Origin: Capillidium heterosporum
Taxonomy: Eukaryota > Entomophthoromycota > Entomophthoromycetes > Entomophthorales > Capillidiaceae
Direction: 5' to 3'
NCBI GenBank assembly: GCA_016630905.1
Contig: WBMQ01000007.1
Coordinates: forward strand, 1 to 64,000
DNA length: 64,000 bases
The translations under genes and the position numbers were made by a program. Below the pieces are notes generated by a model, which saw only the letters and a list, made by a program, of their open reading frames with translations, was not told the DNA's origin and ran no database searches. This document shows, piece after piece, positions 1 through 64,000 of the stretch; the first letter of the stretch is position 1; each line of letters begins with the position of its first letter.

Positions 1-635
1 TTGACAATATCACTAATTATGGTTATAATATGCTAATTTCTATAAGTACTTGAAAACCTCTATAGCTTTTAAAAGTGCCAAGTTTGTTAATTAGAATATA
101 GAATGGAAACTCAGCTTTAGCTTCAAATTTACTTATTTGCACATACTTATATTTGTAAGAATTTAAACGTATATGCATAGACATTTTTGCTTAATAGGAC
201 TACAGCTAGTTTAGATAAAATATAATGGACAACTGCCATATAGTTCAGCAAGTTTTGGTATAGACCAGCAGATGCCAATACAAAAGCAAGATGGAATTTA
301 CAAAATTTTAGCTACATCTTCCTCAAAGTAACATTGTGACTATCTCAACGACGAGTTGTCAGTCAATCAAAAGTTGCTAATTCTTGATACATTTATAACC
401 TGAAATATCGCATCCTCCTACCTACAAGCATCTCCTACATTGAAGTTGCATGTGTATGAAAGTTTATTTTATCTCCAATTGAAAAACTATACATTTGATT
501 ACCCTACACTAAATGCCAGCTGCACTAGAAATATTGGATTGAAAATAATGGTTTATTTAAACTACTTTCCATACATATAAGCATATAGTATACCAAAAAC
601 TACAAAATCAACCTAAAACATTTACTAGTATAAAA
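1..635. other. AT-rich spacer at the window edge
   Basis: No convincing coding exon or RNA gene is seen. The sequence is AT-rich with stops in all frames. It is the 3' flank of the sugar transporter that ends at 636. Confidence 0.6.
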
Positions 636-2258
636 TTATTTCCTAAAGAAACGTGCGATGTTAGACTTGAGGTTCTCTGAATTAACAGTTGCTGAATTAG
701 CCTTCGTCTCTGGGAAGACATTGTACAAAAAGTACGAACTTAAAGCTAGCCAACCAGCAAAGATCAAAAATACAGACCCTGGTTGCGACTCAGGGAAGAG
801 GTCTTTGACAGGGGGGAACATGGTAGCGACGAAGCAGTTGAACGTCAAGTTGATAGCCAAGGCGATGGAGGAAGCTGGTCCAATACTCTTGGAGTCAAAA
901 AGCTCCGTTACCAGGACAAAAGGTAGTGGTCCAATACCTAAGGAGAACGAGCCAATAGATAAAAAGAGGAATAGAGCCGAGAGGAGGGCCAAGTTGTAGT
1001 TGATGGATAGGGCCAAGAAGGTGGAAAAGATAGCCATCAAGATGGTGGATGAGACGAGTAATTTGCGGCGACCCCAGTTGTCTACAAAGTTGGCAGCACC
1101 TAAAGTTACCAGGAACTGGAATACGTTGATGAGAACTGTTACGACGTTGGCATTGTCACCAAAGGTCGACTTTAAGATAGATGAAGAATAGTACATGACG
1201 GCACTGATGCCCGACATCTGCTGGGTCAAATGGATAAACATAATGAACCAGAGTGGCGTGCTATGAGCCCGTGACTGGAACAGGCTTACCAGGTTGTAAG
1301 TACTTTGGTTGTCATCGACTGGTGGTAAAGAAGGCGGTGGTGAATGAGTACCATATTGACCTGGGCTGGAGCTTGCCGAGGATCGCTTGGCCCCGATTTC
1401 AGTAAGTTCATCATCAACTTCAAAGCTTTCTCGTAAAAATCGCAGTGCCTCCTCTGCTTGGCGATACCCACCAGTTTTAGTTACAATGAATACGGGTGTC
1501 TCAGGGTAGTAAGTAAATCCAACGAGTTGTACAAAGGAAACAAACAGGCCGAAAGCTAGAATAAAGCGCCAGGTTGTGATGGTAGAGTAAAATAGACCAA
1601 TGAACTGGGAAGTAGCTATACCAAAAACTATGGACAACTGATTAAAAATACCTATAGAGCCACGTAGTTGAGCTGGTGCAACTTCTGACAAGTAGACGGG
1701 GACAACTACCAAGGCGATACCACCAGCTATACCAACTAAAACTCTACCAAACAGCATCGAAATAAAGTTGACGGCCAACGTCATTATCAAAGCACCTAAA
1801 GCCAAAAAGACGTTGTTCCAGATCAAAGTACCTTTTCGCCCCAATTTGTCCATAAGAGCCCCAGCAATTAAGGACCCGGCAATACCACCCAGAGGGAAGA
1901 CACTAGTGACTAAAGCGAACTGGAATTCGGTCAATTTGACGCAAGAAGGTAAACTCTCAAAAAACCCAAAGCTTTGAACCGTACTGTTGGGGATGTAGCA
2001 GTGGGTAAACAATTCTTTGGGATTGTTTAGCTCTCCAGTATGGTATCCAAACTGAAATGCTGATAAGCAAGCTACCAAAGCGGCGCCCAATAGGTTGGCA
2101 GTAAACTTGGCGTTGTTGGAAGAGCTTGCTGAGTTGAAGCTAGCTCCCGACGGTTGCTCGATATCGTCAGGAAAAGAGACGTAGGCGCCGTTACTGTTGT
2201 TCAAGTCGTTGCCAGGCTCATCGTTCAAGTTCTGGTCGGGGATGGGCTGGTAACTCAT
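636..2258 (-). CDS. MFS sugar porter (GLUT/hexose-transporter type)
   Basis: A single-exon protein of 540 residues, likely a 12-TM hexose facilitator of the plasma membrane. Family signatures visible are FQFGYHTGELNNP in TM1 (68-80), the loop 2-3 motif D-KLGRKG (137-143), PVYLSEVAPAQLRG (187-200), QQMSGISAVMYYSS in TM7 (346-359), DNWGRRK (393-399) and a terminal FPETK. The N-terminal 50 residues are hydrophilic. The central cytoplasmic loop carries a Ser/Pro-rich insert at about 290-320 that is longer than usual. The first Met is taken as the start because the ORF is complete from there and the tail looks cytosolic. It is divergent from the PLP-homeostasis gene starting at 3251. The exact sugar cannot be assigned from sequence. 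Confidence 0.93.
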   Translation of the reverse strand: MSYQPIPDQNLNDEPGNDLNNSNGAYVSFPDDIEQPSGASFNSASSSNNAKFTANLLGAALVACLSAFQFGYHTGELNNPKELFTHCYIPNSTVQSFGFFESLPSCVKLTEFQFALVTSVFPLGGIAGSLIAGALMDKLGRKGTLIWNNVFLALGALIMTLAVNFISMLFGRVLVGIAGGIALVVVPVYLSEVAPAQLRGSIGIFNQLSIVFGIATSQFIGLFYSTITTWRFILAFGLFVSFVQLVGFTYYPETPVFIVTKTGGYRQAEEALRFLRESFEVDDELTEIGAKRSSASSSPGQYGTHSPPPSLPPVDDNQSTYNLVSLFQSRAHSTPLWFIMFIHLTQQMSGISAVMYYSSSILKSTFGDNANVVTVLINVFQFLVTLGAANFVDNWGRRKLLVSSTILMAIFSTFLALSINYNLALLSALFLFLSIGSFSLGIGPLPFVLVTELFDSKSIGPASSIALAINLTFNCFVATMFPPVKDLFPESQPGSVFLIFAGWLALSSYFLYNVFPETKANSATVNSENLKSNIARFFRK

Positions 2259-3250
2259 TCTTGCAATTTAGTAAGAAGCAAGTTTGAGTCAATTGAAGCT
2301 TATAAAGCTTCTTTTGTTTTAGTTTATCCGTTTTATGCGATGAGGGTGGCAACATGACTAATACGTATACTGAAATATGCAGCCGATAATCAAAACTGCA
2401 GTTTCATTAAGTTTTAAATGCAGTTTCCAGCCTACCCCGTGTTGATTGTCGTGGTTAAAGAATCGTCTTTTGATTTTAGGCTCTTTGGTAGAAAATATAT
2501 CAGATCGAAAGTAAAGAAAGGATGATGAGCAGTACGAACCTTTTAAGAACTACGTTGTTATTTAAAGTGACGTACAGTATAAATGTCTATTCCCGTTATC
2601 TTCAGGCTCTACATTGAAAAATATTTCTAATTTTTAGCCTACTCAGCTTTAGCAGTAAAGCTCTAAATATCGTTGATTAGTCTGCAGTTTTTACCACGCT
2701 GTAGTGTTTAGAAGATTTAAAAAGATATCAAATGTTAATAGCACATATAAGAACCTACATTCTACGTACTAAATATTTATATACTCTTCTCAAAACTAAC
2801 GGCAGCTTATTCTCCTTATATGATGCTCTTGATCTTGAAAATCATAGCTGATATTTAAGATGTACGAAAAACCTTTTATCATAATACCAAACTATAGGTA
2901 TTTAATGGCATCTATAGTAAGATTTGAAATTGTGAAGCTAGCAATTGTTTATTTTATAAGCAGTCTATAGGGACAACACTACGAACCTCAATAACGAAAA
3001 TCAAATCCATAATACTAAAGCATTTGATTAGAAACATTAGAATCTACAATACATTAGGATGCAAAGTAAATGTTAAAAAATAATGCATAGTATATACAAG
3101 CACCATATATACTTTCTAATAAAGTTTTTAGATCTATATAGAAATCCTTGCCAAAAACCCAATTCGATCATAGCAAACTAGAATTCGTAAAAACTTCCGA
3201 AACGTCAGGTCAGGGTTTTGTTTTGGTAAAACAATTTTCAAACCGAGAAA
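2259..3250. other. Divergent intergenic region
   Basis: This AT-rich spacer separates the divergent starts of the sugar transporter (-) and the PLP-homeostasis gene (+) and should hold both promoters. No coding exon is seen. A small ORF overlapping the transporter start reads like an antisense shadow. Confidence 0.5.
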
Positions 3251-4305
3251 ATGCTAGCCATAACCAAACGTTTCCTACAACATAGAGCTTTTACAACGAC
3301 AACCAGCCACTTATCAAAGATGGACAATAGAATAGACGAGCTTAAAAGTAACTTCGACTTAGTTAGAAGCAACATTTCAAATTCGATTACTAAGCCAAAT
3401 CAGGTAACTGTTCATTTAAGCTCACTTTATTAAGGCTTTTCTCAAATGTTAGACGCGGTTGGTAGCCGTCAGCAAGTATAAACCAGTAGAAGATCTACAA
3501 ATTGCCTACAACTTGGGTCAACGGGTCTTTGGTGAAAACTACGTAATTGAAATTTATTGTCAGCCTAAGCTTATTAAAAAATAGGTTCAAGAATTGGTCG
3601 AAAAGAGCGAAAAGGTATGTTTGAAATGTCCATTTATAGTTATAAATTTATCTAGCTACCCAAAGATATAAGTTGGCACTTTATTGGTAGCCTACAAACC
3701 AATAAATGCAAGGTTTTAGCAGGTATATGTTGTTTTTAAAATGGGACTAAATCCTTTTATTAGCCATCCCCAATTTGTCAGCTGTAGAAACTTTAGACAG
3801 CTTGAAGCGAGCCGAAGTTCTAAATAGGGTACGCAACGAAAAAGGTTTACCCAACTTGAACGTCTTCTTACAAGTCAACACCAGTGATGAAGAAAGTAAT
3901 TTTAAAATTTATGCTTTCCATAAATTCATTGCATCAAATCTCAAATAGACAAATCGGGTATAGCAGTAGATAATGAAGGTCGTAGCAAAGAGTTGAAGGA
4001 GCTAGCCGTCTATATCCAAAACCAATGCCCAAGCTTGACGTTAATGGGGTTGATGACTATTGGTTCATTCGAACATTCGGCAACCGAATTGGAGAACCCT
4101 GATTTTGAAGTAATTATATCCATACCATACCATAATACTCAACTTTATCTAGCTGCTAGTAAAAGTTCAAAGTTGGCTACAGAACGAGTTAGATATAACC
4201 AGCTTAGAGCTGAGCATGGGCATGTCGATGGACTACGAACTAGCTATCAAGTACGGGTCAACGAACGTTAGAGTTGGATCCAATTTGTTTGGATCGAGGA
4301 ATTGA
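3251..4305 (+). CDS. PLP homeostasis protein (YggS/PLPBP family)
   Basis: Seven exons were joined by eye. Introns are at 3404-3452, about 3543-3582, 3614-3654, 3724-3764, 3895-3950 and 4112-4153, and the frame stays open to the TGA at 4303-4305. The product matches the YggS/YBL036C/PLPBP fold-type III family, which binds pyridoxal 5'-phosphate and buffers its level. Diagnostic blocks are [11 protein letters not shown] (PLP lysine), [43 protein letters not shown] and the C-terminal [18 protein letters not shown] plus VRVGSNLFG. The first 23 residues are basic and hydroxylated and could be a mitochondrial presequence. A second Met at codon 24 would give the usual cytosolic length, so dual targeting through alternative starts is possible (inference). 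Exact intron edges are manual. Confidence 0.9.
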
Positions 4306-4591
4306 CAATGCGATTTAATTTCATTAAACATATGTGATTTTTGGATACTCTATATAAATTGATTAGAGTGTGTCTAATCTCGAGAAATATGTTAGTCGGT
4401 AGAAATACAAAATCGCAAATAATAAAAGTAAAACACCATAAAATAGTTAATTAACTAAATATTTTAATTCCAAATGGAATAGTTGGTTTAAAGTATATTA
4501 ACATATTAATGTTACACTCCAGCAGCACCTGCCAAAGCGTAAAGGTATTTTAAACAGCGTACTTAAACTCTGGTATATCCGAATAAACAAA

Positions 4592-6653
4592 TCACTCAAT
4601 AGGTTGGGTGTAGTTGGATGGGAATATACCTCGCGTGGCAGCACCCGTATTGGGATCGACGAACTCCCCTTCCCACCAGCCGTCGTCGTAGGTGTTTAAA
4701 ACGGCAATGACTTGGCCCTGCTGGATACTCATCTCCTGCTCCATCTCACGCATGTAGTCGTAAAGCACACGCACTAGATGATGTTAGTTAAAAATACCCA
4801 TTGAAAACTTACCAAAGAAGAGGGGTCGAATTGATGGAGCGACTTGTTGAGGCAGATTGGGAGCACTTGGGGTTGGATTCTGAAGAGCTGGCTTAAGTAC
4901 AGAGTTGCGGTTGGGACCATTCAAGGTGGACGTTCGTGAAGAAACAGAGTCACTGCGGCTGGGGTCAGATGTTTTTAATGGGGATGCATTCTGGGCTAAG
5001 CTCTTCTCATAGTTGGCGCGTTCTTCAGCTTCGATCTCCTCATAATAGTTGACGAGGGAGGAGGATGAGTTACCTCCTAACTTGGTGTCGCTTGTAGGTG
5101 ACGTAACTAGTTGAGGTGTCGATGCTGATCCGATTTGAAGCTTGCCCAAGGGACCATTCGACTTTATATCGGGTAGCGGGGTAACTTCGTCGTAACTCTC
5201 AGCCCGGCTTAGTTTAGACTCCGAGTTCTTACGTTCTACTTTGGTTTTCGTTGATTCTGATCCTGAATTGGAACCGCCAAAGAGGGAGGATGCCGAACTG
5301 AAGCTGGTGGGACGATTGAAAGCCTTCTTCAAAAAGGAGGCGGGGCCCGACCTAGTAAACGCGTGGGTACTTGTGTTAGAGTGGCTCTCAATTGGGGCGT
5401 CCAGCTTGGGTATCTCGTAGATAGGGGAGCCGTCTACTTCATAGTCAGGGTCAAAACCGGTCCCACGTTCGCTAATGAAAACTTGGATCTCGTCGCTGGG
5501 ATGCACATGCTGCAATGCGGTTCGGATCTTTTCACAGGACTAGAAAGGTTAAAAAGTGCAAAGTTGTATAGTCTACTTCGTCATCTTTGACACAGACGGT
5601 TGCCACCAAATTGGTAAACTCCCAGCATAGCTTCTTTAAGAAGGCTAGTCGTTCCTCTTCGAGCTCTTGGAATACCTAAAGTTGCGATAAGCGCTGAGTT
5701 CAGCAGTTTGCAAGTAGAAAAAATTGCAGTCGTGAAAATTCAGAATTTGGATATTTACCCTGCATGAAACTCTCCAGTCGTGCTGCCATATTCTAGTTGC
5801 CTCCTCTAATTCTGCTGAAAGTTGCGTATACTCTTGTTCCAACAATTTGAGTCTTTGTTGGCGTTGTTGGACCTAGCTACTTTTAGTTTGCTTTCTTTTA
5901 TAAAGGCTCACCTTTTCTACGTTGATAGATGGGTCTGAGCTGGCGGAAGCTTTTGATTTCTCGCTCAGGTACTTTTCTTTAACCTGATGAGCATCTTTGT
6001 TAGAAGTTATACAGATATTGAACTATACTTTACCTTTAGTAAGTTGGCATGCTTGATAGATTTGCTTTTTGATGATTTTTCGATAATGGCAGCTTGCTTA
6101 AATAAACATTGCTTAAATCAGAAATGTAAAAGTTTAAAATTACTGCTTTACGGCGCTCACGTTGACCCGACACAAATTCTGCAAGTTGCTCTCCAATTCG
6201 GTTCGAATGTTTTGGCTAAGCTCCATATGGGCATTGGCAGTCGATTCAAATTCGCTACGGAGGCGTGAAAGAGATTTTTGAAACATACTATTTAAACTTT
6301 TTGAATAAATGTATTTTAAATTGAGCCTACCCGCTCTCATCTTTGCTTAGGTCGGTCTTTGCTATCTTGAGTAGTTTTTTGGAGTATTCTTCCTCTAAAG
6401 CTGCCCTAAAGATAAAAAGGTTTATTTTGCTATGAAAACCATGTTATGTACCTAGCTGAGAATAGATTCTTCAGTTCGTTGCACGTTTGTTTCGCCTTGC
6501 GCATTTTATTCATAAGGGCTTCGACGCCCCTATCATCCTTACCCTATTGTTGGCATTAAGTGACAGGTATGAAATAAAGCTAATACGTACCCAAAAGGAG
6601 TTCTCGAAGCTTCTGACTTGGCTGTCGTTCTGCTCTACCGTTGTGTTTGCCAT
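4592..6653 (-). CDS. F-BAR and SH3 domain scaffold (Cdc15/Imp2/Hof1-type PCH protein)
   Basis: A multi-exon gene. The start at 6653 gives MANTTVEQNDSQVRSFENSFW, spliced (intron 6544-6590) to GKDDRGVEALMNKMRK and AKQTCNELKNLF, then AALEEEYSKKLLKIAK. This order is the N-terminal F-BAR pattern NSFWG...KQTC.EL...EEEYAK.L of the PCH family. After the F-BAR region come a long Ser/Thr/Pro-rich linker (about 4784-5515) and a C-terminal SH3 domain (4592-4774) with ALYDY-like VLYDY, DDGWWEGEF, GIFPSNY. In yeasts such proteins link membrane to the cytokinetic actin ring and formins. The last intron joins RPLFF to VRVLYDYM. Introns between 5515 and 6500 are only partly resolved here (coiled-coil exons near 5645-5845 and 6140-6340). 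Family identity is secure; the orthologue is not. Confidence 0.85.
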
Positions 6654-7176
6654 CGACTGTAAACTTTATCAAAAAAGAAGACGTTGAAGGCCAAATTTTG
6701 AATTTAACCTAAAGCCAACTTCATATTCCAATTCCTATCATGGGACTAGTCTATAATGACAATTGGAAAACATGAGTCTAACAGTAATCCAATAAGCCCT
6801 TTGGAATCTTATCTTAATTGGAAAATCAACCAAGTTCAAATTTAACTGCTCGGGTATCTAGTTTTAACCTGACATATCGGAGGTATAAAGTTGGTAACTT
6901 AGTGTATATAGTCTATGCCGTAAGTAAACAGCCGTCTATTAATAGCCAAACCATATATCCATGGCTTTTAGCTTGGCATTCGAGAGTATTTATAGATCTT
7001 TGATCATCACAAGCCTTGGTGTCAAAACTCCGGCACCAAGGCTATCCTACATATTTGAGACACTTAAAAACGCTGTATGTAGTAAAAGATGAAGGTATAT
7101 CTAAGAAATGGCTTAGCCATATAAAACTTTTTCAAAATTTATTAGATATATTTATACTTGAAATATGATCAAATCC
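6654..7176. other. Intergenic spacer
   Basis: No gene is seen. It holds the promoter of the F-BAR gene and the 3' flank of the phosphoesterase gene, both on the minus strand. Confidence 0.5.
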
Positions 7177-9057
7177 TTAGGCTGAATGAGTTGGGTAGGC
7201 GTGCTTGGTCTTGGTTTTGCACTTGGAAGGTTTGTGGGTGCTAACGGGGTAAGATCCAGTGTGGCTGAAGCTGCTCGAAGGTACGTCGGTAGGGACGGAG
7301 GACTGACTGTCAGTGTTGGTGAAGATGGAGGACTGGCTGTTGGTGTTAGTAGGGACAACGGTACTGGAGCTGGGGTTTTCAGTTGGGACTTGAGTGCTGG
7401 TGATGGAACTAGGGACATCAGTTGGCTTGGTTCCCTTCTTTATTCTGCCATCCAGCTTAGGAGTGACGGGGGTGTTGGCCTTGATAAAGTCCATGATAAT
7501 GGTGTCTAAAGTCTCTAATACGGCAAAATTGGGGATGGCAGTAATGAAATTATCACCACCATTGGCCAAGAAATCGAGAGTGGCGACGGTGTAGGTCTTC
7601 TCCAAGTCCAAAGGCTTGAAAAGCTTGGTAACCTTGTCGTAGACTTCGACAGAGACGAGTCGGGAGCCGACAGCAGCCAAGTCGTTGTACACAAAACGCA
7701 TACCGGCGATCTGGATGAAGGAGGTGACAGGGCGGTTGTTGATCTGGTTGATCTTGCTGACGATACCTTCCAACATATCCTGGATCTGCTTGCCAGTCAA
7801 TTTGATCTCGGTGATGGCGTTTCCGAAGGGGGATACGGTGATGACGTCACCAACAGTGACGGGTCCCTTGGCGATGGCAGCACGGATACCACCGGCGTTG
7901 ATAAAGGCAAGGTCAGCAGCGGGACGCTTGGCCAACATGATCTCGGCGACAAAGTCACCAAGCGAGCATTCCTCGAATTGGCAGTTGTTCTGAACGAAAT
8001 CGCCGCTTGCTTCACCCAAGACTACTTTACCATACTCATCGAAAGGCTGACGCCACTTCTTGACCTGGTCGGTGGTGGCGGTATCCTTGACAATGACGTC
8101 GTTCATCTCGATGGGGGCACCGTCGATGACACTCAAGTAGCCGGCGTTGTCGAACTTGATGTCGATGTGACCCAAGTAACGTCCCCAGCAGTAGGCTTGA
8201 ACTACAAAGGCATCCTTACCATCCAAGTTCTTGACGGCGGTTGGGTAAAGTCCACCAGAAGTTGGGGCACCAGTAGAGTTGCTGACATCCTTGGGGGCTA
8301 GATAGGTGTGGGAGTGGCCACCAACAATCAACGATAAGCCTCTGGTCTTGGAGGCCAGATCCATGTCTTCCCTGTAACCGTTGTGGGAAACTGCGATGAT
8401 GCGGTCGTAGCCCAGCTTCTTGACTTGGTCGATGGTGTTCTGGACGGCGACAACAGGGTCCAAAACTTGGATGTTCTTACCCAGGTTGGAGATGGAGGGG
8501 GCGGTGTAGGTGATGTAGCCGATGACAGCTACCTTGTGTTGGGGGAAGAGAGTGTAGGGGTGGACTAAACCGTTGAGGAAGGGATCTTTGCTGACATCGA
8601 CATTACTGGAAACTACGGGGAAGTTGAAGTTCTTTACTACGCGGGCTACGTTCTCGGGTCCGTTGTCGAATTCGTGGTTTCCTAAGGTCATCATGTCGTA
8701 CTTCAACAGATTCATCACCTCCCAGGTGATGTTACCCTTGTAGTAGGTGTAGAACAAGGTGCCTTGGAACTGGTCACCAGCATCAACCAGCAAGTTCTTG
8801 GGGTGCTTGGCACGTAGCTGATCGATGACGGTCTTAAGCCTGGCTACACCACCGTAGCACTGCTTGTTGGTGATCTGAGCAGCAGTGCAGTCGGTACCGT
8901 ACTTGTTGTTCTCGTCGTAATGGGAGTGCAAGTCGTTGGTGTGTAGGATGGTTAAGTCGTAGTCAACGTCGTCGAAATCACCACGGCGGACTAAGGCAGC
9001 ACCTTGCAGCAAGGCGGGCAGAATTAGGGGGAATAGACTTAAAAACTTCATATGCAA
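7177..9057 (-). CDS. Secreted 5'-nucleotidase / UshA-like metallophosphoesterase
   Basis: A single-exon protein of 626 residues. An N-terminal signal peptide (about 1-21, MHMKFLSLFPLILPALLQGA) precedes a calcineurin-like metallophosphatase domain with LTILHTNDLHSH, VDAGDQFQG, LGNHEFDNG, SHNG and VVGGHSHT. Then comes the 5'-nucleotidase C-terminal domain (DFVAEIML, INAGGIRAAIAKGPVT, VSPFGN, FLANGGDNF). Metal ligands D42/H44, the GNHE and GHSH motifs are all present, so it should be active. The family hydrolyses extracellular nucleotides or UDP-sugars to release phosphate. The last 80 residues are a Ser/Thr/Pro-rich tail ending in a basic KCKTKTKH stretch rather than a hydrophobic GPI signal, which suggests a secreted or wall-retained enzyme. 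Start could be Met1 or Met3. Confidence 0.93.
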   Translation of the reverse strand: MHMKFLSLFPLILPALLQGAALVRRGDFDDVDYDLTILHTNDLHSHYDENNKYGTDCTAAQITNKQCYGGVARLKTVIDQLRAKHPKNLLVDAGDQFQGTLFYTYYKGNITWEVMNLLKYDMMTLGNHEFDNGPENVARVVKNFNFPVVSSNVDVSKDPFLNGLVHPYTLFPQHKVAVIGYITYTAPSISNLGKNIQVLDPVVAVQNTIDQVKKLGYDRIIAVSHNGYREDMDLASKTRGLSLIVGGHSHTYLAPKDVSNSTGAPTSGGLYPTAVKNLDGKDAFVVQAYCWGRYLGHIDIKFDNAGYLSVIDGAPIEMNDVIVKDTATTDQVKKWRQPFDEYGKVVLGEASGDFVQNNCQFEECSLGDFVAEIMLAKRPAADLAFINAGGIRAAIAKGPVTVGDVITVSPFGNAITEIKLTGKQIQDMLEGIVSKINQINNRPVTSFIQIAGMRFVYNDLAAVGSRLVSVEVYDKVTKLFKPLDLEKTYTVATLDFLANGGDNFITAIPNFAVLETLDTIIMDFIKANTPVTPKLDGRIKKGTKPTDVPSSITSTQVPTENPSSSTVVPTNTNSQSSIFTNTDSQSSVPTDVPSSSFSHTGSYPVSTHKPSKCKTKTKHAYPTHSA

Positions 9058-9129
9058 ACTTTCTGTCCAAGTGCGAACTAGCTAACTAACTAAACAAAAA
9101 AGCAACGGCCAACAAAAATTTTCACCAGC

Positions 9130-9139
9130 CTTTTATATA
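9130..9139 (-). promoter_or_regulatory. TATA-like element of the 5'-nucleotidase gene
   Basis: The minus strand reads TATATAAAAG about 75 bp upstream of the ATG at 9057. Position and sequence fit a TATA box; no transcription start is known. Confidence 0.45.
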
Positions 9140-11079
9140 GATCAAAGTAGGCAGTTTAATTTATCAGAGGAATAAATTGCTTTTGTCGAGAAAGTTTTTG
9201 ATATAGATCCGATAGATGGCACCAGTTTCTTTTGTATGGCAGAGGGTGGACATGGGACTGTTGAGAATTTTAATTGGAGTTTGAAGATTTGGCTCCCTTT
9301 GGAACGACAACTTTGGAGCTGCTTTTGGTAATTTAGCAACCTTGGATATATTGGTTGTAAGTTAGGACAAATGGCATTATTCTCCATATATTTTTAGGAG
9401 TCTCCTGTATCCAATAAAAATGAAATATGGATTTTCCTATAGGACAGGTTTTGCTTTTGTATATTTGTCGTGGGCAATTTAAGTCTTTTAGGCCCAAAGC
9501 TGAATTTAGTAACCAATTGATATTTACCATGGTACCTCATGATACAGCTAGCTTTGTGCACAAGTGTTTCTTGAGGTTGGAGACCACATATAGCTGATCC
9601 ATGGCACATTGTGGAAGGAAGAGAGATAGGACTCCTATGTGGCCTCTGAACAATTAAATTTACTTTTATATCTACCTATTCTTTTGAACTTTTATACCTA
9701 AAGTTAGCATCTCTTTCATCAATAATTACTGTATGGACATGCTGTAGGAGAATTGGCAATGTAATTATGGCGACACCAGCTAACACGACGATTTTTTGAT
9801 AGGTCAACGATTCTAATCTCAAAGCATCAAGTAGCTTTTCAGTACTCGACGCTCGACTTCAACCGTTTTGTATATCAACTAACTTGAAAAAGCCAACACA
9901 CCAGCGTCAAAACAGAACTAACTAGACTGGAGGTTACGAAAGTTAATAGGGAACAAAGTACTACAACAACAAAAAATAAAACAAGGGTTTGAATCCTATA
10001 TCCAAGCTTGCTTGGTATTCAAAATTTGAGAGTAGTAACAGTGAAAATATATTTTAGTATGCAATGTAGAGGATGTAGCCCGGGTTTGTATTACTTATCA
10101 GCCCAAAGACTAATTTACAACCGAACCCAACTTTAAGCCTCTTCCTAACTAACCTATCGTATTTATAGGATGGACAAAGCTAAAATTCTCAAATCGAACA
10201 AGAGTTCAGGGATGCTGCTAAAGATGGTTAGCTTACATCTTAAAGTTTCGTTCTGGAGGTGATGTCGAATAAAATCTTTTAGGACGATTTTTCTACTATT
10301 TCCTTTGACCGATAGTAGGTTCGTTTAGATATATTTTCACTTGGATATCAATATGTATCCAGGTTTAAAACCCTTAAGGCTTTTGCCTTTAGCTGTCTCA
10401 TTCTACCTTTGATGCAAGTATTTCCAAACACTACTTACCATCCTCAAAGTAGAAACTAATGGCTTTATCAAACGCTATATAACATTTGATTCCAAACCAA
10501 CCAGTGTTTATAAATAGTATGTAGCTAGATAAGATTTGAAAGTACATACTCCAAATAAACCTGCTATTTCCAAAAACCTAGGTAAACCTTTGACCATATC
10601 TTTTCTTTACAATGTAAAATATACTGTAAATGCAACAATTATAAACCTGTACTATCACTTTCTACTTACTACCCACTTTATCCCTACAGTAGCCGTAAAA
10701 TATACTTATTCAATAGAAATACTATACCACATCAGTTCCATTTATATAGCTCATTTTTAACTTCTAATTTAGAAAAGTTAGATACAAAAGCAGCGGAGGT
10801 GGCATCAAAACTACTAAACTAACTTCACTACCACCTTCGCCTTTCATATATTGTTTGGTTTCAAAATTTAAATATAAGAAAATAGGACTATGTAATAGAT
10901 GTAGACATAGTAAGGAGTGTACTTTGTATAATCCTTAATGGTTTATATATCAATTAAAATATATAATTGTGCTGCCTATTCAAGGATTCAAAAACTCAAA
11001 TTTGAACTTTGAATTCATGACGTAGGATAAAATGCTTTAAAACTTTCAACCCAGAATTGAATTCTTTTAGCTTTGAAGT
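9140..11079. other. Long AT-rich intergenic region
   Basis: Lies between divergent genes (phosphoesterase - and ABC transporter +). Several 65-80-codon ORFs occur but none has recognisable motifs or splice continuity. No tRNA fold was found; a T-loop-like GGGTTTGAATCC near 9985 lacks the rest of a cloverleaf. Confidence 0.5.
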
Positions 11080-13550
11080 ATGAGTCCCCTACTGAAGCTT
11101 GTCCAAAGAAGTTCCAAGCTAACTAAAATATCTTTACAGCAGCCGACTGGATACGTAAGCATTCTTTACATAGCATGTTTTTATAACTGCATTCATATTT
11201 AGTCAAGTCGAAACGCATCCTACTTGAACAAACTAAACAATGCATCGAATGTGCAGCTTAGAGGACTAAGTAAGTTTATTTTACAGTATAGATTTCTTAG
11301 TAGAATGTTGTACCTCCTAGGCATTTCCTCCAACTTAATAAAGAATATTAGATCGAAAAACTTGATCGATTCCAAATGTAATGCTCTATTGGCCTCGACT
11401 TCAAAAAATCCATTTAGATTCCTCCTCAACACCAACTTTTCAATTTCAAAGCACTATTCTACCAACCTCAAAGAAAATAGTGCATATATGAACACTGGTA
11501 GCTTTTATATCAAGTTCAAAGGTTTTTGGGGAGCTGCAGCTGTCTCAGCAGTAGTATTAGTTTCACTGATAACTGGAAACGCCATCTATTGTGAAGCCAA
11601 GCCTATAGCTGCTGTACCCAGTAGCACAATAGATAAAGTTTTAAAAGATAGAAAAGTAGCCATTGAAGCCAAAGGAAGCCCTGATTCCGACCAACCCCCA
11701 GCCTCTAAAGTAAAATTAGAAATAATATACGAGATAGTCTGCTCCCACTGGAAGATAACATTTATTACGGTTGCTAGCGCGATAGCTTCCACCTTAGTGG
11801 GCCTCAAAATTCCAATAGCCCTGGGATCTTTAGTTACAGTAATAAGTAGGTCGTTTGGCGGCGACCTTACTGGGTTGACAGTTGCCAACGAAATTATTAG
11901 CTCACTCAAGGCACCAGCTTTCGAAATTTTGATGCTGTTTGTAGCTCAGGCCGCGCTAATATCAACACACATAGGTTTAGTCACGCAACTGGGTGAGGAA
12001 CTGGGAAAGGACTTTAGAACCCGTCTATATGCGGCACTTTTGGCAACTGATCTGGCCCACTTTGACTCTTCAAGGTCGGGGGAAGTCATTGAAAAACTAT
12101 CCACCGATGTTGCTGACTTCAAGCACACCTTCAAGCAATGTATAACTCAGGTACAGTTTCTATAAATCTACTGTAACTCATTCCATCTTAGGGTGTACGT
12201 TGTATTACCGCCTTAGTTGGAACTGGGTTCCAACTCTACTCCATCTCACCGTTATTAACCGGCTATATGCTGATTTTGGTACCCGGTTTCTACCTAGGAC
12301 TTTACGGGTACGGACAGATCCTCAGAGCTTACCGCAACAAGGCTAGGAACCTAGAGTCGTCTGCGGCTGGTCTAGCACAGGAAATCATCTCGAACATCCG
12401 CACGGTTCGCGCTTTTGCAACGGAGGCAATCGAACTGGCCAGGTATGACAAGATTCTCAGCCAAGTGAGTTGGGCCAATTTGAGCTTTGGGTTCCACATG
12501 GGGGTCTTTAGAGGATTAATGACAGTCTCGGTAGGGTCCATCATTTTGCTAGTCCTCTATTTTGGCGGTGGGTTAGTTTTAGAGTCCAAGTTGGAACCGG
12601 GGAAGCTGATGACGTATTTGATCGCTTCACAGAACGCCCAGAAGTCTTTGGACAGCTTGGGGGCGCTTTTCGGTCAAGCTATTCGAGCTTTTGGATCTGG
12701 CAATAGACTCATCGAATTTTTGGCCACGCCACCGACTACGACGCTGAAACCATTGCAAGGGTTTGGTATAGTCCTTCACGATCTAAAGGGTGAGGTTGTA
12801 TTCAAAGACGTATGTTTCTCGTACAGTGAAGACAGAAAAAACACCGTAATCAACAATTTCAATTTGAGGATCCCTTCGGGGACATCAGCGGCACTATGCG
12901 GTGCTTCTGGCTCAGGCAAATCGACAATTGCCGCCCTTTTGGAACGATTCTACGAAATTAAAGATGGGTGTGGAGTCATTCTAATCGACGGCGTACCGTT
13001 GCACCAACTGGATCCCTACTGGCTACGCAAGGAGGTCATAGGCTACCTAAGCCAGGAGCCTACTTTGTTTGTCGGCACGATAGCCGAAAACATATGCTAC
13101 GGATCCAAGTACACTCCTAAAGATAGGCACAAAATTGAAGCAGCTGCCCAAGCTGCCAACGCTCACCTCTTTATCAATTCGTTTGCCCAAGGTTATGATA
13201 CTTTGGTAGGTGAGCGTGGAGTCTCGTTATCAGGCGGTCAAAAGCAGAGAATTGCCATTGCAAGAGCTATACTCAAGGACCCCAAGATTTTGATTCTTGA
13301 CGAAGCAACGTCAGCCTTAGACTCTAGGTCGGAAGCCAAGGTCCAACAAGCCCTCAGCAATTTGATGCAAGGGCGTACAACTCTAATAATCGCCCACCGC
13401 CTCTCCACCATCAAACACGCTGACAATATCGTCGTTATGGGTCCGGTTACCAGCAGTAATTCTAGTAACATTTTGGAGATGGGTACTCACGACGATTTAT
13501 TAGCTAAAAAGGGGGCCTACAACAGCTTGTTCAACAACTTTTCCATTTGA
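11080..13550 (+). CDS. Mitochondrial ABC half-transporter, ABCB8-like
   Basis: Three exons (11080-11154, 11203-12150, 12192-13550) give about 793 residues. The first 100 residues are basic, Ser-rich and lack acids, as in a mitochondrial presequence. A TMD follows with LAHFDSSRSGEVIEKLSTDVADFKHTFKQ, spliced exactly to GVRCITALVG. This pattern (FD..R.GE...L..DV..FK..FK...QG.R) recalls human ABCB8 (MITOSUR) more than ATM1. The NBD has Walker A GASGSGKST (about 578-586), Q-loop SQEP, signature LSGGQ (about 687-691), Walker B ILILDEATSALD and switch His IAHRLST, so ATPase activity should be intact. Likely an inner-membrane homodimer; the substrate is unknown. The ATG at 11080 is chosen because its 25-codon exon splices in frame. 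Confidence 0.92.
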
Positions 13551-14118
13551 GTTTACCTGATGACTTGGTTTAATAATATCCCTTTATGAAATTTATTAAA
13601 ATATAGTATATTCTTCATATCCCTTTGTTTATAAAAACTCTTTTGTAAGGCTTGTACTATATATTGATTAATTCAAGCACCATACTCTTTATCTATTTGC
13701 AAGTTTTAGCTGTCATCGATTTCCTCAGTTCTCATCCAACTTAGATAAAAACTATCAGTAAGGATATAACTCCAATTTAAGTTTCAACATTCAGTAGTCA
13801 CTCATGCTTTGGCAGGATATTACGGTAAAGTATAGCGTATAAGTAGATATAGTCTATTTCAAAAGGTGTATTCATCAAGTCCCGAATCAATTGTAGTGTA
13901 GCTATTTATATGAGCAATCTATAGTATGGTTCATTTAGAATTTCCAGTACATCTTTTCGAGATGGATTTTGGTTAGCATTACCAATTTGCCATTGTATTA
14001 GAGATAGCATATATGGTTGCGTATACTAACTACTTTGTTCAATTCCCCAAACTCTATAAATATATAACAAACGTTTTAAAACAAAGAATTTTATTCCAAG
14101 CAAATGTGCCTATCAAGC
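13551..14118. other. Intergenic spacer
   Basis: AT-rich spacer between convergent genes. No coding or RNA feature is seen. Confidence 0.5.
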
Positions 14119-14418
14119 CTACAACTTTGAACAATCTTCACCACAAGTCCACTTGTACTTATCACAGGCCCCAAACTTAGCATCCTTCCAACACATGAGG
14201 TAGCCATCCTTCTGAGTATGACACTCTTTCTTTTCCAACTTTAATGAAAGAGCAAAATCCAAGGCGTTTTGATCTTTAGTTTTCAAACAGGCATCTTTAC
14301 AGCTGAAGATACAGAAATCGTGGCCTTGGACGTGAACTTGATTGCGGAAGGAGCAAGCGGTGTCACAGGTGAGGACAATGGAAAGTAAAGTCGTGAGAAA
14401 GAGTAGGTTCTTGAGCAT
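14119..14418 (-). CDS. Small cysteine-rich secreted protein
   Basis: A 99-residue single-exon ORF starting MLKNLLFLTTLLSIVLTC, a good signal peptide cleaved around residue 18-21. Ten cysteines are at 18, 22, 36, 40, 44, 66, 76, 85, 92 and 96. Four C-x3-C spacings (18/22, 36/40, 40/44, 92/96) suggest disulfide-stapled helices. The rest is hydrophilic and lysine-rich. I recognise no family. Codon GC is clearly above the flanks, which supports a real gene. It could be an effector-like or defence-type extracellular peptide, but the sequence gives no direct functional clue. Confidence 0.72.
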   Translation of the reverse strand: MLKNLLFLTTLLSIVLTCDTACSFRNQVHVQGHDFCIFSCKDACLKTKDQNALDFALSLKLEKKECHTQKDGYLMCWKDAKFGACDKYKWTCGEDCSKL

Positions 14419-15333
14419 CTTGGTAAAAAACTTGGTAGTCTAGATATGATTTATGGTGTTTAGGAGTTTGTTCTATAGAATATAGTTACGACTATAATAG
14501 GTTGTCAGATATTGGTGGGATATAGATGTCTAAAGATGACCAAGAAAGAAGTTTTAAACAGAATATAACATTTATATAGTTTTCTACTTACCTAGGTGAC
14601 AAATTTTACCAAAGAATATCAAGTATCAGATCAAGATTATGATGATTAGATAGGTATGCTCTAATTATAGCTTTATATAGATGCAGCTCATCAACGCTAC
14701 CTTTTATATTTAAATAGAGTGGCTGCCTTATTAGGTTAATATAGACTTGCATCGTCCAAATTCAACTTTTGTTTTCGATTCTTATCTATTGACGTTGGGC
14801 CAAGGTAAATTTGGTTCCGTTTTGTTAAATGCTTTGATTCAAATTAGGACACAAGCCTATAATCGATGGCTATATGTTTGGTAACAAATGTACTTGAATA
14901 GCCAGCTGAATTAGAGCTTTTAGTTATGGGCAGTTTACATCGAAAGTCTGCTTAAATCCAACTTTGGTAAACTTTCCTTGCTAATTGTTTAGGTTTTGCC
15001 TTTATAAGTCTACAATATTTGCATGGTTTATTATATAGGTTGATAAATATCAATTCAACACTACTTGCACCATATACAAACAAAATATGTGGCTTAATGT
15101 TAAGAAATGTATAGCTCACTATAGATAAATGTAAATGAAATTCTAAAAGCCACAATGTATTTATGTTGGATATATTGCCATAGCTAAATTGTACTCCAAT
15201 TTGGACTTCTACCACCAATACATGAAAGCCACCGAAGCTTGAAACATCACCAAAATTGAAATTTGCTTTGATTCCCATCAAGCTTCAACTTTGTCACAAC
15301 TCAAGTCTCAAGAGCATAGTTCTCTTTACCCAT
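14419..15333. other. Intergenic region, divergent promoters
   Basis: Lies between the Cys-rich protein gene (-) and ALG9 (+). A 109-codon minus-strand ORF at 14952-15281 sits in low-GC sequence, lacks motifs and abuts the ALG9 start, so it is taken as chance. Confidence 0.45.
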
Positions 15334-17528
15334 ATGTTACGTAGGCATATCTTACCTCAACACAGGAGGGAGCATCAACTTTCAAGACAAAATTCAACTA
15401 GTTCACCAACCTCATCTTCCCAAGGTTCCAACTACAAAAAGGATGAAGATTTCGACCCTACTACTTCCGAGTCATTTATAGATAATTTGTAAAATGATTT
15501 TATTTAGTACAAGCATTTAAACTAATATCATCTATTTTAGTTTACTTACAAACACCTCTCAATTCCTTTTACTACTACTAGTTATACGTATAGCTGCAAC
15601 TTTACGTTCATTCCCTTTAGATTGCGATGAAACTTTCAACTATTTGGAACCTATCCACTTCCTACATCACAACTTTGGTTTAAAAACTTGGGAGTATGCA
15701 CCTCAGTTTTCGTTACGAACTTGGTCTTTCAACCTAATGTACCTTTCAGTGTTGAAAGGTCTTGAACTGTTTGGGTTTTCCAAGGTAAGTTAGTTTTTGT
15801 TTTGAACTTTTTTGACCAATGTTCTTATATAATGCATCAATCAGTACTGGCAGCTTTACGGTTTAAGGGTAGTGTTAGCAATAATAAGTAGCTTGTTGGA
15901 ATACAAGCTGATTTTAAAAGTACGCAAAGTGTTGGATATGGAAACTTCCACCACATTTTTACTGTTTTCGACATTTGGTACAGGGTTCCTGTTAGCAGTA
16001 CCGAGTAAGTCAACTCTTTCAACTTTATCTCTGAATATTAATTGCATTTTACAAAAGCAATATTGCCGTCGACTTTAGGTTTGTATGGTAGCATCTACCT
16101 TCTGACTTTGAGTTTACAACCGGAAAGTTTTACCTCGAAGCATACATGGTTCAAAGTGATGCTACTATTGGGATTTACTAGCTTGGTAGGCTGGCCCTTT
16201 GTAGTTTTGATCTTCGTACCTTATTTCTTGGAAGTTCTAGTTACCAACAGCACCAACTTGCAAGCCTTTTTTAAAACTGTAGGTAGTTTGGTGTACTACG
16301 GTTTGTTGGCGCTGCTCGTAGTTTTGGTAAGCCCATTTATCGATATTTCAATATATTTATAACCCTTGTTTTAAAAACTGTAGCCGCCCATCATTGCCAT
16401 AGATTGGTATTTTTACAAAAAGTTAACAATAGTTCCCTTCAACTTGATCTTCTATAACGTACTGGCTACTGATGCCACAACTGGACCAAACATCTTTGGC
16501 GTAGAGCCATTCAGTTACTACCTCAAGAATCTAAGCTTGAACTTTAACGTGGCCTTCCCTTTAAGCTTATTAGCTTTACCTTTACTCGTAAGTCCTTTGT
16601 TACCTTTTTTATTTACCCTAACGATGTTTTTGCTTTTTCTTTATAAATAGCTGATCATTCCAACCAGCTCCAAAAATACAGCTAATTCCTTTTTCATTTG
16701 GAAGACATTACCCTACTACTTATGGTTCTTTGTCTTTGCTATTCAACCACATAAGGAGGAGCGATTCTTATACATAATGTATCCCTACCTAATCTTTAAC
16801 GCCACGATATCCATGGAGCTTATACTACAATTTTTCAAAACGATAATGACAACCAAATTCAACCTTACGGTAACTCTTTTTAAACTACTATCCCTTATAC
16901 TTGAATTTTATTCCCTGTAGATCAAACTAACCGATAAGCTAAATCTCCTTTTAAAATTCTCAACACTTTCTATCTACGTTCTAATAAGCGTACTTCGATG
17001 GTGCACTGTAACCAGGTATTACTCGGAAACGAACGCGGTCTACCACTACTTAAGCCAGAACCACAAACCCATCGATTCCAAGCTTGAGACCAACGTATGT
17101 ACGGGCGACGACTGGTACCGATTTCCCTCCCACTATCTTTTGGACGACAACTTGAAATTGAAGTTCGTAAGAGCTGGCTTTGATGGATTATTACCCGACT
17201 ACTACAATATTGACGTACCAATTACCGTTGCAACTTCAACTGTACCTACCAACACCAACAACCATAATCGAAGCGTAAAAGATCGTTATGTAAGTTTAGT
17301 TTTGATTCTTCAATATACTAATTAAATTCTTTTGGGATATAGATCAGTATTGAAAGTTGTGACTACTACGTAGGTTTGGAAAATCCTAAACTGTACTTGA
17401 ACTTCCGACGGCTGTATTGTAAGGAGATCTTGGATTCGGAGCATACGTCGACTTTGGACCGTAGCCTATACCTACCTCACTTCTCCAAGCCTAGGTTCAA
17501 CAAGTTCTGTCTCTTCAAGAAAAAATGA
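15334..17528 (+). CDS. ALG9: ALG9-type alpha-1,2-mannosyltransferase
   Basis: A multi-exon ER membrane enzyme that adds alpha-1,2-mannoses to the lumenal dolichol-linked N-glycan precursor. Exon 1 is Ser/Thr-rich and splices from GATAATTT (intron 15490-15540) into LLTNTSQFLL. The GT22 signature follows as FPLDCDETFNYLEPIHFL and TWEYAPQFSLRTW, with the conserved acidic pair DE. Later exons give ILPSTLGLY, VGWPFVVLIFVPYFLE, PPIIAIDWYFYKKLTIVPFNLIFYNV, GPNIFGVEPFSYYLKNLSLNFN and PHKEERFLYIMYPY, all in ALG9 order. The hydrophilic C-terminus ends KFCLFKKK, a dilysine-like ER retention signal. An in-frame ATG at 15256 would add 26 residues; 15334 is preferred. Retained-intron frames reading to stops are artefacts of unspliced sequence. 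Intron edges are manual. Confidence 0.9.
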
Positions 17529-17863
17529 AGGCAATTGAAGCTGATGCCTTTCAATTAGAGTTTCAAATAAAAATTCCATTCATGAAGCAGGTATAGCTTA
17601 GGGTATAATTGCATTGCAAAGATAGTCCCCTTTCAAGAGCCTTTTTGATAGAATATTGTTGAGCAATATCTTGATTTTGACTTTCAAAATACTCGTACAA
17701 TGATGTTATATTTAAAAAGTCCAACTTTGAAACATAAATAAAAGCTGAACAGCAATTAATATACACCTTTAATAAAAAAGCGAGTTCCTCAATTTATAAA
17801 TACGAATGATAAGAAATGTCAGAATTCTTTAAAAAATTAGGATAAGTAAACTTACAATTGAAA
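17529..17863. other. Convergent spacer
   Basis: Short AT-rich sequence between the 3' ends of ALG9 (+) and the coiled-coil gene (-). Nothing recognised. Confidence 0.5.
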
Positions 17864-19576
17864 CTAGTAAGTGGTAGCTGACCTTTGATGGTTGGCTTTC
17901 ATCCTCATGCTTAGTCCCGGCTCTACGCCCATACTATCGACTAGTTTCAAAGCACGCAAGCTTTTATGGTACTCCATTTCGATCAAACTCCACTGTTTAG
18001 CCAACCGTTTCGCTCTAAAGATGGCAGACATGACGATGACACATCTTCTCAATCGAACAATAGGTCTGTTATTTGGGTTGGCATCAAGGCTCAAAGAGGA
18101 ATATTGAGGTATAGGTGATTCGGGCGACTTGAGGCTAAAACTGGTGACCAACTGCAAAGTTGAATTCTCAATCTCCTTCAATGACTCAATGCGCATGTCG
18201 AGGTACTGCTTCTGGAAGGCCAAGTCGGCTCTAAAGTTGCCTTCCCGCATCAACTTCATCTTCAAATACCGCAACTTGAACTTCAAGTTGAAGCAGATCT
18301 CCTTGTACGGCTTTGTGTAGGTGAAGAGGTTAGCACCATGGCTGCTACCTTCTTCGTTTATATCAGAGCGTGAGGAGGCAATGGAAGGTTGATAAGAGTG
18401 CGTACTCGATCTACGGAATTGGGAGTAGGTGCTGGAGGGTGAGGAAGGTACCGATATCGAAGTCATGTTGCTGAGATTTAAGCTGGGTGTGTTGTGGTAG
18501 GTGAAGGAGTCATTGCGTGACCTGGAGTGGAATTTACGATTGCTGCTGTTTGTGGGAGTGACCTGGCTAGATGAAATAGGCAACATATGCTCCGAACTGT
18601 TGTCCTGGGGGTCAAAAGTAACTTGGTGATTCCGCATACACTCCAATTTGAACTTTCTAAGCAACTCTTCCTGTAGCTTCAACTCCATCCTACAGCTTGA
18701 ATGCTCCTTACGTTCCAACTCCAGTTGGGTCAAAGTTTGGCTGAGTTTATCGCTATGGTAAGCTAGCTCTTCTTTTAGACTCTGACATTCTTCCTTTAGA
18801 TAGTGGTTGGTATTGTTAGTGAGGTCGAGGTCATAAAACAGAGCTTCTTTCTCCTGGTTGAATTTTTGAGTGAGTTGGCCTATCAAGTAAATTTCTTTGG
18901 GGTCGTTTTTACTAAGGTCAAAGTCGTCCATTTGGGAGTTATTGGCCAAGTGGGGCTGCAGTTTAGACAGCTCTACTTTCAAGCTGCCATTCTCGATCTT
19001 CAATTTGGTGTGCTCCAACTTCAACTCCTCAACTGCATTTAGCTTACCTTCACTCAAACTTCCTTCCGAATTTTCATCAGCATCAGCCTTCAACTTCTTG
19101 AAATTTGTAATCAACCCGTTAATTTCCTGCAAAGCCTTAGTCAGCTCCTCTTTAGTCTCAACCAACTTCGATCGTAAAGCTTCATTCTCCGTCTTGAGTT
19201 TGTAGTTCAACTTTTCCACCTCCATCAGTTGTGAATCTTTCGTATCGTTCATCAGCGATCCAAAAAGCCCATCGTATTTGGATATGCCATCGAAACTTTC
19301 ATTTAGTAATGAGTTAACTTGATTATTGAAGGATCCTGGCTCGGAGGGTTCGTAGTCCAAATTGGAGACTGAAGTATTCGATGAGAAGTTGGTCTTGTAG
19401 TACCTGCTGTCCTTACTCAATAGGTCCAAAGAAATGCTCATATGTTGAACCAATTCCTCCAACTCTTTGATCCTATACCTAGCTTCCTCCAATTTATTAT
19501 CTTCATTGTTTCCTGTAGTTGAACAATGGGAGTGGCGTCGGGTTGAAGGCGGTGCCGAGGCAGTCATGTGGTCCAT
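17864..19576 (-). CDS. Coiled-coil protein with a PACT-like C-terminus (spindle-pole/centrosomal candidate)
   Basis: A single-exon 570-residue protein. A short basic, Ser-rich head is followed by strong coiled coil (about 30-60 and 115-315; KLEEARYRIKELEELVQH, ELKLEHTKLKIENGSLKVEL). Residues 320-410 are a Ser/Thr-rich linker. The C-terminal part reads LKFKLRYLKMKLMREGNFR, ADLAFQKQYLDMRIESLKE, then LRRCVIVMSAIFRAKRLAKQW. That resembles the PACT domain of fungal Pcp1/PcpA pericentrin-like proteins (YL..K..RE..FR..L.FQKKYLL, then a basic-hydrophobic helix ending AR.W). PACT domains dock coiled-coil scaffolds and calmodulin at microtubule-organising centres. It is shorter than typical pericentrins. 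Coiled coil is certain; PACT assignment is by eye. Confidence 0.7.
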   Translation of the reverse strand: MDHMTASAPPSTRRHSHCSTTGNNEDNKLEEARYRIKELEELVQHMSISLDLLSKDSRYYKTNFSSNTSVSNLDYEPSEPGSFNNQVNSLLNESFDGISKYDGLFGSLMNDTKDSQLMEVEKLNYKLKTENEALRSKLVETKEELTKALQEINGLITNFKKLKADADENSEGSLSEGKLNAVEELKLEHTKLKIENGSLKVELSKLQPHLANNSQMDDFDLSKNDPKEIYLIGQLTQKFNQEKEALFYDLDLTNNTNHYLKEECQSLKEELAYHSDKLSQTLTQLELERKEHSSCRMELKLQEELLRKFKLECMRNHQVTFDPQDNSSEHMLPISSSQVTPTNSSNRKFHSRSRNDSFTYHNTPSLNLSNMTSISVPSSPSSTYSQFRRSSTHSYQPSIASSRSDINEEGSSHGANLFTYTKPYKEICFNLKFKLRYLKMKLMREGNFRADLAFQKQYLDMRIESLKEIENSTLQLVTSFSLKSPESPIPQYSSLSLDANPNNRPIVRLRRCVIVMSAIFRAKRLAKQWSLIEMEYHKSLRALKLVDSMGVEPGLSMRMKANHQRSATTY

Positions 19577-19908
19577 GTTAATAAGGTCGATTGGAGTGTA
19601 AATTAAAGGATGAACGATTAAAACGCGTAACTTTAACTACTTCACTACCAGAGGTTTCCTTTCAATTTTTAACAAATCACAATTGCTTTAACAATAAATC
19701 AACAAGGATTGATTTGGTAATTATCTTTGAAAATACAGTCGGCTTTTTGGTATGGGAAGAATCTAGTTATGTAGTGTTTCAACCTCTAAACAAGCTATCT
19801 ATATACATCAAGATAGCCAACTAAAACATATAGATGCTTACTGGTAATATTAAAAATTAAAGTTGTCTGTATAAACATTTAAAAATATTTTATTCTAAGC
19901 TACTTCAA
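19577..19908. other. Intergenic spacer
   Basis: AT-rich. It holds the promoter of the PACT-like gene and the 3' end of the Tom20-SET gene. A 77-codon plus-strand ORF here has no motif. Confidence 0.45.
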
Positions 19909-21875
19909 TTAATTCTTCTCTTCAACTTCGACGTCCTCACCGACCTGTACGAACTCCTGGGAAGAAGATAGGGAGGGCTGGCTACTCTCAACTTCACTGG
20001 ATTCCTTAAGGGCATCGGCATAGGACAAGTGGGACTCATCTTCCTGTTTCTGGGCGAGTTCGGCTTGGGATTCAGCTTCAGCTTGGGAGGTTTCGACGGC
20101 AACTACCTTATTGTCCTGGACATCCAATTGGGCGTCGGCAGTTTCCTCATTACCAACGACGGGGAAGTCGCGGTTCAAAGTTTCAACTTCAGCCTCAGTT
20201 GTCGATGTAGGTTTGGCTTCAGCCTCAATGACATCAGCCTCCTCTTCAACAGCTTTCTTCAAAATTTCGGCAAAGGATTTCTTGGGTTCCTCAGAATCCT
20301 GCAGGAGGGGGGCGGGGGCATCCTTGAAGTGGGCGATCTTGAGGACATCTCCCTTCTTGATGGCCTTCTTGGCGACTAAAGTCATAACGTGGTTGTGCTG
20401 CATGAACTCAGCGGTCACGTTGTCATCCTCATCATCGTGAACGAGGTAAGAAGAGAAGATGAACAATCCGTTGGCGGTACTGGGTTCGGAGTTAACCTTA
20501 CGGACCGACTCCTTGGAGTGCTTGCTGGGAACAGTGGTGGTGGTATCCTTCAGCGTCGAGAAGGCGAAGCAACCCTTGATGATCTTGGCCTTCATGCTCT
20601 TGTAGTATTCAATATCGACAACCTGCTCGATACCGGGGGTAATAGTACCCAGGTACTTTTGCAAGTTGTAGGTCTCGTTATTGAGTCGGGCTGCTGGGGT
20701 GGTGAGCTCATCGGGGAAGAAGCGCTCGATGTGTTGCATGTGGGTGTACTTGGGAGCGGGTGTACCGGAGGTCAAGGTAGCTTCGTGCTCGCGGAAGACA
20801 CGGAACAGGACCTTGGCCAACAAAGAGGGAACCTTTTCATTGGTGGAGTAGGTTTCGGTTAAGATCTTGACGGGGCTGAGGTCGGAGTCCTTGAGCTCAG
20901 GATACTGGATCTTGGATTTATCGTGGCACTCGGTGGAGCAGTAGACTGACTTTAGGTAGTTGAAGCTGGACTTGATTTGCTCCTCACCGTCGAGAATCTG
21001 CTTCATACAGAAACTACAGAAACCATTACCCTACTTATTGGTAAATAAACAAACTAAAAAATAATCGCCGTACCTCTAAGCTGGGTTCCAATACAGAGGA
21101 GATGGGAGTTTCGGTATAAATCTTTTCCAAAGGCTGGAAATCCTTGGCAGCGACTAGGTAGTGCTTTTTGATGGGGTTGGCGGGGTCAGCAGTCTGGTTG
21201 GGGACAACCTCGAACTGAACGTTCATCTCAGCAGGTGGGTATTCGGTGTAGTACTGCTGGAAGGCCTCCTGCTGGGCTTTAAGCTATACCTCAGTTAATC
21301 AAAAGTACAACAATACAAATACCTCAATGGAGAATAAACCAATGACAAGTTCGTAGCAAGGATGAGGAAGCATCTTCTCGGTCAATAGTACAAGCTCTAC
21401 TGGGTTGGGGCAGGCAAGGACAGCCTTAAAAATGTGACTAGCAGCCTCATCAAAGAACTTGGGTCCTATTTTGATACATGAATAAAACGCTAGTTTAAAG
21501 CTATTTACCTTTTTGGGCTAGAGCTTCACCTTCAGTCAAATGACGGAAGAGGTAGGCTTCACGCTCAGCGGGAGTATCGGGAGCGACATCCTTCTTGGCA
21601 TCGTTGTACATGGTGGCAAGTTTGGTGGCAGCCTCATTTACCAACTCCTGCTTTCTCTTCTCGTTAGCTACCTTGCTCTCTTCTTCAACCTCCTTCTTAG
21701 TTTTCTCTTCATGTAAAGTTAGTTTCACTTACAAAATAAAAATTCAAGTACTTATGCTTTTACGGAACTTTTTGTCGTTTCTACGTTTGTAGTCAAAGTA
21801 GACGGCGTAGCCAATACCGGTAATAGCAGTCAAGCAGACAGCCGATATGATGATGTTCTTGGTGGTAAGCTCCAT
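19909..21875 (-). CDS. Tom20-SET/MYND fusion protein (mitochondrial import receptor domain plus degenerate SET)
   Basis: About 600 residues from five or six exons. The start at 21875 gives MELTTKNIIISAVCLTAITG then IGYAVYFDYKRRNDKKFRK, the Tom20 N-terminal anchor and YFDYKRR motif. The next exon (21501-21728) has FRHLTEGEALAQKG, spliced to FFDEAASHIFKAVLACPNPVE and LPHPCYELVIGL, matching the Tom20 receptor helices. The frame then continues into EMNVQFEVVPNQT, HYLVAAKDFQPLEKIYTETP (SET N-part), FCSFC...VYCSTECHD (MYND-like) and GLFIFSSYLVHDDEDDN...LVAKKAIKKGDVLKIAHF (SET C-part). The canonical NHSCxPN is replaced by VHDDEDDN, so methyltransferase activity is doubtful. An acidic tail of about 110 residues follows. 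All joins keep frame; the junction after KFRK has alternative acceptors. Confidence 0.8.
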
Positions 21876-23059
21876 TTCCTTTTCTCTTTTACAATCGGGA
21901 GTGAAAGTCGAAATTATTTATTGCCCAAAATTTTTTTTGACTTGCAAAAGCTTGGGATTGATTGTTCGCCGAGTTTAATTCGGTTGAAGGCTAAGCTTTT
22001 GTGCTTGAAGCTATGATGAAGGATGATGAAAGATAGACAAAGTCGCAAGCTTATAAATGTAGAAACTATGGGAAAGGGGATACATTTTACTGACAAATGT
22101 AATTTTATATAATAAAGGTGCAAGTCTAATATACTTTTTGATTGTAAAAGTGGTCGATATATCATTATAGTAAGGTATACTTTGATTAGAGCTATAAGAT
22201 CTAAGTACTATAGATGCTCTTGAATTCTGAAATACACTACTTTCACACCAAGCTAAGCTTTTGTCCAATTTCAGCTAACTTTCAAATTTTCAAATGAAGC
22301 CATAAAACGGATATTAAATATATAAGTGTTGGCCAGACAAAATCTAACTGAAGTAGTTTGAAATGAGATATTAGTATCATCCGATGAAAGCTTTTAAGAG
22401 TTTATAAAATGCTATATTACCTTTGAAAGCTGCTTATTAAAAACTTGAGGTATATATTACAATGATCTTATATAAAAGCTGTATATATACTAAACACTTT
22501 TAGTAAGTTAGTTTTTAGATCTATACTATATATTATAATACTTGCATATCTTAAAAAATGATATATTTAAAAAACTAGCTTTTAAACCTTTAAATTTCAG
22601 TATACTTTATTTTAAATATATTAAATGAAATAGTTTCTTAAGCCAAATTTAATTACAAATCTTTCAGAATCAACAATCAGTACTTATATATTTAACTTGA
22701 ATACTTTACCTACTATATAAATACAAACTTTTATATATTTCTAATTCAAATTAAAATCTAAATCTTATCTTGAGCTAGCAAATCTCATATATACCAACAT
22801 TTTACCAATTCAAATTAGCTTTGTCTTCTAAAACAAATGTACGTTTATAAGTTATAAATTAGCAGCTAACTTAATGAAAATGCACTCAAATCAATCGCTA
22901 CAAAAGTATATAACTTCAATCAATTATCAGTTTCAACCCAAAAGTTTATCAATTTAATCCAAATATAAGTCAAATTTTAGTATAAAGACATATTAAATTA
23001 TATAAAACAAAGAAACTCAGGCAAAGAAATATACGCATCCGTCAAAAAAGAATTAAAAT
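21876..23059. other. Very AT-rich intergenic region
   Basis: About 22300-23050 is near-homopolymeric in A/T with many TATATA runs and almost no G/C clusters. No gene is seen. It contains the Tom20-SET promoter and the 3' flank of the Zn2Cys6 gene. Confidence 0.5.
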
Positions 23060-24931
23060 TTAATTGATATTATAAAATCCCTCACCTAACTCCAAATTTT
23101 CAGCTTTCACCATCAACAAAGTCATATGCAAACATTCGGCTGCCAATGAGTAATAAATCTTGCCCACCTGGAATATACGTAGCACTTGCTTCAACTTCTC
23201 AATAGCCATGCTTCTCACCACTTCATCCTCAGAGGTGGCATTTTTGACCTGGTAGAAGGCAGCTAAACACAGCGAATACAACTTGTATGAGAAGCCACTT
23301 AGAAAGTACCTATTACCCATAGCGACCGAGACATCAACAGTACTATCAGCTACCTGGCTAGCTTTCTGTTCAAAGTAGTTGGCAATCTCCAAATCTTGGA
23401 CCTTGGAGAAAGTTTGGTACAATTGTAGTAAGGCCGAATTCATGGTAAGTTTGAGGTTGAATATAAACAAGGAGGCTGTTTGCTCAGCCCAGCTACCTTT
23501 TGTCCCAATGAGATCCTTGAATTGGACGTAGACTTTCTGTTCCCACATCTCAAGGTGCTGTCCTGTCGCCCTTGCTAAAGTATTGATATCACCAACTTTA
23601 GAATCAGGTATACGGGTCGAAAACTGGAATTTAAGGACCATCAAATTGACAATATGACCGAGCTCCCCCATCAGCTTGATAAACAAGCACGAGCTTTGGA
23701 TAGCAAACTTATACTCCTTACTATCGTCTTTGGTGTAATCCATAGTACTCAATTTAGGGTAAGGTCGCGTAGAAAATCGAAAGTCGTGGACATAAGGTCG
23801 GTTCATAGCGAACCCATAAAGCTTATCCTGGATGTGACACCACCACCAGATACGGTTGCGTTGCTCGCAGGTTTCTGGATCGGTGCCAGGCGGTGGATCG
23901 CGATCCAAACCTAAAGCGTAGCTCATACGTATAGCATATCCCAATCGAAAGAATCCATTGGAACAGTCCTTGGGATTATGTTGGAAATTGGAAGTTAAAA
24001 AGCAAGTCGTCAAGTTGTCCAAGTTACATTCCAGGTATGTAGCTTTGAGGGCATTTACCATGATATCGCTGAAGTAATCGCGGATGTTCTCTGTCATCTC
24101 GGGGATGTAGGTCGAGCCTATGCAGCAGATGATGTTCCTTAAGCTTAGCGAGTGGCCTTCAAAGTTTTCGAGCATGGACCTTTTGTTGACGATAGGGATC
24201 TGGGGATGGAAGTTCTGGAAGTAGGCTTTGACACACTGAGAAGTTATCATTAAGACATTGAACTTGTCCTGTAAGTTTTGGACGTCGATAAATCTAGTTA
24301 GGGGTGGTAAAATAACTTTGGAAGGTTGTCTTTGGCAGCTGACCAAGTCGTTTAAAGTTTTGGGTTTGGAGTGATGCACGATGTACATAGTCAAAAGTCT
24401 ACCAACTGGCGATTCCCCGTAGTAATCCAAACTGCCAGTTGTAAATACGAAAACCTTCTGGTTGCTGTCGATTATCGAGTTGCGGAAGAGAACATGAATT
24501 AGACCGAACTTGGCGTTGGTGTACTCTAAAGTTAACTTCGATTGGACGTACATGCCGCGCAGTTTATCTTTCTTATCTTTGGGTTTCCATACCTTCAAAG
24601 ATTTGTTGTCCAAGTCTACCTCTACACGCTTGCGGTCGGCTATATTGGTGCGTCCCAATTTCAATTGAAGGTTGTCGTCAGTAGCTAAGTGCGATTTATC
24701 GAAATTCCCCAAGCTCAAATTTTTGATTTTGAATCTGCCTAGTTGTGAGTCAGGTGACGTAGGCCGATTCAACTTTGCTAGAGCACTAGGTTGTCTTCTA
24801 GGTACAAAGGTGTAGGAACAAGCTAACGATGCACTTTGACACTTTCCACAACTGGGCATGACCTTGTCGCAGAATACCTTCTTACTTCGACATCGATCAC
24901 AGGGCATAAAAGAGCAGGTAGCATCCTTCAT
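23060..24931 (-). CDS. Zn2Cys6 fungal-type transcription factor
   Basis: A single-exon protein of 623 residues. The zinc cluster CX2CX6CX6CX2CX6C is at C11, C14, C21, C28, C31 and C38 (PCDRCRSKKVFCDK). A basic linker follows, then a fungal_trans-type middle region with YFQNFHPQIPIVNKRSML at about 235, GSTYIPEM, RLGYAIRMSYALGLDRDPPP, and RNRIWWWCHIQDK, which are family landmarks. It is a nuclear sequence-specific regulator; the target genes cannot be read from sequence. Length is normal for the family. It is transcribed away from the AT-rich region at 22.3-23.0 kb, and neighbours do not reveal its regulon. A TATA-like TATAAAAT lies about 45 bp upstream of the start. Confidence 0.93.
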   Translation of the reverse strand: MKDATCSFMPCDRCRSKKVFCDKVMPSCGKCQSASLACSYTFVPRRQPSALAKLNRPTSPDSQLGRFKIKNLSLGNFDKSHLATDDNLQLKLGRTNIADRKRVEVDLDNKSLKVWKPKDKKDKLRGMYVQSKLTLEYTNAKFGLIHVLFRNSIIDSNQKVFVFTTGSLDYYGESPVGRLLTMYIVHHSKPKTLNDLVSCQRQPSKVILPPLTRFIDVQNLQDKFNVLMITSQCVKAYFQNFHPQIPIVNKRSMLENFEGHSLSLRNIICCIGSTYIPEMTENIRDYFSDIMVNALKATYLECNLDNLTTCFLTSNFQHNPKDCSNGFFRLGYAIRMSYALGLDRDPPPGTDPETCEQRNRIWWWCHIQDKLYGFAMNRPYVHDFRFSTRPYPKLSTMDYTKDDSKEYKFAIQSSCLFIKLMGELGHIVNLMVLKFQFSTRIPDSKVGDINTLARATGQHLEMWEQKVYVQFKDLIGTKGSWAEQTASLFIFNLKLTMNSALLQLYQTFSKVQDLEIANYFEQKASQVADSTVDVSVAMGNRYFLSGFSYKLYSLCLAAFYQVKNATSEDEVVRSMAIEKLKQVLRIFQVGKIYYSLAAECLHMTLLMVKAENLELGEGFYNIN

Positions 24932-26554
24932 TTTGGTTCGAAAATTTTAAAGAGGTGCAAGCTGGTTTTCACCTATTTTATAGTCCTTTTAGTGAAGCTT
25001 TATTTTCTATGCTGATCAATTAGAACGCTTTAGTCCAGGCTATCCCAACTCTATGCGGACCTTTGGCTGGACTTGAAAATTTTGGTAAAGCAAAGTTGAA
25101 ACCTGGCTACAATGCCTATATTCTCTAAACTGACTTGGATTGATTTTGTAAATTGTTTAGGATTGAGCTTTAGCTCTTATACTTCATTTTAGTTGCATGG
25201 TCTTCTCGATAAGCTCCACTATCTGACTCCAAGAGTTTAGGGGTGGCTCACACGCCTCGTCCATAAAAGCTGGGCGTCTTTTTAGATTTGAGCTCGTAGA
25301 AAGTTGCCTATCTTTTTCAAACAAATGGTACGCAACTTCAATTAGGTGCTTTGATACTAAGATCGTTGTTATTAATTAGCAGTTGTATACAATTTGGATA
25401 TGGCATTGACGAGTAAGATCCACATCTGCTTGATTTTGACAATTATTGAATGTCTCAAACAGCATCAATATCTCCTATAGCGTTCTTTCGACATAACGGT
25501 CGCCTGACAGCAATAGAGGCTATTGGAGGGATTCTATAGTGGCACGAATTTCCGATTCTACAAAGAGTGGATAGCTCTGGCATGACTTTGTTTCACCTAT
25601 TACCTTTTAGCTGTACTTGGATCACATTTAAGCACCAATTTTGCCCCAAGGCATGGTAAACTATTGGTCTTTCTCATAATTCAACTTCCCAAACTAATAG
25701 CACTAAACTCATAGTTCAAACTGTATGGCTTCGCAATTAATAAGTTTGACTAGTTTATTTGTTACCCTTTGTGTAGCTGAAACTGTTATGAAGATAAGGT
25801 TCAGGGATACTAGAGTCGCGTATGTTCTACAGTGCTTACTAGGTGTATACTATGCCTACCAAAGTCTATTTTGCACATACCGATCCTGAATCTTGTAGTA
25901 TACAGCCTGAACTTTCCTACTCACAAGTAGCTAAATACCTTCTCTGCTCCGAATTACACCAACAGCTTCATTAAGTCTTCTATGAAAAGTGTAAATCTAA
26001 TTTAGAATAGAGGAGGTATTGTTGAAATCGAATATAAAATACAGATGTTACTCCCAAAGTTTCTACAGCACCATCAGATATTTTGAACAATTCCAACTAT
26101 TCAAATCTACCAAGTTGAATTCTAATAGGTAAGTTTTTAACAAGGTACATTAACAAAGAAACACAACTAGTCAGGTTATTAGGCAATGATACCAGCCATC
26201 TTTTATCTAGACCCAAATAAGACCCATCCTAACGATGAAAATGAATTGTCTAAGGAGCCAACCTCGGCTTCAACTAAAAAACTTCAAACTCCAAGGAGAT
26301 TGTTGGTGGAGTTTGAATTTGAGTTTTTGGAGGTTTCAAACTAGAATTTGAAGCTAATAAACTCCAAACTTTGAAACTAAGCTTGTTTGGATTAAAATAT
26401 ACATTTTAGGTGACAAATGTAAATAAGCAAAAAATCGATAGATCATATGTTTGAAAATTGACTAATTAGTTTTATTAATCAGGTAGATATTTTTCATCCG
26501 ACAGTATAACACAGTTACCTATCGAACATCACTTTAAAAGCCAGTTACTCCATC
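24932..26554. other. Intergenic region, no gene recognised
   Basis: A 1.6 kb AT-rich spacer. No ORF above background and no tRNA. Near 26275-26370 short CTCCAAA/TTTGGAG words recur in both orientations around a small A-rich stretch. This is imperfect inverted repetition of unknown meaning. Confidence 0.45.
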
Positions 26555-27367
26555 CTACAAGTGCTTACGACGGCACTTGAGTTTAGGCTTAGTGACGACC
26601 TTATTCCCAGGTTGGGGCAAAAGTTCAGTAACCTTATCGACGGGGACGATAGGATCGACGATCTTGATGGGGTCAACAACGGGTTTCTCCTCAACGACTG
26701 GCTTCTGTTCAGTTACAGTGCCATTCCCACCTGAGACTTGCAAGTCGAAGCAACTATTGTACTCTTCACCAGATGGGTTCTGGTCCCACCTCCAATTCCA
26801 AACTAAAGAGTAGGTACCCTCGGTCCAGTTTTGAGGTACAGTCCAGTAAGCCCAACATAACGAGTTGGCATTGTGGATATCTTTGCAGTTTTCGGGAGTA
26901 GCAAAGACGAATTTACCGAGCTGGGTAGCATCGGTCTGTTGGCTGTAGGTATCGAGGGCTTTGTTAGGAGTTCCATAACCCCACAAATAGATGTAGGTGG
27001 GTTTGACCGTGTAATGGTTATCGAGTTCGTACCAGAACTTGACTTGTTGGCCAGGCTTGACTTTGGACATAGGGAATTCAGGGGTGTAGTTAATAGTGCG
27101 TTGCGTCTGATCGGCACGTCCGCAGATGTTGGCGTCCTTGTTAGGGCCACCGCGGTTCTCGATGAGAACGGTAAATATGGTGTTGATGTCACGGTTCATA
27201 CGGCCGGGGTACCCTCTTGGGAACCCGATACAGTGCTTGTAGAAGTCGTCGCTGAAGTATTGGTCGGGGCCCGAGTAAGCTTGGTCGGCTTGACCTATAC
27301 AGTCCAACCAACTGTGGGCATCGATTAGGTTCAAGGCGAGGAGTGGGATTAAATTGATCAACTTCAT
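26555..27367 (-). CDS. Secreted candidate His-brace copper protein (LPMO-like)
   Basis: A 270-residue single-exon protein. Signal peptide MKLINLIPLLALNLIDA would be cleaved to leave His18 (HSWLDC) at the mature N-terminus, as in lytic polysaccharide monooxygenases, where His1 and an internal His bind copper. A candidate second ligand is in WYELDNHYTV, and the end of the domain, VWNWRWDQNPSGEEYNSCFDLQV, recalls the LPMO closing strand with an axial aromatic near the final Cys. About six cysteines suggest disulfides. A Pro/Val/Lys-rich tail (EEKPVVDPIKIVDPIVPVDK) ends in basic KLKCRRKHL and could hold the protein on a wall polymer. No known AA family is assigned by eye. Oxidative cleavage of chitin or glucan is only an inference. 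Confidence 0.72.
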   Translation of the reverse strand: MKLINLIPLLALNLIDAHSWLDCIGQADQAYSGPDQYFSDDFYKHCIGFPRGYPGRMNRDINTIFTVLIENRGGPNKDANICGRADQTQRTINYTPEFPMSKVKPGQQVKFWYELDNHYTVKPTYIYLWGYGTPNKALDTYSQQTDATQLGKFVFATPENCKDIHNANSLCWAYWTVPQNWTEGTYSLVWNWRWDQNPSGEEYNSCFDLQVSGGNGTVTEQKPVVEEKPVVDPIKIVDPIVPVDKVTELLPQPGNKVVTKPKLKCRRKHL

Positions 27368-29722
27368 GTCGTATAGATTAATTAAGTGTCGCTACTTTTA
27401 TTAAGATTAGTAAGTCGTTATGTCGTGCTGCTGATTATGTATTTATATATCGGCGCTGATCAGTAGAAAAGGCTGGAGATATTATTGAAAAGGGGTAGAG
27501 TTGGAATTTCAATTTCTCTTATATCCTAAAAGTAAAGTATACGAGACAATGGACAATTGTGTTAACTAAACTCGTGGTGATAGTGTGGGTGGAAATACTT
27601 TTGACAATGGTGCAAGGAATACGCTGGCTTATATACTCGAGATTAAAGGGTTTCTTGGGTATTAGATTGAGCGGTTAAAATTCTCATGTTCTATTATTAC
27701 ATACCCTTCCTACTTTATATTGACATTAATTGGTTGTTACAACTGCTTATAGATAATAATAGTTTAGAGTTAGCAACTCTGGAGTACCCTTCTATTTTTA
27801 TGATTTCACTGATTGGTATCTCCCTTCCATTGTGCCTTCGATATGCAGCTTAATCCGCTCATTCGTAAATTACATACTTGTGGTTGTAGACACCTTATAC
27901 CACATATAATGTTCGGGTTTTTTATAGCAATTTGGCTGTAAAGCCACAGCTCACAAAGGATATCTTACCTCACAGCGACTAAATTACAGCCAAACCTTAT
28001 CGGACCCGATAGCCCTGCCTCAACTCCATCCTTGAGTACCCAGGCCACCAACAAAAATGTCTCAAGAAAATCCATTAGGATTCAATTCTATTTGAATCAT
28101 ACCTGTTTTCAAAAGCAAAATATATGGCTCAGATAAGTTCAAGAACCATTAATTCTATTAAAAACCCTATAGTTAGCAATATCGGTTACTAAAGTTATAG
28201 GGGGGAGTGAGGTGTTGGTAAAATGAAAAGTTTGAAAATGTAGTAACCCCGTACCAAAAGCGTAAACTTTAGGTTGGGCAGTAGCCACAGAAAACTACAA
28301 CTCCCGTTCCAATTTAATCTGCATATTCAGATACATCTTATCCAAGATAAGTTGCATAGCTATCGGGACGGAGGCTGTATATGAACTCCTTAATCCGTTC
28401 CTCCACAACGATACCTACGATGGAACTTTTTATACTGTCATCAAAGCTTCTATTAATAACTATACTTTAGAGTGGTATATAGAAGGATTTTAATTTATGT
28501 ATAAGTTACATTTCTTGGCAAATTCTTGAGCATAGCTTTATCGCGATCTATATTTGGTTTTAGTGGCAAAGATGGAAGCTCTAAACTCCACCCTACTCCA
28601 AACTTCAAAACCCAACCAAATATGGTTTTCATTTATAAAGGCTGACGTATTGACTTTTGGAAATGTAGAAGGCAAAGGCATGCGAATTGACGTTGGTGAA
28701 GCCTCCAAATTCTAATAAAACTATGCTTCTTTAGTTCCAATCTATTGTGCAGCTTTAACTCCACAATTTAATCTTTTTCTATTAAACAGTGGCTTGTTTG
28801 AAAGTTACAAATACTATATAATTTTTTATTTACTTTATAATGTTGGAAAGCGAATGCATAGGCAAAACTACGTATACTTTGTGAATTATTGATAATACCA
28901 GTAATTGAAAAACAGGCCCAGAGAAAAGTGGATTGTTTGTAATGTAGGAGCGTTTGTTCAAGCTTGAAATGGCCACTTATTCAACAGGATTATAGACTTA
29001 CAAAGCTACATACGTTTATAAGCTTTGTACCTGCAAATATATTTGAATACGAAATTAAATGATATATCCGATTCTAAATCTTTAGTTGTTTCATTCAGAC
29101 TTTATATATAAATATGTGCTGCTTTATTAATAGCGATCACTCGAGTTGAACTTTCAAGTATATAGGATGGTTTTTTCAATTTTAAGTACATTCACTACCA
29201 AAATTTGATAATATATACCATATATATTTGAAACATATTCCAAAAATTCAAAATCTGTACATATCTTGTTTAGCTATATATGCTTTTGAATTCAATTTCT
29301 GGATAAGATGGATGCCTGCAGTCCTTTTTCTCCAAAGTTAGTTTCATATAAAAGAGCTATTGTAACTAACTACGATAAAAATGCAGTCAGCTGTAAAAAC
29401 CTATGCTAAATTGGATTAGCGTTGGAAGGGAAAAGGATATGAAGACTAAAGTTTATATTGGGATATTCAAAAGCAGAGTAGAAGCAACTAATATGTGGGG
29501 ATTTATTGAGAATCCCAATCACTCATGACATCAAACTTCCAGCTTTGTAACCCTACTTTTCTAGAAATTGAAAGCTTTTGAACCAAAGTTTGGAAACGGA
29601 GTTGTAAGGTAACTTATCTCAAGAATTCGACAGGTGGTACATCGAGTATAGTATACGAGGTACAGTGCAATAAGGTGTATTATAGCAGTCGCTAAATTTC
29701 AAAAGATCTAAAGTCAAAAGCT
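27368..29722. other. Intergenic region upstream of the duplicated block
   Basis: No gene is recognised over 2.3 kb. A TATA-like element for the LPMO-like gene is at 27441-27449. The last 220 bp (about 29505-29722) resemble the sequence upstream of the second RhoGAP gene near 40030-40240, so the duplication includes the promoter. Confidence 0.5.
27441..27449 (-). promoter_or_regulatory. TATA-like element of the LPMO-like gene
   Basis: The minus strand reads TATATAAAT about 75 bp upstream of the ATG at 27367, in otherwise mixed sequence. Spacing matches other genes in the window. Confidence 0.4.
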
Positions 29723-31234
29723 ATGGATATACAGACTAACCCAAGTTCGACTTCTGCTGAAACGACGCAGCAAAGTTTAGCGAGTGAAGGCCAAAGTTCG
29801 GATACCAACGTACCGCCCAGCCTCAACAACAACTTCAACAGCCAAATAATATACCAGGCAGGTAATTATATTATAAATTTAAAAGTATAATACTAAAGTA
29901 TATTTATTTAAACAGGTGTAGATTATGAGTCCAAACCCATCCTCATATTCTGTGCAGCCAACTTACCCGACCCTAAGACCAATGACTACGATGCCTTATT
30001 GGAGTAAACTATCCATCAAATTTTCACAACTAAATCCTTGAAAACAGGTTCATTCTCGCTCAACTGGACCAATTTGTAGAGAGTGACTACACCTGCATTA
30101 TGTTCGTCGGCGGTGCTGTTCATAAACCTAGCTGGCAATGGCTGTACAAAGCCTACTACAGTTTAACCCGAAAGTAATTTAGTTCAGTTAACTAGTCGAC
30201 CTTACTTTCCAATTAATAGGTACCGAAAGAATTTGAAGAACCTTTATGTAGTACATCCGGTTTTCTGGGTTAAAGCTTTAGTCGAGATGATGCACACAGT
30301 TGTTAGGTAATTTTCTGCAAAAGCCAATAAACTTACCGGTTAAATTTAGCACCAAATTCTCTAAAAAACTTGTGTGGATAAAGACATTGACAGAGCTGGC
30401 AAGATTCGTACCCCTACATCTAATTGAGATTCCAGGTTCGGTTAAAGCGTAATTTCTAAAGAGTATGTCTTACTAATAGGTATCTAGCTATAATCTCAAG
30501 TTCGAAAGCTCAACCGCGTACGAAGGATTGGACCCCGTATCTTTGGATGGAAAGGTGTTTGGTGCCCAACTATCCAGTCTTATGGGAGACGATGGGGAGT
30601 TGGGAATCCCTGAAGTTGTTACGACTTGTATGGAGTATGTGTTGGCGAACGGTATACTTGTATTATTTTTAGTGTACTAACTCTTTTTAATGTCTTAAGG
30701 GTTGAAGGAGGAAGGTATATTCCGTAGGTCACCTTCATCTACGGCACTTAAAGAAGTCAAACTTGCATGGAATAAAGGTATCCTATTTCAACACCATTTA
30801 CTCAACGAAATCTAATTTTAGGTGAAAAGGTGGATTTGGATGCATACGGCATCCATGTAGCGGCTGTTCTAATCAAGGTGTTTTTGCGGGAGCTGGCATC
30901 CCCATTACTCCCCAGCACTATCTACCCAGCCATCCAATCGCTACCTGCAGACAATGAAGAGAAACTACAACACATCAAGGATAGTTTACTACCTCAGCTG
31001 ACCCGTCCTCAGCTTATGCTGATGAGTTATCTAAGTTTTCAGCTGAATAAAATGGCCAAGATGTCCGAGTTCAACAAGATGACAGCTTTCAATCTGGCCA
31101 TTGTCTTTACACCCAACTTGATCAACTCAAGGGATCCTAGGTTGGATGGACTCATGTGCGCACCCAACGGCAAGACGGCTGGAAATTTGATGCTAATGTG
31201 TATTGAGCACCCAGATCGAATCTTCGATCCATAA
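29723..31234 (+). CDS. CRAL-TRIO/RhoGAP protein, ARHGAP1-like, copy A
   Basis: An intron-rich gene (seven introns) whose frame remains open when GT-AG introns are removed. After a Ser/Gln-rich head comes a Sec14-like domain, KPILIFCAANLP, QFVESDYTCIMFVGG, YRKNLKNLYVVHP, matching p50RhoGAP/ARHGAP1. The RhoGAP domain follows with FGAQLSSLM, EEGIFRRSPSSTALKE (arginine finger in FRRS), AAVLIKVFLRELASPLLP, and NKMTAFNLAIVFTPNLI. It should inactivate Cdc42/Rho GTPases, with the CRAL-TRIO part binding lipid or membrane. All catalytic features look intact. It is a paralogue of the gene at 40241-41766, with the same intron positions. The last exon is 30830-31234. The N-terminal Met is the only one upstream in frame before the first splice. 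Confidence 0.87.
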
Positions 31235-31814
31235 TTTTTACTTTCATTATAGCTTTTGATTAAAGTTTTTCATATCACTGTATTTATTTAGGCTATTGAT
31301 AGCTTATTATAGAATGTTTACAAGTACTCATAGTAAGTATACATCATCTCACTTAGTGCAGAAGTTTATATAGTTCCTTGGGCTAGTGTTGATATTAAAC
31401 TTTTTGAAAACCCTGTAGTTTATTTAAATATGCAAGATAGTATAAAAATTTATAAACATTATGAATACTGACAGTGTTATATTTGTAGCTTATATGCTCA
31501 TACAATCCCTTATACCGTAAAATATCAGCGTTAGTATTTAAAAATTACCAAATATACTGCTTTAGCAATGCTTTTTCCTTCAGATATACGAATAATGATG
31601 TCTTTATACGGTTTATTTGTTGTAAAAGCTTAGCATAGAACAAAGGAGTCTAATCAATACGATATCTATTATTTAAGCTCCAGCTCAGATAGATAACAAT
31701 CGATCCTGTTTTGATTGTTTTAAGTGCAATTGTCAAAGTACAGTAGATTCTATGCCTAGCTTGATTCGTCAAATACAATAATCACACTTTCAGCATTTAA
31801 TCCTTTAATTGGCT
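31235..31814. other. Spacer between RhoGAP A and thymidylate synthase
   Basis: AT-rich, nothing coding seen. It holds the thymidylate synthase promoter. Confidence 0.5.
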
Positions 31815-32966
<1,152 letters not shown>

Positions 32967-34299
32967 ACTGTATGGAATGGATAATAAATCTTAAATATTT
33001 TTACTGTAATATTTAAGAGAATACTACAATAATCATTTTTTTAACTTTAATGCATTTTATCGTTTCATTTTCAATACTGTTGAAATTCATATATATATTG
33101 GTAGGCTGTTCAGCTCAACATTAAACAGCTATACAGCTTCAGTTGAGTATTGGGTATTTTCTTCCAACCTTCTTAAAGCAAAGAATTTATAAGCCAGGAG
33201 GAACAAGTGTAGCAAAGAACCAAGTTACTATACCAATTAGCAACATTTCAATCCGATAGGGGTGTATGAAAACTAAATAAACTAGGATGTACCTGGGTTT
33301 ATAGCTTTATTTATATATGTATATTTAGGACTGTTCATTAACACTTGACATATCATCTCAGTTTTGAAAAAACTGAACATGATAATTGATATATATACGA
33401 TTCTTTCAATTCAATAGGCTTTAAACTTCCATCAATATGATCAAATAGATTTATGATAGTTTATTATGAGAATATCAGTTTATCGAAGGAATCAATAGTA
33501 AGAAACTACTTTAAATATATATAATATGCTTTCAATGTAAAATAGCATATATTTTATTAATATATATATAAGGCATCCTCTTGTTACTAATCCATTCAAT
33601 AAACTAAGCTATCAAAAATTTTAGCTTGGCTATAGAATTAGCATATTTCAGTATAAAAATTGATTATTAAATATATCTAAAATATATAGCACTATATATT
33701 TTACTAATTTAGATATATAATAAGTAAAGCTTTAATTTATCTTCCAATAACTTGCCTATATACCGAATGTAAAATTTACTTTTGTTGATTATTATAGATA
33801 GCACGTCTCTACCATTCATATGTTCTGTTTCAAATAAACACATCGACTTGAATATATTAAAATTAGAGTTAAAACCAATACGAAGGGCATGTATAAGATT
33901 CAACTTTTATTTAAAAGCCAGTGACCATACTTGCCATCAAAGTAGAGATGCCCTTTTACCAAACTTTTAACCCTGCAGGCTGTTAATTATGTTAAAATAG
34001 ACTAACTATGAAAAGATAACTTTACAACTGATGTATTTTAGACCTCTATCGTACTGAAATGCAAATGTGATACCTATACTTTTACAAAACTGGAAGTTGA
34101 ATGGGAAGGAAATAAACGTAGTGTTGATACTCATAAGACCAACCAACTTAAAAACTGAAAGGTTTAAACCTTCCTTTGAGGTTTACACTGGTGGTGCGAG
34201 CCAACCTTTGGATGTAATGTAAAATATAGAAGGAAGGTGGTATTCTACTGGGCAGGGAGATGTATAGAGTGGTTACGTTATTTAAATATTGCAAATATA
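32967..34299. other. AT-rich intergenic region
   Basis: No gene recognised. The short ORFs at 33709-33970 overlap on both strands, lie in very AT-rich sequence and carry no motif. Confidence 0.5.
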
Positions 34300-35270
34300 T
34301 GATCAGTCACATATTTGGATACTTTAGATGAAGGATTTCAAGCTTGTCGTAGCAATCGGATGGTTCGAAACCAAAAGGATAACACCTACTTACCTTAATG
34401 CATTTTAACTTGGACCAGTACCGTGAGTTAAGAATAGAGTGGTTGCAAAAATCAGTATTCAAACTATTTTTACTATCAATTTCAAGGCATAAAAGGTTCT
34501 CTGGAGTTGAAGCTATATAGCGACATTGAATTAAGCCATCTTTGAAGAGCACCTTTAAATCCTTTAGGTTCAGGAAGGTTTTTCAATACAATGAAAATCG
34601 AATATCACTATTTAATTTCAAGTATAGCTGAACTTTGTTACTTTAGTATTGTATCTATCTTGAATTGGAAAAATATTTGAGCTATTTTTGCAAATTGCCC
34701 ACCCCTTCAAACTATGTAGTATTGGGAGCATTGGCATGTAATTAATCGTCAGCTTGCCGACGTGATACTTATAGCCTTTCAATTTAAAGTATATGTTGAT
34801 TTCATGATCACCGAGACTCGAAAAGTGAGATTAATTCCCAATAAACTCTGTATATACTTTGATTCTCTTTAATGATAAAGCTACAATTGTGTACATCTCT
34901 TTATACTCGATAGATTCCATACAGTAACCGTACTTTAAAACCGTATATTCAGATATTATACATTTGCTTGACAGCTGTACTTTATTAAGTACTGAGAGAA
35001 TACTCTTTTAACCTTTAACACACCTAGAGGAAACATACAGGAATTTGTCAAAAATACCTTTTAATTAAACTGCAGGTAAATAGGGATGGGCGATCCAAGT
35101 TGAATGCTATATTGAAGAGTAGCTCGAGTGGTGTGTCATTAGTTACAGTTATTATCTTATTTCCAAAGCAAAGCTTTAAAGCTCATGCTCACGTTTGTAT
35201 ATTTACAACTGGATTCCTGATTCAGTTTGAAGAGCAAAGCTGATGATGCTGCCTATTAAAATCTGCCTTA
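34300..35270 (-). pseudogene. F-box/LRR pseudogene
   Basis: A decayed paralogue of the intact gene at 42300-43571. Reading down the minus strand from 35150, the relict encodes TPLELLFNIAFNLDRPSL then FTCSLIKRYF followed by a stop, aligning to the intact LPPELLSNIAFNLDQPSLYTFSLVNKYF. Near 34307-34552 it has NSRYWSKLKCIKVSRCYP then KLEILHLKYP, matching AQYWPKLKYLKVTKCYN and NLEILHLNNP. Middle LRRs are disrupted by stops and frameshifts. Similarity continues upstream of the F-box to about 35265 (LLFKLN...SCKY versus LFFKLN...NCQY). The gene is not functional as read. Confidence 0.82.
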
Positions 35271-36261
35271 TTTCTTTTCTTATAAAGCCCTACAACTATG
35301 GTTCATACAAAGACTAGGAAAAATAATAAAGTCATCATATTAATTATTTGCTTATATTGAAAAGATACCGTATTTTGTTATTATGATATGCTTTCAATGA
35401 TAACCCCTGTACTGTCAGCTCCATTACGGGTTTAACTCTATATAGCTAGCGGAATAAACCTTACACAGCTATTTGACTGGTTTCAGAAAAGCATTTGAAG
35501 CAGCCATTGATGGCTGGAATTAGATTTTAAGCTATGGTATTGAGCTGTAAATTCTAACCAGCCCAGCTTATCTAATAAATTAGAGCTTCACGTTTGTTGA
35601 TAATCTTCCACAAACCCATCCCAATGGCGTATAAAAGTAATATAACATTCTGTTTAAATTCATAAAGTTCAATTTACATTGCTTATACAAAGTGAACTTA
35701 TAGAAGGCCTTAGAAAGTACTCTACTAATGCTGAACAGAAAAGTACATTTCGATAGCATGGCATGGAAAATTTCCCAAAAATTACAATCGGCATAGGTAG
35801 GAATATCCCTAACCAATAAATAAATAGGCAATAATAGCTCCTAGAGCAATGCAACACTTGTTGTACATCTATTTTTATATGAACATGTAGCATGTCGTTA
35901 ATCTCAAAAGTCAAAATATTTTAGTTTACATTCCCAACAAAGTGAAGATATAAGCACTTTTACCATGCTTCTAGCCAACTTCAAATAGCTCATTGACAAA
36001 GCATTAGGTATACTCACTGAACAAGAGCTTTGAATGCATTGAAATTAGTTTGCGTACAAATGTGGAGGTGGAGCTGCACTATCCTGTATTAAAAACTACA
36101 ACTTTTAAAGCAGAGGGTAGGTGCATATATGTCTATTAGAAACTATATATAAACCATGAGTCTTTTTATAACCCAGAGCTATATGCTAACAGGTTCATGA
36201 AAGTATATAATGAAGGTAAGTGACAAGTAGATAGAGCATCATATTATTTCGTAACATCACA
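35271..36261. other. Spacer upstream of the tyrosinase
   Basis: Two overlapping minus-strand ORFs of 81-83 codons at 35580-35914 carry no motif and look like chance. The 3' part holds the tyrosinase promoter. Confidence 0.45.
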
Positions 36262-37494
36262 ATGAAATCAAAAGCTTTAATCTTTATTTTTGGGCTACTG
36301 CTATCCTTGGTAATATCGGCCTGTACAGCTCCAAGGATGCGTAAGGAGATCAGGGAGTTAACTGACAACGAGTACAACCGTTATATAAACGCATCCCTTG
36401 CCTTGAAAAAGCGGGGCTCGAGTGCGACTTTAAGCATCTGGGAGATTTTCACCAAGCTACATTATGATGGAGCTCAGACCGATCATGTAATCCACGGGAC
36501 ACCAGCCTTTCTACCTTGGCATCGCAAGTTCATCAAGATGTACGAGTTGGAGTTACAAAAGATCGATCCATCAGTTAACCTACCTTACTGGGACTGGTCC
36601 CAGGACGCCGACTATCCTCACCTTAGCCCAGTCCTCACTCCACTTTACATGGGTGGCAACGGGAACCACATTCAAGACAAGATCTTGGATAATGGTCCCT
36701 TCAACTTTACTCAACTTATCTACTACGACAAGCACCCTTTACGTAGAGATTATGACCGTGGGGATACTATAAGTCCATTCGCATCGACTACTGACATCAA
36801 TGCCATCCTAGCTAATGACGAGTACTCCAAGTTCTGCAACCAACTGGAAGGTGTTCATGGCTCCCCTCACACCTTTATCGGTAATTGGGAGGATTTTGGT
36901 ATGTTCACTTCCCCCAACGATCCTCTCTTCTACCTACATCATGCCTACGTCGACTTGGTATGGGCCAAGTGGCAGGACCAAAACCCAACTGCCAACCAGT
37001 ACGAGGGAAGTGATTACAATATGAATGTCGAATCTACCGACAAGCTGTACGGGTACAGCGATACTGTCAGTTCGACTTTCAGCTATAAAACTGGTACCTA
37101 CTGCTACAGCTATCCTACCTATCCTAGGAAACTCACTCCAGTACGATCTAACCATCTAGTCGCTAGGGATCTATATAAAAGCAAGCTTATCGATGATGTA
37201 ACTTTGAACTCCATCATAAAGGGTTTGACTATGGACAAAGCTATTGCCAAGCTGGATAAGTTGAACAAGTTGTTTACTTCAGTTTTAGATAAACCAAGTG
37301 CAATAGTAAACTCGACTTTAGGAAACAGTTTGGCGGATTTGAGTATGCCAGAACGTACCCCATTACCTGATAGATGGATTGAGAAGAACAACCTGGATAA
37401 GACTAAGATTCGTGGCTTTGAGGCCCAACAGATTAAAATTCGTCAGCTCTTCCAGAAGTTGCACCCGATGAAGGATAAACTTTCAAAGTATTGA
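36262..37494 (+). CDS. Secreted tyrosinase (type-3 copper oxidase)
   Basis: A 410-residue single-exon protein with signal peptide MKSKALIFIFGLLLSLVISA. The copper-A site is H67, H78 and H87 (KLHYDG, VIHGTPAF, PWHRKF). Copper-B is H199 and H203 (VHGSPH) and H226/H227 (DPLFYLHHAYVD). The family PYWDWSQD motif lies between. The central domain ends near 300 (YCYSYPTYPRKL), followed by a 100-residue hydrophilic tail with KLDKLNKLFTS repeats of charge. It should oxidise phenols and catechols to quinones outside the cell, for melanin or cross-linking. All copper ligands are present. A broken paralogue lies 1.4 kb downstream. Confidence 0.93.
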   Translation: MKSKALIFIFGLLLSLVISACTAPRMRKEIRELTDNEYNRYINASLALKKRGSSATLSIWEIFTKLHYDGAQTDHVIHGTPAFLPWHRKFIKMYELELQKIDPSVNLPYWDWSQDADYPHLSPVLTPLYMGGNGNHIQDKILDNGPFNFTQLIYYDKHPLRRDYDRGDTISPFASTTDINAILANDEYSKFCNQLEGVHGSPHTFIGNWEDFGMFTSPNDPLFYLHHAYVDLVWAKWQDQNPTANQYEGSDYNMNVESTDKLYGYSDTVSSTFSYKTGTYCYSYPTYPRKLTPVRSNHLVARDLYKSKLIDDVTLNSIIKGLTMDKAIAKLDKLNKLFTSVLDKPSAIVNSTLGNSLADLSMPERTPLPDRWIEKNNLDKTKIRGFEAQQIKIRQLFQKLHPMKDKLSKY

Positions 37495-38894
37495 TGAAGA
37501 CCAGCTGAATAGATTTATACTTCAATAGATTATTGCACTATTTTAGTTTCTGCAGCTAAAGTATGTTTTTAGCTTAATTTTATGACATTTATAAGTCTAA
37601 GCATTATTCTACATATTTGCAAAAGCCAACATTAATTAAATATGAATATATCAAATAAATCTAAATCTGTACGATTTCTTAAAATTGATTTATTGAAAAA
37701 AGTTGAGTAGCAACTTTTGAAAATCAGTTATTTGAGAATGACCATCTCTATAAAGTCGAGTGTTTGTGTATGTATGTTCCAGGCAAACTCAAGGAATAAA
37801 AAGGTATGTATAATAAAAGTAGCACCAGAAAATAAAGAGAAATACTAGAAAGGACATAGGCAGAGTTATATATCTTTAATATATATAAAGCTTTTATTAT
37901 GAAAACTAATTTTTCCGATCGATTCTGGAATATAAAATTTGCTCATGTTATTTGAGTTGTAATTTAGGTAAAGGTTTATAAGATGGAGGTCTTAGATTCG
38001 ATTCTTATAAAGTTTATTACTTTACAGTCTTCATCACTACCAAAGCGGTAAAGGCCCAAGAAATCAATAGTATAGTAATGAAAAACGAATACCCTGTTTT
38101 TGCGAACAGGGTAAGCATTTGGCTGCATATAAAGATTAATAGTGCTGCCAACTTGAGTATCGGGATAATGGAATGGTTAGCATGGAAGCGTTGGTTTTTA
38201 AATATTGAACCCAATTTCACAAGTCACAATACATAGCATCGCTTTTACCTACTGCAATCACTAAATTTTAATATTTAAGGTATCCGCACCAATATATCAC
38301 AAATATCCGATTTCATACATAAATCAGTTTTGAGTATACTTCGTAAATAGTATTCTTGCATACATATTCGATAATATATCATCCTTTTTCCTCATAAATA
38401 TTTGGCGATATATATATATTGAGCTCCAAATGCCAACTACTACTTATTACTTACATCCATATATCGTTCATCAAGACTGCCTATAACTTAGAATAAGCCA
38501 GATGTATCCCTTTATTCCATAATACAAATATTTTAACATCCAAATCAATAGCCTTCCCCTAACATCGCAGGACGTCTAAATAGGTCATCTTAGAATGCCA
38601 TTGCTTATTACCTAGGTGGTTTAACATATTTATTCACATGTAACTTCCTTCAAAAAGACTAAAGATATTTACTCGTTTTAAATCAGTGCAATGCTTTTAG
38701 CTGACATAAATATACAGGTCCACATTGTTGGATCCCATATTTTTGAGACTAATACAAATATTGGCTTAATCTGCCTTAGTTCTAGATGATATAAATCCCT
38801 TTATAATTAAATTGTAAATGCTAATAAGTTTACTAAAGGCATATAAAAGATGTAAATGTCGAGCAAAAAAGAACACACTATAACATACATTACA
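37495..38894. other. Spacer between tyrosinase and its pseudogene
   Basis: AT-rich. A 67-codon minus-strand ORF at 38017-38220 would encode two hydrophobic segments, but there is no family match by eye; left unassigned. Confidence 0.4.
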
Positions 38895-39577
38895 ATACGG
38901 TCAAGCTCCATAATTTTTATCTTTGAACTACTATTTTTCTTAGTAGAATCGGCCTGCACAACCCCAAGAGTACGTAAAGAAATTAGAGAGCTAACTGACG
39001 ATGAGTATAGCCAATTTACAAAAGCAACTCTTATCTTGAACAAGCGCAAGTCTGCTAAAGCCTTGAGTATCTGGGTGACTTTCACCAAACTATATTATGG
39101 AGTATAAAAGTATCAGGTAATCCATGGGACGCCAGCTTTCTTACTATAGCACCGTAAGTTCACCAAATTGTACGAGTTGGAATTACAGAAGATCGACCCA
39201 ACCATAAACTTATCTTACTGGGACTGGTCACAGGATGCTAATGAACCCGCTCCAGCCCAATCTTGACGCTACCGCACATGAGTGGTAATAGAAATCGCAC
39301 TTTGGGTAAATTTTTGGACAAAGCTATCACCAGGCTAGATAAGTTAAATAAGCTGTTCGCCCCGGTTTTGGATAATATTGATAAATCTTTTAATCCCAAT
39401 TTAAAAAAAAGTTCAGTGGACTTTAGTATTCCAGAATGTACACTGCTATCTGATTTATGGATTGAGAGCAACAGCTCGGATAAGTCAAAGGTTCGTCAGT
39501 TTGAAGTCCAGCAGATTAGGTTCCGTTAACTTTTTAAGAGGTTGCAACCGATCAAAGATCAACTAATCAATTATTGA
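38895..39577 (+). pseudogene. Tyrosinase pseudogene with the CuB half deleted
   Basis: Aligns along its length to the tyrosinase at 36262-37494 but is broken. The aligned start codon is ATA instead of ATG. After RVRKEIRELTDDEYSQF the first copper ligand His67 is Tyr (FTKLYYG), followed by an in-frame TAA. PWHRKF has become LL-stop-HRKF. DWSQDAN then runs into a frameshift, and about 540-600 bp are missing, so the sequence jumps from the region of residue 140 of the intact copy to its tail (FLDKAITRLDKLNKLFAPVLD). Copper-B is lost entirely. Another stop (CAG to TAA) lies 17 codons before the end. An ATG at 38856 opens a short frame but cannot rescue it. Confidence 0.93.
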
Positions 39578-40240
39578 CAAGGACAAGATACCTTTTATTG
39601 CTTTAAATTCTATCAATATCTTTACAAACTGTAGTTTTTGTTTGATACGAAAGTAGTAAATAAATCTGTGCGATTTTTAGAATATTTCAAACACTTGTTT
39701 GTCTTTTATCGGCAATATCCATAAGTTAAAAAGGAAACTACTCTATCCCAGTGCACCCAATTTACGATTGCTTTCATACAGAAAATCTCTTACAACCGGC
39801 CTTCACTATACTTAGAATATATATCTAATAAAACATACAACAGTTAAAGTAAAAGAAGCTTGGTAAATTTAAAGCATATCGAATAAATTATAGAATATGA
39901 ACAATATAGTAAAAGTTTATCATAGTGTATCTTGGCACTATTCTTTAGTAATTTAAATTACTCTCATAATTACCCGCTAGTAATTCTCAAACCTTAATTA
40001 TCCGTAGGTGGAGTAACTAAAACATGAGGTTGCATTAGTGGCCTCAATTAGTTGTGACATCAAATCCCTACCTTTACACCTCGCTTACTAAAAATCCAAG
40101 GTTTCTACTAAAGCTTGGCATACCGTACTGGAGTAACCCATCTCAACCATTCGACTAGTGCATCGAGTATAGTAGGAAAGCGTGATATAGGAAAGTGCAT
40201 TAGTTCGACAGCTAAAGTTCAGACAATTAAAAGTGTAGAC
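39578..40240. other. Promoter region of RhoGAP B
   Basis: AT-rich. About 40030-40240 shows clear similarity to the region just upstream of RhoGAP A (shared words such as TGACATCAAA and CATCGAGTATAGTA), in the same order. Confidence 0.55.
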
Positions 40241-41766
40241 ATGGTCAAATTATCCAACATAAGTTTATCTTCAGCAGCTGAGGCCATGCGTCAAAGTTTG
40301 AGTAGTGAGGGCCAAAGTTCAGATACCTACGTACCACCTAGCCCTAGCAGTAGTTTCAACAGTCAGATTATATACCAGGCAGGTAATCACTTTATGAATT
40401 TGCAAGCAAAGCATTAATATATTATATTATATAACAGGTGTAGACTACGAATCCAAACCAATAATCGTTTTTTGTGCAGCCAACTTACCGAACCCTGCCT
40501 CCAACGACTACGATGCCTTGTTAGAGTAAATTCTTCAACAAACTTTATCTCTAAGCTCTTGAAAATAGGTTCATTCTAGGTCAACTAGATCTGTTTGTTG
40601 AAAGTGACTATACATGTATTATGTTTGTCGGTGGTGCCATCCACAAACCCAATTGGCAGTGGCTGTTGAAGGCCTACCGTCGCTTGACCCGAAAGTAACT
40701 TTTATCAACTAGTTTAAGCATACAAATTAATTGGACTAATAGGTACAAGAAGAATTTGAAGAACCTCTATGTAGTACATCCGGTAATTTGGGCCAAAGTC
40801 CTAATGGAGATGATGCACAAGATTATTAGGTAGATTTTTATTTTACTAATCGATAGGCTAACTATTTAAAATGGCAGCCCCAAGTTTTCCAAGAAAGTAA
40901 CTTGGATAAAGACATTGAGTGAGCTGGCCCGGTTCGTACCTCTGCACCTAATCGTTATCCCCAGCTCAGTCCAAACGTAACTTATTATATGCTCTACCTT
41001 ATTAAATATCTTTAGCCACAATCTAAAATTTGAAAACTCGATCGCCTACGACGGGTTGGAGCCTATATCTCTAGGAAATGGGAAGGTGTTTGGTTCCCAT
41101 TTACCCGACCTTATGGGGAACAATGGGGAGTTGGGGATCCCCGAAGTGGTGACAATATGTATGGACTATGTCTTGGCAAATGGTATACAAATAGTATTTC
41201 TAAATACTCACTGCTCTTCTATCACTTCTAGGATTGCAAGAAGAAGGTATATTCCGTAGGTCACCTCCCTCTACCGCACTCAAAGAAGCCAAACTAGCAT
41301 GGAACCAAGGTATTTATTTTTTGCACCTTTTACTCACCAAATTTCAACTTTAGGTCAGAAAGTGGATTTGGATCGATACGGCATCCATGTAGCAGCTGTT
41401 TTAATCAAAGTATTCTTAAGGGAGCTGGCATCTCCCCTACTTCCCAGTACGACCTACCCAGCCATCCAATCACTACCTCTAGATAACGAAGATAAGCTAA
41501 AGTATATCAAGGAAGTCTTGCTACCGCAGTTGACGAGTCCACAGTTTATGTTGTTGAGCTATCTGAGTTTCCAGTTGAACGAAGTAGTGAAGACGTCCGG
41601 GTTCAATAAGATGTCGGCCAACAACTTGGCGGTCGTCTTCGCACCTAACTTGATCAACTCAGGGGATCCAAGACTGGATGCCCTCATGTGCGCACCCAAC
41701 GGCAAGACGGTTGGCAATCTACTGCTGATGTGCTTTGAGTACCCAAATCGGATCTTTGAGCCTTAG
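40241..41766 (+). CDS. CRAL-TRIO/RhoGAP protein, ARHGAP1-like, copy B
   Basis: Paralogue of 29723-31234 with the same exon structure and intron phases. The frame is open after splicing: KPIIVFCAANLP, LFVESDYTCIMFVGG, YKKNLKNLYVVHP, then RhoGAP motifs EEGIFRRSPPSTALKE (arginine finger), AAVLIKVFLRELASPLLP, NKMSANNLAVVFAPNLI. All GAP residues are retained, so both copies are likely functional regulators of Rho/Cdc42. Start 40241 (MVKLSN) is chosen because it aligns with the start region of copy A. An upstream in-frame ATG at 40115 lies in sequence similar to the non-coding promoter of copy A. The last exon ends IFEP. Confidence 0.87.
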
Positions 41767-42299
41767 TTTTTGCTTTCATAATGACTTTTGATTAAAATCT
41801 CTTTATTGCATCAGATTTATTTAACTTTTGGAGTAAATTGTGCACTGATATTTAAAGCCAATATAAATGTTTCGCTAATTATAAGAAAATTTGCATTCCT
41901 AGCCTTTTTGAAGCAGTTACAATAGGATTTTTACAGCTAATGAAATTTATTGTTGACATTAGTAGTTTTACTGAAGCTTTCTCATCATAGATGGATGCAT
42001 TAATTTTTATATGCTTATATAAATGCTGTCAGTTTAAAATGTAACCATGGCTGATAGCTTAGGAGTAGAACAAGCTTGATAATAAGATTTCATATTAATG
42101 TCATTATTTGGAAGTCAAATATACTATTAAACAGTGCTCAACACAATCAGCTTTTTCACACCTACACGATTTGAGCAGACCCTTCCATAGCAACAAAGTT
42201 AGAAGCCATAAGATATGAAATATTAAATACACAAGTATTTTGTTAACTAGGATACAAATCAAAGCAGTTCAACTTTTATTGCAAATTGTCGGCGAGGTA
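41767..42299. other. Convergent spacer
   Basis: Lies between RhoGAP B (+) and the F-box gene (-). Nothing is recognised. Unlike copy A, no thymidylate synthase lies here. Confidence 0.5.
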
Positions 42300-43571
42300 C
42301 TATTGAAGTAAAGGAGCCCTCTCCTTAATAAAGGTTTCCAAACCGGTAGCATCGTTGATGACACTCAAGTATAGTAAATTTGGGAAGATAGGATTGCAAT
42401 CTACGTATTTTATACATCCAAAGTACCAAGATGAAAGTCTGATATCTATAGCTTTGCATGACTCGAGATTTGATAAAAAAACAAGAAATACAGGATCAAG
42501 GCAGATCAATCCATCCACTTTAAACTTTTGTAACTTGGAAATGAGCTTACATTCGAAGATGCAAGCTGGGAACGCTCCATCTAGACTCAAGCTGGTAAGG
42601 TTAGATAATTGTTGGATATAATTTAGGACGGTTACTGATAGCGATATATCACCATTAGTCTGAATGTGCAAAGTGGTGATGTTGATAAAGCTATATGAGT
42701 TCTTAATCTGCAGTATCTTTGGGTTATTGAGGTGGAGGATTTCAAGGTTAGTGTATTTGCCTATAGGTACCATACCACGGTTGTAGCATTTGGTTACTTT
42801 GAGGTATTTTAGTTTGGGCCAGTATTGTGCGTTGAGAAGGTATTTTTTGAAGATGCTAGCCCTTCTCAAATTGACATCAAGTTCAAGGTGAGTTAGCTTG
42901 GGAAAGATTGGGGTTAGGTTCAAAGATTCAAGCGAAGCTTTTTTATATAGAATTTCGCAGGCGGTTATAGTGAGACTTTTAAGGTTTGGGAAGGCCTTCT
43001 CGATATAATGAAAATCTGTGATCTCCATTTGTTCCCAAGTGTATCTAAGGATTGTCACCGTACTACTGGACATGTACTTGATGGGGAACGTGGTTGAGCG
43101 CTCTCCTTCGATTGCCAGCTCCTTCAAAGTCTGTAGGATCGGAGTTATCGGTTTATAGTCGACTACTGATGTATAGACCTGCATCTTATACCTTTTCAAC
43201 TTACGATATAGATCAAGTCTGTCCTCACTGAGGTCTATAAAGTGGGATTCATCCTTTATATGCTCGGTGTATATTTTTATTTTCGGCAAAAATGAAAGTA
43301 TGCTGGAGTTGACTCTCTCACACTCGAAAACTTCTACGTAGTCACCGTACTTTGTAACTATATCCTTCAACGTTATGCCACTGCTTGATATCTGACCTTC
43401 TTCAGTTGCTAAGGGAGTACGCCTTGAATCTTTAATGCATCTGAAGAGAAAAAATATGGAGATCTGATGAAAGTACTTGTTGACTAGGCTAAAGGTGTAA
43501 AGTGATGGCTGATCCAGGTTGAAAGCTATATTGGAGAGTAGTTCGGGTGGTAGGTCAATAATTTCAACCAT
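42300..43571 (-). CDS. F-box and leucine-rich-repeat protein
   Basis: A single exon. ATG 43571 gives MVEIIDLPPELLSNIAFNLD then QPSLYTFSLVNKYFHQIS, an F-box in the first 45 residues. About 380 residues with degenerate LRR units follow (FPNLKSLTITACE, FPKLTHLELDVN, WPKLKYLKVTKCY, NLEILHLNNPK, LSNLTSLSLDGAF, FPNLLYLSVIND), each xxLxxLxLxxx. It is likely a substrate-recognition subunit of an SCF ubiquitin ligase. An upstream in-frame ATG at 43793 would add 74 residues without F-box character. However, part of that extension (FFKLNLGSNCQY) is conserved in the pseudogene at 34.3 kb, so the longer form or conserved 5' leader cannot be excluded. Four relict paralogues exist in this window. Confidence 0.85.
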   Translation of the reverse strand: MVEIIDLPPELLSNIAFNLDQPSLYTFSLVNKYFHQISIFFLFRCIKDSRRTPLATEEGQISSSGITLKDIVTKYGDYVEVFECERVNSSILSFLPKIKIYTEHIKDESHFIDLSEDRLDLYRKLKRYKMQVYTSVVDYKPITPILQTLKELAIEGERSTTFPIKYMSSSTVTILRYTWEQMEITDFHYIEKAFPNLKSLTITACEILYKKASLESLNLTPIFPKLTHLELDVNLRRASIFKKYLLNAQYWPKLKYLKVTKCYNRGMVPIGKYTNLEILHLNNPKILQIKNSYSFINITTLHIQTNGDISLSVTVLNYIQQLSNLTSLSLDGAFPACIFECKLISKLQKFKVDGLICLDPVFLVFLSNLESCKAIDIRLSSWYFGCIKYVDCNPIFPNLLYLSVINDATGLETFIKERAPLLQ

Positions 43572-44034
43572 ATTCAAGCTTCTTTCGTTTGATTTCAAAA
43601 TGAAACATACATCGCATCTTATATACTGGCAGTTGGACCCTAAGTTCAATTTGAAGAACAAAGTTGGTGACGTGGGCCGTTGAACAATACCCAGTTTCTC
43701 CTTTGATAATTTTTTGGCAAATTGAGTTATGAGCGGTGAAATTGGTGGAGGATGGTCAGTAAAGGCGTACAAGTGACCTGGAATTCGATTCATAAATAAC
43801 TATTGATGTGGAAAATCTAGTGAACATTACCGCTTACCAGTAAGTGCAACTCTCTCAAGCTTGCTAACCTCCCACCTAACAAAATTGATACCTCTATAAA
43901 CTAATTTAGTTCAAAAGATATCCTAGTATTTATGGAACCGTGGTTCCCATTCAAAATCATTTTTGTTCATAAACAACTTGTAAAAGCATCAAGCTACATC
44001 CCAGAAAAAAATTAAATTTTATTGTACATCTCCA
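43572..44034. other. F-box 5' leader/extension and kinase 3' flank
   Basis: Positions 43572-43793 are the possible 74-codon N-terminal extension of the F-box gene. The rest is AT-rich with nothing recognised. Confidence 0.45.
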
Positions 44035-47000
44035 TCAAAACCGTTTGAAGAACTCAATGACCCTACCTACTCCCTCCTCATCCAATTTATCTCCATCTAC
44101 AACACAATAATTGACCAAAAGGGCCGAAGTCTTGACCTTGGCAACCTCGACAAACTCGACTTCCACTTCGACATCTCCTCTACCCCCTTCATTGGATCCA
44201 AACGCCGAATGGAAGGGTATACGAATCAAAAACTTGAACCCATCGTGCAACCAGTCGTAATCCAGATTCAAGTTGATCCACCGATCCAAGTAATTATCGG
44301 AGAACTCAGTTATCGATAGCTTTTCTGTCTTTACGAGGTTTTTACTGCGTAGGCATTCGTGGATAGTTATCTGGCGGATACCGGTATCTACTTCCTCCTT
44401 GGTACCGTTGTCAACTTCCTTAGCTTTGTTAGCAACTTTAGATTGGTATTTCTCCTCTTCACCACACCTGCTTCTACATTTATCAGTATCCACCTTGACG
44501 AAATTGACGATGGTGGTCTTGGTAGGTAGAACTCTAGTTTTTGCGTTGAAGTTGGTATCCAAGCTATCTATTTTGGAGTGCAACTTCTTACCCAAGTTGA
44601 AGTTGACTGCCTTGTCCTTGAAATCCACCAGTTTGTCGTCGGCTTGCTTGGTGGTGTAGTGATCATCCTCCATATCAGAGGAGGAGTTGGAAGTGTCGGA
44701 TTCTACCTTCAATTCCTTCAACTTGTTGAGTATAGCTTGGGCATTGGAGGGCTCTACGGTAGGCTCGGTAGTAGACATAGCATCTGAGCCGTTGGTTTCG
44801 ATACTGGTTTCTACTGGATCTAGGAAAGTAACCTTCTTCTTGGGCTTGACGGCTGGTAGTGGTCTCGACCCAGTTTCGCCGTTTACATGAACTGTGTTGG
44901 TGTTGTTGGTAGCTTTAGCTTTGTAGGAGGCAAGAAGTTGGTCCAGGTACTTTTTCTGGTTGGAGGTAGGAGGTGGTACCGCTTTGTCTCCGTTGACCTT
45001 ACCTTCCTTGGTGGTAGAATTACTGACTGGTGATAAAACTTTAGGGCTGATGGTTAAGAACGGGGAACGTATTTCAGGACTGACAACTACGTTCTTGTTA
45101 TTGATGTCACCTACTGCGCCCGGGTTTCCGTCACGAGATAGTTCGGAATTGGTATCGGTAAGATAATTCTTTAATCCTTTGAACAGTGAGTTCCGCTTAT
45201 CGTTTAAACTATCGGCACCTGATTCATTATCTTTATCCTTTGTAGCATAGCCATCCTCTTCTTTCTTCCTACCGTTTAAGCTACTACTACGCTGGATCAT
45301 GGGTTGGGGTATGTTAGTGGTCAGCTTGTTGGTACCGAAATGCTGCTTCAACTTGGTTCTTATTAAATCACGCCTGTTGTTGTAAGATTCGACGTTTTCC
45401 TTCTCCTCCTTATTATTGGAATCTTTGGGGTGACGTACAGTTAAAGTTCTACTCAGCCTAGGCACGTTACTCTTGCGCTTAACAGAGTTTCTTCGGACCA
45501 TGTTGGAGTTCCCATCTCCATCGGATGCGGTCTCGGGATCAGAGTCAGGTGTAGGTGAATCAGATCTACGAGCCGCCATGGCACTGGCCGGTCGTTCCAT
45601 CCTAGGGATCCGGGGCTCTTGACTAGTAGAACTGGAGCTGGTATCTGTGGTGTTGCTCTCATACAACGAAGCTCGCTTGGCCTTGTACAGTGCTTTACGA
45701 CGCTCGCTGTCAGTCGGATTATTGATAGCAAGGACGTCCATGTTCAACCGCTTGTAGGTTTCATACATGGATGCACGTTTGGCTTGGTAGGCCTGCTTGT
45801 CGATGGTACCTTCGTAATTGCTGTTGGTGGATCGATTGGACCTCGAACTGAAGTTGGAGTTGGATCGATCCATAGGCTCTCCTTTGACGGTTGCTTCGAC
45901 TTTTGGCTCGATTGCCGGCTCAACCCGTTTCTTTACCGTCATTCTGCGACTCAAGGGTCGTTTGGGTAATCCGGAATCCTCATCCGATGGATTGATATCA
46001 TCCTTGTTCCGTTCATGTAGGCTGGAATCAGCCCTACCATTTTCGGACTGCACCCTGTCCAAAGCCTCGTTACCTTTGATTTCTACCCCAGGATTAGTGT
46101 CTGTAGCATTACGTCGCATCGTCATGTCCCTTTCAGGTACTGGTGGCGTATTATTCTGAGCCAACGGTATCTTGCTGGAAAGTCTGGGTGTAACCCGATT
46201 GCTTGCAACTACTGGCTCTCCATCGGTCCTTATATTGGTGGCTACCTCTATCTTTTTAACCTTGTGATCGTTGACGCTGCGGGATTCATGGATGAGGTGG
46301 TACAGGGCTACTAGCGGCGAGTTATTGACCATTATCCCATCGGGTTGTGACTTTCCCATCCTAAGTTCAGTTTCCAACTGTTGGGTCACGCTGAGTTCAC
46401 TCTGGAACATGCAGGCCGTCAGCTCCCCAATGATGGCCTTGTCCAGTTGCTTGGGTAGTAGTCGTAACTTGGTAGGTTTGTAGATAGAATCCAACTTGTA
46501 CTTGGATAAAAGGGGTTCCTTGGCTACTTCAGGAAGACTTATCCTGCGCTGAGGGTTGGGATCCAGTAGCTTAGATACTAAAGGCTTGACAACTATATAT
46601 TAAAAGTTAATACGATTTGATGAGAGTTTTGATTGTACCTGATGGGAAATTTGGAGTCCACCTTATTTTGCCATTCATCACGCATTCCCAAGCACCTGGG
46701 TTGCGTGGATCGTCGAAAGGTAAGGTACCAGTTATCATGGCAAACAGCACGACACCTATGGACCAGACGTCGACTTCAGGTCCTAAATTAAAACTTTTAG
46801 TACTTGGTATAGGCACTTGTAGCTACCTATATAGGGATCTCCTCTCATAATCTCAGGTGCTGAGTACTGTAGACTGCCACAGAAGGTTTTCAAAGCATTC
46901 TTCTGGTCAAAGAAATTGGCTAGGCCAAAGTCAATGATCTTTACGTTATCTTCGTTGTCGATCATAATATTTTCCACCTTGATATCCCGATGGACTACGA

Positions 47001-47503
47001 AATTGGCATGGCAGTATCCAATCCCTTGGATGATCTGTTCGAAGTAGTGAAGCGCCAATTCCAAATTTAGACCGTTCCTACCGATCTTATCGGTTAGTTG
47101 ACTACCGTTGACAAATTCGTAGAATAAGTAAAAATGGGTTTTGGTTATCCGGCAATCTTTGAGTGGGACTATATGCTTGTGTTTTAGGAATCGGGTTAGG
47201 TTGGCTTCGCGTAGGATTCTTTGTTCAAAGGTTTTGCCTCCTCTACCTTTGTTGCCAGTTGTTGGATCGGGTGCTACAAATCGTTTAACTATCTTTACGG
47301 CCAACTTGAATTACCAAGGAAAATAAAAATTAGTTCAATATACTATAGTTGAAGTATAAGGTTACCTTCTCGTTGGTTTTTGTGTTGACTAGTAGCTTGA
47401 CTTTGCCGTAGCTCCCTTCCCCCAAAGTCTTGCCTATTATGAATTCGCCTAATGGAGTCTTCATTACTCCGTTGTTCTTTGCAGCTGGTCGGTCATCATT
47501 CAT
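44035..47503 (-). CDS. KIN1/MARK(PAR-1)-family Ser/Thr protein kinase
   Basis: Four exons. The start at 47503 gives MNDDRPAAKNNGVMKTPLGE, FIIGKTLGEGSYGKVKLL (glycine loop), then LAVKIVKRF (catalytic Lys), HFYLFYEFVNGSQLTDKI, VVHRDIKVENIMIDN, IIDFGLANFF, TFCGSLQYSAPEIMRGDPYIG spliced to PEVDVWSIGVVLFAMITGTLPFDDP. These match KIN1/MARK kinases, which control polarity, exocytosis and wall integrity. All catalytic residues are intact. After the kinase come about 600 residues that are Ser/Thr/Asn-rich and low-complexity, including a repeated YQAKRASMYETYKRLNMD / YKAKRASLYESNTTD pair. The C-terminus (about 95 residues, FLIRIPFHSAF, DVEVEVEFVEVAKVKTSALL) is KA1-like. Introns: about 47304-47366, 46797-46837 and 46594-46641 region. 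Confidence 0.87.
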
Positions 47504-49049
47504 ATTTGTTGTTGGTATTTATTATATTAGTATTCTAAACAGATGTAACTTTTTGGCCCGGAGTTGGTATGGGTGATGTCGTATGTTGAATTTATTTACT
47601 TTATTAACAGATTGTTGTGGTATTGATTCTACGGTCTACGTCTGTACGTCGATATAGAAAAGTAATACACAAGGGAAAGAAAACAAGAACTAGAAGATTT
47701 CGAGTAGAAAAGAAAGTATTAGCTTTAAGATCTACTTGAACCCTCAGCTACCCTTTATTACTTTTTTCAAACGGATACCTAGTCAAAATGTATACCTATC
47801 GACAACTTATCCCTTCTAAATTAGGAAGCGGTAGGAAAAAGTAGTTAAAAAGGAACTTCAAACTTTACTCTATAGTTTTACCACACTATTAGTAAACGTA
47901 TCGCCTGAGTATTATTAGAAATATCTCAGAGTTGAATTGAATGGTCAAGTCGGAACGTAAGGCAGTTCATTTAATACCCTTTGTATAAAGTTAAAACGTA
48001 CCTTTTCAAAATGTTACGACTTGAAATTCCACTTTTAGATTTGTATAACTGACATCCCTCCCCACAACTCCAGCCATTGGCATCCTAAAAGTTTTGATGT
48101 GAAAGGCTGTCGTTTCAGTAGTTTCGATTCAAGCACCTTCTGAAAAGTTCCTACCAACGGCTCGAATGGCAAGTTGGTGTTGGCGTTCGACTTTAAACGG
48201 TAAACTTAAAATTTTCAATATTTTCCCATTATATATTTTTAATTTGCAACGCAAAAGTTTTGATGGAAAACCTTTGCTTACCGATTCGGGTAACTTCCCG
48301 ATTTCCCCAAATCTACAGCTGACTCCTGCCAATTTGTCGTATTGAAGTGGTTTCAATGTGTATTCAACTAGTTGTATCTTTTTATAATATAATGAACAAA
48401 TAAAGTGCAAGTCTTATTGGACAATTTAGAACAGCAAAATATCAATAGGTTGAACTACTCTGAAATGCATGCTAATTTTATCCTTGCAAGTCTTCAGATT
48501 AATAATGTTCCACATTCGAAAGATACTTACTCAACTGTTATTAATATAGCTCTAGGAATAAATTTGATATCAATCTAAATATAGCTTCATCGGCTATACA
48601 AGGAGCTAACCTTTGCTAAAGTAATCGATCAAAGATGATAAAAAGTTGTAAAAGATTATAAACTGCAAGGTAGGAATTTAGCAAACTCACAATTTTCAAA
48701 TTTTATCAACTTATCTATTAATTGGAGCTACTTTTAAAATCCTTTCCCAATATTGATATCTTTGTCCTCATTGAAGCTATTCGAATTGAATCGGTGAAGG
48801 CTCTATATTAGAAAATTCGACATTTCACTTTACTAAAACTTCCATATTCGTAAGCTACACAAGGTTTGGTCTCAATCAAAGTATATGGTTTATCAAAATA
48901 TTGGTTGTGAATTCACAACTGTCAGACTCAATAAGCGGAGAAATAATTTGAATTTCATAGCCAATATCATCGGTGCAAACTAAACCAAAAGCTTAGCTTT
49001 AGACATCAAAGTACAGAGTAGGTTTCTTTTTTAGACTTGAGATTTGAAT
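47504..49049. other. Intergenic region, no gene recognised
   Basis: Kinase promoter and AT-rich sequence. A 93-codon minus-strand ORF (48129-48410) has no motif. The far end leads into an F-box relict. Confidence 0.45.
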
Positions 49050-50300
49050 ATGACTAAAGTTATCGATTTACTACTCGAGTTACTTTTGAATATGGCTCTA
49101 ATTTGGATCAACTATCACTATAAAACTTCAGTTTAACTAACAAGTACTTGTAATAAATAGCTGTCAACATAATTTTCAAATACGTTAAAAGTTCAAACGT
49201 ACCTACTCAGTAAGTAAAGAAGAGCAAAACCCAGGTAGTAATATAATGATAGATGACATACTTGCAGGGTACTGTAATTGTGTTGAGGTTTTCGAATGTA
49301 AAAATACAAATCTTGATCTAGCTTTAATCTTACCAAAAATTAAAAAAAACATATCTAGTCCATTAAAAAGAAATCTTACTTTATAGACCTTAGTGACAAC
49401 GAACTTGACATGCATCATAAGTTGAAAAGCTATAAACTTTATAGAACCAGTCTGGAAATTATATATATACTGATGCCTTCTGTAGTTCAGAACTTTAAAA
49501 TATTTTCAATTAAAGGGGTATTTAGTACTATGGTTACAATACTCGACTACATTTGGGAGCGGATGGAGATCTCCGATTTCATTACATAATAGAAGATTTT
49601 CGACAACTATAACTGCTCAAAATCATTCAAGTATTTTAGACCTAACCTTAGTTTTTTAAAGCCTTTTATTCCTTGAACTAAACATTAGCAATATTTTAAA
49701 AGTCGATTGTTATAAAACACACCTCTTCAACCCACAGTATTGGTTTAGACTAATGCACTTGAAAGTAGGTGCTATAGTCTTGGTTTTAATTCATCAGGTA
49801 ACCACGACAAGCCTAAAACTCTTCAGCTATATAATTCAAGTGTATAGAAAGCTATGAGCTCAAAAGATTTTTTGGCATCAACATTTTATATCGATAAATG
49901 GTTTTATTTCAACTTCAATTGCATTTTTAAACTATATCCAGCAGTTACCCAACCTTACTAGCCTAAGCTTTGAAAGCAGGTTTCCAGCTTTCGACTTTAA
50001 TTTCAGCTTCAGCTTCAAACTATGCAAGTTCAACTTAGTTGGACTTTAAGCTTTGAGTCCATATATATTTTATTGAGTCTCAAATTATGCAAAAGTATTA
50101 ATATTTGATTTTCATTTTAGTACAACGGAGCTATGAGGTATACCACCTATAACATCGCCTTTCCAAATTTAATATATCTAAATATCGTCAACAATACTAC
50201 CAGGTTTGAGGATTTTATAAAGAGAACGCTTATACTTGAGCAGCCATTTCAAATACAACTAAATAGCTTCTGTAGTAATAACTTGGATAAATCAGTTATA
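49050..50300 (+). pseudogene. F-box/LRR pseudogene, plus strand
   Basis: A scattered but collinear relict of the F-box/LRR family. Near 49054 it reads VIDLLLELLLNMALIW, aligning to the intact EIIDLPPELLSNIAFNL. Near 49290 VFECKNTNLDLALILPKIK aligns to VFECERVNSSILSFLPKIK. Near 49735 NPQYWFRLMHLKV aligns to AQYWPKLKYLKV. Near 49920 LNYIQQLPNLTSLSFESRFPA aligns to LNYIQQLSNLTSLSLDGAFPA. Near 50160 FPNLIYLNIVNNTTRFEDFIK aligns to FPNLLYLSVINDATGLETFIK. Multiple stops and frameshifts separate the blocks, so it is not functional. Confidence 0.82.
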
Positions 50301-50399
50301 TAATCAGTTCTGTACAAAAGCTAAAGCTATAAAAGCCATTGTATATATTGAATAGTTAATTTATTTACCTGATAAAATAATGAATTTAAAATTATAAAC

Positions 50400-51660
50400 T
50401 GATAGTCATAAACTTTGGGATACAAACCCTGATGAATCTATCCAACTCAACCGGACCATCGACGATATCCAGTACAACCAAGTTAGGAAAAGCGATAGTA
50501 GTGTTCCAATTAGAAGTTCTATAGATGCAACTGTTGGTAAAATACAACTTAAGCCTCCAATACTTTACTAGACTAGCTAGAAATTTGACAAGTTAAATCG
50601 GAGATGGCAATGTACTTGAACAGATATTTGACGAGTTGGGAGTCGATGAAGTTCAATAAATTAGTATCGAAACATCCATTCAAATCTAAAGAGTAGAGAT
50701 GAGGTAACTTGTTAAAGATGCGCCATAGGATATTCAAGTCGATAGGGTTGGTTATCAAGCTAACTTTCAACGAGTAAACCGTACTAAATATAAACAAGGC
50801 ATTGGCGTTAGTAAAGATGAGTTCATAAAGTTAAAGGCTGATCAAGTTTCTGTAGCAGCACTTGGAATTATAGGCAAACTCGGATCAGCTATCTAAAGCC
50901 AAATCCTTTAAGTTGAGCCAATAGCTGGAATCAAAAAGTAATTGAATATGTAGTGAAAACTAGGTTGAAATGAGCTAACAACTTTTATATTGAACTTTAC
51001 TAAGCTATCAGTATATGTATATGTATATATATATGTATGACTGATGCTTTTCCAAACCTATAACTTAAAAGCCTTGAAATTTGGGAAGTTGTCGTGGATG
51101 AAATGGAGTTTTTCCGGTCATGTATTCTAAGTCACGGTTGTACTTTATATCTGGTATAATGAGAAGCTTACTGAGTCCTCACCCCCTATTGTTAATGCTT
51201 TTAAATGCCCCATAATTAGGATTATTAAATTGTAGTTGAATTGAATGTATTTTGACATAAATAAACCACAGTACTCCCATTCTTTGATACTCAGATTTTA
51301 AAATGACCATAGTTGTATACGGTCTCTCGGCAGGCTTTTAGGTTCTCAAATAACGAAAGTTTTAAGCTCAATCTTTTTAGGCGTGTTTGAACATCTTAAT
51401 GTACCTGTTATACTTTTAAATAGCATTGTAGATATGATCGCAGACTTTGTAACTACATTCACAACATTGAACTTTGATATAGTTGTTTAAACTATCTACT
51501 ACACTGTAGATGCAGGATATCGCTATCTTGGGAAAGTACTTGTTGATAAGGCTAACTTTTTAGAACTCAATGTCAAAATTGTCTAGGACAAGTTAAAGTT
51601 CAATTTGGAGTCAGGTAAGATGTAAGCTCGCCTTTGGGTAGTGGAGAGTTGTGATTTTAG
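50400..51660 (-). pseudogene. F-box/LRR pseudogene, minus strand
   Basis: Tail-to-tail with the preceding relict. Reading down the minus strand, FSLINKYFPKIAI (about 51530) aligns to the F-box SLVNKYFHQISI. SSYWLNLKDLALDS then a stop (about 50910) aligns to AQYWPKLKYLKV. FNKLPHLYSLDLNGCFD (about 50700) is an LRR, and FPNLVVLDIVDGPVELDRFI (about 50470) aligns to FPNLLYLSVINDATGLETFI. Stops and frameshifts break it. The C-terminal third is still open for 70 codons. Confidence 0.75.
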
Positions 51661-52159
51661 GGATACAGAAGAGTCGCTTCTTCTGAGTTCTTGGCATGTT
51701 GGTTTAAGAATGTTAGTGTTCAAGTTTATAAAACGAAGAACTACACCTTGCAGTAGTATTATATTTTTAAATTAAGCTATATACTTTTTAACAATGGTTT
51801 ATAAACAATTTGAAAAGTACATGAATTAAACACCCCTGCCTTGACATTTCATTTACCTTGAGCCATAAAATTTATTACCAAAGAAGTCACCAATGGTGTT
51901 GCCATCCTTATTGTAAGAAATTATATATTCTAACAACTGTAGAGAAAGTCTACCAGTTTACCTCAGGAACGTACATACATACCTTCTGTAATTAATAAAT
52001 CTGGCTTTGGCATTATACTTTAATTTTTCAAAATATTGATAATTCGTATAGAACTGTACTGTATATATATAAACTATGCTAATAGTTGCTTCTACATATA
52101 GTTATGACTTGAAAAAAAAACAAAAGGAGCACTACAACTGTCAAATAAGTTTAATAGCT
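51661..52159. other. AT-rich spacer
   Basis: No feature is recognised between the F-box relict and the M28 peptidase 3' end. Confidence 0.5.
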
Positions 52160-53245
52160 CTACAAAGTAGGCTCCGATAACTCGACTACATAAGCCACCG
52201 CAACCCTAGCAAACGAAAACCAAGTAGACCAGTCTACAAACTCAACTTTATCGTTCTCAGTGTGGATCTTGTTGAAGGGGGTATCCTCGAATGTAAATGC
52301 TGATCGATATCCCTGCTCAAAGTAAGCGGCATGGTCACTACAGCCGTAACCACACTTGCCATCGACCCAGTACAACTCAGTGTAAGCTTCGACGAACCGC
52401 TTCATAAGGTAACTGAGGTTGGCATCGGTGTAGTCTCCAATTATACGGATCTGTTTCTTTTCAGAGAGGAAGCCACTCATATCGAACTGAGCTTGGGTCA
52501 CTACGTCGATACCTTGAGTTCGGTAATTACGAGCTATGTCACGGGACCCTCTAAGACCTATCTCTTCAGCAGCGTACCACTGGAATTCTAAGCTACGTCT
52601 AGGTTGGAAGTTGACTTTGGTTAAAGCAGATAGAACCTGTAGTAAGGTAACGGTACCAGTACCGTCGTCATCAGCTCCTGGTGCCCTACCGGTTGCACGC
52701 TGAGTACGGTTGATGGAATCGAGATGGGCACCTATAACTACCAACTGGGATTTCAACTCGGAGTCGCTTCCATCAATGTGTACGATGATGGAAGGCTGGG
52801 GCCAATCGTGCTGGTATTTCTTTACGCTGCAACCCTTTATCTTCAAGCAGGATTGTTGAGCTTGGTCGTGGATCCAGTTGGCTGCCTCTACTCCAGTTGT
52901 TGTGTTGAAGTAACGAGTGTGATAGTTACTTAAGTGAGTCAACTGGCTTTTGGCAGCAGTTGGGTCAACGTGGGGAATCGTCGATCTTACTTGATCCCAG
53001 TAGCGGATGTCATCGGGAAGTTGGAAGCTAGACTTGATTTCAGGTAGCTGCATACGGGAGTTTGGAGTTGGATCGTCAGTTACGTCGACAAAATGTTTAC
53101 TTTGGGCTATCAGTTCGGAGACCTGGGCCTCGGTGAACCATTTGGGCTCAGAGTCGGCGCTCAATTTTAAGAGACGGCTGTCTTCACTACTACTCAAAAC
53201 CTGGAGGATCAGGACCGATATCGAGGCTAAACTTAAAAGTTTCAT
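52160..53245 (-). CDS. Secreted M28 aminopeptidase (leucine-aminopeptidase type)
   Basis: Using the ATG at 53245 the protein is 361 residues and begins with a clean signal peptide, MKLLSLASISVLILQVL. An upstream in-frame ATG at 53338 would add 31 basic residues ahead of it; the TATA-like element at 53296-53305 makes that unlikely. A short propeptide and PA-free M28 catalytic domain follow. Zinc and catalytic residues are visible in VVIGAHLDSIN (His, Asp), PGADDDGTGT (bridging Asp), WYAAEEIGLRGS (catalytic Glu), QFDMSG (Asp) and NKIHTENDK (His). Cys pair GKCGYGC is typical of fungal leucine aminopeptidases. It should release N-terminal residues from extracellular peptides. Confidence 0.92.
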   Translation of the reverse strand: MKLLSLASISVLILQVLSSSEDSRLLKLSADSEPKWFTEAQVSELIAQSKHFVDVTDDPTPNSRMQLPEIKSSFQLPDDIRYWDQVRSTIPHVDPTAAKSQLTHLSNYHTRYFNTTTGVEAANWIHDQAQQSCLKIKGCSVKKYQHDWPQPSIIVHIDGSDSELKSQLVVIGAHLDSINRTQRATGRAPGADDDGTGTVTLLQVLSALTKVNFQPRRSLEFQWYAAEEIGLRGSRDIARNYRTQGIDVVTQAQFDMSGFLSEKKQIRIIGDYTDANLSYLMKRFVEAYTELYWVDGKCGYGCSDHAAYFEQGYRSAFTFEDTPFNKIHTENDKVEFVDWSTWFSFARVAVAYVVELSEPTL

Positions 53246-54190
53246 TCTTGGGTATTTCGTTCGATTGTTTAGAGAATTCTTTAGCGCCAACTTGGCTTTT
53301 ATATGGAAATCGGAGAGGACTTTTGGTATACAAACCAAGCTGATTCTTTTGCCAAGGGGGCTGATAAGTCACATCGACTTATCGAAACTTGGGTTAGAAG
53401 CCTCTTTCATATTTAGTTTGGAAGCTTAAAGAATATAAATCTTTGACAAAACACTGTACAGTCAGCTGATAGTCTAATGATGCCATTCCGTGACCTACTG
53501 TTTAGTTTTAAATTAGGGTGATCTGAATACTACTTATCACTTGATAGTTTGGAAATCATTTGGTTCGGTCAAGCTTTTGAAAAAGGACATATAGTGCCAT
53601 TATTAGTCCCAAATAGTCAATTGGACAAAGGGTCTCATGTAATCTGATGGGACTCTAGTCACCCAATAAACATATGATGCTAAAGTCGAACTTTCCTAGA
53701 ATATGAGACTTTGAGAGTGTACGAAGTTAGCTAATTCATATCTGTATACGTTTGATAAGTGGTGAAATACATATTTTAAATGCGAAGCGGTGGTTTGTAA
53801 ACAACAGTATTCGTGTAAGGGATTAATAGCTTTTACAACTATAAAAATATTAGCTAGACCCAACTTCCTCTACTTTATAACATAATATGTCATTATTGCA
53901 CAATTTCATTTATAATTGTATATTGTTTTTATCAAGGTATAATAACATCACTTTTCCTCAGCTATCCAGTATTGCTTACTGCTTCAAATTATTACACCAT
54001 CTATTCTAAAAATATAGAATCACCTAGCATAATATAAATTATAAATGTAGAACTATAGTTTAATTAAAAAATAGTACTTGGTTAGTATAAAGGTATCTAT
54101 TTATAAGTCTTGATAAAATTTACAAGTGTAAAACTATCGTATGCAAACGATATCTTCATAAAAAGATGGCTTCATAAGCAATAAAAATAC
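53246..54190. other. Intergenic region, M28 promoter
   Basis: Contains the TATA-like element of the M28 gene. No other gene is seen before the tRNA. Confidence 0.5.
53296..53305 (-). promoter_or_regulatory. TATA-like element of the M28 peptidase
   Basis: The minus strand reads CATATAAAAG about 55 bp upstream of the chosen start 53245. It lies inside the would-be coding sequence of the longer ORF, which favours the shorter start. Confidence 0.45.
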
Positions 54191-54263
54191 TGCTCCCTGT
54201 GAGGCTCGAACTCACGACCTTCAGATTATGAGACTGACGCACTACCAACTGTGCTAAAGAAGC
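54191..54263 (-). tRNA. tRNA-Met (CAT), elongator type
   Basis: A 73-nt intronless cloverleaf on the minus strand. The 7-bp acceptor stem GCTTCTT/AGGGAGC has G-U wobbles. D arm is GCAC-AGTTGGTA-GTGC. The anticodon loop is CTCATAA, giving anticodon CAT. The T arm has GTGAG-TTCGAGC-CTCAC, and A is the discriminator. The anticodon-arm block GTCAGTCTCATAATCTGAAGG is like yeast elongator tRNA-Met and unlike the initiator. CCA is not encoded. Confidence 0.95.
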
Positions 54264-54478
54264 AAATGCTTGTTCCTCTTCTTTTAATATGTAATTTTAA
54301 ATAGACTAACTCATCACATTTAGATGGGATATCATCAATTCATCTGGTGTATCGAATCAAAAACTCAATCCAATTTTGATATAGCCTTGAATTAAATCTG
54401 GTAAAAATAGTATCAAAGCTATACTAGACAATAATTTCATCATTTATAAACTTTATTTTCAAAAGTAAGTTCAAAATT
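54264..54478. other. tRNA 5' flank
   Basis: Short AT-rich spacer between the tRNA and the 3' end of the coiled-coil gene. Confidence 0.4.
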
Positions 54479-55387
54479 TTAGGTTTGGAGAGATCGACTA
54501 GAGCTATGTTGTGAAAGCGGTGGTAGAGCGAAGGATCCCAGTCCCAAATTGTAGTTGTCGCTACCCCCATTGACCTTGGAGATGAGTGGAAGGTCGTCGT
54601 CGTCATCATCGGTTTTATCCATCTTCCTATTAAATTTATGTATCTGAGGTAGCAGTAGGGGTAGATCGTCGCTCCTATAAGTTTCCTCGTCGTTAGGCTG
54701 GGTACTAGATACTCGAACCAAATTTCTATGGTCCACTTTATTGGAATCACAGCTGGACGACCGCTCCCGGTAGATAACTGTACCACTCCTACTGGCCAGA
54801 ACCTTTCGCGTACTGTCTTGCAAGTTCAAAAGTGGTCGTCGAGCCTTCAAAGCCAACGTACGCTTAACTTCCTCGTCCTTGGCCGCCACTATGAATTTCA
54901 AAGTCTGGCAGATGGCTTTGACTTTGTTCAACTTACTATTCAAAGCTTCATTCTCCTTGAGTAGAATTAACCGTTCCATCTCCAACATATCGGTTTCGGC
55001 TTGCCACTTGACTTTCTGCTTGCGCGTCACCTTGATACTTTCTGCCTCTACCTCCTTGATCTTAGGTTTAAGTGCCGCCGTATCTTGACAGTCCAAAAGT
55101 GCTTCATTCTGTTCAGAGAAAAATTTGAGGAACTCTACCGTCTGCGAGAAATCTTCCAAGGGGAGTATAGGCTCGTGGTAGCTACTGGTCATGTACAAGG
55201 TCTCGCTGAGGTCAGCCATAAAGTCGGCTTCCGAGATGGAGGAGACGGTGGAGGATGGTGAGGTGGACATGGTCTCGGTCATATGTGGGTCCATGCCGAA
55301 CATGGCAGTCACCTCAAACTTTGATTCATCGAGTCTATTGGACTCCAAGTTTAAATCGGATTTCGTTTCCTTAGGTAGCGCTGACAT
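54479..55387 (-). CDS. Hypothetical coiled-coil protein, zipper-like
   Basis: A 302-residue single-exon ORF with clearly coding composition. The N-terminal 85 residues are acidic and Ser/Thr-rich. About 110-175 form a charged helix with zipper spacing (METERLILLKENEAL-type heptads: LKENEALNSKLNKVKAICQ, L/V every seventh residue). The preceding basic stretch KVTRKQKVKWQ lacks the bZIP N-x7-R signature, so a DNA-binding bZIP is not supported. The C-terminal half is Ser/Arg-rich, with an Asp run (DDDDDD) and LPLLLP/LPLI patches. I recognise no family. A TATAAAAG box lies about 160 bp upstream. It could be a transcription cofactor or cytoskeletal adaptor; this is open. Confidence 0.75.
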   Translation of the reverse strand: MSALPKETKSDLNLESNRLDESKFEVTAMFGMDPHMTETMSTSPSSTVSSISEADFMADLSETLYMTSSYHEPILPLEDFSQTVEFLKFFSEQNEALLDCQDTAALKPKIKEVEAESIKVTRKQKVKWQAETDMLEMERLILLKENEALNSKLNKVKAICQTLKFIVAAKDEEVKRTLALKARRPLLNLQDSTRKVLASRSGTVIYRERSSSCDSNKVDHRNLVRVSSTQPNDEETYRSDDLPLLLPQIHKFNRKMDKTDDDDDDLPLISKVNGGSDNYNLGLGSFALPPLSQHSSSRSLQT

Positions 55388-56699
55388 GTCGGTTATAAAT
55401 TAGGTTTATAAAATTTTAAAGGGAGTTGAACTACTGCTTTATTTTTGAAAGTTGGTTAGCTTTAAATTGAGTTCAAGTAATTTCGGTGGGGAAATGAGTT
55501 TGAAATTGAAAGTTGGGGGATTGCCAATCTAAATTGCAATGAGCTGCTGCTTTTATACCGGGGTACAGTAGTGGGTTTGGGCAAGAAATCATTAGCATGT
55601 GTAGGTATAGGCGTTTTTGGGGCTTATTTAGTAATTGCAATGCCTTGTTTTGGAACGGGGATGTGAGATTTTAATTACTTTGCTACAAACATGTACTATG
55701 ATATATAGTATTTCAATTCAAAGCTTATAATAGTAATAGACATATCACTACTACACATTCTTAAATTTCTTTGATAAAAACCTATAGCATATGTTATTTT
55801 CATAATCAGAACTTAAATGCTTAACCCTGAGTCCATTATTCGTAAGGTGACGGCTTTGTAAAAAGCCTATATTGTACGACCTACAATTTCAATAATCCTA
55901 GTTCCATATAGCTGTAGTATACTTTTTCTAGGCTTATACCAAAAATAATACTATTCGAAGCAGCTTAAAACATTATATTTCATCTATATTTAATCAATAT
56001 GGAGGTATCAGCTATAAAAATCTTGCTTTTGTAGCATATATATAAAGTTATGAGGCCAATCTACTATAAGAATTTTCGCATCTGTATATTGATATAATAA
56101 AACATATTGTCACCAAGATCACCGATATACTTAATAGCAATACTTTTGCAAGATGTTTGAACATTATGAAGTGTTTCAAAATATAGCCATCTAATTTCAA
56201 GACATACTTATCTTTCACCAACTCCACTCTTATTAATCTCCCTTTTCCTACAAGTTTAGCGAAAAGTCCTTTACAGTAGCAAACTTAGGATCGTTTATAT
56301 TAGGTTAATCAGGTACAGACTCAGAAAGGCCGCTTTCCCTTTCCCGCTCCTTTTAAAATGTCTTCTTCCGATTGATAGATCTCCTATAATGGGGTCAGGA
56401 GATATACACTAAAAAAATTAATAAACTGCGAAAACAGATAGAAAAGATATCTATTGAGTAGCCTAAGTAACTGTTTCCATTCAAAAACACAGTTGAATAG
56501 ATATATCTATTTCTACTGTCTTTTCCCAATCGTTAAAGGCCTAAGCTAGTAAAATAACTCAATATATATAAGAAGTCGATAAATATATTACACTTTATTA
56601 ATTATAAATATAAGGATGTCCTGTGTAGCTTTAATGAATATTAATGATGATCGACAGACAACTTCAATACCAAACCATATCAATACAAGTTATGCCTCT
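55388..56699. other. Intergenic region
   Basis: Promoter of the coiled-coil gene, then AT-rich sequence. A locally GC-richer patch at about 56310-56400 (GGCCGC, TTTCCC, GGGGTC) has no ORF or tRNA fold that I can identify. Confidence 0.4.
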
Positions 56700-57720
56700 T
56701 GCTACCTTCCTGCTGGAGCCTTTTTAGGTAGCTTTAGTAGGTTGACTTTGCAGACTGGATGTGCTTGCTTGAAGGCCAAAGGTTTCAACAGTAGAGCTCT
56801 AGATCTGATAAACTGTTCAAACTCGATGACTTTGTTAATTACGTCGAGGTATATGAGACATGAGAACCTCAATTTAACTTTAGGCCTACCACTGAGAATC
56901 TTGTAAACTTGGGCCAGAAAGGTGATACACAAACTGCGTAACAAAGTGAAGCTGAGGATCAAGCGGGAGAAGGTAGCGTTCTAATGCCGATACTACGCAG
57001 GTGAAATTTATAAAGTTGCATGTCAGGTATTAAGTTAAACTCGTCGGAGTGGAAGCTAATGAAATTGAGTAGTTGAAGAAAGAGGCATAAGATTCTGGTC
57101 AGTATATGGGGTGATAAAAAGTACATTCATCAAACCTATAAATAAACTGGCTCCTAAAGGGTATACGAATTTCTATTTAGCCCAATCTACAACTTATATC
57201 TTTGAATACGATCTTCAATTTGGAGATGTTAGTAAATGAAGCTATATCCTCAGTTTCAGAGGTCAGAAGGGGAAAAAGTGAACTTTGAAGGTATTATACT
57301 TATGGTTGAATGAACTAAGCAGAAAAATATCTGAGTCGATGGCTAGGGGTTTATGACTTTACCAATAGTAGAGGTAGGAGTATTAATCAAGCCAGGTTAA
57401 AGCTCCATAATTGGGAATCGTTATTTCAAGCTCGATGACCTTGGAAAAGATAAGATCTGGCTCTAAGTTGTATATATTGTTAGAGTAATATTTTACGTGT
57501 TTCATCTCGATCTTGAACTTTAAAAGGTTTGAGGGTTTCTGGATGGTTTGCAATTCTTTAAAATTAAGAAGCAATCAAAAATACCCTAGATACTTTACCT
57601 TTGCACTTGGAAAAAGTTCGAGTGGGATACCTGCTAATTTACTTTTGATAATGGATAGAGTATTCGGGTTCTGAACTATTGGAGGTATAGGTGAGTAGTT
57701 TATATCTTTAACATCGATGT
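56700..57720 (-). pseudogene. F-box/LRR C-terminal relict
   Basis: A weakly preserved LRR gene fragment on the minus strand. FSCLIYLDVINKVIEFEQFI-RSRALLL (about 56785-56870) aligns to FPNLLYLSVINDATGLETFI-KERAPLL at the C-terminus of the intact F-box gene. An upstream open stretch (57383-57574) has LLKFKIEMKHVKYYSNN and VIELEITIPNYGALTW, LRR-like. Stops separate the parts and no F-box is seen. A 96-codon plus-strand ORF over it is antisense. Confidence 0.6.
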
Positions 57721-59158
57721 AGAGTCCTTAACTTTTCAATCTTATGTACATACTCAAAGCCTCGTTTAAAATTTCAAAATATTCCTTACTCTTAATTCTT
57801 TCCTTGTAAATTCAAATGTTCTTGAAAGGACTATTGGAATGTTGGTTTAAGTTAACGGCTATGCTGATGTTAATATCTTGATTTCAATATAGTCAACCAA
57901 TTGGCCAAGCCTTACAAATGGCTGGCTTTACTGTAGCAGCTAATTATCATTCTTAACCAATTTTGCGACACATAGTTGGCTGAAATTGCGGTCATTTTTA
58001 TGATTTTTAGGTTAATGGTTAACGATATCGTAAAGCCACAAATTGTGTTAAACTAGGCCTAATGATTCGTATATAAAAGTTTGTTAACTTGATAAACTCT
58101 TGCTTTTGACCACTAAATTGCAGTTCTATATAAATATATATTGTTTAAAGTTCTATCCTTTAAGATACAACTTAAACAACAAGGTAAAATCGCAAGGTAG
58201 TTATAAACTACATTTATGGCTTTGGTAATTTAGACCTCATAAAATATCAGTACCAGTTACTTATCTTTTAAGGCGCGAAATTAGTCAATTATGAAGGCCA
58301 AGGCATTTTCTCCTATTAGAAACTCAACTGGTATCCGATTTAAACATGTATAGCATATATTAATATCACAGGTCGATGTTTTAGTCTATAAATATATATA
58401 ATATAGACTAGAATCAAATAAAAGGCATAATATTATATATATTGATTTAAATTTATAAGTATAACAACAGTATTGGATATACTATCAATGCAGCACTTGG
58501 AAAAGTTTATAATCGTGCAAATTTAAGCTCTGAATTAGTTGTAAAATTCGTTAAGTTTAATGCCATATATTTTCAAATGCTAAATTCGATAGATTCAAGG
58601 CCATTTACCACCTAGTCCATTTGATAATATAATAAAACATCACTACATATATTAAAAGAAGGGGTTTACAAAGAAATTAAACTACTTTAACTCTAAATGT
58701 ATACTATGTAAACATAAGAAGCCTAAGCTATCGATTTATAACAAGGTCTCTTTCAACCACCTCATCTCCACTTTTGCCCTAAATTAAATGAAAACCAAAT
58801 TGGCTGCAAATTTAGCAACTTTTCATTGGATGCAACCATTCGATGGTAGACACCTCTATCGAATTTGAAAGTTATCGGTATCCAAGTGATCAAAAGTGAA
58901 TCTACTACATAACTTGGGTACATATGTTTGCAAACAAAGTTTATTAGCAATAACATAGAATAAAAGCTATATATTCCGTTGAACCATGTCCGAGGTTAAA
59001 ATTAATATTTGCTAAATTCAACTAAAACCAATTCAATTCTACAAAGCTATGTAGATCACATATTTTAAATCTTGTATCTACAAAAGCCAAAATTCTCATA
59101 CATCGAAACAGCTTTTCATCCAAAATTCTTAACCACATCATTAATATCAAAGCAAAAA
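57721..59158. other. AT-rich intergenic region
   Basis: No gene recognised. The ORF at 58762-58956 (-) has no motif. An ATG at 59072 lies upstream of the secreted protein start at 59159. Confidence 0.5.
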
Positions 59159-59731
59159 ATGAAAACAATACATCTACTCCTTCCCTTAGTACTCCACCTA
59201 AGCTTCATAGCAAGTGACAACAAACACTCCAAGTCCAAAGCAGCCGAACCTAGTGCAAACCCAATCACAAAAGATCCCAGCTTAAGTAGCAACTTCTCTG
59301 GCACTTTATTAGGTGTAATGCTCTTTGGCTTATTCCAAAAGAATGCTTATTTAGGTCTCAAATTCGGCAACTCGCAAGTGCAGTACTACAACCCAACCGA
59401 CACCCAACCCATTTTAAGCTCATTATTCAACAATGACTGTGGGCCCAATGCCTCGTTAGTTTCGATATTCAACTTTGAGGAGCGAGCCAATCCTTCCAAA
59501 CTATGCTACGGTGGTTACATAGGTATAGTGTTGAAAGATCCTAATTATCAACGCTTTTTGACGAATGTTGATGGTAGTGGTAAAGGTGACTTGTACTTAA
59601 ATGGGTTCCAGAAGTCAGTTGGAAGACCTAACGGGGTTCTACGGATCCGAGGCGATACTCAACACTTTTTCAACATTGGTAGCAATTGGTTTTTAAATCC
59701 GGATGCTGAGTTTAACATCACCCCTTATTAA
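59159..59731 (+). CDS. Secreted protein of unknown function
   Basis: The ATG at 59159 gives 190 residues with a signal peptide, MKTIHLLLPLVLHLSFIAS. The in-frame ATG at 59072 would put 29 residues before it and hide the signal, so the shorter start is chosen. The mature part has a Lys/Ser-rich linker, then a hydrophobic GTLLGVMLFGLFQKNAYLGL, and a compact region with two cysteines (NNDCGPN, KLCYGGYIGI) that may pair, GKGDLYLNGFQKSVGRPNG and FFNIGSNWFLNPDAEF. No known family is recognised. The composition and codon use are gene-like. It neighbours another orphan secreted protein transcribed convergently. Confidence 0.75.
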   Translation: MKTIHLLLPLVLHLSFIASDNKHSKSKAAEPSANPITKDPSLSSNFSGTLLGVMLFGLFQKNAYLGLKFGNSQVQYYNPTDTQPILSSLFNNDCGPNASLVSIFNFEERANPSKLCYGGYIGIVLKDPNYQRFLTNVDGSGKGDLYLNGFQKSVGRPNGVLRIRGDTQHFFNIGSNWFLNPDAEFNITPY

Positions 59732-59849
59732 ATTATACTTCATATATTAGACCCATCATATATATGTGCATTAAAATGCAATATAAAATGAAATTTAACA
59801 ATATATATTTAATAATAGACACGAGTAAGCTAAAAGTTTAAACTCATCC

Positions 59850-60659
59850 TCAAACTTTCTTAGCAGCGGCGGCAACTTGATTGAAGTTGGTTAAGGAGCC
59901 TACCTGAACGGTAACTTTCTTTTCCTTTTTAATAGGGAGGATCTTAGGTTCAGCTTCCTGTAACTTACTTGATTCAAGAAAGCAACGCTTTTTAATAAAA
60001 GGGGACCCCAACTTCAACTTGAGGAGGCGTTGCTTACATGGGAGGTAGAGATCTTGGGCGATTGAAAGTTTAGGTTGGTAGACCTGGGAGATTAAATTAT
60101 AATGGTAGGTAGGGACATAAGGGTAAGCACCAGAATCATGTACGTTACTTTGTCTCTTGATGGGATTGCGCTGCAAGATCTGTTCCTGGCCCAAATTGAT
60201 TATAGTTTCGGGTGACAAATCGGGTTTGGTTGCAATATCGGCCAAGTTGGAGTCCTTAGTAACGGATCGATAGAATATATCAGCGTAAGGATCTTGGTGG
60301 TTAAAAGAGTGCTTGGAAGCTTCATCGATCAAACTCATTTTACTGACTTGGGCCTGACCTAAGTTGATCTTGGTAGTTGGGAAAGTGGCTTTGGAGGCAG
60401 CTTCATCAATGACATCGACGTCATAGGCACTTCCATGAACGTTTCTGTAGACTAATTGGGGACTGTAGTAGTGGTAAGGAGCCAAGTAGCGACTTATATT
60501 TTCCCTGAGCAAGCTTTTCTTACTGAGTTGAAGCTGACCCAGGTTGACCTTAGTAGTTGGGGAGATTGATTGTGTTAGGAACTCTCCAGCTAAATCAAAG
60601 TCAGTAAGTTGGTATCCGTTTACACTTAATAAGCTAGCTATAAGTAACAACGATTTCAT
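59850..60659 (-). CDS. Secreted repeat protein with three NLGQxQ units
   Basis: A 269-residue single-exon ORF with signal peptide MKSLLLIASLLSVNG. Three imperfect repeats of about 56-60 residues start at residues 34, 94 and 150: PTTKVNLGQLQLSKKSLL, PTTKINLGQAQVSKMSLI and PETIINLGQEQILQRNPI. NLGQxQ is invariant (39-44, 99-104, 155-160), and each unit ends in a Tyr-rich segment (YHYYSPQLVYRNV, DPYADIFYRSV, YHYNLISQVY). A two-cysteine, Lys-rich tail follows (LPCKQRLLKLK, KKRCF). Dibasic pairs at KK47-48, KR168-169 and KK near 225 could be kexin sites, but they do not flank each repeat. No family is recognised. A TATA box sits 34 bp upstream. Confidence 0.8.
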   Translation of the reverse strand: MKSLLLIASLLSVNGYQLTDFDLAGEFLTQSISPTTKVNLGQLQLSKKSLLRENISRYLAPYHYYSPQLVYRNVHGSAYDVDVIDEAASKATFPTTKINLGQAQVSKMSLIDEASKHSFNHQDPYADIFYRSVTKDSNLADIATKPDLSPETIINLGQEQILQRNPIKRQSNVHDSGAYPYVPTYHYNLISQVYQPKLSIAQDLYLPCKQRLLKLKLGSPFIKKRCFLESSKLQEAEPKILPIKKEKKVTVQVGSLTNFNQVAAAAKKV

Positions 60660-60692
60660 TGTGTATGCTTATTATTCCCAAAACTATCGTGC

Positions 60693-60700
60693 CTTTTATA
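60693..60700 (-). promoter_or_regulatory. TATA box of the NLGQxQ repeat gene
   Basis: The minus strand reads TATAAAAG 34 bp upstream of the ATG at 60659. Sequence and spacing are classical. Confidence 0.5.
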
Positions 60701-61189
60701 GTCAAATTTAAAGTATTTTAACTTTTACACCTTAAATTAATAAAACTTTATTTGATAGATATATTAGTTAAAATAGTTTATTTTATGTAATTTTACTATA
60801 CTGTATTGATGGAATAGGTAGTAGGTATATACTTTAGACTTTAAATTCGGTACTTTTATATAGATGCAATTTTGAATTATCAGTTACTTGTATATATTCA
60901 CTGGAATATACTTAAATTGTATAAATTTAACTATATATATTGGTAAGAATTTATCACATTAGAAGCTTATAACAGTTTATTTGAAAATGGCTCCTGTACA
61001 TACCACATTTTGCATTCTTTAGACCTCAAACCTTGCAAATAGCAAAATTTTTAATAAGCTTGTTGCTGAAGTATCGACTTTTCATCCAATCTTTTGTATT
61101 GGTTTTTACAAAGTTAATCATACAAGAGTGATTTTATATTGGATATAAGCTTATTGCACAAACCTAAAGTTTGTTGAAAGGTTAGTGTA

Positions 61190-61770
61190 AATTCCAATTG
61201 TATATTCATTAGTGACCTCAAATCACCTACATTTGCAAATCTAAGATTGCTATAAGATTTTGATAGTGAGGATTTAGTAGTTCAAATCATATATGAGTGG
61301 CATATATTGTACTTTAGTTCAAAGTATACGCTGGATCTATAAACTTCATAATAGTTTCTACTGAAGCCATCACCACTTATTTTGAAGGCAATTGATTTGG
61401 CTCTCAGCACTTTCTATAATTTTATATGCAAATAACCTTATAATATCAACATCAAATGCCAAACTTTTTTTGAAAATTTAAACGCTTCGTAGATAGTAAT
61501 ACTATATACCACCATTTTCAGCAACTATCTTCTCGGTGCTTTGAATCAATACTTCAATACGCAGTTGGTATCGGACGTTCTTAGACCACTTGATATCGCT
61601 AAAAATCAAAGGAATTTGAATATAGGCAACTGGATGATGGTACTTATTGAATAACTAGCAATTTACAGTAGTATATGGTAGGTGATACAATAGTGTTAAA
61701 ATTGTTGATCCAGCATCTGACAATATCTATAGCTGGGCGTAGTATGTTTGACTTATTACCAACTTCTAAA
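61190..61770 (-). pseudogene. Possible relict of a Zn2Cys6-type regulator
   Basis: On the minus strand, ILRPAIDIVRCWINNFNTIV then, after a short break, LFNKYHHPVAYIQIPLIF (about 61600-61740) resemble the YF..FHP..PI..K start of fungal_trans domains. Further on, SNLRFANVGDLRSLMNIQLEF (about 61195-61260) resembles PDSKVGDINTLARATGQHLE in the intact factor at 23.1 kb. Stops intervene and no zinc cluster is seen. The match is weak and by eye only. Confidence 0.25.
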
Positions 61771-62582
61771 AATTGCTGTAATAATTGATTTTAGAATATC
61801 ATAACTCCCTAACCATTCATATTTGCATATAAATCGATTTAATATGTAGCTCTAAATTGTAGGCACTGAAAACATAACTTTAAACTATAGGTTTGTAATA
61901 AAACTTAAATGCCTACTATTATACATTTGAATATAAATATAGGCTTCACTGTATGTCAACTGCAACTTATCATAAAGATGCCGAATATATCCAACTTCAA
62001 TGCCATTTTCAACTATAATTATATGCTAATTTTATACTATGAAAGCAATACGTTTATCTTCACCAAAATATTATTTATATATATTATAGAATATGGGTTT
62101 TGAGTATATTAACTTTCATATACGATATAAATCCGCTTTACTAAATATAATTACATTGTATAAAAAGCAATTATATATATAGCAAACAAGTATATAAATG
62201 AAATAACGATAGTGCCCCACTATTTTTCCAATACACTGACATCATATCAGATCGAGCTTATACCATTACCCCCTAAGATTCGGTCAGACTTCTCCAATAA
62301 ACTGCAAGGAAAATCGGATGTCCATCAAGTATTGGCTACCATCATCCAAACTAATTTCCAAATAAAGCAACTTTCGAATCTAATTTTGAAATGTATAGGC
62401 TAAAACTCGACCAAAAGCCAAAGAAAACTCCGATTTACACCATAAGGATAAACGAAAGGTTGAAGAATAAAAAGCTGAAGGTTCCTTGAAAATTGAAGTA
62501 TATATCGACTGTCGGCAGGTTATCCAACTTCAACTAATTTATCATACGGTACAGGTTACATCAACAATAGCATAAAGAAGCC

Positions 62583-63603
62583 ATGACCCAAAGTTTAGAG
62601 CTCAAGGAAAACTGCCAACCCAAAACCACCAAGTTACCACCCAAGCTAGCAGGGTTTTTAGCTGGAGGGCTAGGTGCCTGCTGTGCTGTAACTTTTACCA
62701 ACCCATTTGAAGTAAACATTCATTTATCTCTCTGCTTACCAATTTCACTTTACATTAGGTAGTAAAAACTCGCTTACAGCTACAAGGCGAGTTAACCAAG
62801 TCGGTAACCAAAGCATCAAGGATTTACAAGAGCTTACCACAAGCCTTTTTACTCATCTTAAAAACTGAAAAGCTACCTGGTATCCAACGCGGCCTAGTTG
62901 CAGCTTACAACTACCAACTTATTATGAACGGTGTACGGTTCGGTCTCTACGACATCCTAAAGCAAAACTTACCCAACACCTACGCGAGCTCTATATTAAG
63001 TGCTATAGTTTCAGGCGGCTTAGGTGCTAGTTTAGGTTCTCCTCTCTTTCTAATCAAGACACGTCTGCAAGCCTTTTCCCCAACTTTCAAAGTAGGCACC
63101 CAGTACGAGTACAAAGGGGTTATAGATGGTTTAGCCAAAGTTTACAAGAAGGAAGGCTTAGCCGGTTGGTTTAGAGGTACTCCGGCCTCGGCACTACGAA
63201 CTTCGGTAGGTAGTATGGTACAGTTACCTACCTATGAGCTCAGCAAGAAGTATTTCCAAAGTTTGGGATTGCAGGATACAAAGCTACATTTCTTTTCCAG
63301 TATGGTTTCCGGATTCTTTGTATGCTGTGCTATGAACCCCTTTGACGTTGTTACTACTAGATTGTACAACCAGCCTAGGGACCCTATAACTAACAAACCT
63401 ATGCTCTACAACTCTATTGGATCCTGTTTAGTAAAGACCGTAAAATCGGAAGGTGTATTTGGCCTCTTCAAAGGCTTTACCGCTCATTACTTTAGGATCG
63501 GTCCCCATACTATATTGACGTTTATATTCATGGTAACTTTTTTGCTAGATACTTTTGATATTGACTTTGGCTATAGGAGAAGTTCAAGAAATGGTTGGCT
63601 TAG
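62583..63603 (+). CDS. Mitochondrial carrier, OAC1/SLC25A34-35-like
   Basis: Three exons (62583-62711, 62759-63532, 63577-63603) give 309 residues, a normal carrier length. The three Px[DE]xx[KR]x[KR] signatures are NPFEVVKTRLQLQGEL (the first intron splits it exactly), SPLFLIKTRLQAFSP and NPFDVVTTRLYNQ. Between them are GLVAAYNYQLIMNGVRFGLYD and GFTAHYFRIGPHTILTFIF. These resemble yeast OAC1 and animal SLC25A34/35, which move oxaloacetate, sulfate or related dicarboxylates across the inner mitochondrial membrane. The second signature has L in place of the acidic residue. Reading through the last intron would give a longer odd tail; splicing at 63533-63576 restores EKFKKWLA-stop, typical of carrier ends. 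Confidence 0.93.
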
Positions 63604-64000
63604 TATCTTTACATAGGCTGAAACTGTGAATGTTATTAGATGGTAGATTTGGGTATACTTTAACTTGGCAAAATAATTAATATATCTTATCCTATATTTT
63701 TTGCTTCTGCATACTATGAAGGGCTTTTATATCATTTAAGCTTCCTTCTTTATACACTTTTCTATACTGTATTCAGGTATGTAATATTTAAATCAACATT
63801 TATATCGTCAATTTACGCTTTAAATATTAAATTTATATGTCACCAAATATGATATCCAGCCTAAAGGTTAGTATATTTATAACTATAATAAAGAATATCT
63901 ATTGAGCATAAATATCACTCCGATAACCAATATACCCTAGCAAATGATGATATAAGGCTATGATATTCGTTTTTAAACGTCCATTTGTGAAGTATTTCAT
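63604..64000. other. AT-rich 3' flank at the window end
   Basis: No feature is recognised in the last 397 bp. Confidence 0.5.

Follow-up and report, generated by a model that had tools for sequence, protein, structure and literature searches.

A Tom20 import receptor joined to a SMYD-like SET–MYND module without the SAM-binding asparagine in Capillidium heterosporum

The structures of the outer-membrane translocase (TOM) described in the passages of PMC12305020 cited here come from Ascomycota and humans, in which Tom20 is short; in the structure from Chaetomium thermophilum, Tom20 binds presequences beside Tom22. A longer layout has been recorded from the side of the SET domain. The section of a fungal survey devoted to 'Group 25' describes proteins with MAS20 upstream of SET, without Ascomycota members in that survey (PMC9692433). 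They are treated there as SET-domain genes: the word Tom20 is absent from the main text, and the section on Group 25 and the other passages that we cite contain nothing on missing catalytic residues. The cited passages of PMC12699882 deal with Tom20 and with SET at different points. The active site of protein lysine methyltransferases is outlined in the part of PMC6054832 used here: both Asn and His of NHS/CxxPN, as well as GxG residues, make contact with SAM, and catalysis depends on the last Tyr of ELxF/YDY. Not all SAM contacts are conserved even among active enzymes.

We analyzed a 64-kb stretch of Capillidium heterosporum DNA (64,000 nucleotides, hereafter the window), in which positions 21875–19909 of the minus strand form a single predicted five-exon gene of 598 codons plus a stop. 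A preliminary description had read one spliced frame here, and this is borne out: the four introns (45, 43, 39 and 43 bp) are GT-AG in 4/4 cases, with a G+C content of 24–28% versus 43–51% in the exons. The 598-residue product runs from a Tom20 receptor (MAS20) through the SMYD family's split SET/MYND core to an acidic tail, and the motifs named in that description (YFDYKRRND, HLTEGEALAQKG, ACPNPVE, FCSFC and YCSTEC) are each present in frame. The gene is laid out as follows.

21752–21875, minus strand: exon 1, with the start codon, a presumed transmembrane anchor and the YFDYKRRND motif of Tom20; the MAS20 match starts at residue 15
21764, minus strand: end of exon 1 with the other donor
21707–21751, minus strand: intron 1, 45 bp, with the preferred donor (21707–21763 with the other donor)
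21509–21706, minus strand: exon 2, charged linker and first Tom20 receptor helix
21466–21508, minus strand: intron 2, 43 bp
21323–21465, minus strand: exon 3, remaining Tom20 receptor domain (ACPNPVE); the MAS20 match stops at residue 149
21284–21322, minus strand: intron 3, 39 bp
21074–21283, minus strand: exon 4, conserved linker YYTEYPPAEMNV and SET N-terminal half, with the fusion joint within
21031–21073, minus strand: intron 4, 43 bp
19909–21030, minus strand: exon 5, reduced MYND finger, SET insert, SET C-terminal half, acidic tail and stop codon
20926–21018, minus strand: half MYND finger CxxC ... CxxxC (C230, C233, C256, C260), the other four ligands absent
20419–20442, minus strand: position of the SAM-binding NHSCxPN, reading VHDDEDDN, with His and the last Asn retained
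19909–20295 including the stop codon, minus strand: acidic tail of 128 residues, D+E 35 versus K+R 10, without the post-SET CxCxxC

Intron 1 has two candidate donors, which give a product of either 598 or 594 residues. A profile of 37 relatives scores the longer version at 279.7 bits versus 266.5 for the shorter one, and MAS20 at 98.6 versus 91.7 bits. We prefer the 598-residue version as the better family fit; the donor at 21763, 13 bits worse, stays as the alternative. The window holds other genes. Adjoining downstream (17864–19576, minus strand) lies a gene for a 570-residue coiled-coil protein, whose centrosomal targeting domain is of the PACT (pericentrin-AKAP450) type (56.1 bits). On the plus strand, an ABC half-transporter spans two open frames at 11224–13550, the first with the membrane part and the second with membrane plus ATPase; these are probably halves of a single gene interrupted by an intron near 12165–12267. 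A tyrosinase-like protein (PF00264, 120.7 bits) is encoded on the same strand at 36262–37494. An 819-residue open frame on the minus strand (44035–46494) is without a Pfam match at 1e-5.

Two neighboring genes could in principle have been mistaken for one, the second starting at 21226 or 21006, given that ATG codons are present at both positions. Yet the joint lies within exon 4, four fungal groups share it in a total of 37 database proteins, and conserved residues stand on either side of both ATGs. The ATG at 21226 is the Met of the linker YPPAEMNV, in which the relatives have F-P in 37/37 cases and C. heterosporum Y-P, and whose Val is kept in all 37 and in the C. heterosporum copy; the ATG at 21006 directly follows two Cys common to 37/37 relatives. 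Because the joint sits inside one exon and is shared by all 37, we reject the two-gene reading, which we hold to be extremely improbable. Tom20 is thus joined to a SMYD-like SET/MYND part in one gene, as first proposed.

The Tom20 identity of the N-terminal half, also claimed at the outset, is upheld by a MAS20 (PF02064) match over residues 15–149 at 98.6 bits against a cut-off of 27 (3.9e-28). A YFD.KRR-type motif, YAVYFDYKRRND, follows the N-terminal anchor, which was assigned by inspection only. The closest solved relative is chain 9i7s_K (1.1e-10), Tom20 of the C. thermophilum TOM holo complex. With this protein (PDB 9i7s) and with Tom20 of PDB 7vc9, which we take to be human TOM, the fusion has in common the anchor region and the YFD.(K/R)RR motif, the receptor fold being putative in C. 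heterosporum. The 9i7s and 7vc9 Tom20 chains, of 185 and 145 residues, are both without a SET–MYND part, whereas the fusion has one. In a profile search of the genome (29.5 Mb in 44 contigs), both MAS20 matches fall within the fusion gene. No second, ordinary Tom20 was found with MAS20 or with the Mortierella fusion protein as query, searches that divergent short exons could escape. With no other MAS20 locus found, the fusion is apparently this species' own Tom20, and the sole one in the genome, rather than an extra copy. Tom22 and proteins of the Porin_3 family, to which Tom40 and VDAC belong, are encoded elsewhere in the same genome.

How widespread the fusion is had been left open and can now be answered in part. 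Three protein searches gave at least 37 distinct relatives, with MAS20 in 37/37 and a precomputed SET domain in 34/37; among the remaining three, P0002 passes SET on rescanning, and P0015 and P0024 are gapped in SET-C. This number is a lower bound because the searches admitted candidates of 0.55–1.75 times the query length, a range outside which short Tom20s fall, and two of the three scored only those sharing most words (7991 and 7992 candidates); the third scored 311. The relatives comprise 31 rows with organism names that we place in Agaricomycetes and one further row counted with them, together with Mortierella (Mortierellomycota), Coemansia and Smittium (Kickxellomycota) and Rhizophlyctis (Chytridiomycota), the last placing the fusion in a chytrid protein record as well. 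Five of the 37 (P0013, P0014, P0034, P0035 and P0036) are listed in databases under the name tom20. MAS20 lies upstream of SET–MYND in one protein that aligns colinearly with the relatives over the shared length. The fusion is old, as distantly related fungi have the same architecture. The Smittium mucronatum protein (P0034) carries a long acidic, repetitive insertion within the MYND finger and reads QKSSEPN instead of NHSCxPN; in P0035 and P0036 from Coemansia, acidic sequence is inserted near the corresponding position. The architecture itself is not new, since its layout already appears as Group 25 in the cited section of PMC9692433, but it is barely noticed; the likeness to our fusion is one of layout. 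Full-text literature searches and the parts of PMC9692433 cited here gave no report of the active-site losses of a Tom20–SET fusion.

The SET domain in the second half of the protein is recognized via its relatives. Profile checks of the 598-residue product with the three domains expected from the preliminary description confirmed MAS20, left SET below its cut-off (14.5 bits, Pfam cut-off 22.4) and gave no match to zf-MYND, although the SET cut-off is passed by 7/7 relatives scanned (P0001–P0003 and P0034–P0037). Judged on the Mortierella relative, the fusion has the same order of SET-N, MYND, insert and SET-C as SMYD2 and SMYD3, and the same fold, which is putative for C. heterosporum. Residues 5–271 of the SMYD2 chain are aligned, without a match to the SMYD C-terminal domain. 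The fusion differs from both enzymes in its lost cofactor and catalytic residues and in the Tom20 at its N-terminus. The SET-C part of C. heterosporum is poorly predicted (blocks of pLDDT 27–73), and in Foldseek the exon-5 model matched no structure at E ≤ 0.001.

We counted active-site and zinc residues in an alignment of 38 rows, the C. heterosporum copy plus 37 relatives. None of the 36 readable rows has the Asn of NHSC, whose column reads T 16, A 11, V 3, S 3, M 2 and Q 1 (Val in C. heterosporum), P0015 and P0024 being gapped; this absence of the SAM-binding Asn from every readable row is what the present analysis adds, along with the apparent sole-Tom20 status of the fusion in this genome and its presence in a chytrid record. 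All of these rows but one retain the adjacent His (35 of 36, C. heterosporum included), Smittium having Lys. In C. heterosporum, the S, C and P of the motif are also lost. The column of the catalytic Tyr reads Y 14, F 13, W 9 and H 1 in 37 readable rows; His belongs to C. heterosporum, and Mortierella, Rhizophlyctis and Smittium are among the 14 with Tyr. At the positions that we equated with GxG from SMYD sequences, the first Gly is absent in 38/38 rows and the second kept in 5/38. The post-SET CxCxxC is complete in 34/38 rows and absent in C. heterosporum; gaps cover it in P0024 and in Smittium P0034, a database protein that stops short, and P0010 is without the third Cys. The MYND finger of C. 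heterosporum has lost four of eight ligands, and the C1, C2, C5 and C6 that are left presumably pair as one of two MYND zinc sites. A similar reduction occurs in the basidiomycete rows and Smittium, whereas by inspection of the sequences the MYND set is complete in Mortierella, Rhizophlyctis and Coemansia. The C. heterosporum copy is more eroded than its aligned relatives. As a control, a SET search of this genome gave 12 hits, of which 11, all but the one on contig C2, were read: NH is kept in 10 of these 11 other loci (nine NHSC, one NHDC), and one locus (L011; G000:C12:78385-78708) reads RRSC at the NHSC position, making it a second candidate non-catalytic SET protein besides the fusion.

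The preliminary description placed a methyltransferase-like SET fold on the mitochondrial surface. The surface location can be presumed; a working enzyme is not supported, the cofactor and catalytic positions being lost in the C. heterosporum copy and in part in every row of the alignment. Were the enzyme active, the mitochondrial surface would bear a Tom20 with a SMYD-type methyltransferase acting on precursors or TOM subunits, and two relatives lend this some color. In Mortierella P0001 and in Rhizophlyctis P0037, HSCxPN and the post-SET CxCxxC are intact and the catalytic column has Tyr, and P0001 is above the cut-off for zf-MYND and SET alike. Both are nevertheless among the 36 rows that lack the NHSC Asn, and the C. 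heterosporum copy combines VHDDEDDN with His at the Tyr column and absent post-SET cysteines. We regard activity as highly improbable overall, unlikely for the family and least likely for the C. heterosporum copy.

The main alternative to a docking role is that the SET–MYND half is a relic, a passenger decaying in this lineage on a working Tom20 that is heading toward the short Ascomycota-type form. The lost active-site and zinc motifs fit such decay, as do the missing Ascomycota members in the survey section (PMC9692433) and an end branch of 7.24 changes per column for the SET half versus 3.66 for the Tom20 half, both values flagged unsure. These come from trees of 14 of the 38 sequences for each half: the SET half falls beside Mortierella, its branch being very long and flagged unsure, 8 of 11 inner branches of the Tom20-half tree are left open, and several branches are long in both. 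Against decay, the SET half is still open over 373 codons and retains four MYND cysteines, and we consider a relic rather unlikely.

Computation shows that homologs of Tom20 and SMYD are fused, that this arrangement is conserved and that residues are missing from it. We think these results are likely best explained by an import receptor whose SMYD-derived module is non-catalytic, faces the cytosol and serves for docking. The protein would serve as a presequence receptor of TOM, its N-terminal helix acting as the outer-membrane anchor and its helical domain binding presequences as in other Tom20s. The C-terminal MYND–SET core, without the SMYD C-terminal domain, would face the cytosol at the mouth of TOM. 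With some of the fold and the ligands for one zinc site still in place, the module would no longer methylate and could be a platform to which partners such as incoming precursors, chaperones or Tom22/Tom70 bind. The lost key residues and the occurrence of the fusion in distantly related fungi together suggest that its second part probably has a role other than protein methylation. Several points count against the docking reading: some family members may retain residual activity, because the His is kept in 35/36 rows and the Tyr in 14/37; SAM contacts vary among active enzymes too; L011, another SET locus here, is also without NH; and the SET-C part, given its poor predicted structure, could be a relic.

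The ancestral fungal Tom20 may already have borne a SMYD-derived module without the SAM-binding Asn, although we stop just short of calling this probable. The short Tom20 of yeast and Neurospora, which underlies textbook accounts of import, would then be a trimmed form, and many other fungi would import through a TOM whose receptor bears a pseudo-methyltransferase platform. If Tom20 has such a conserved module in mushrooms, Mortierella, Kickxellomycota and chytrids, one component of the mitochondrial import gate has escaped study. If true, genes of fungal SET-domain surveys that are commonly taken for histone methyltransferases would be import receptors.
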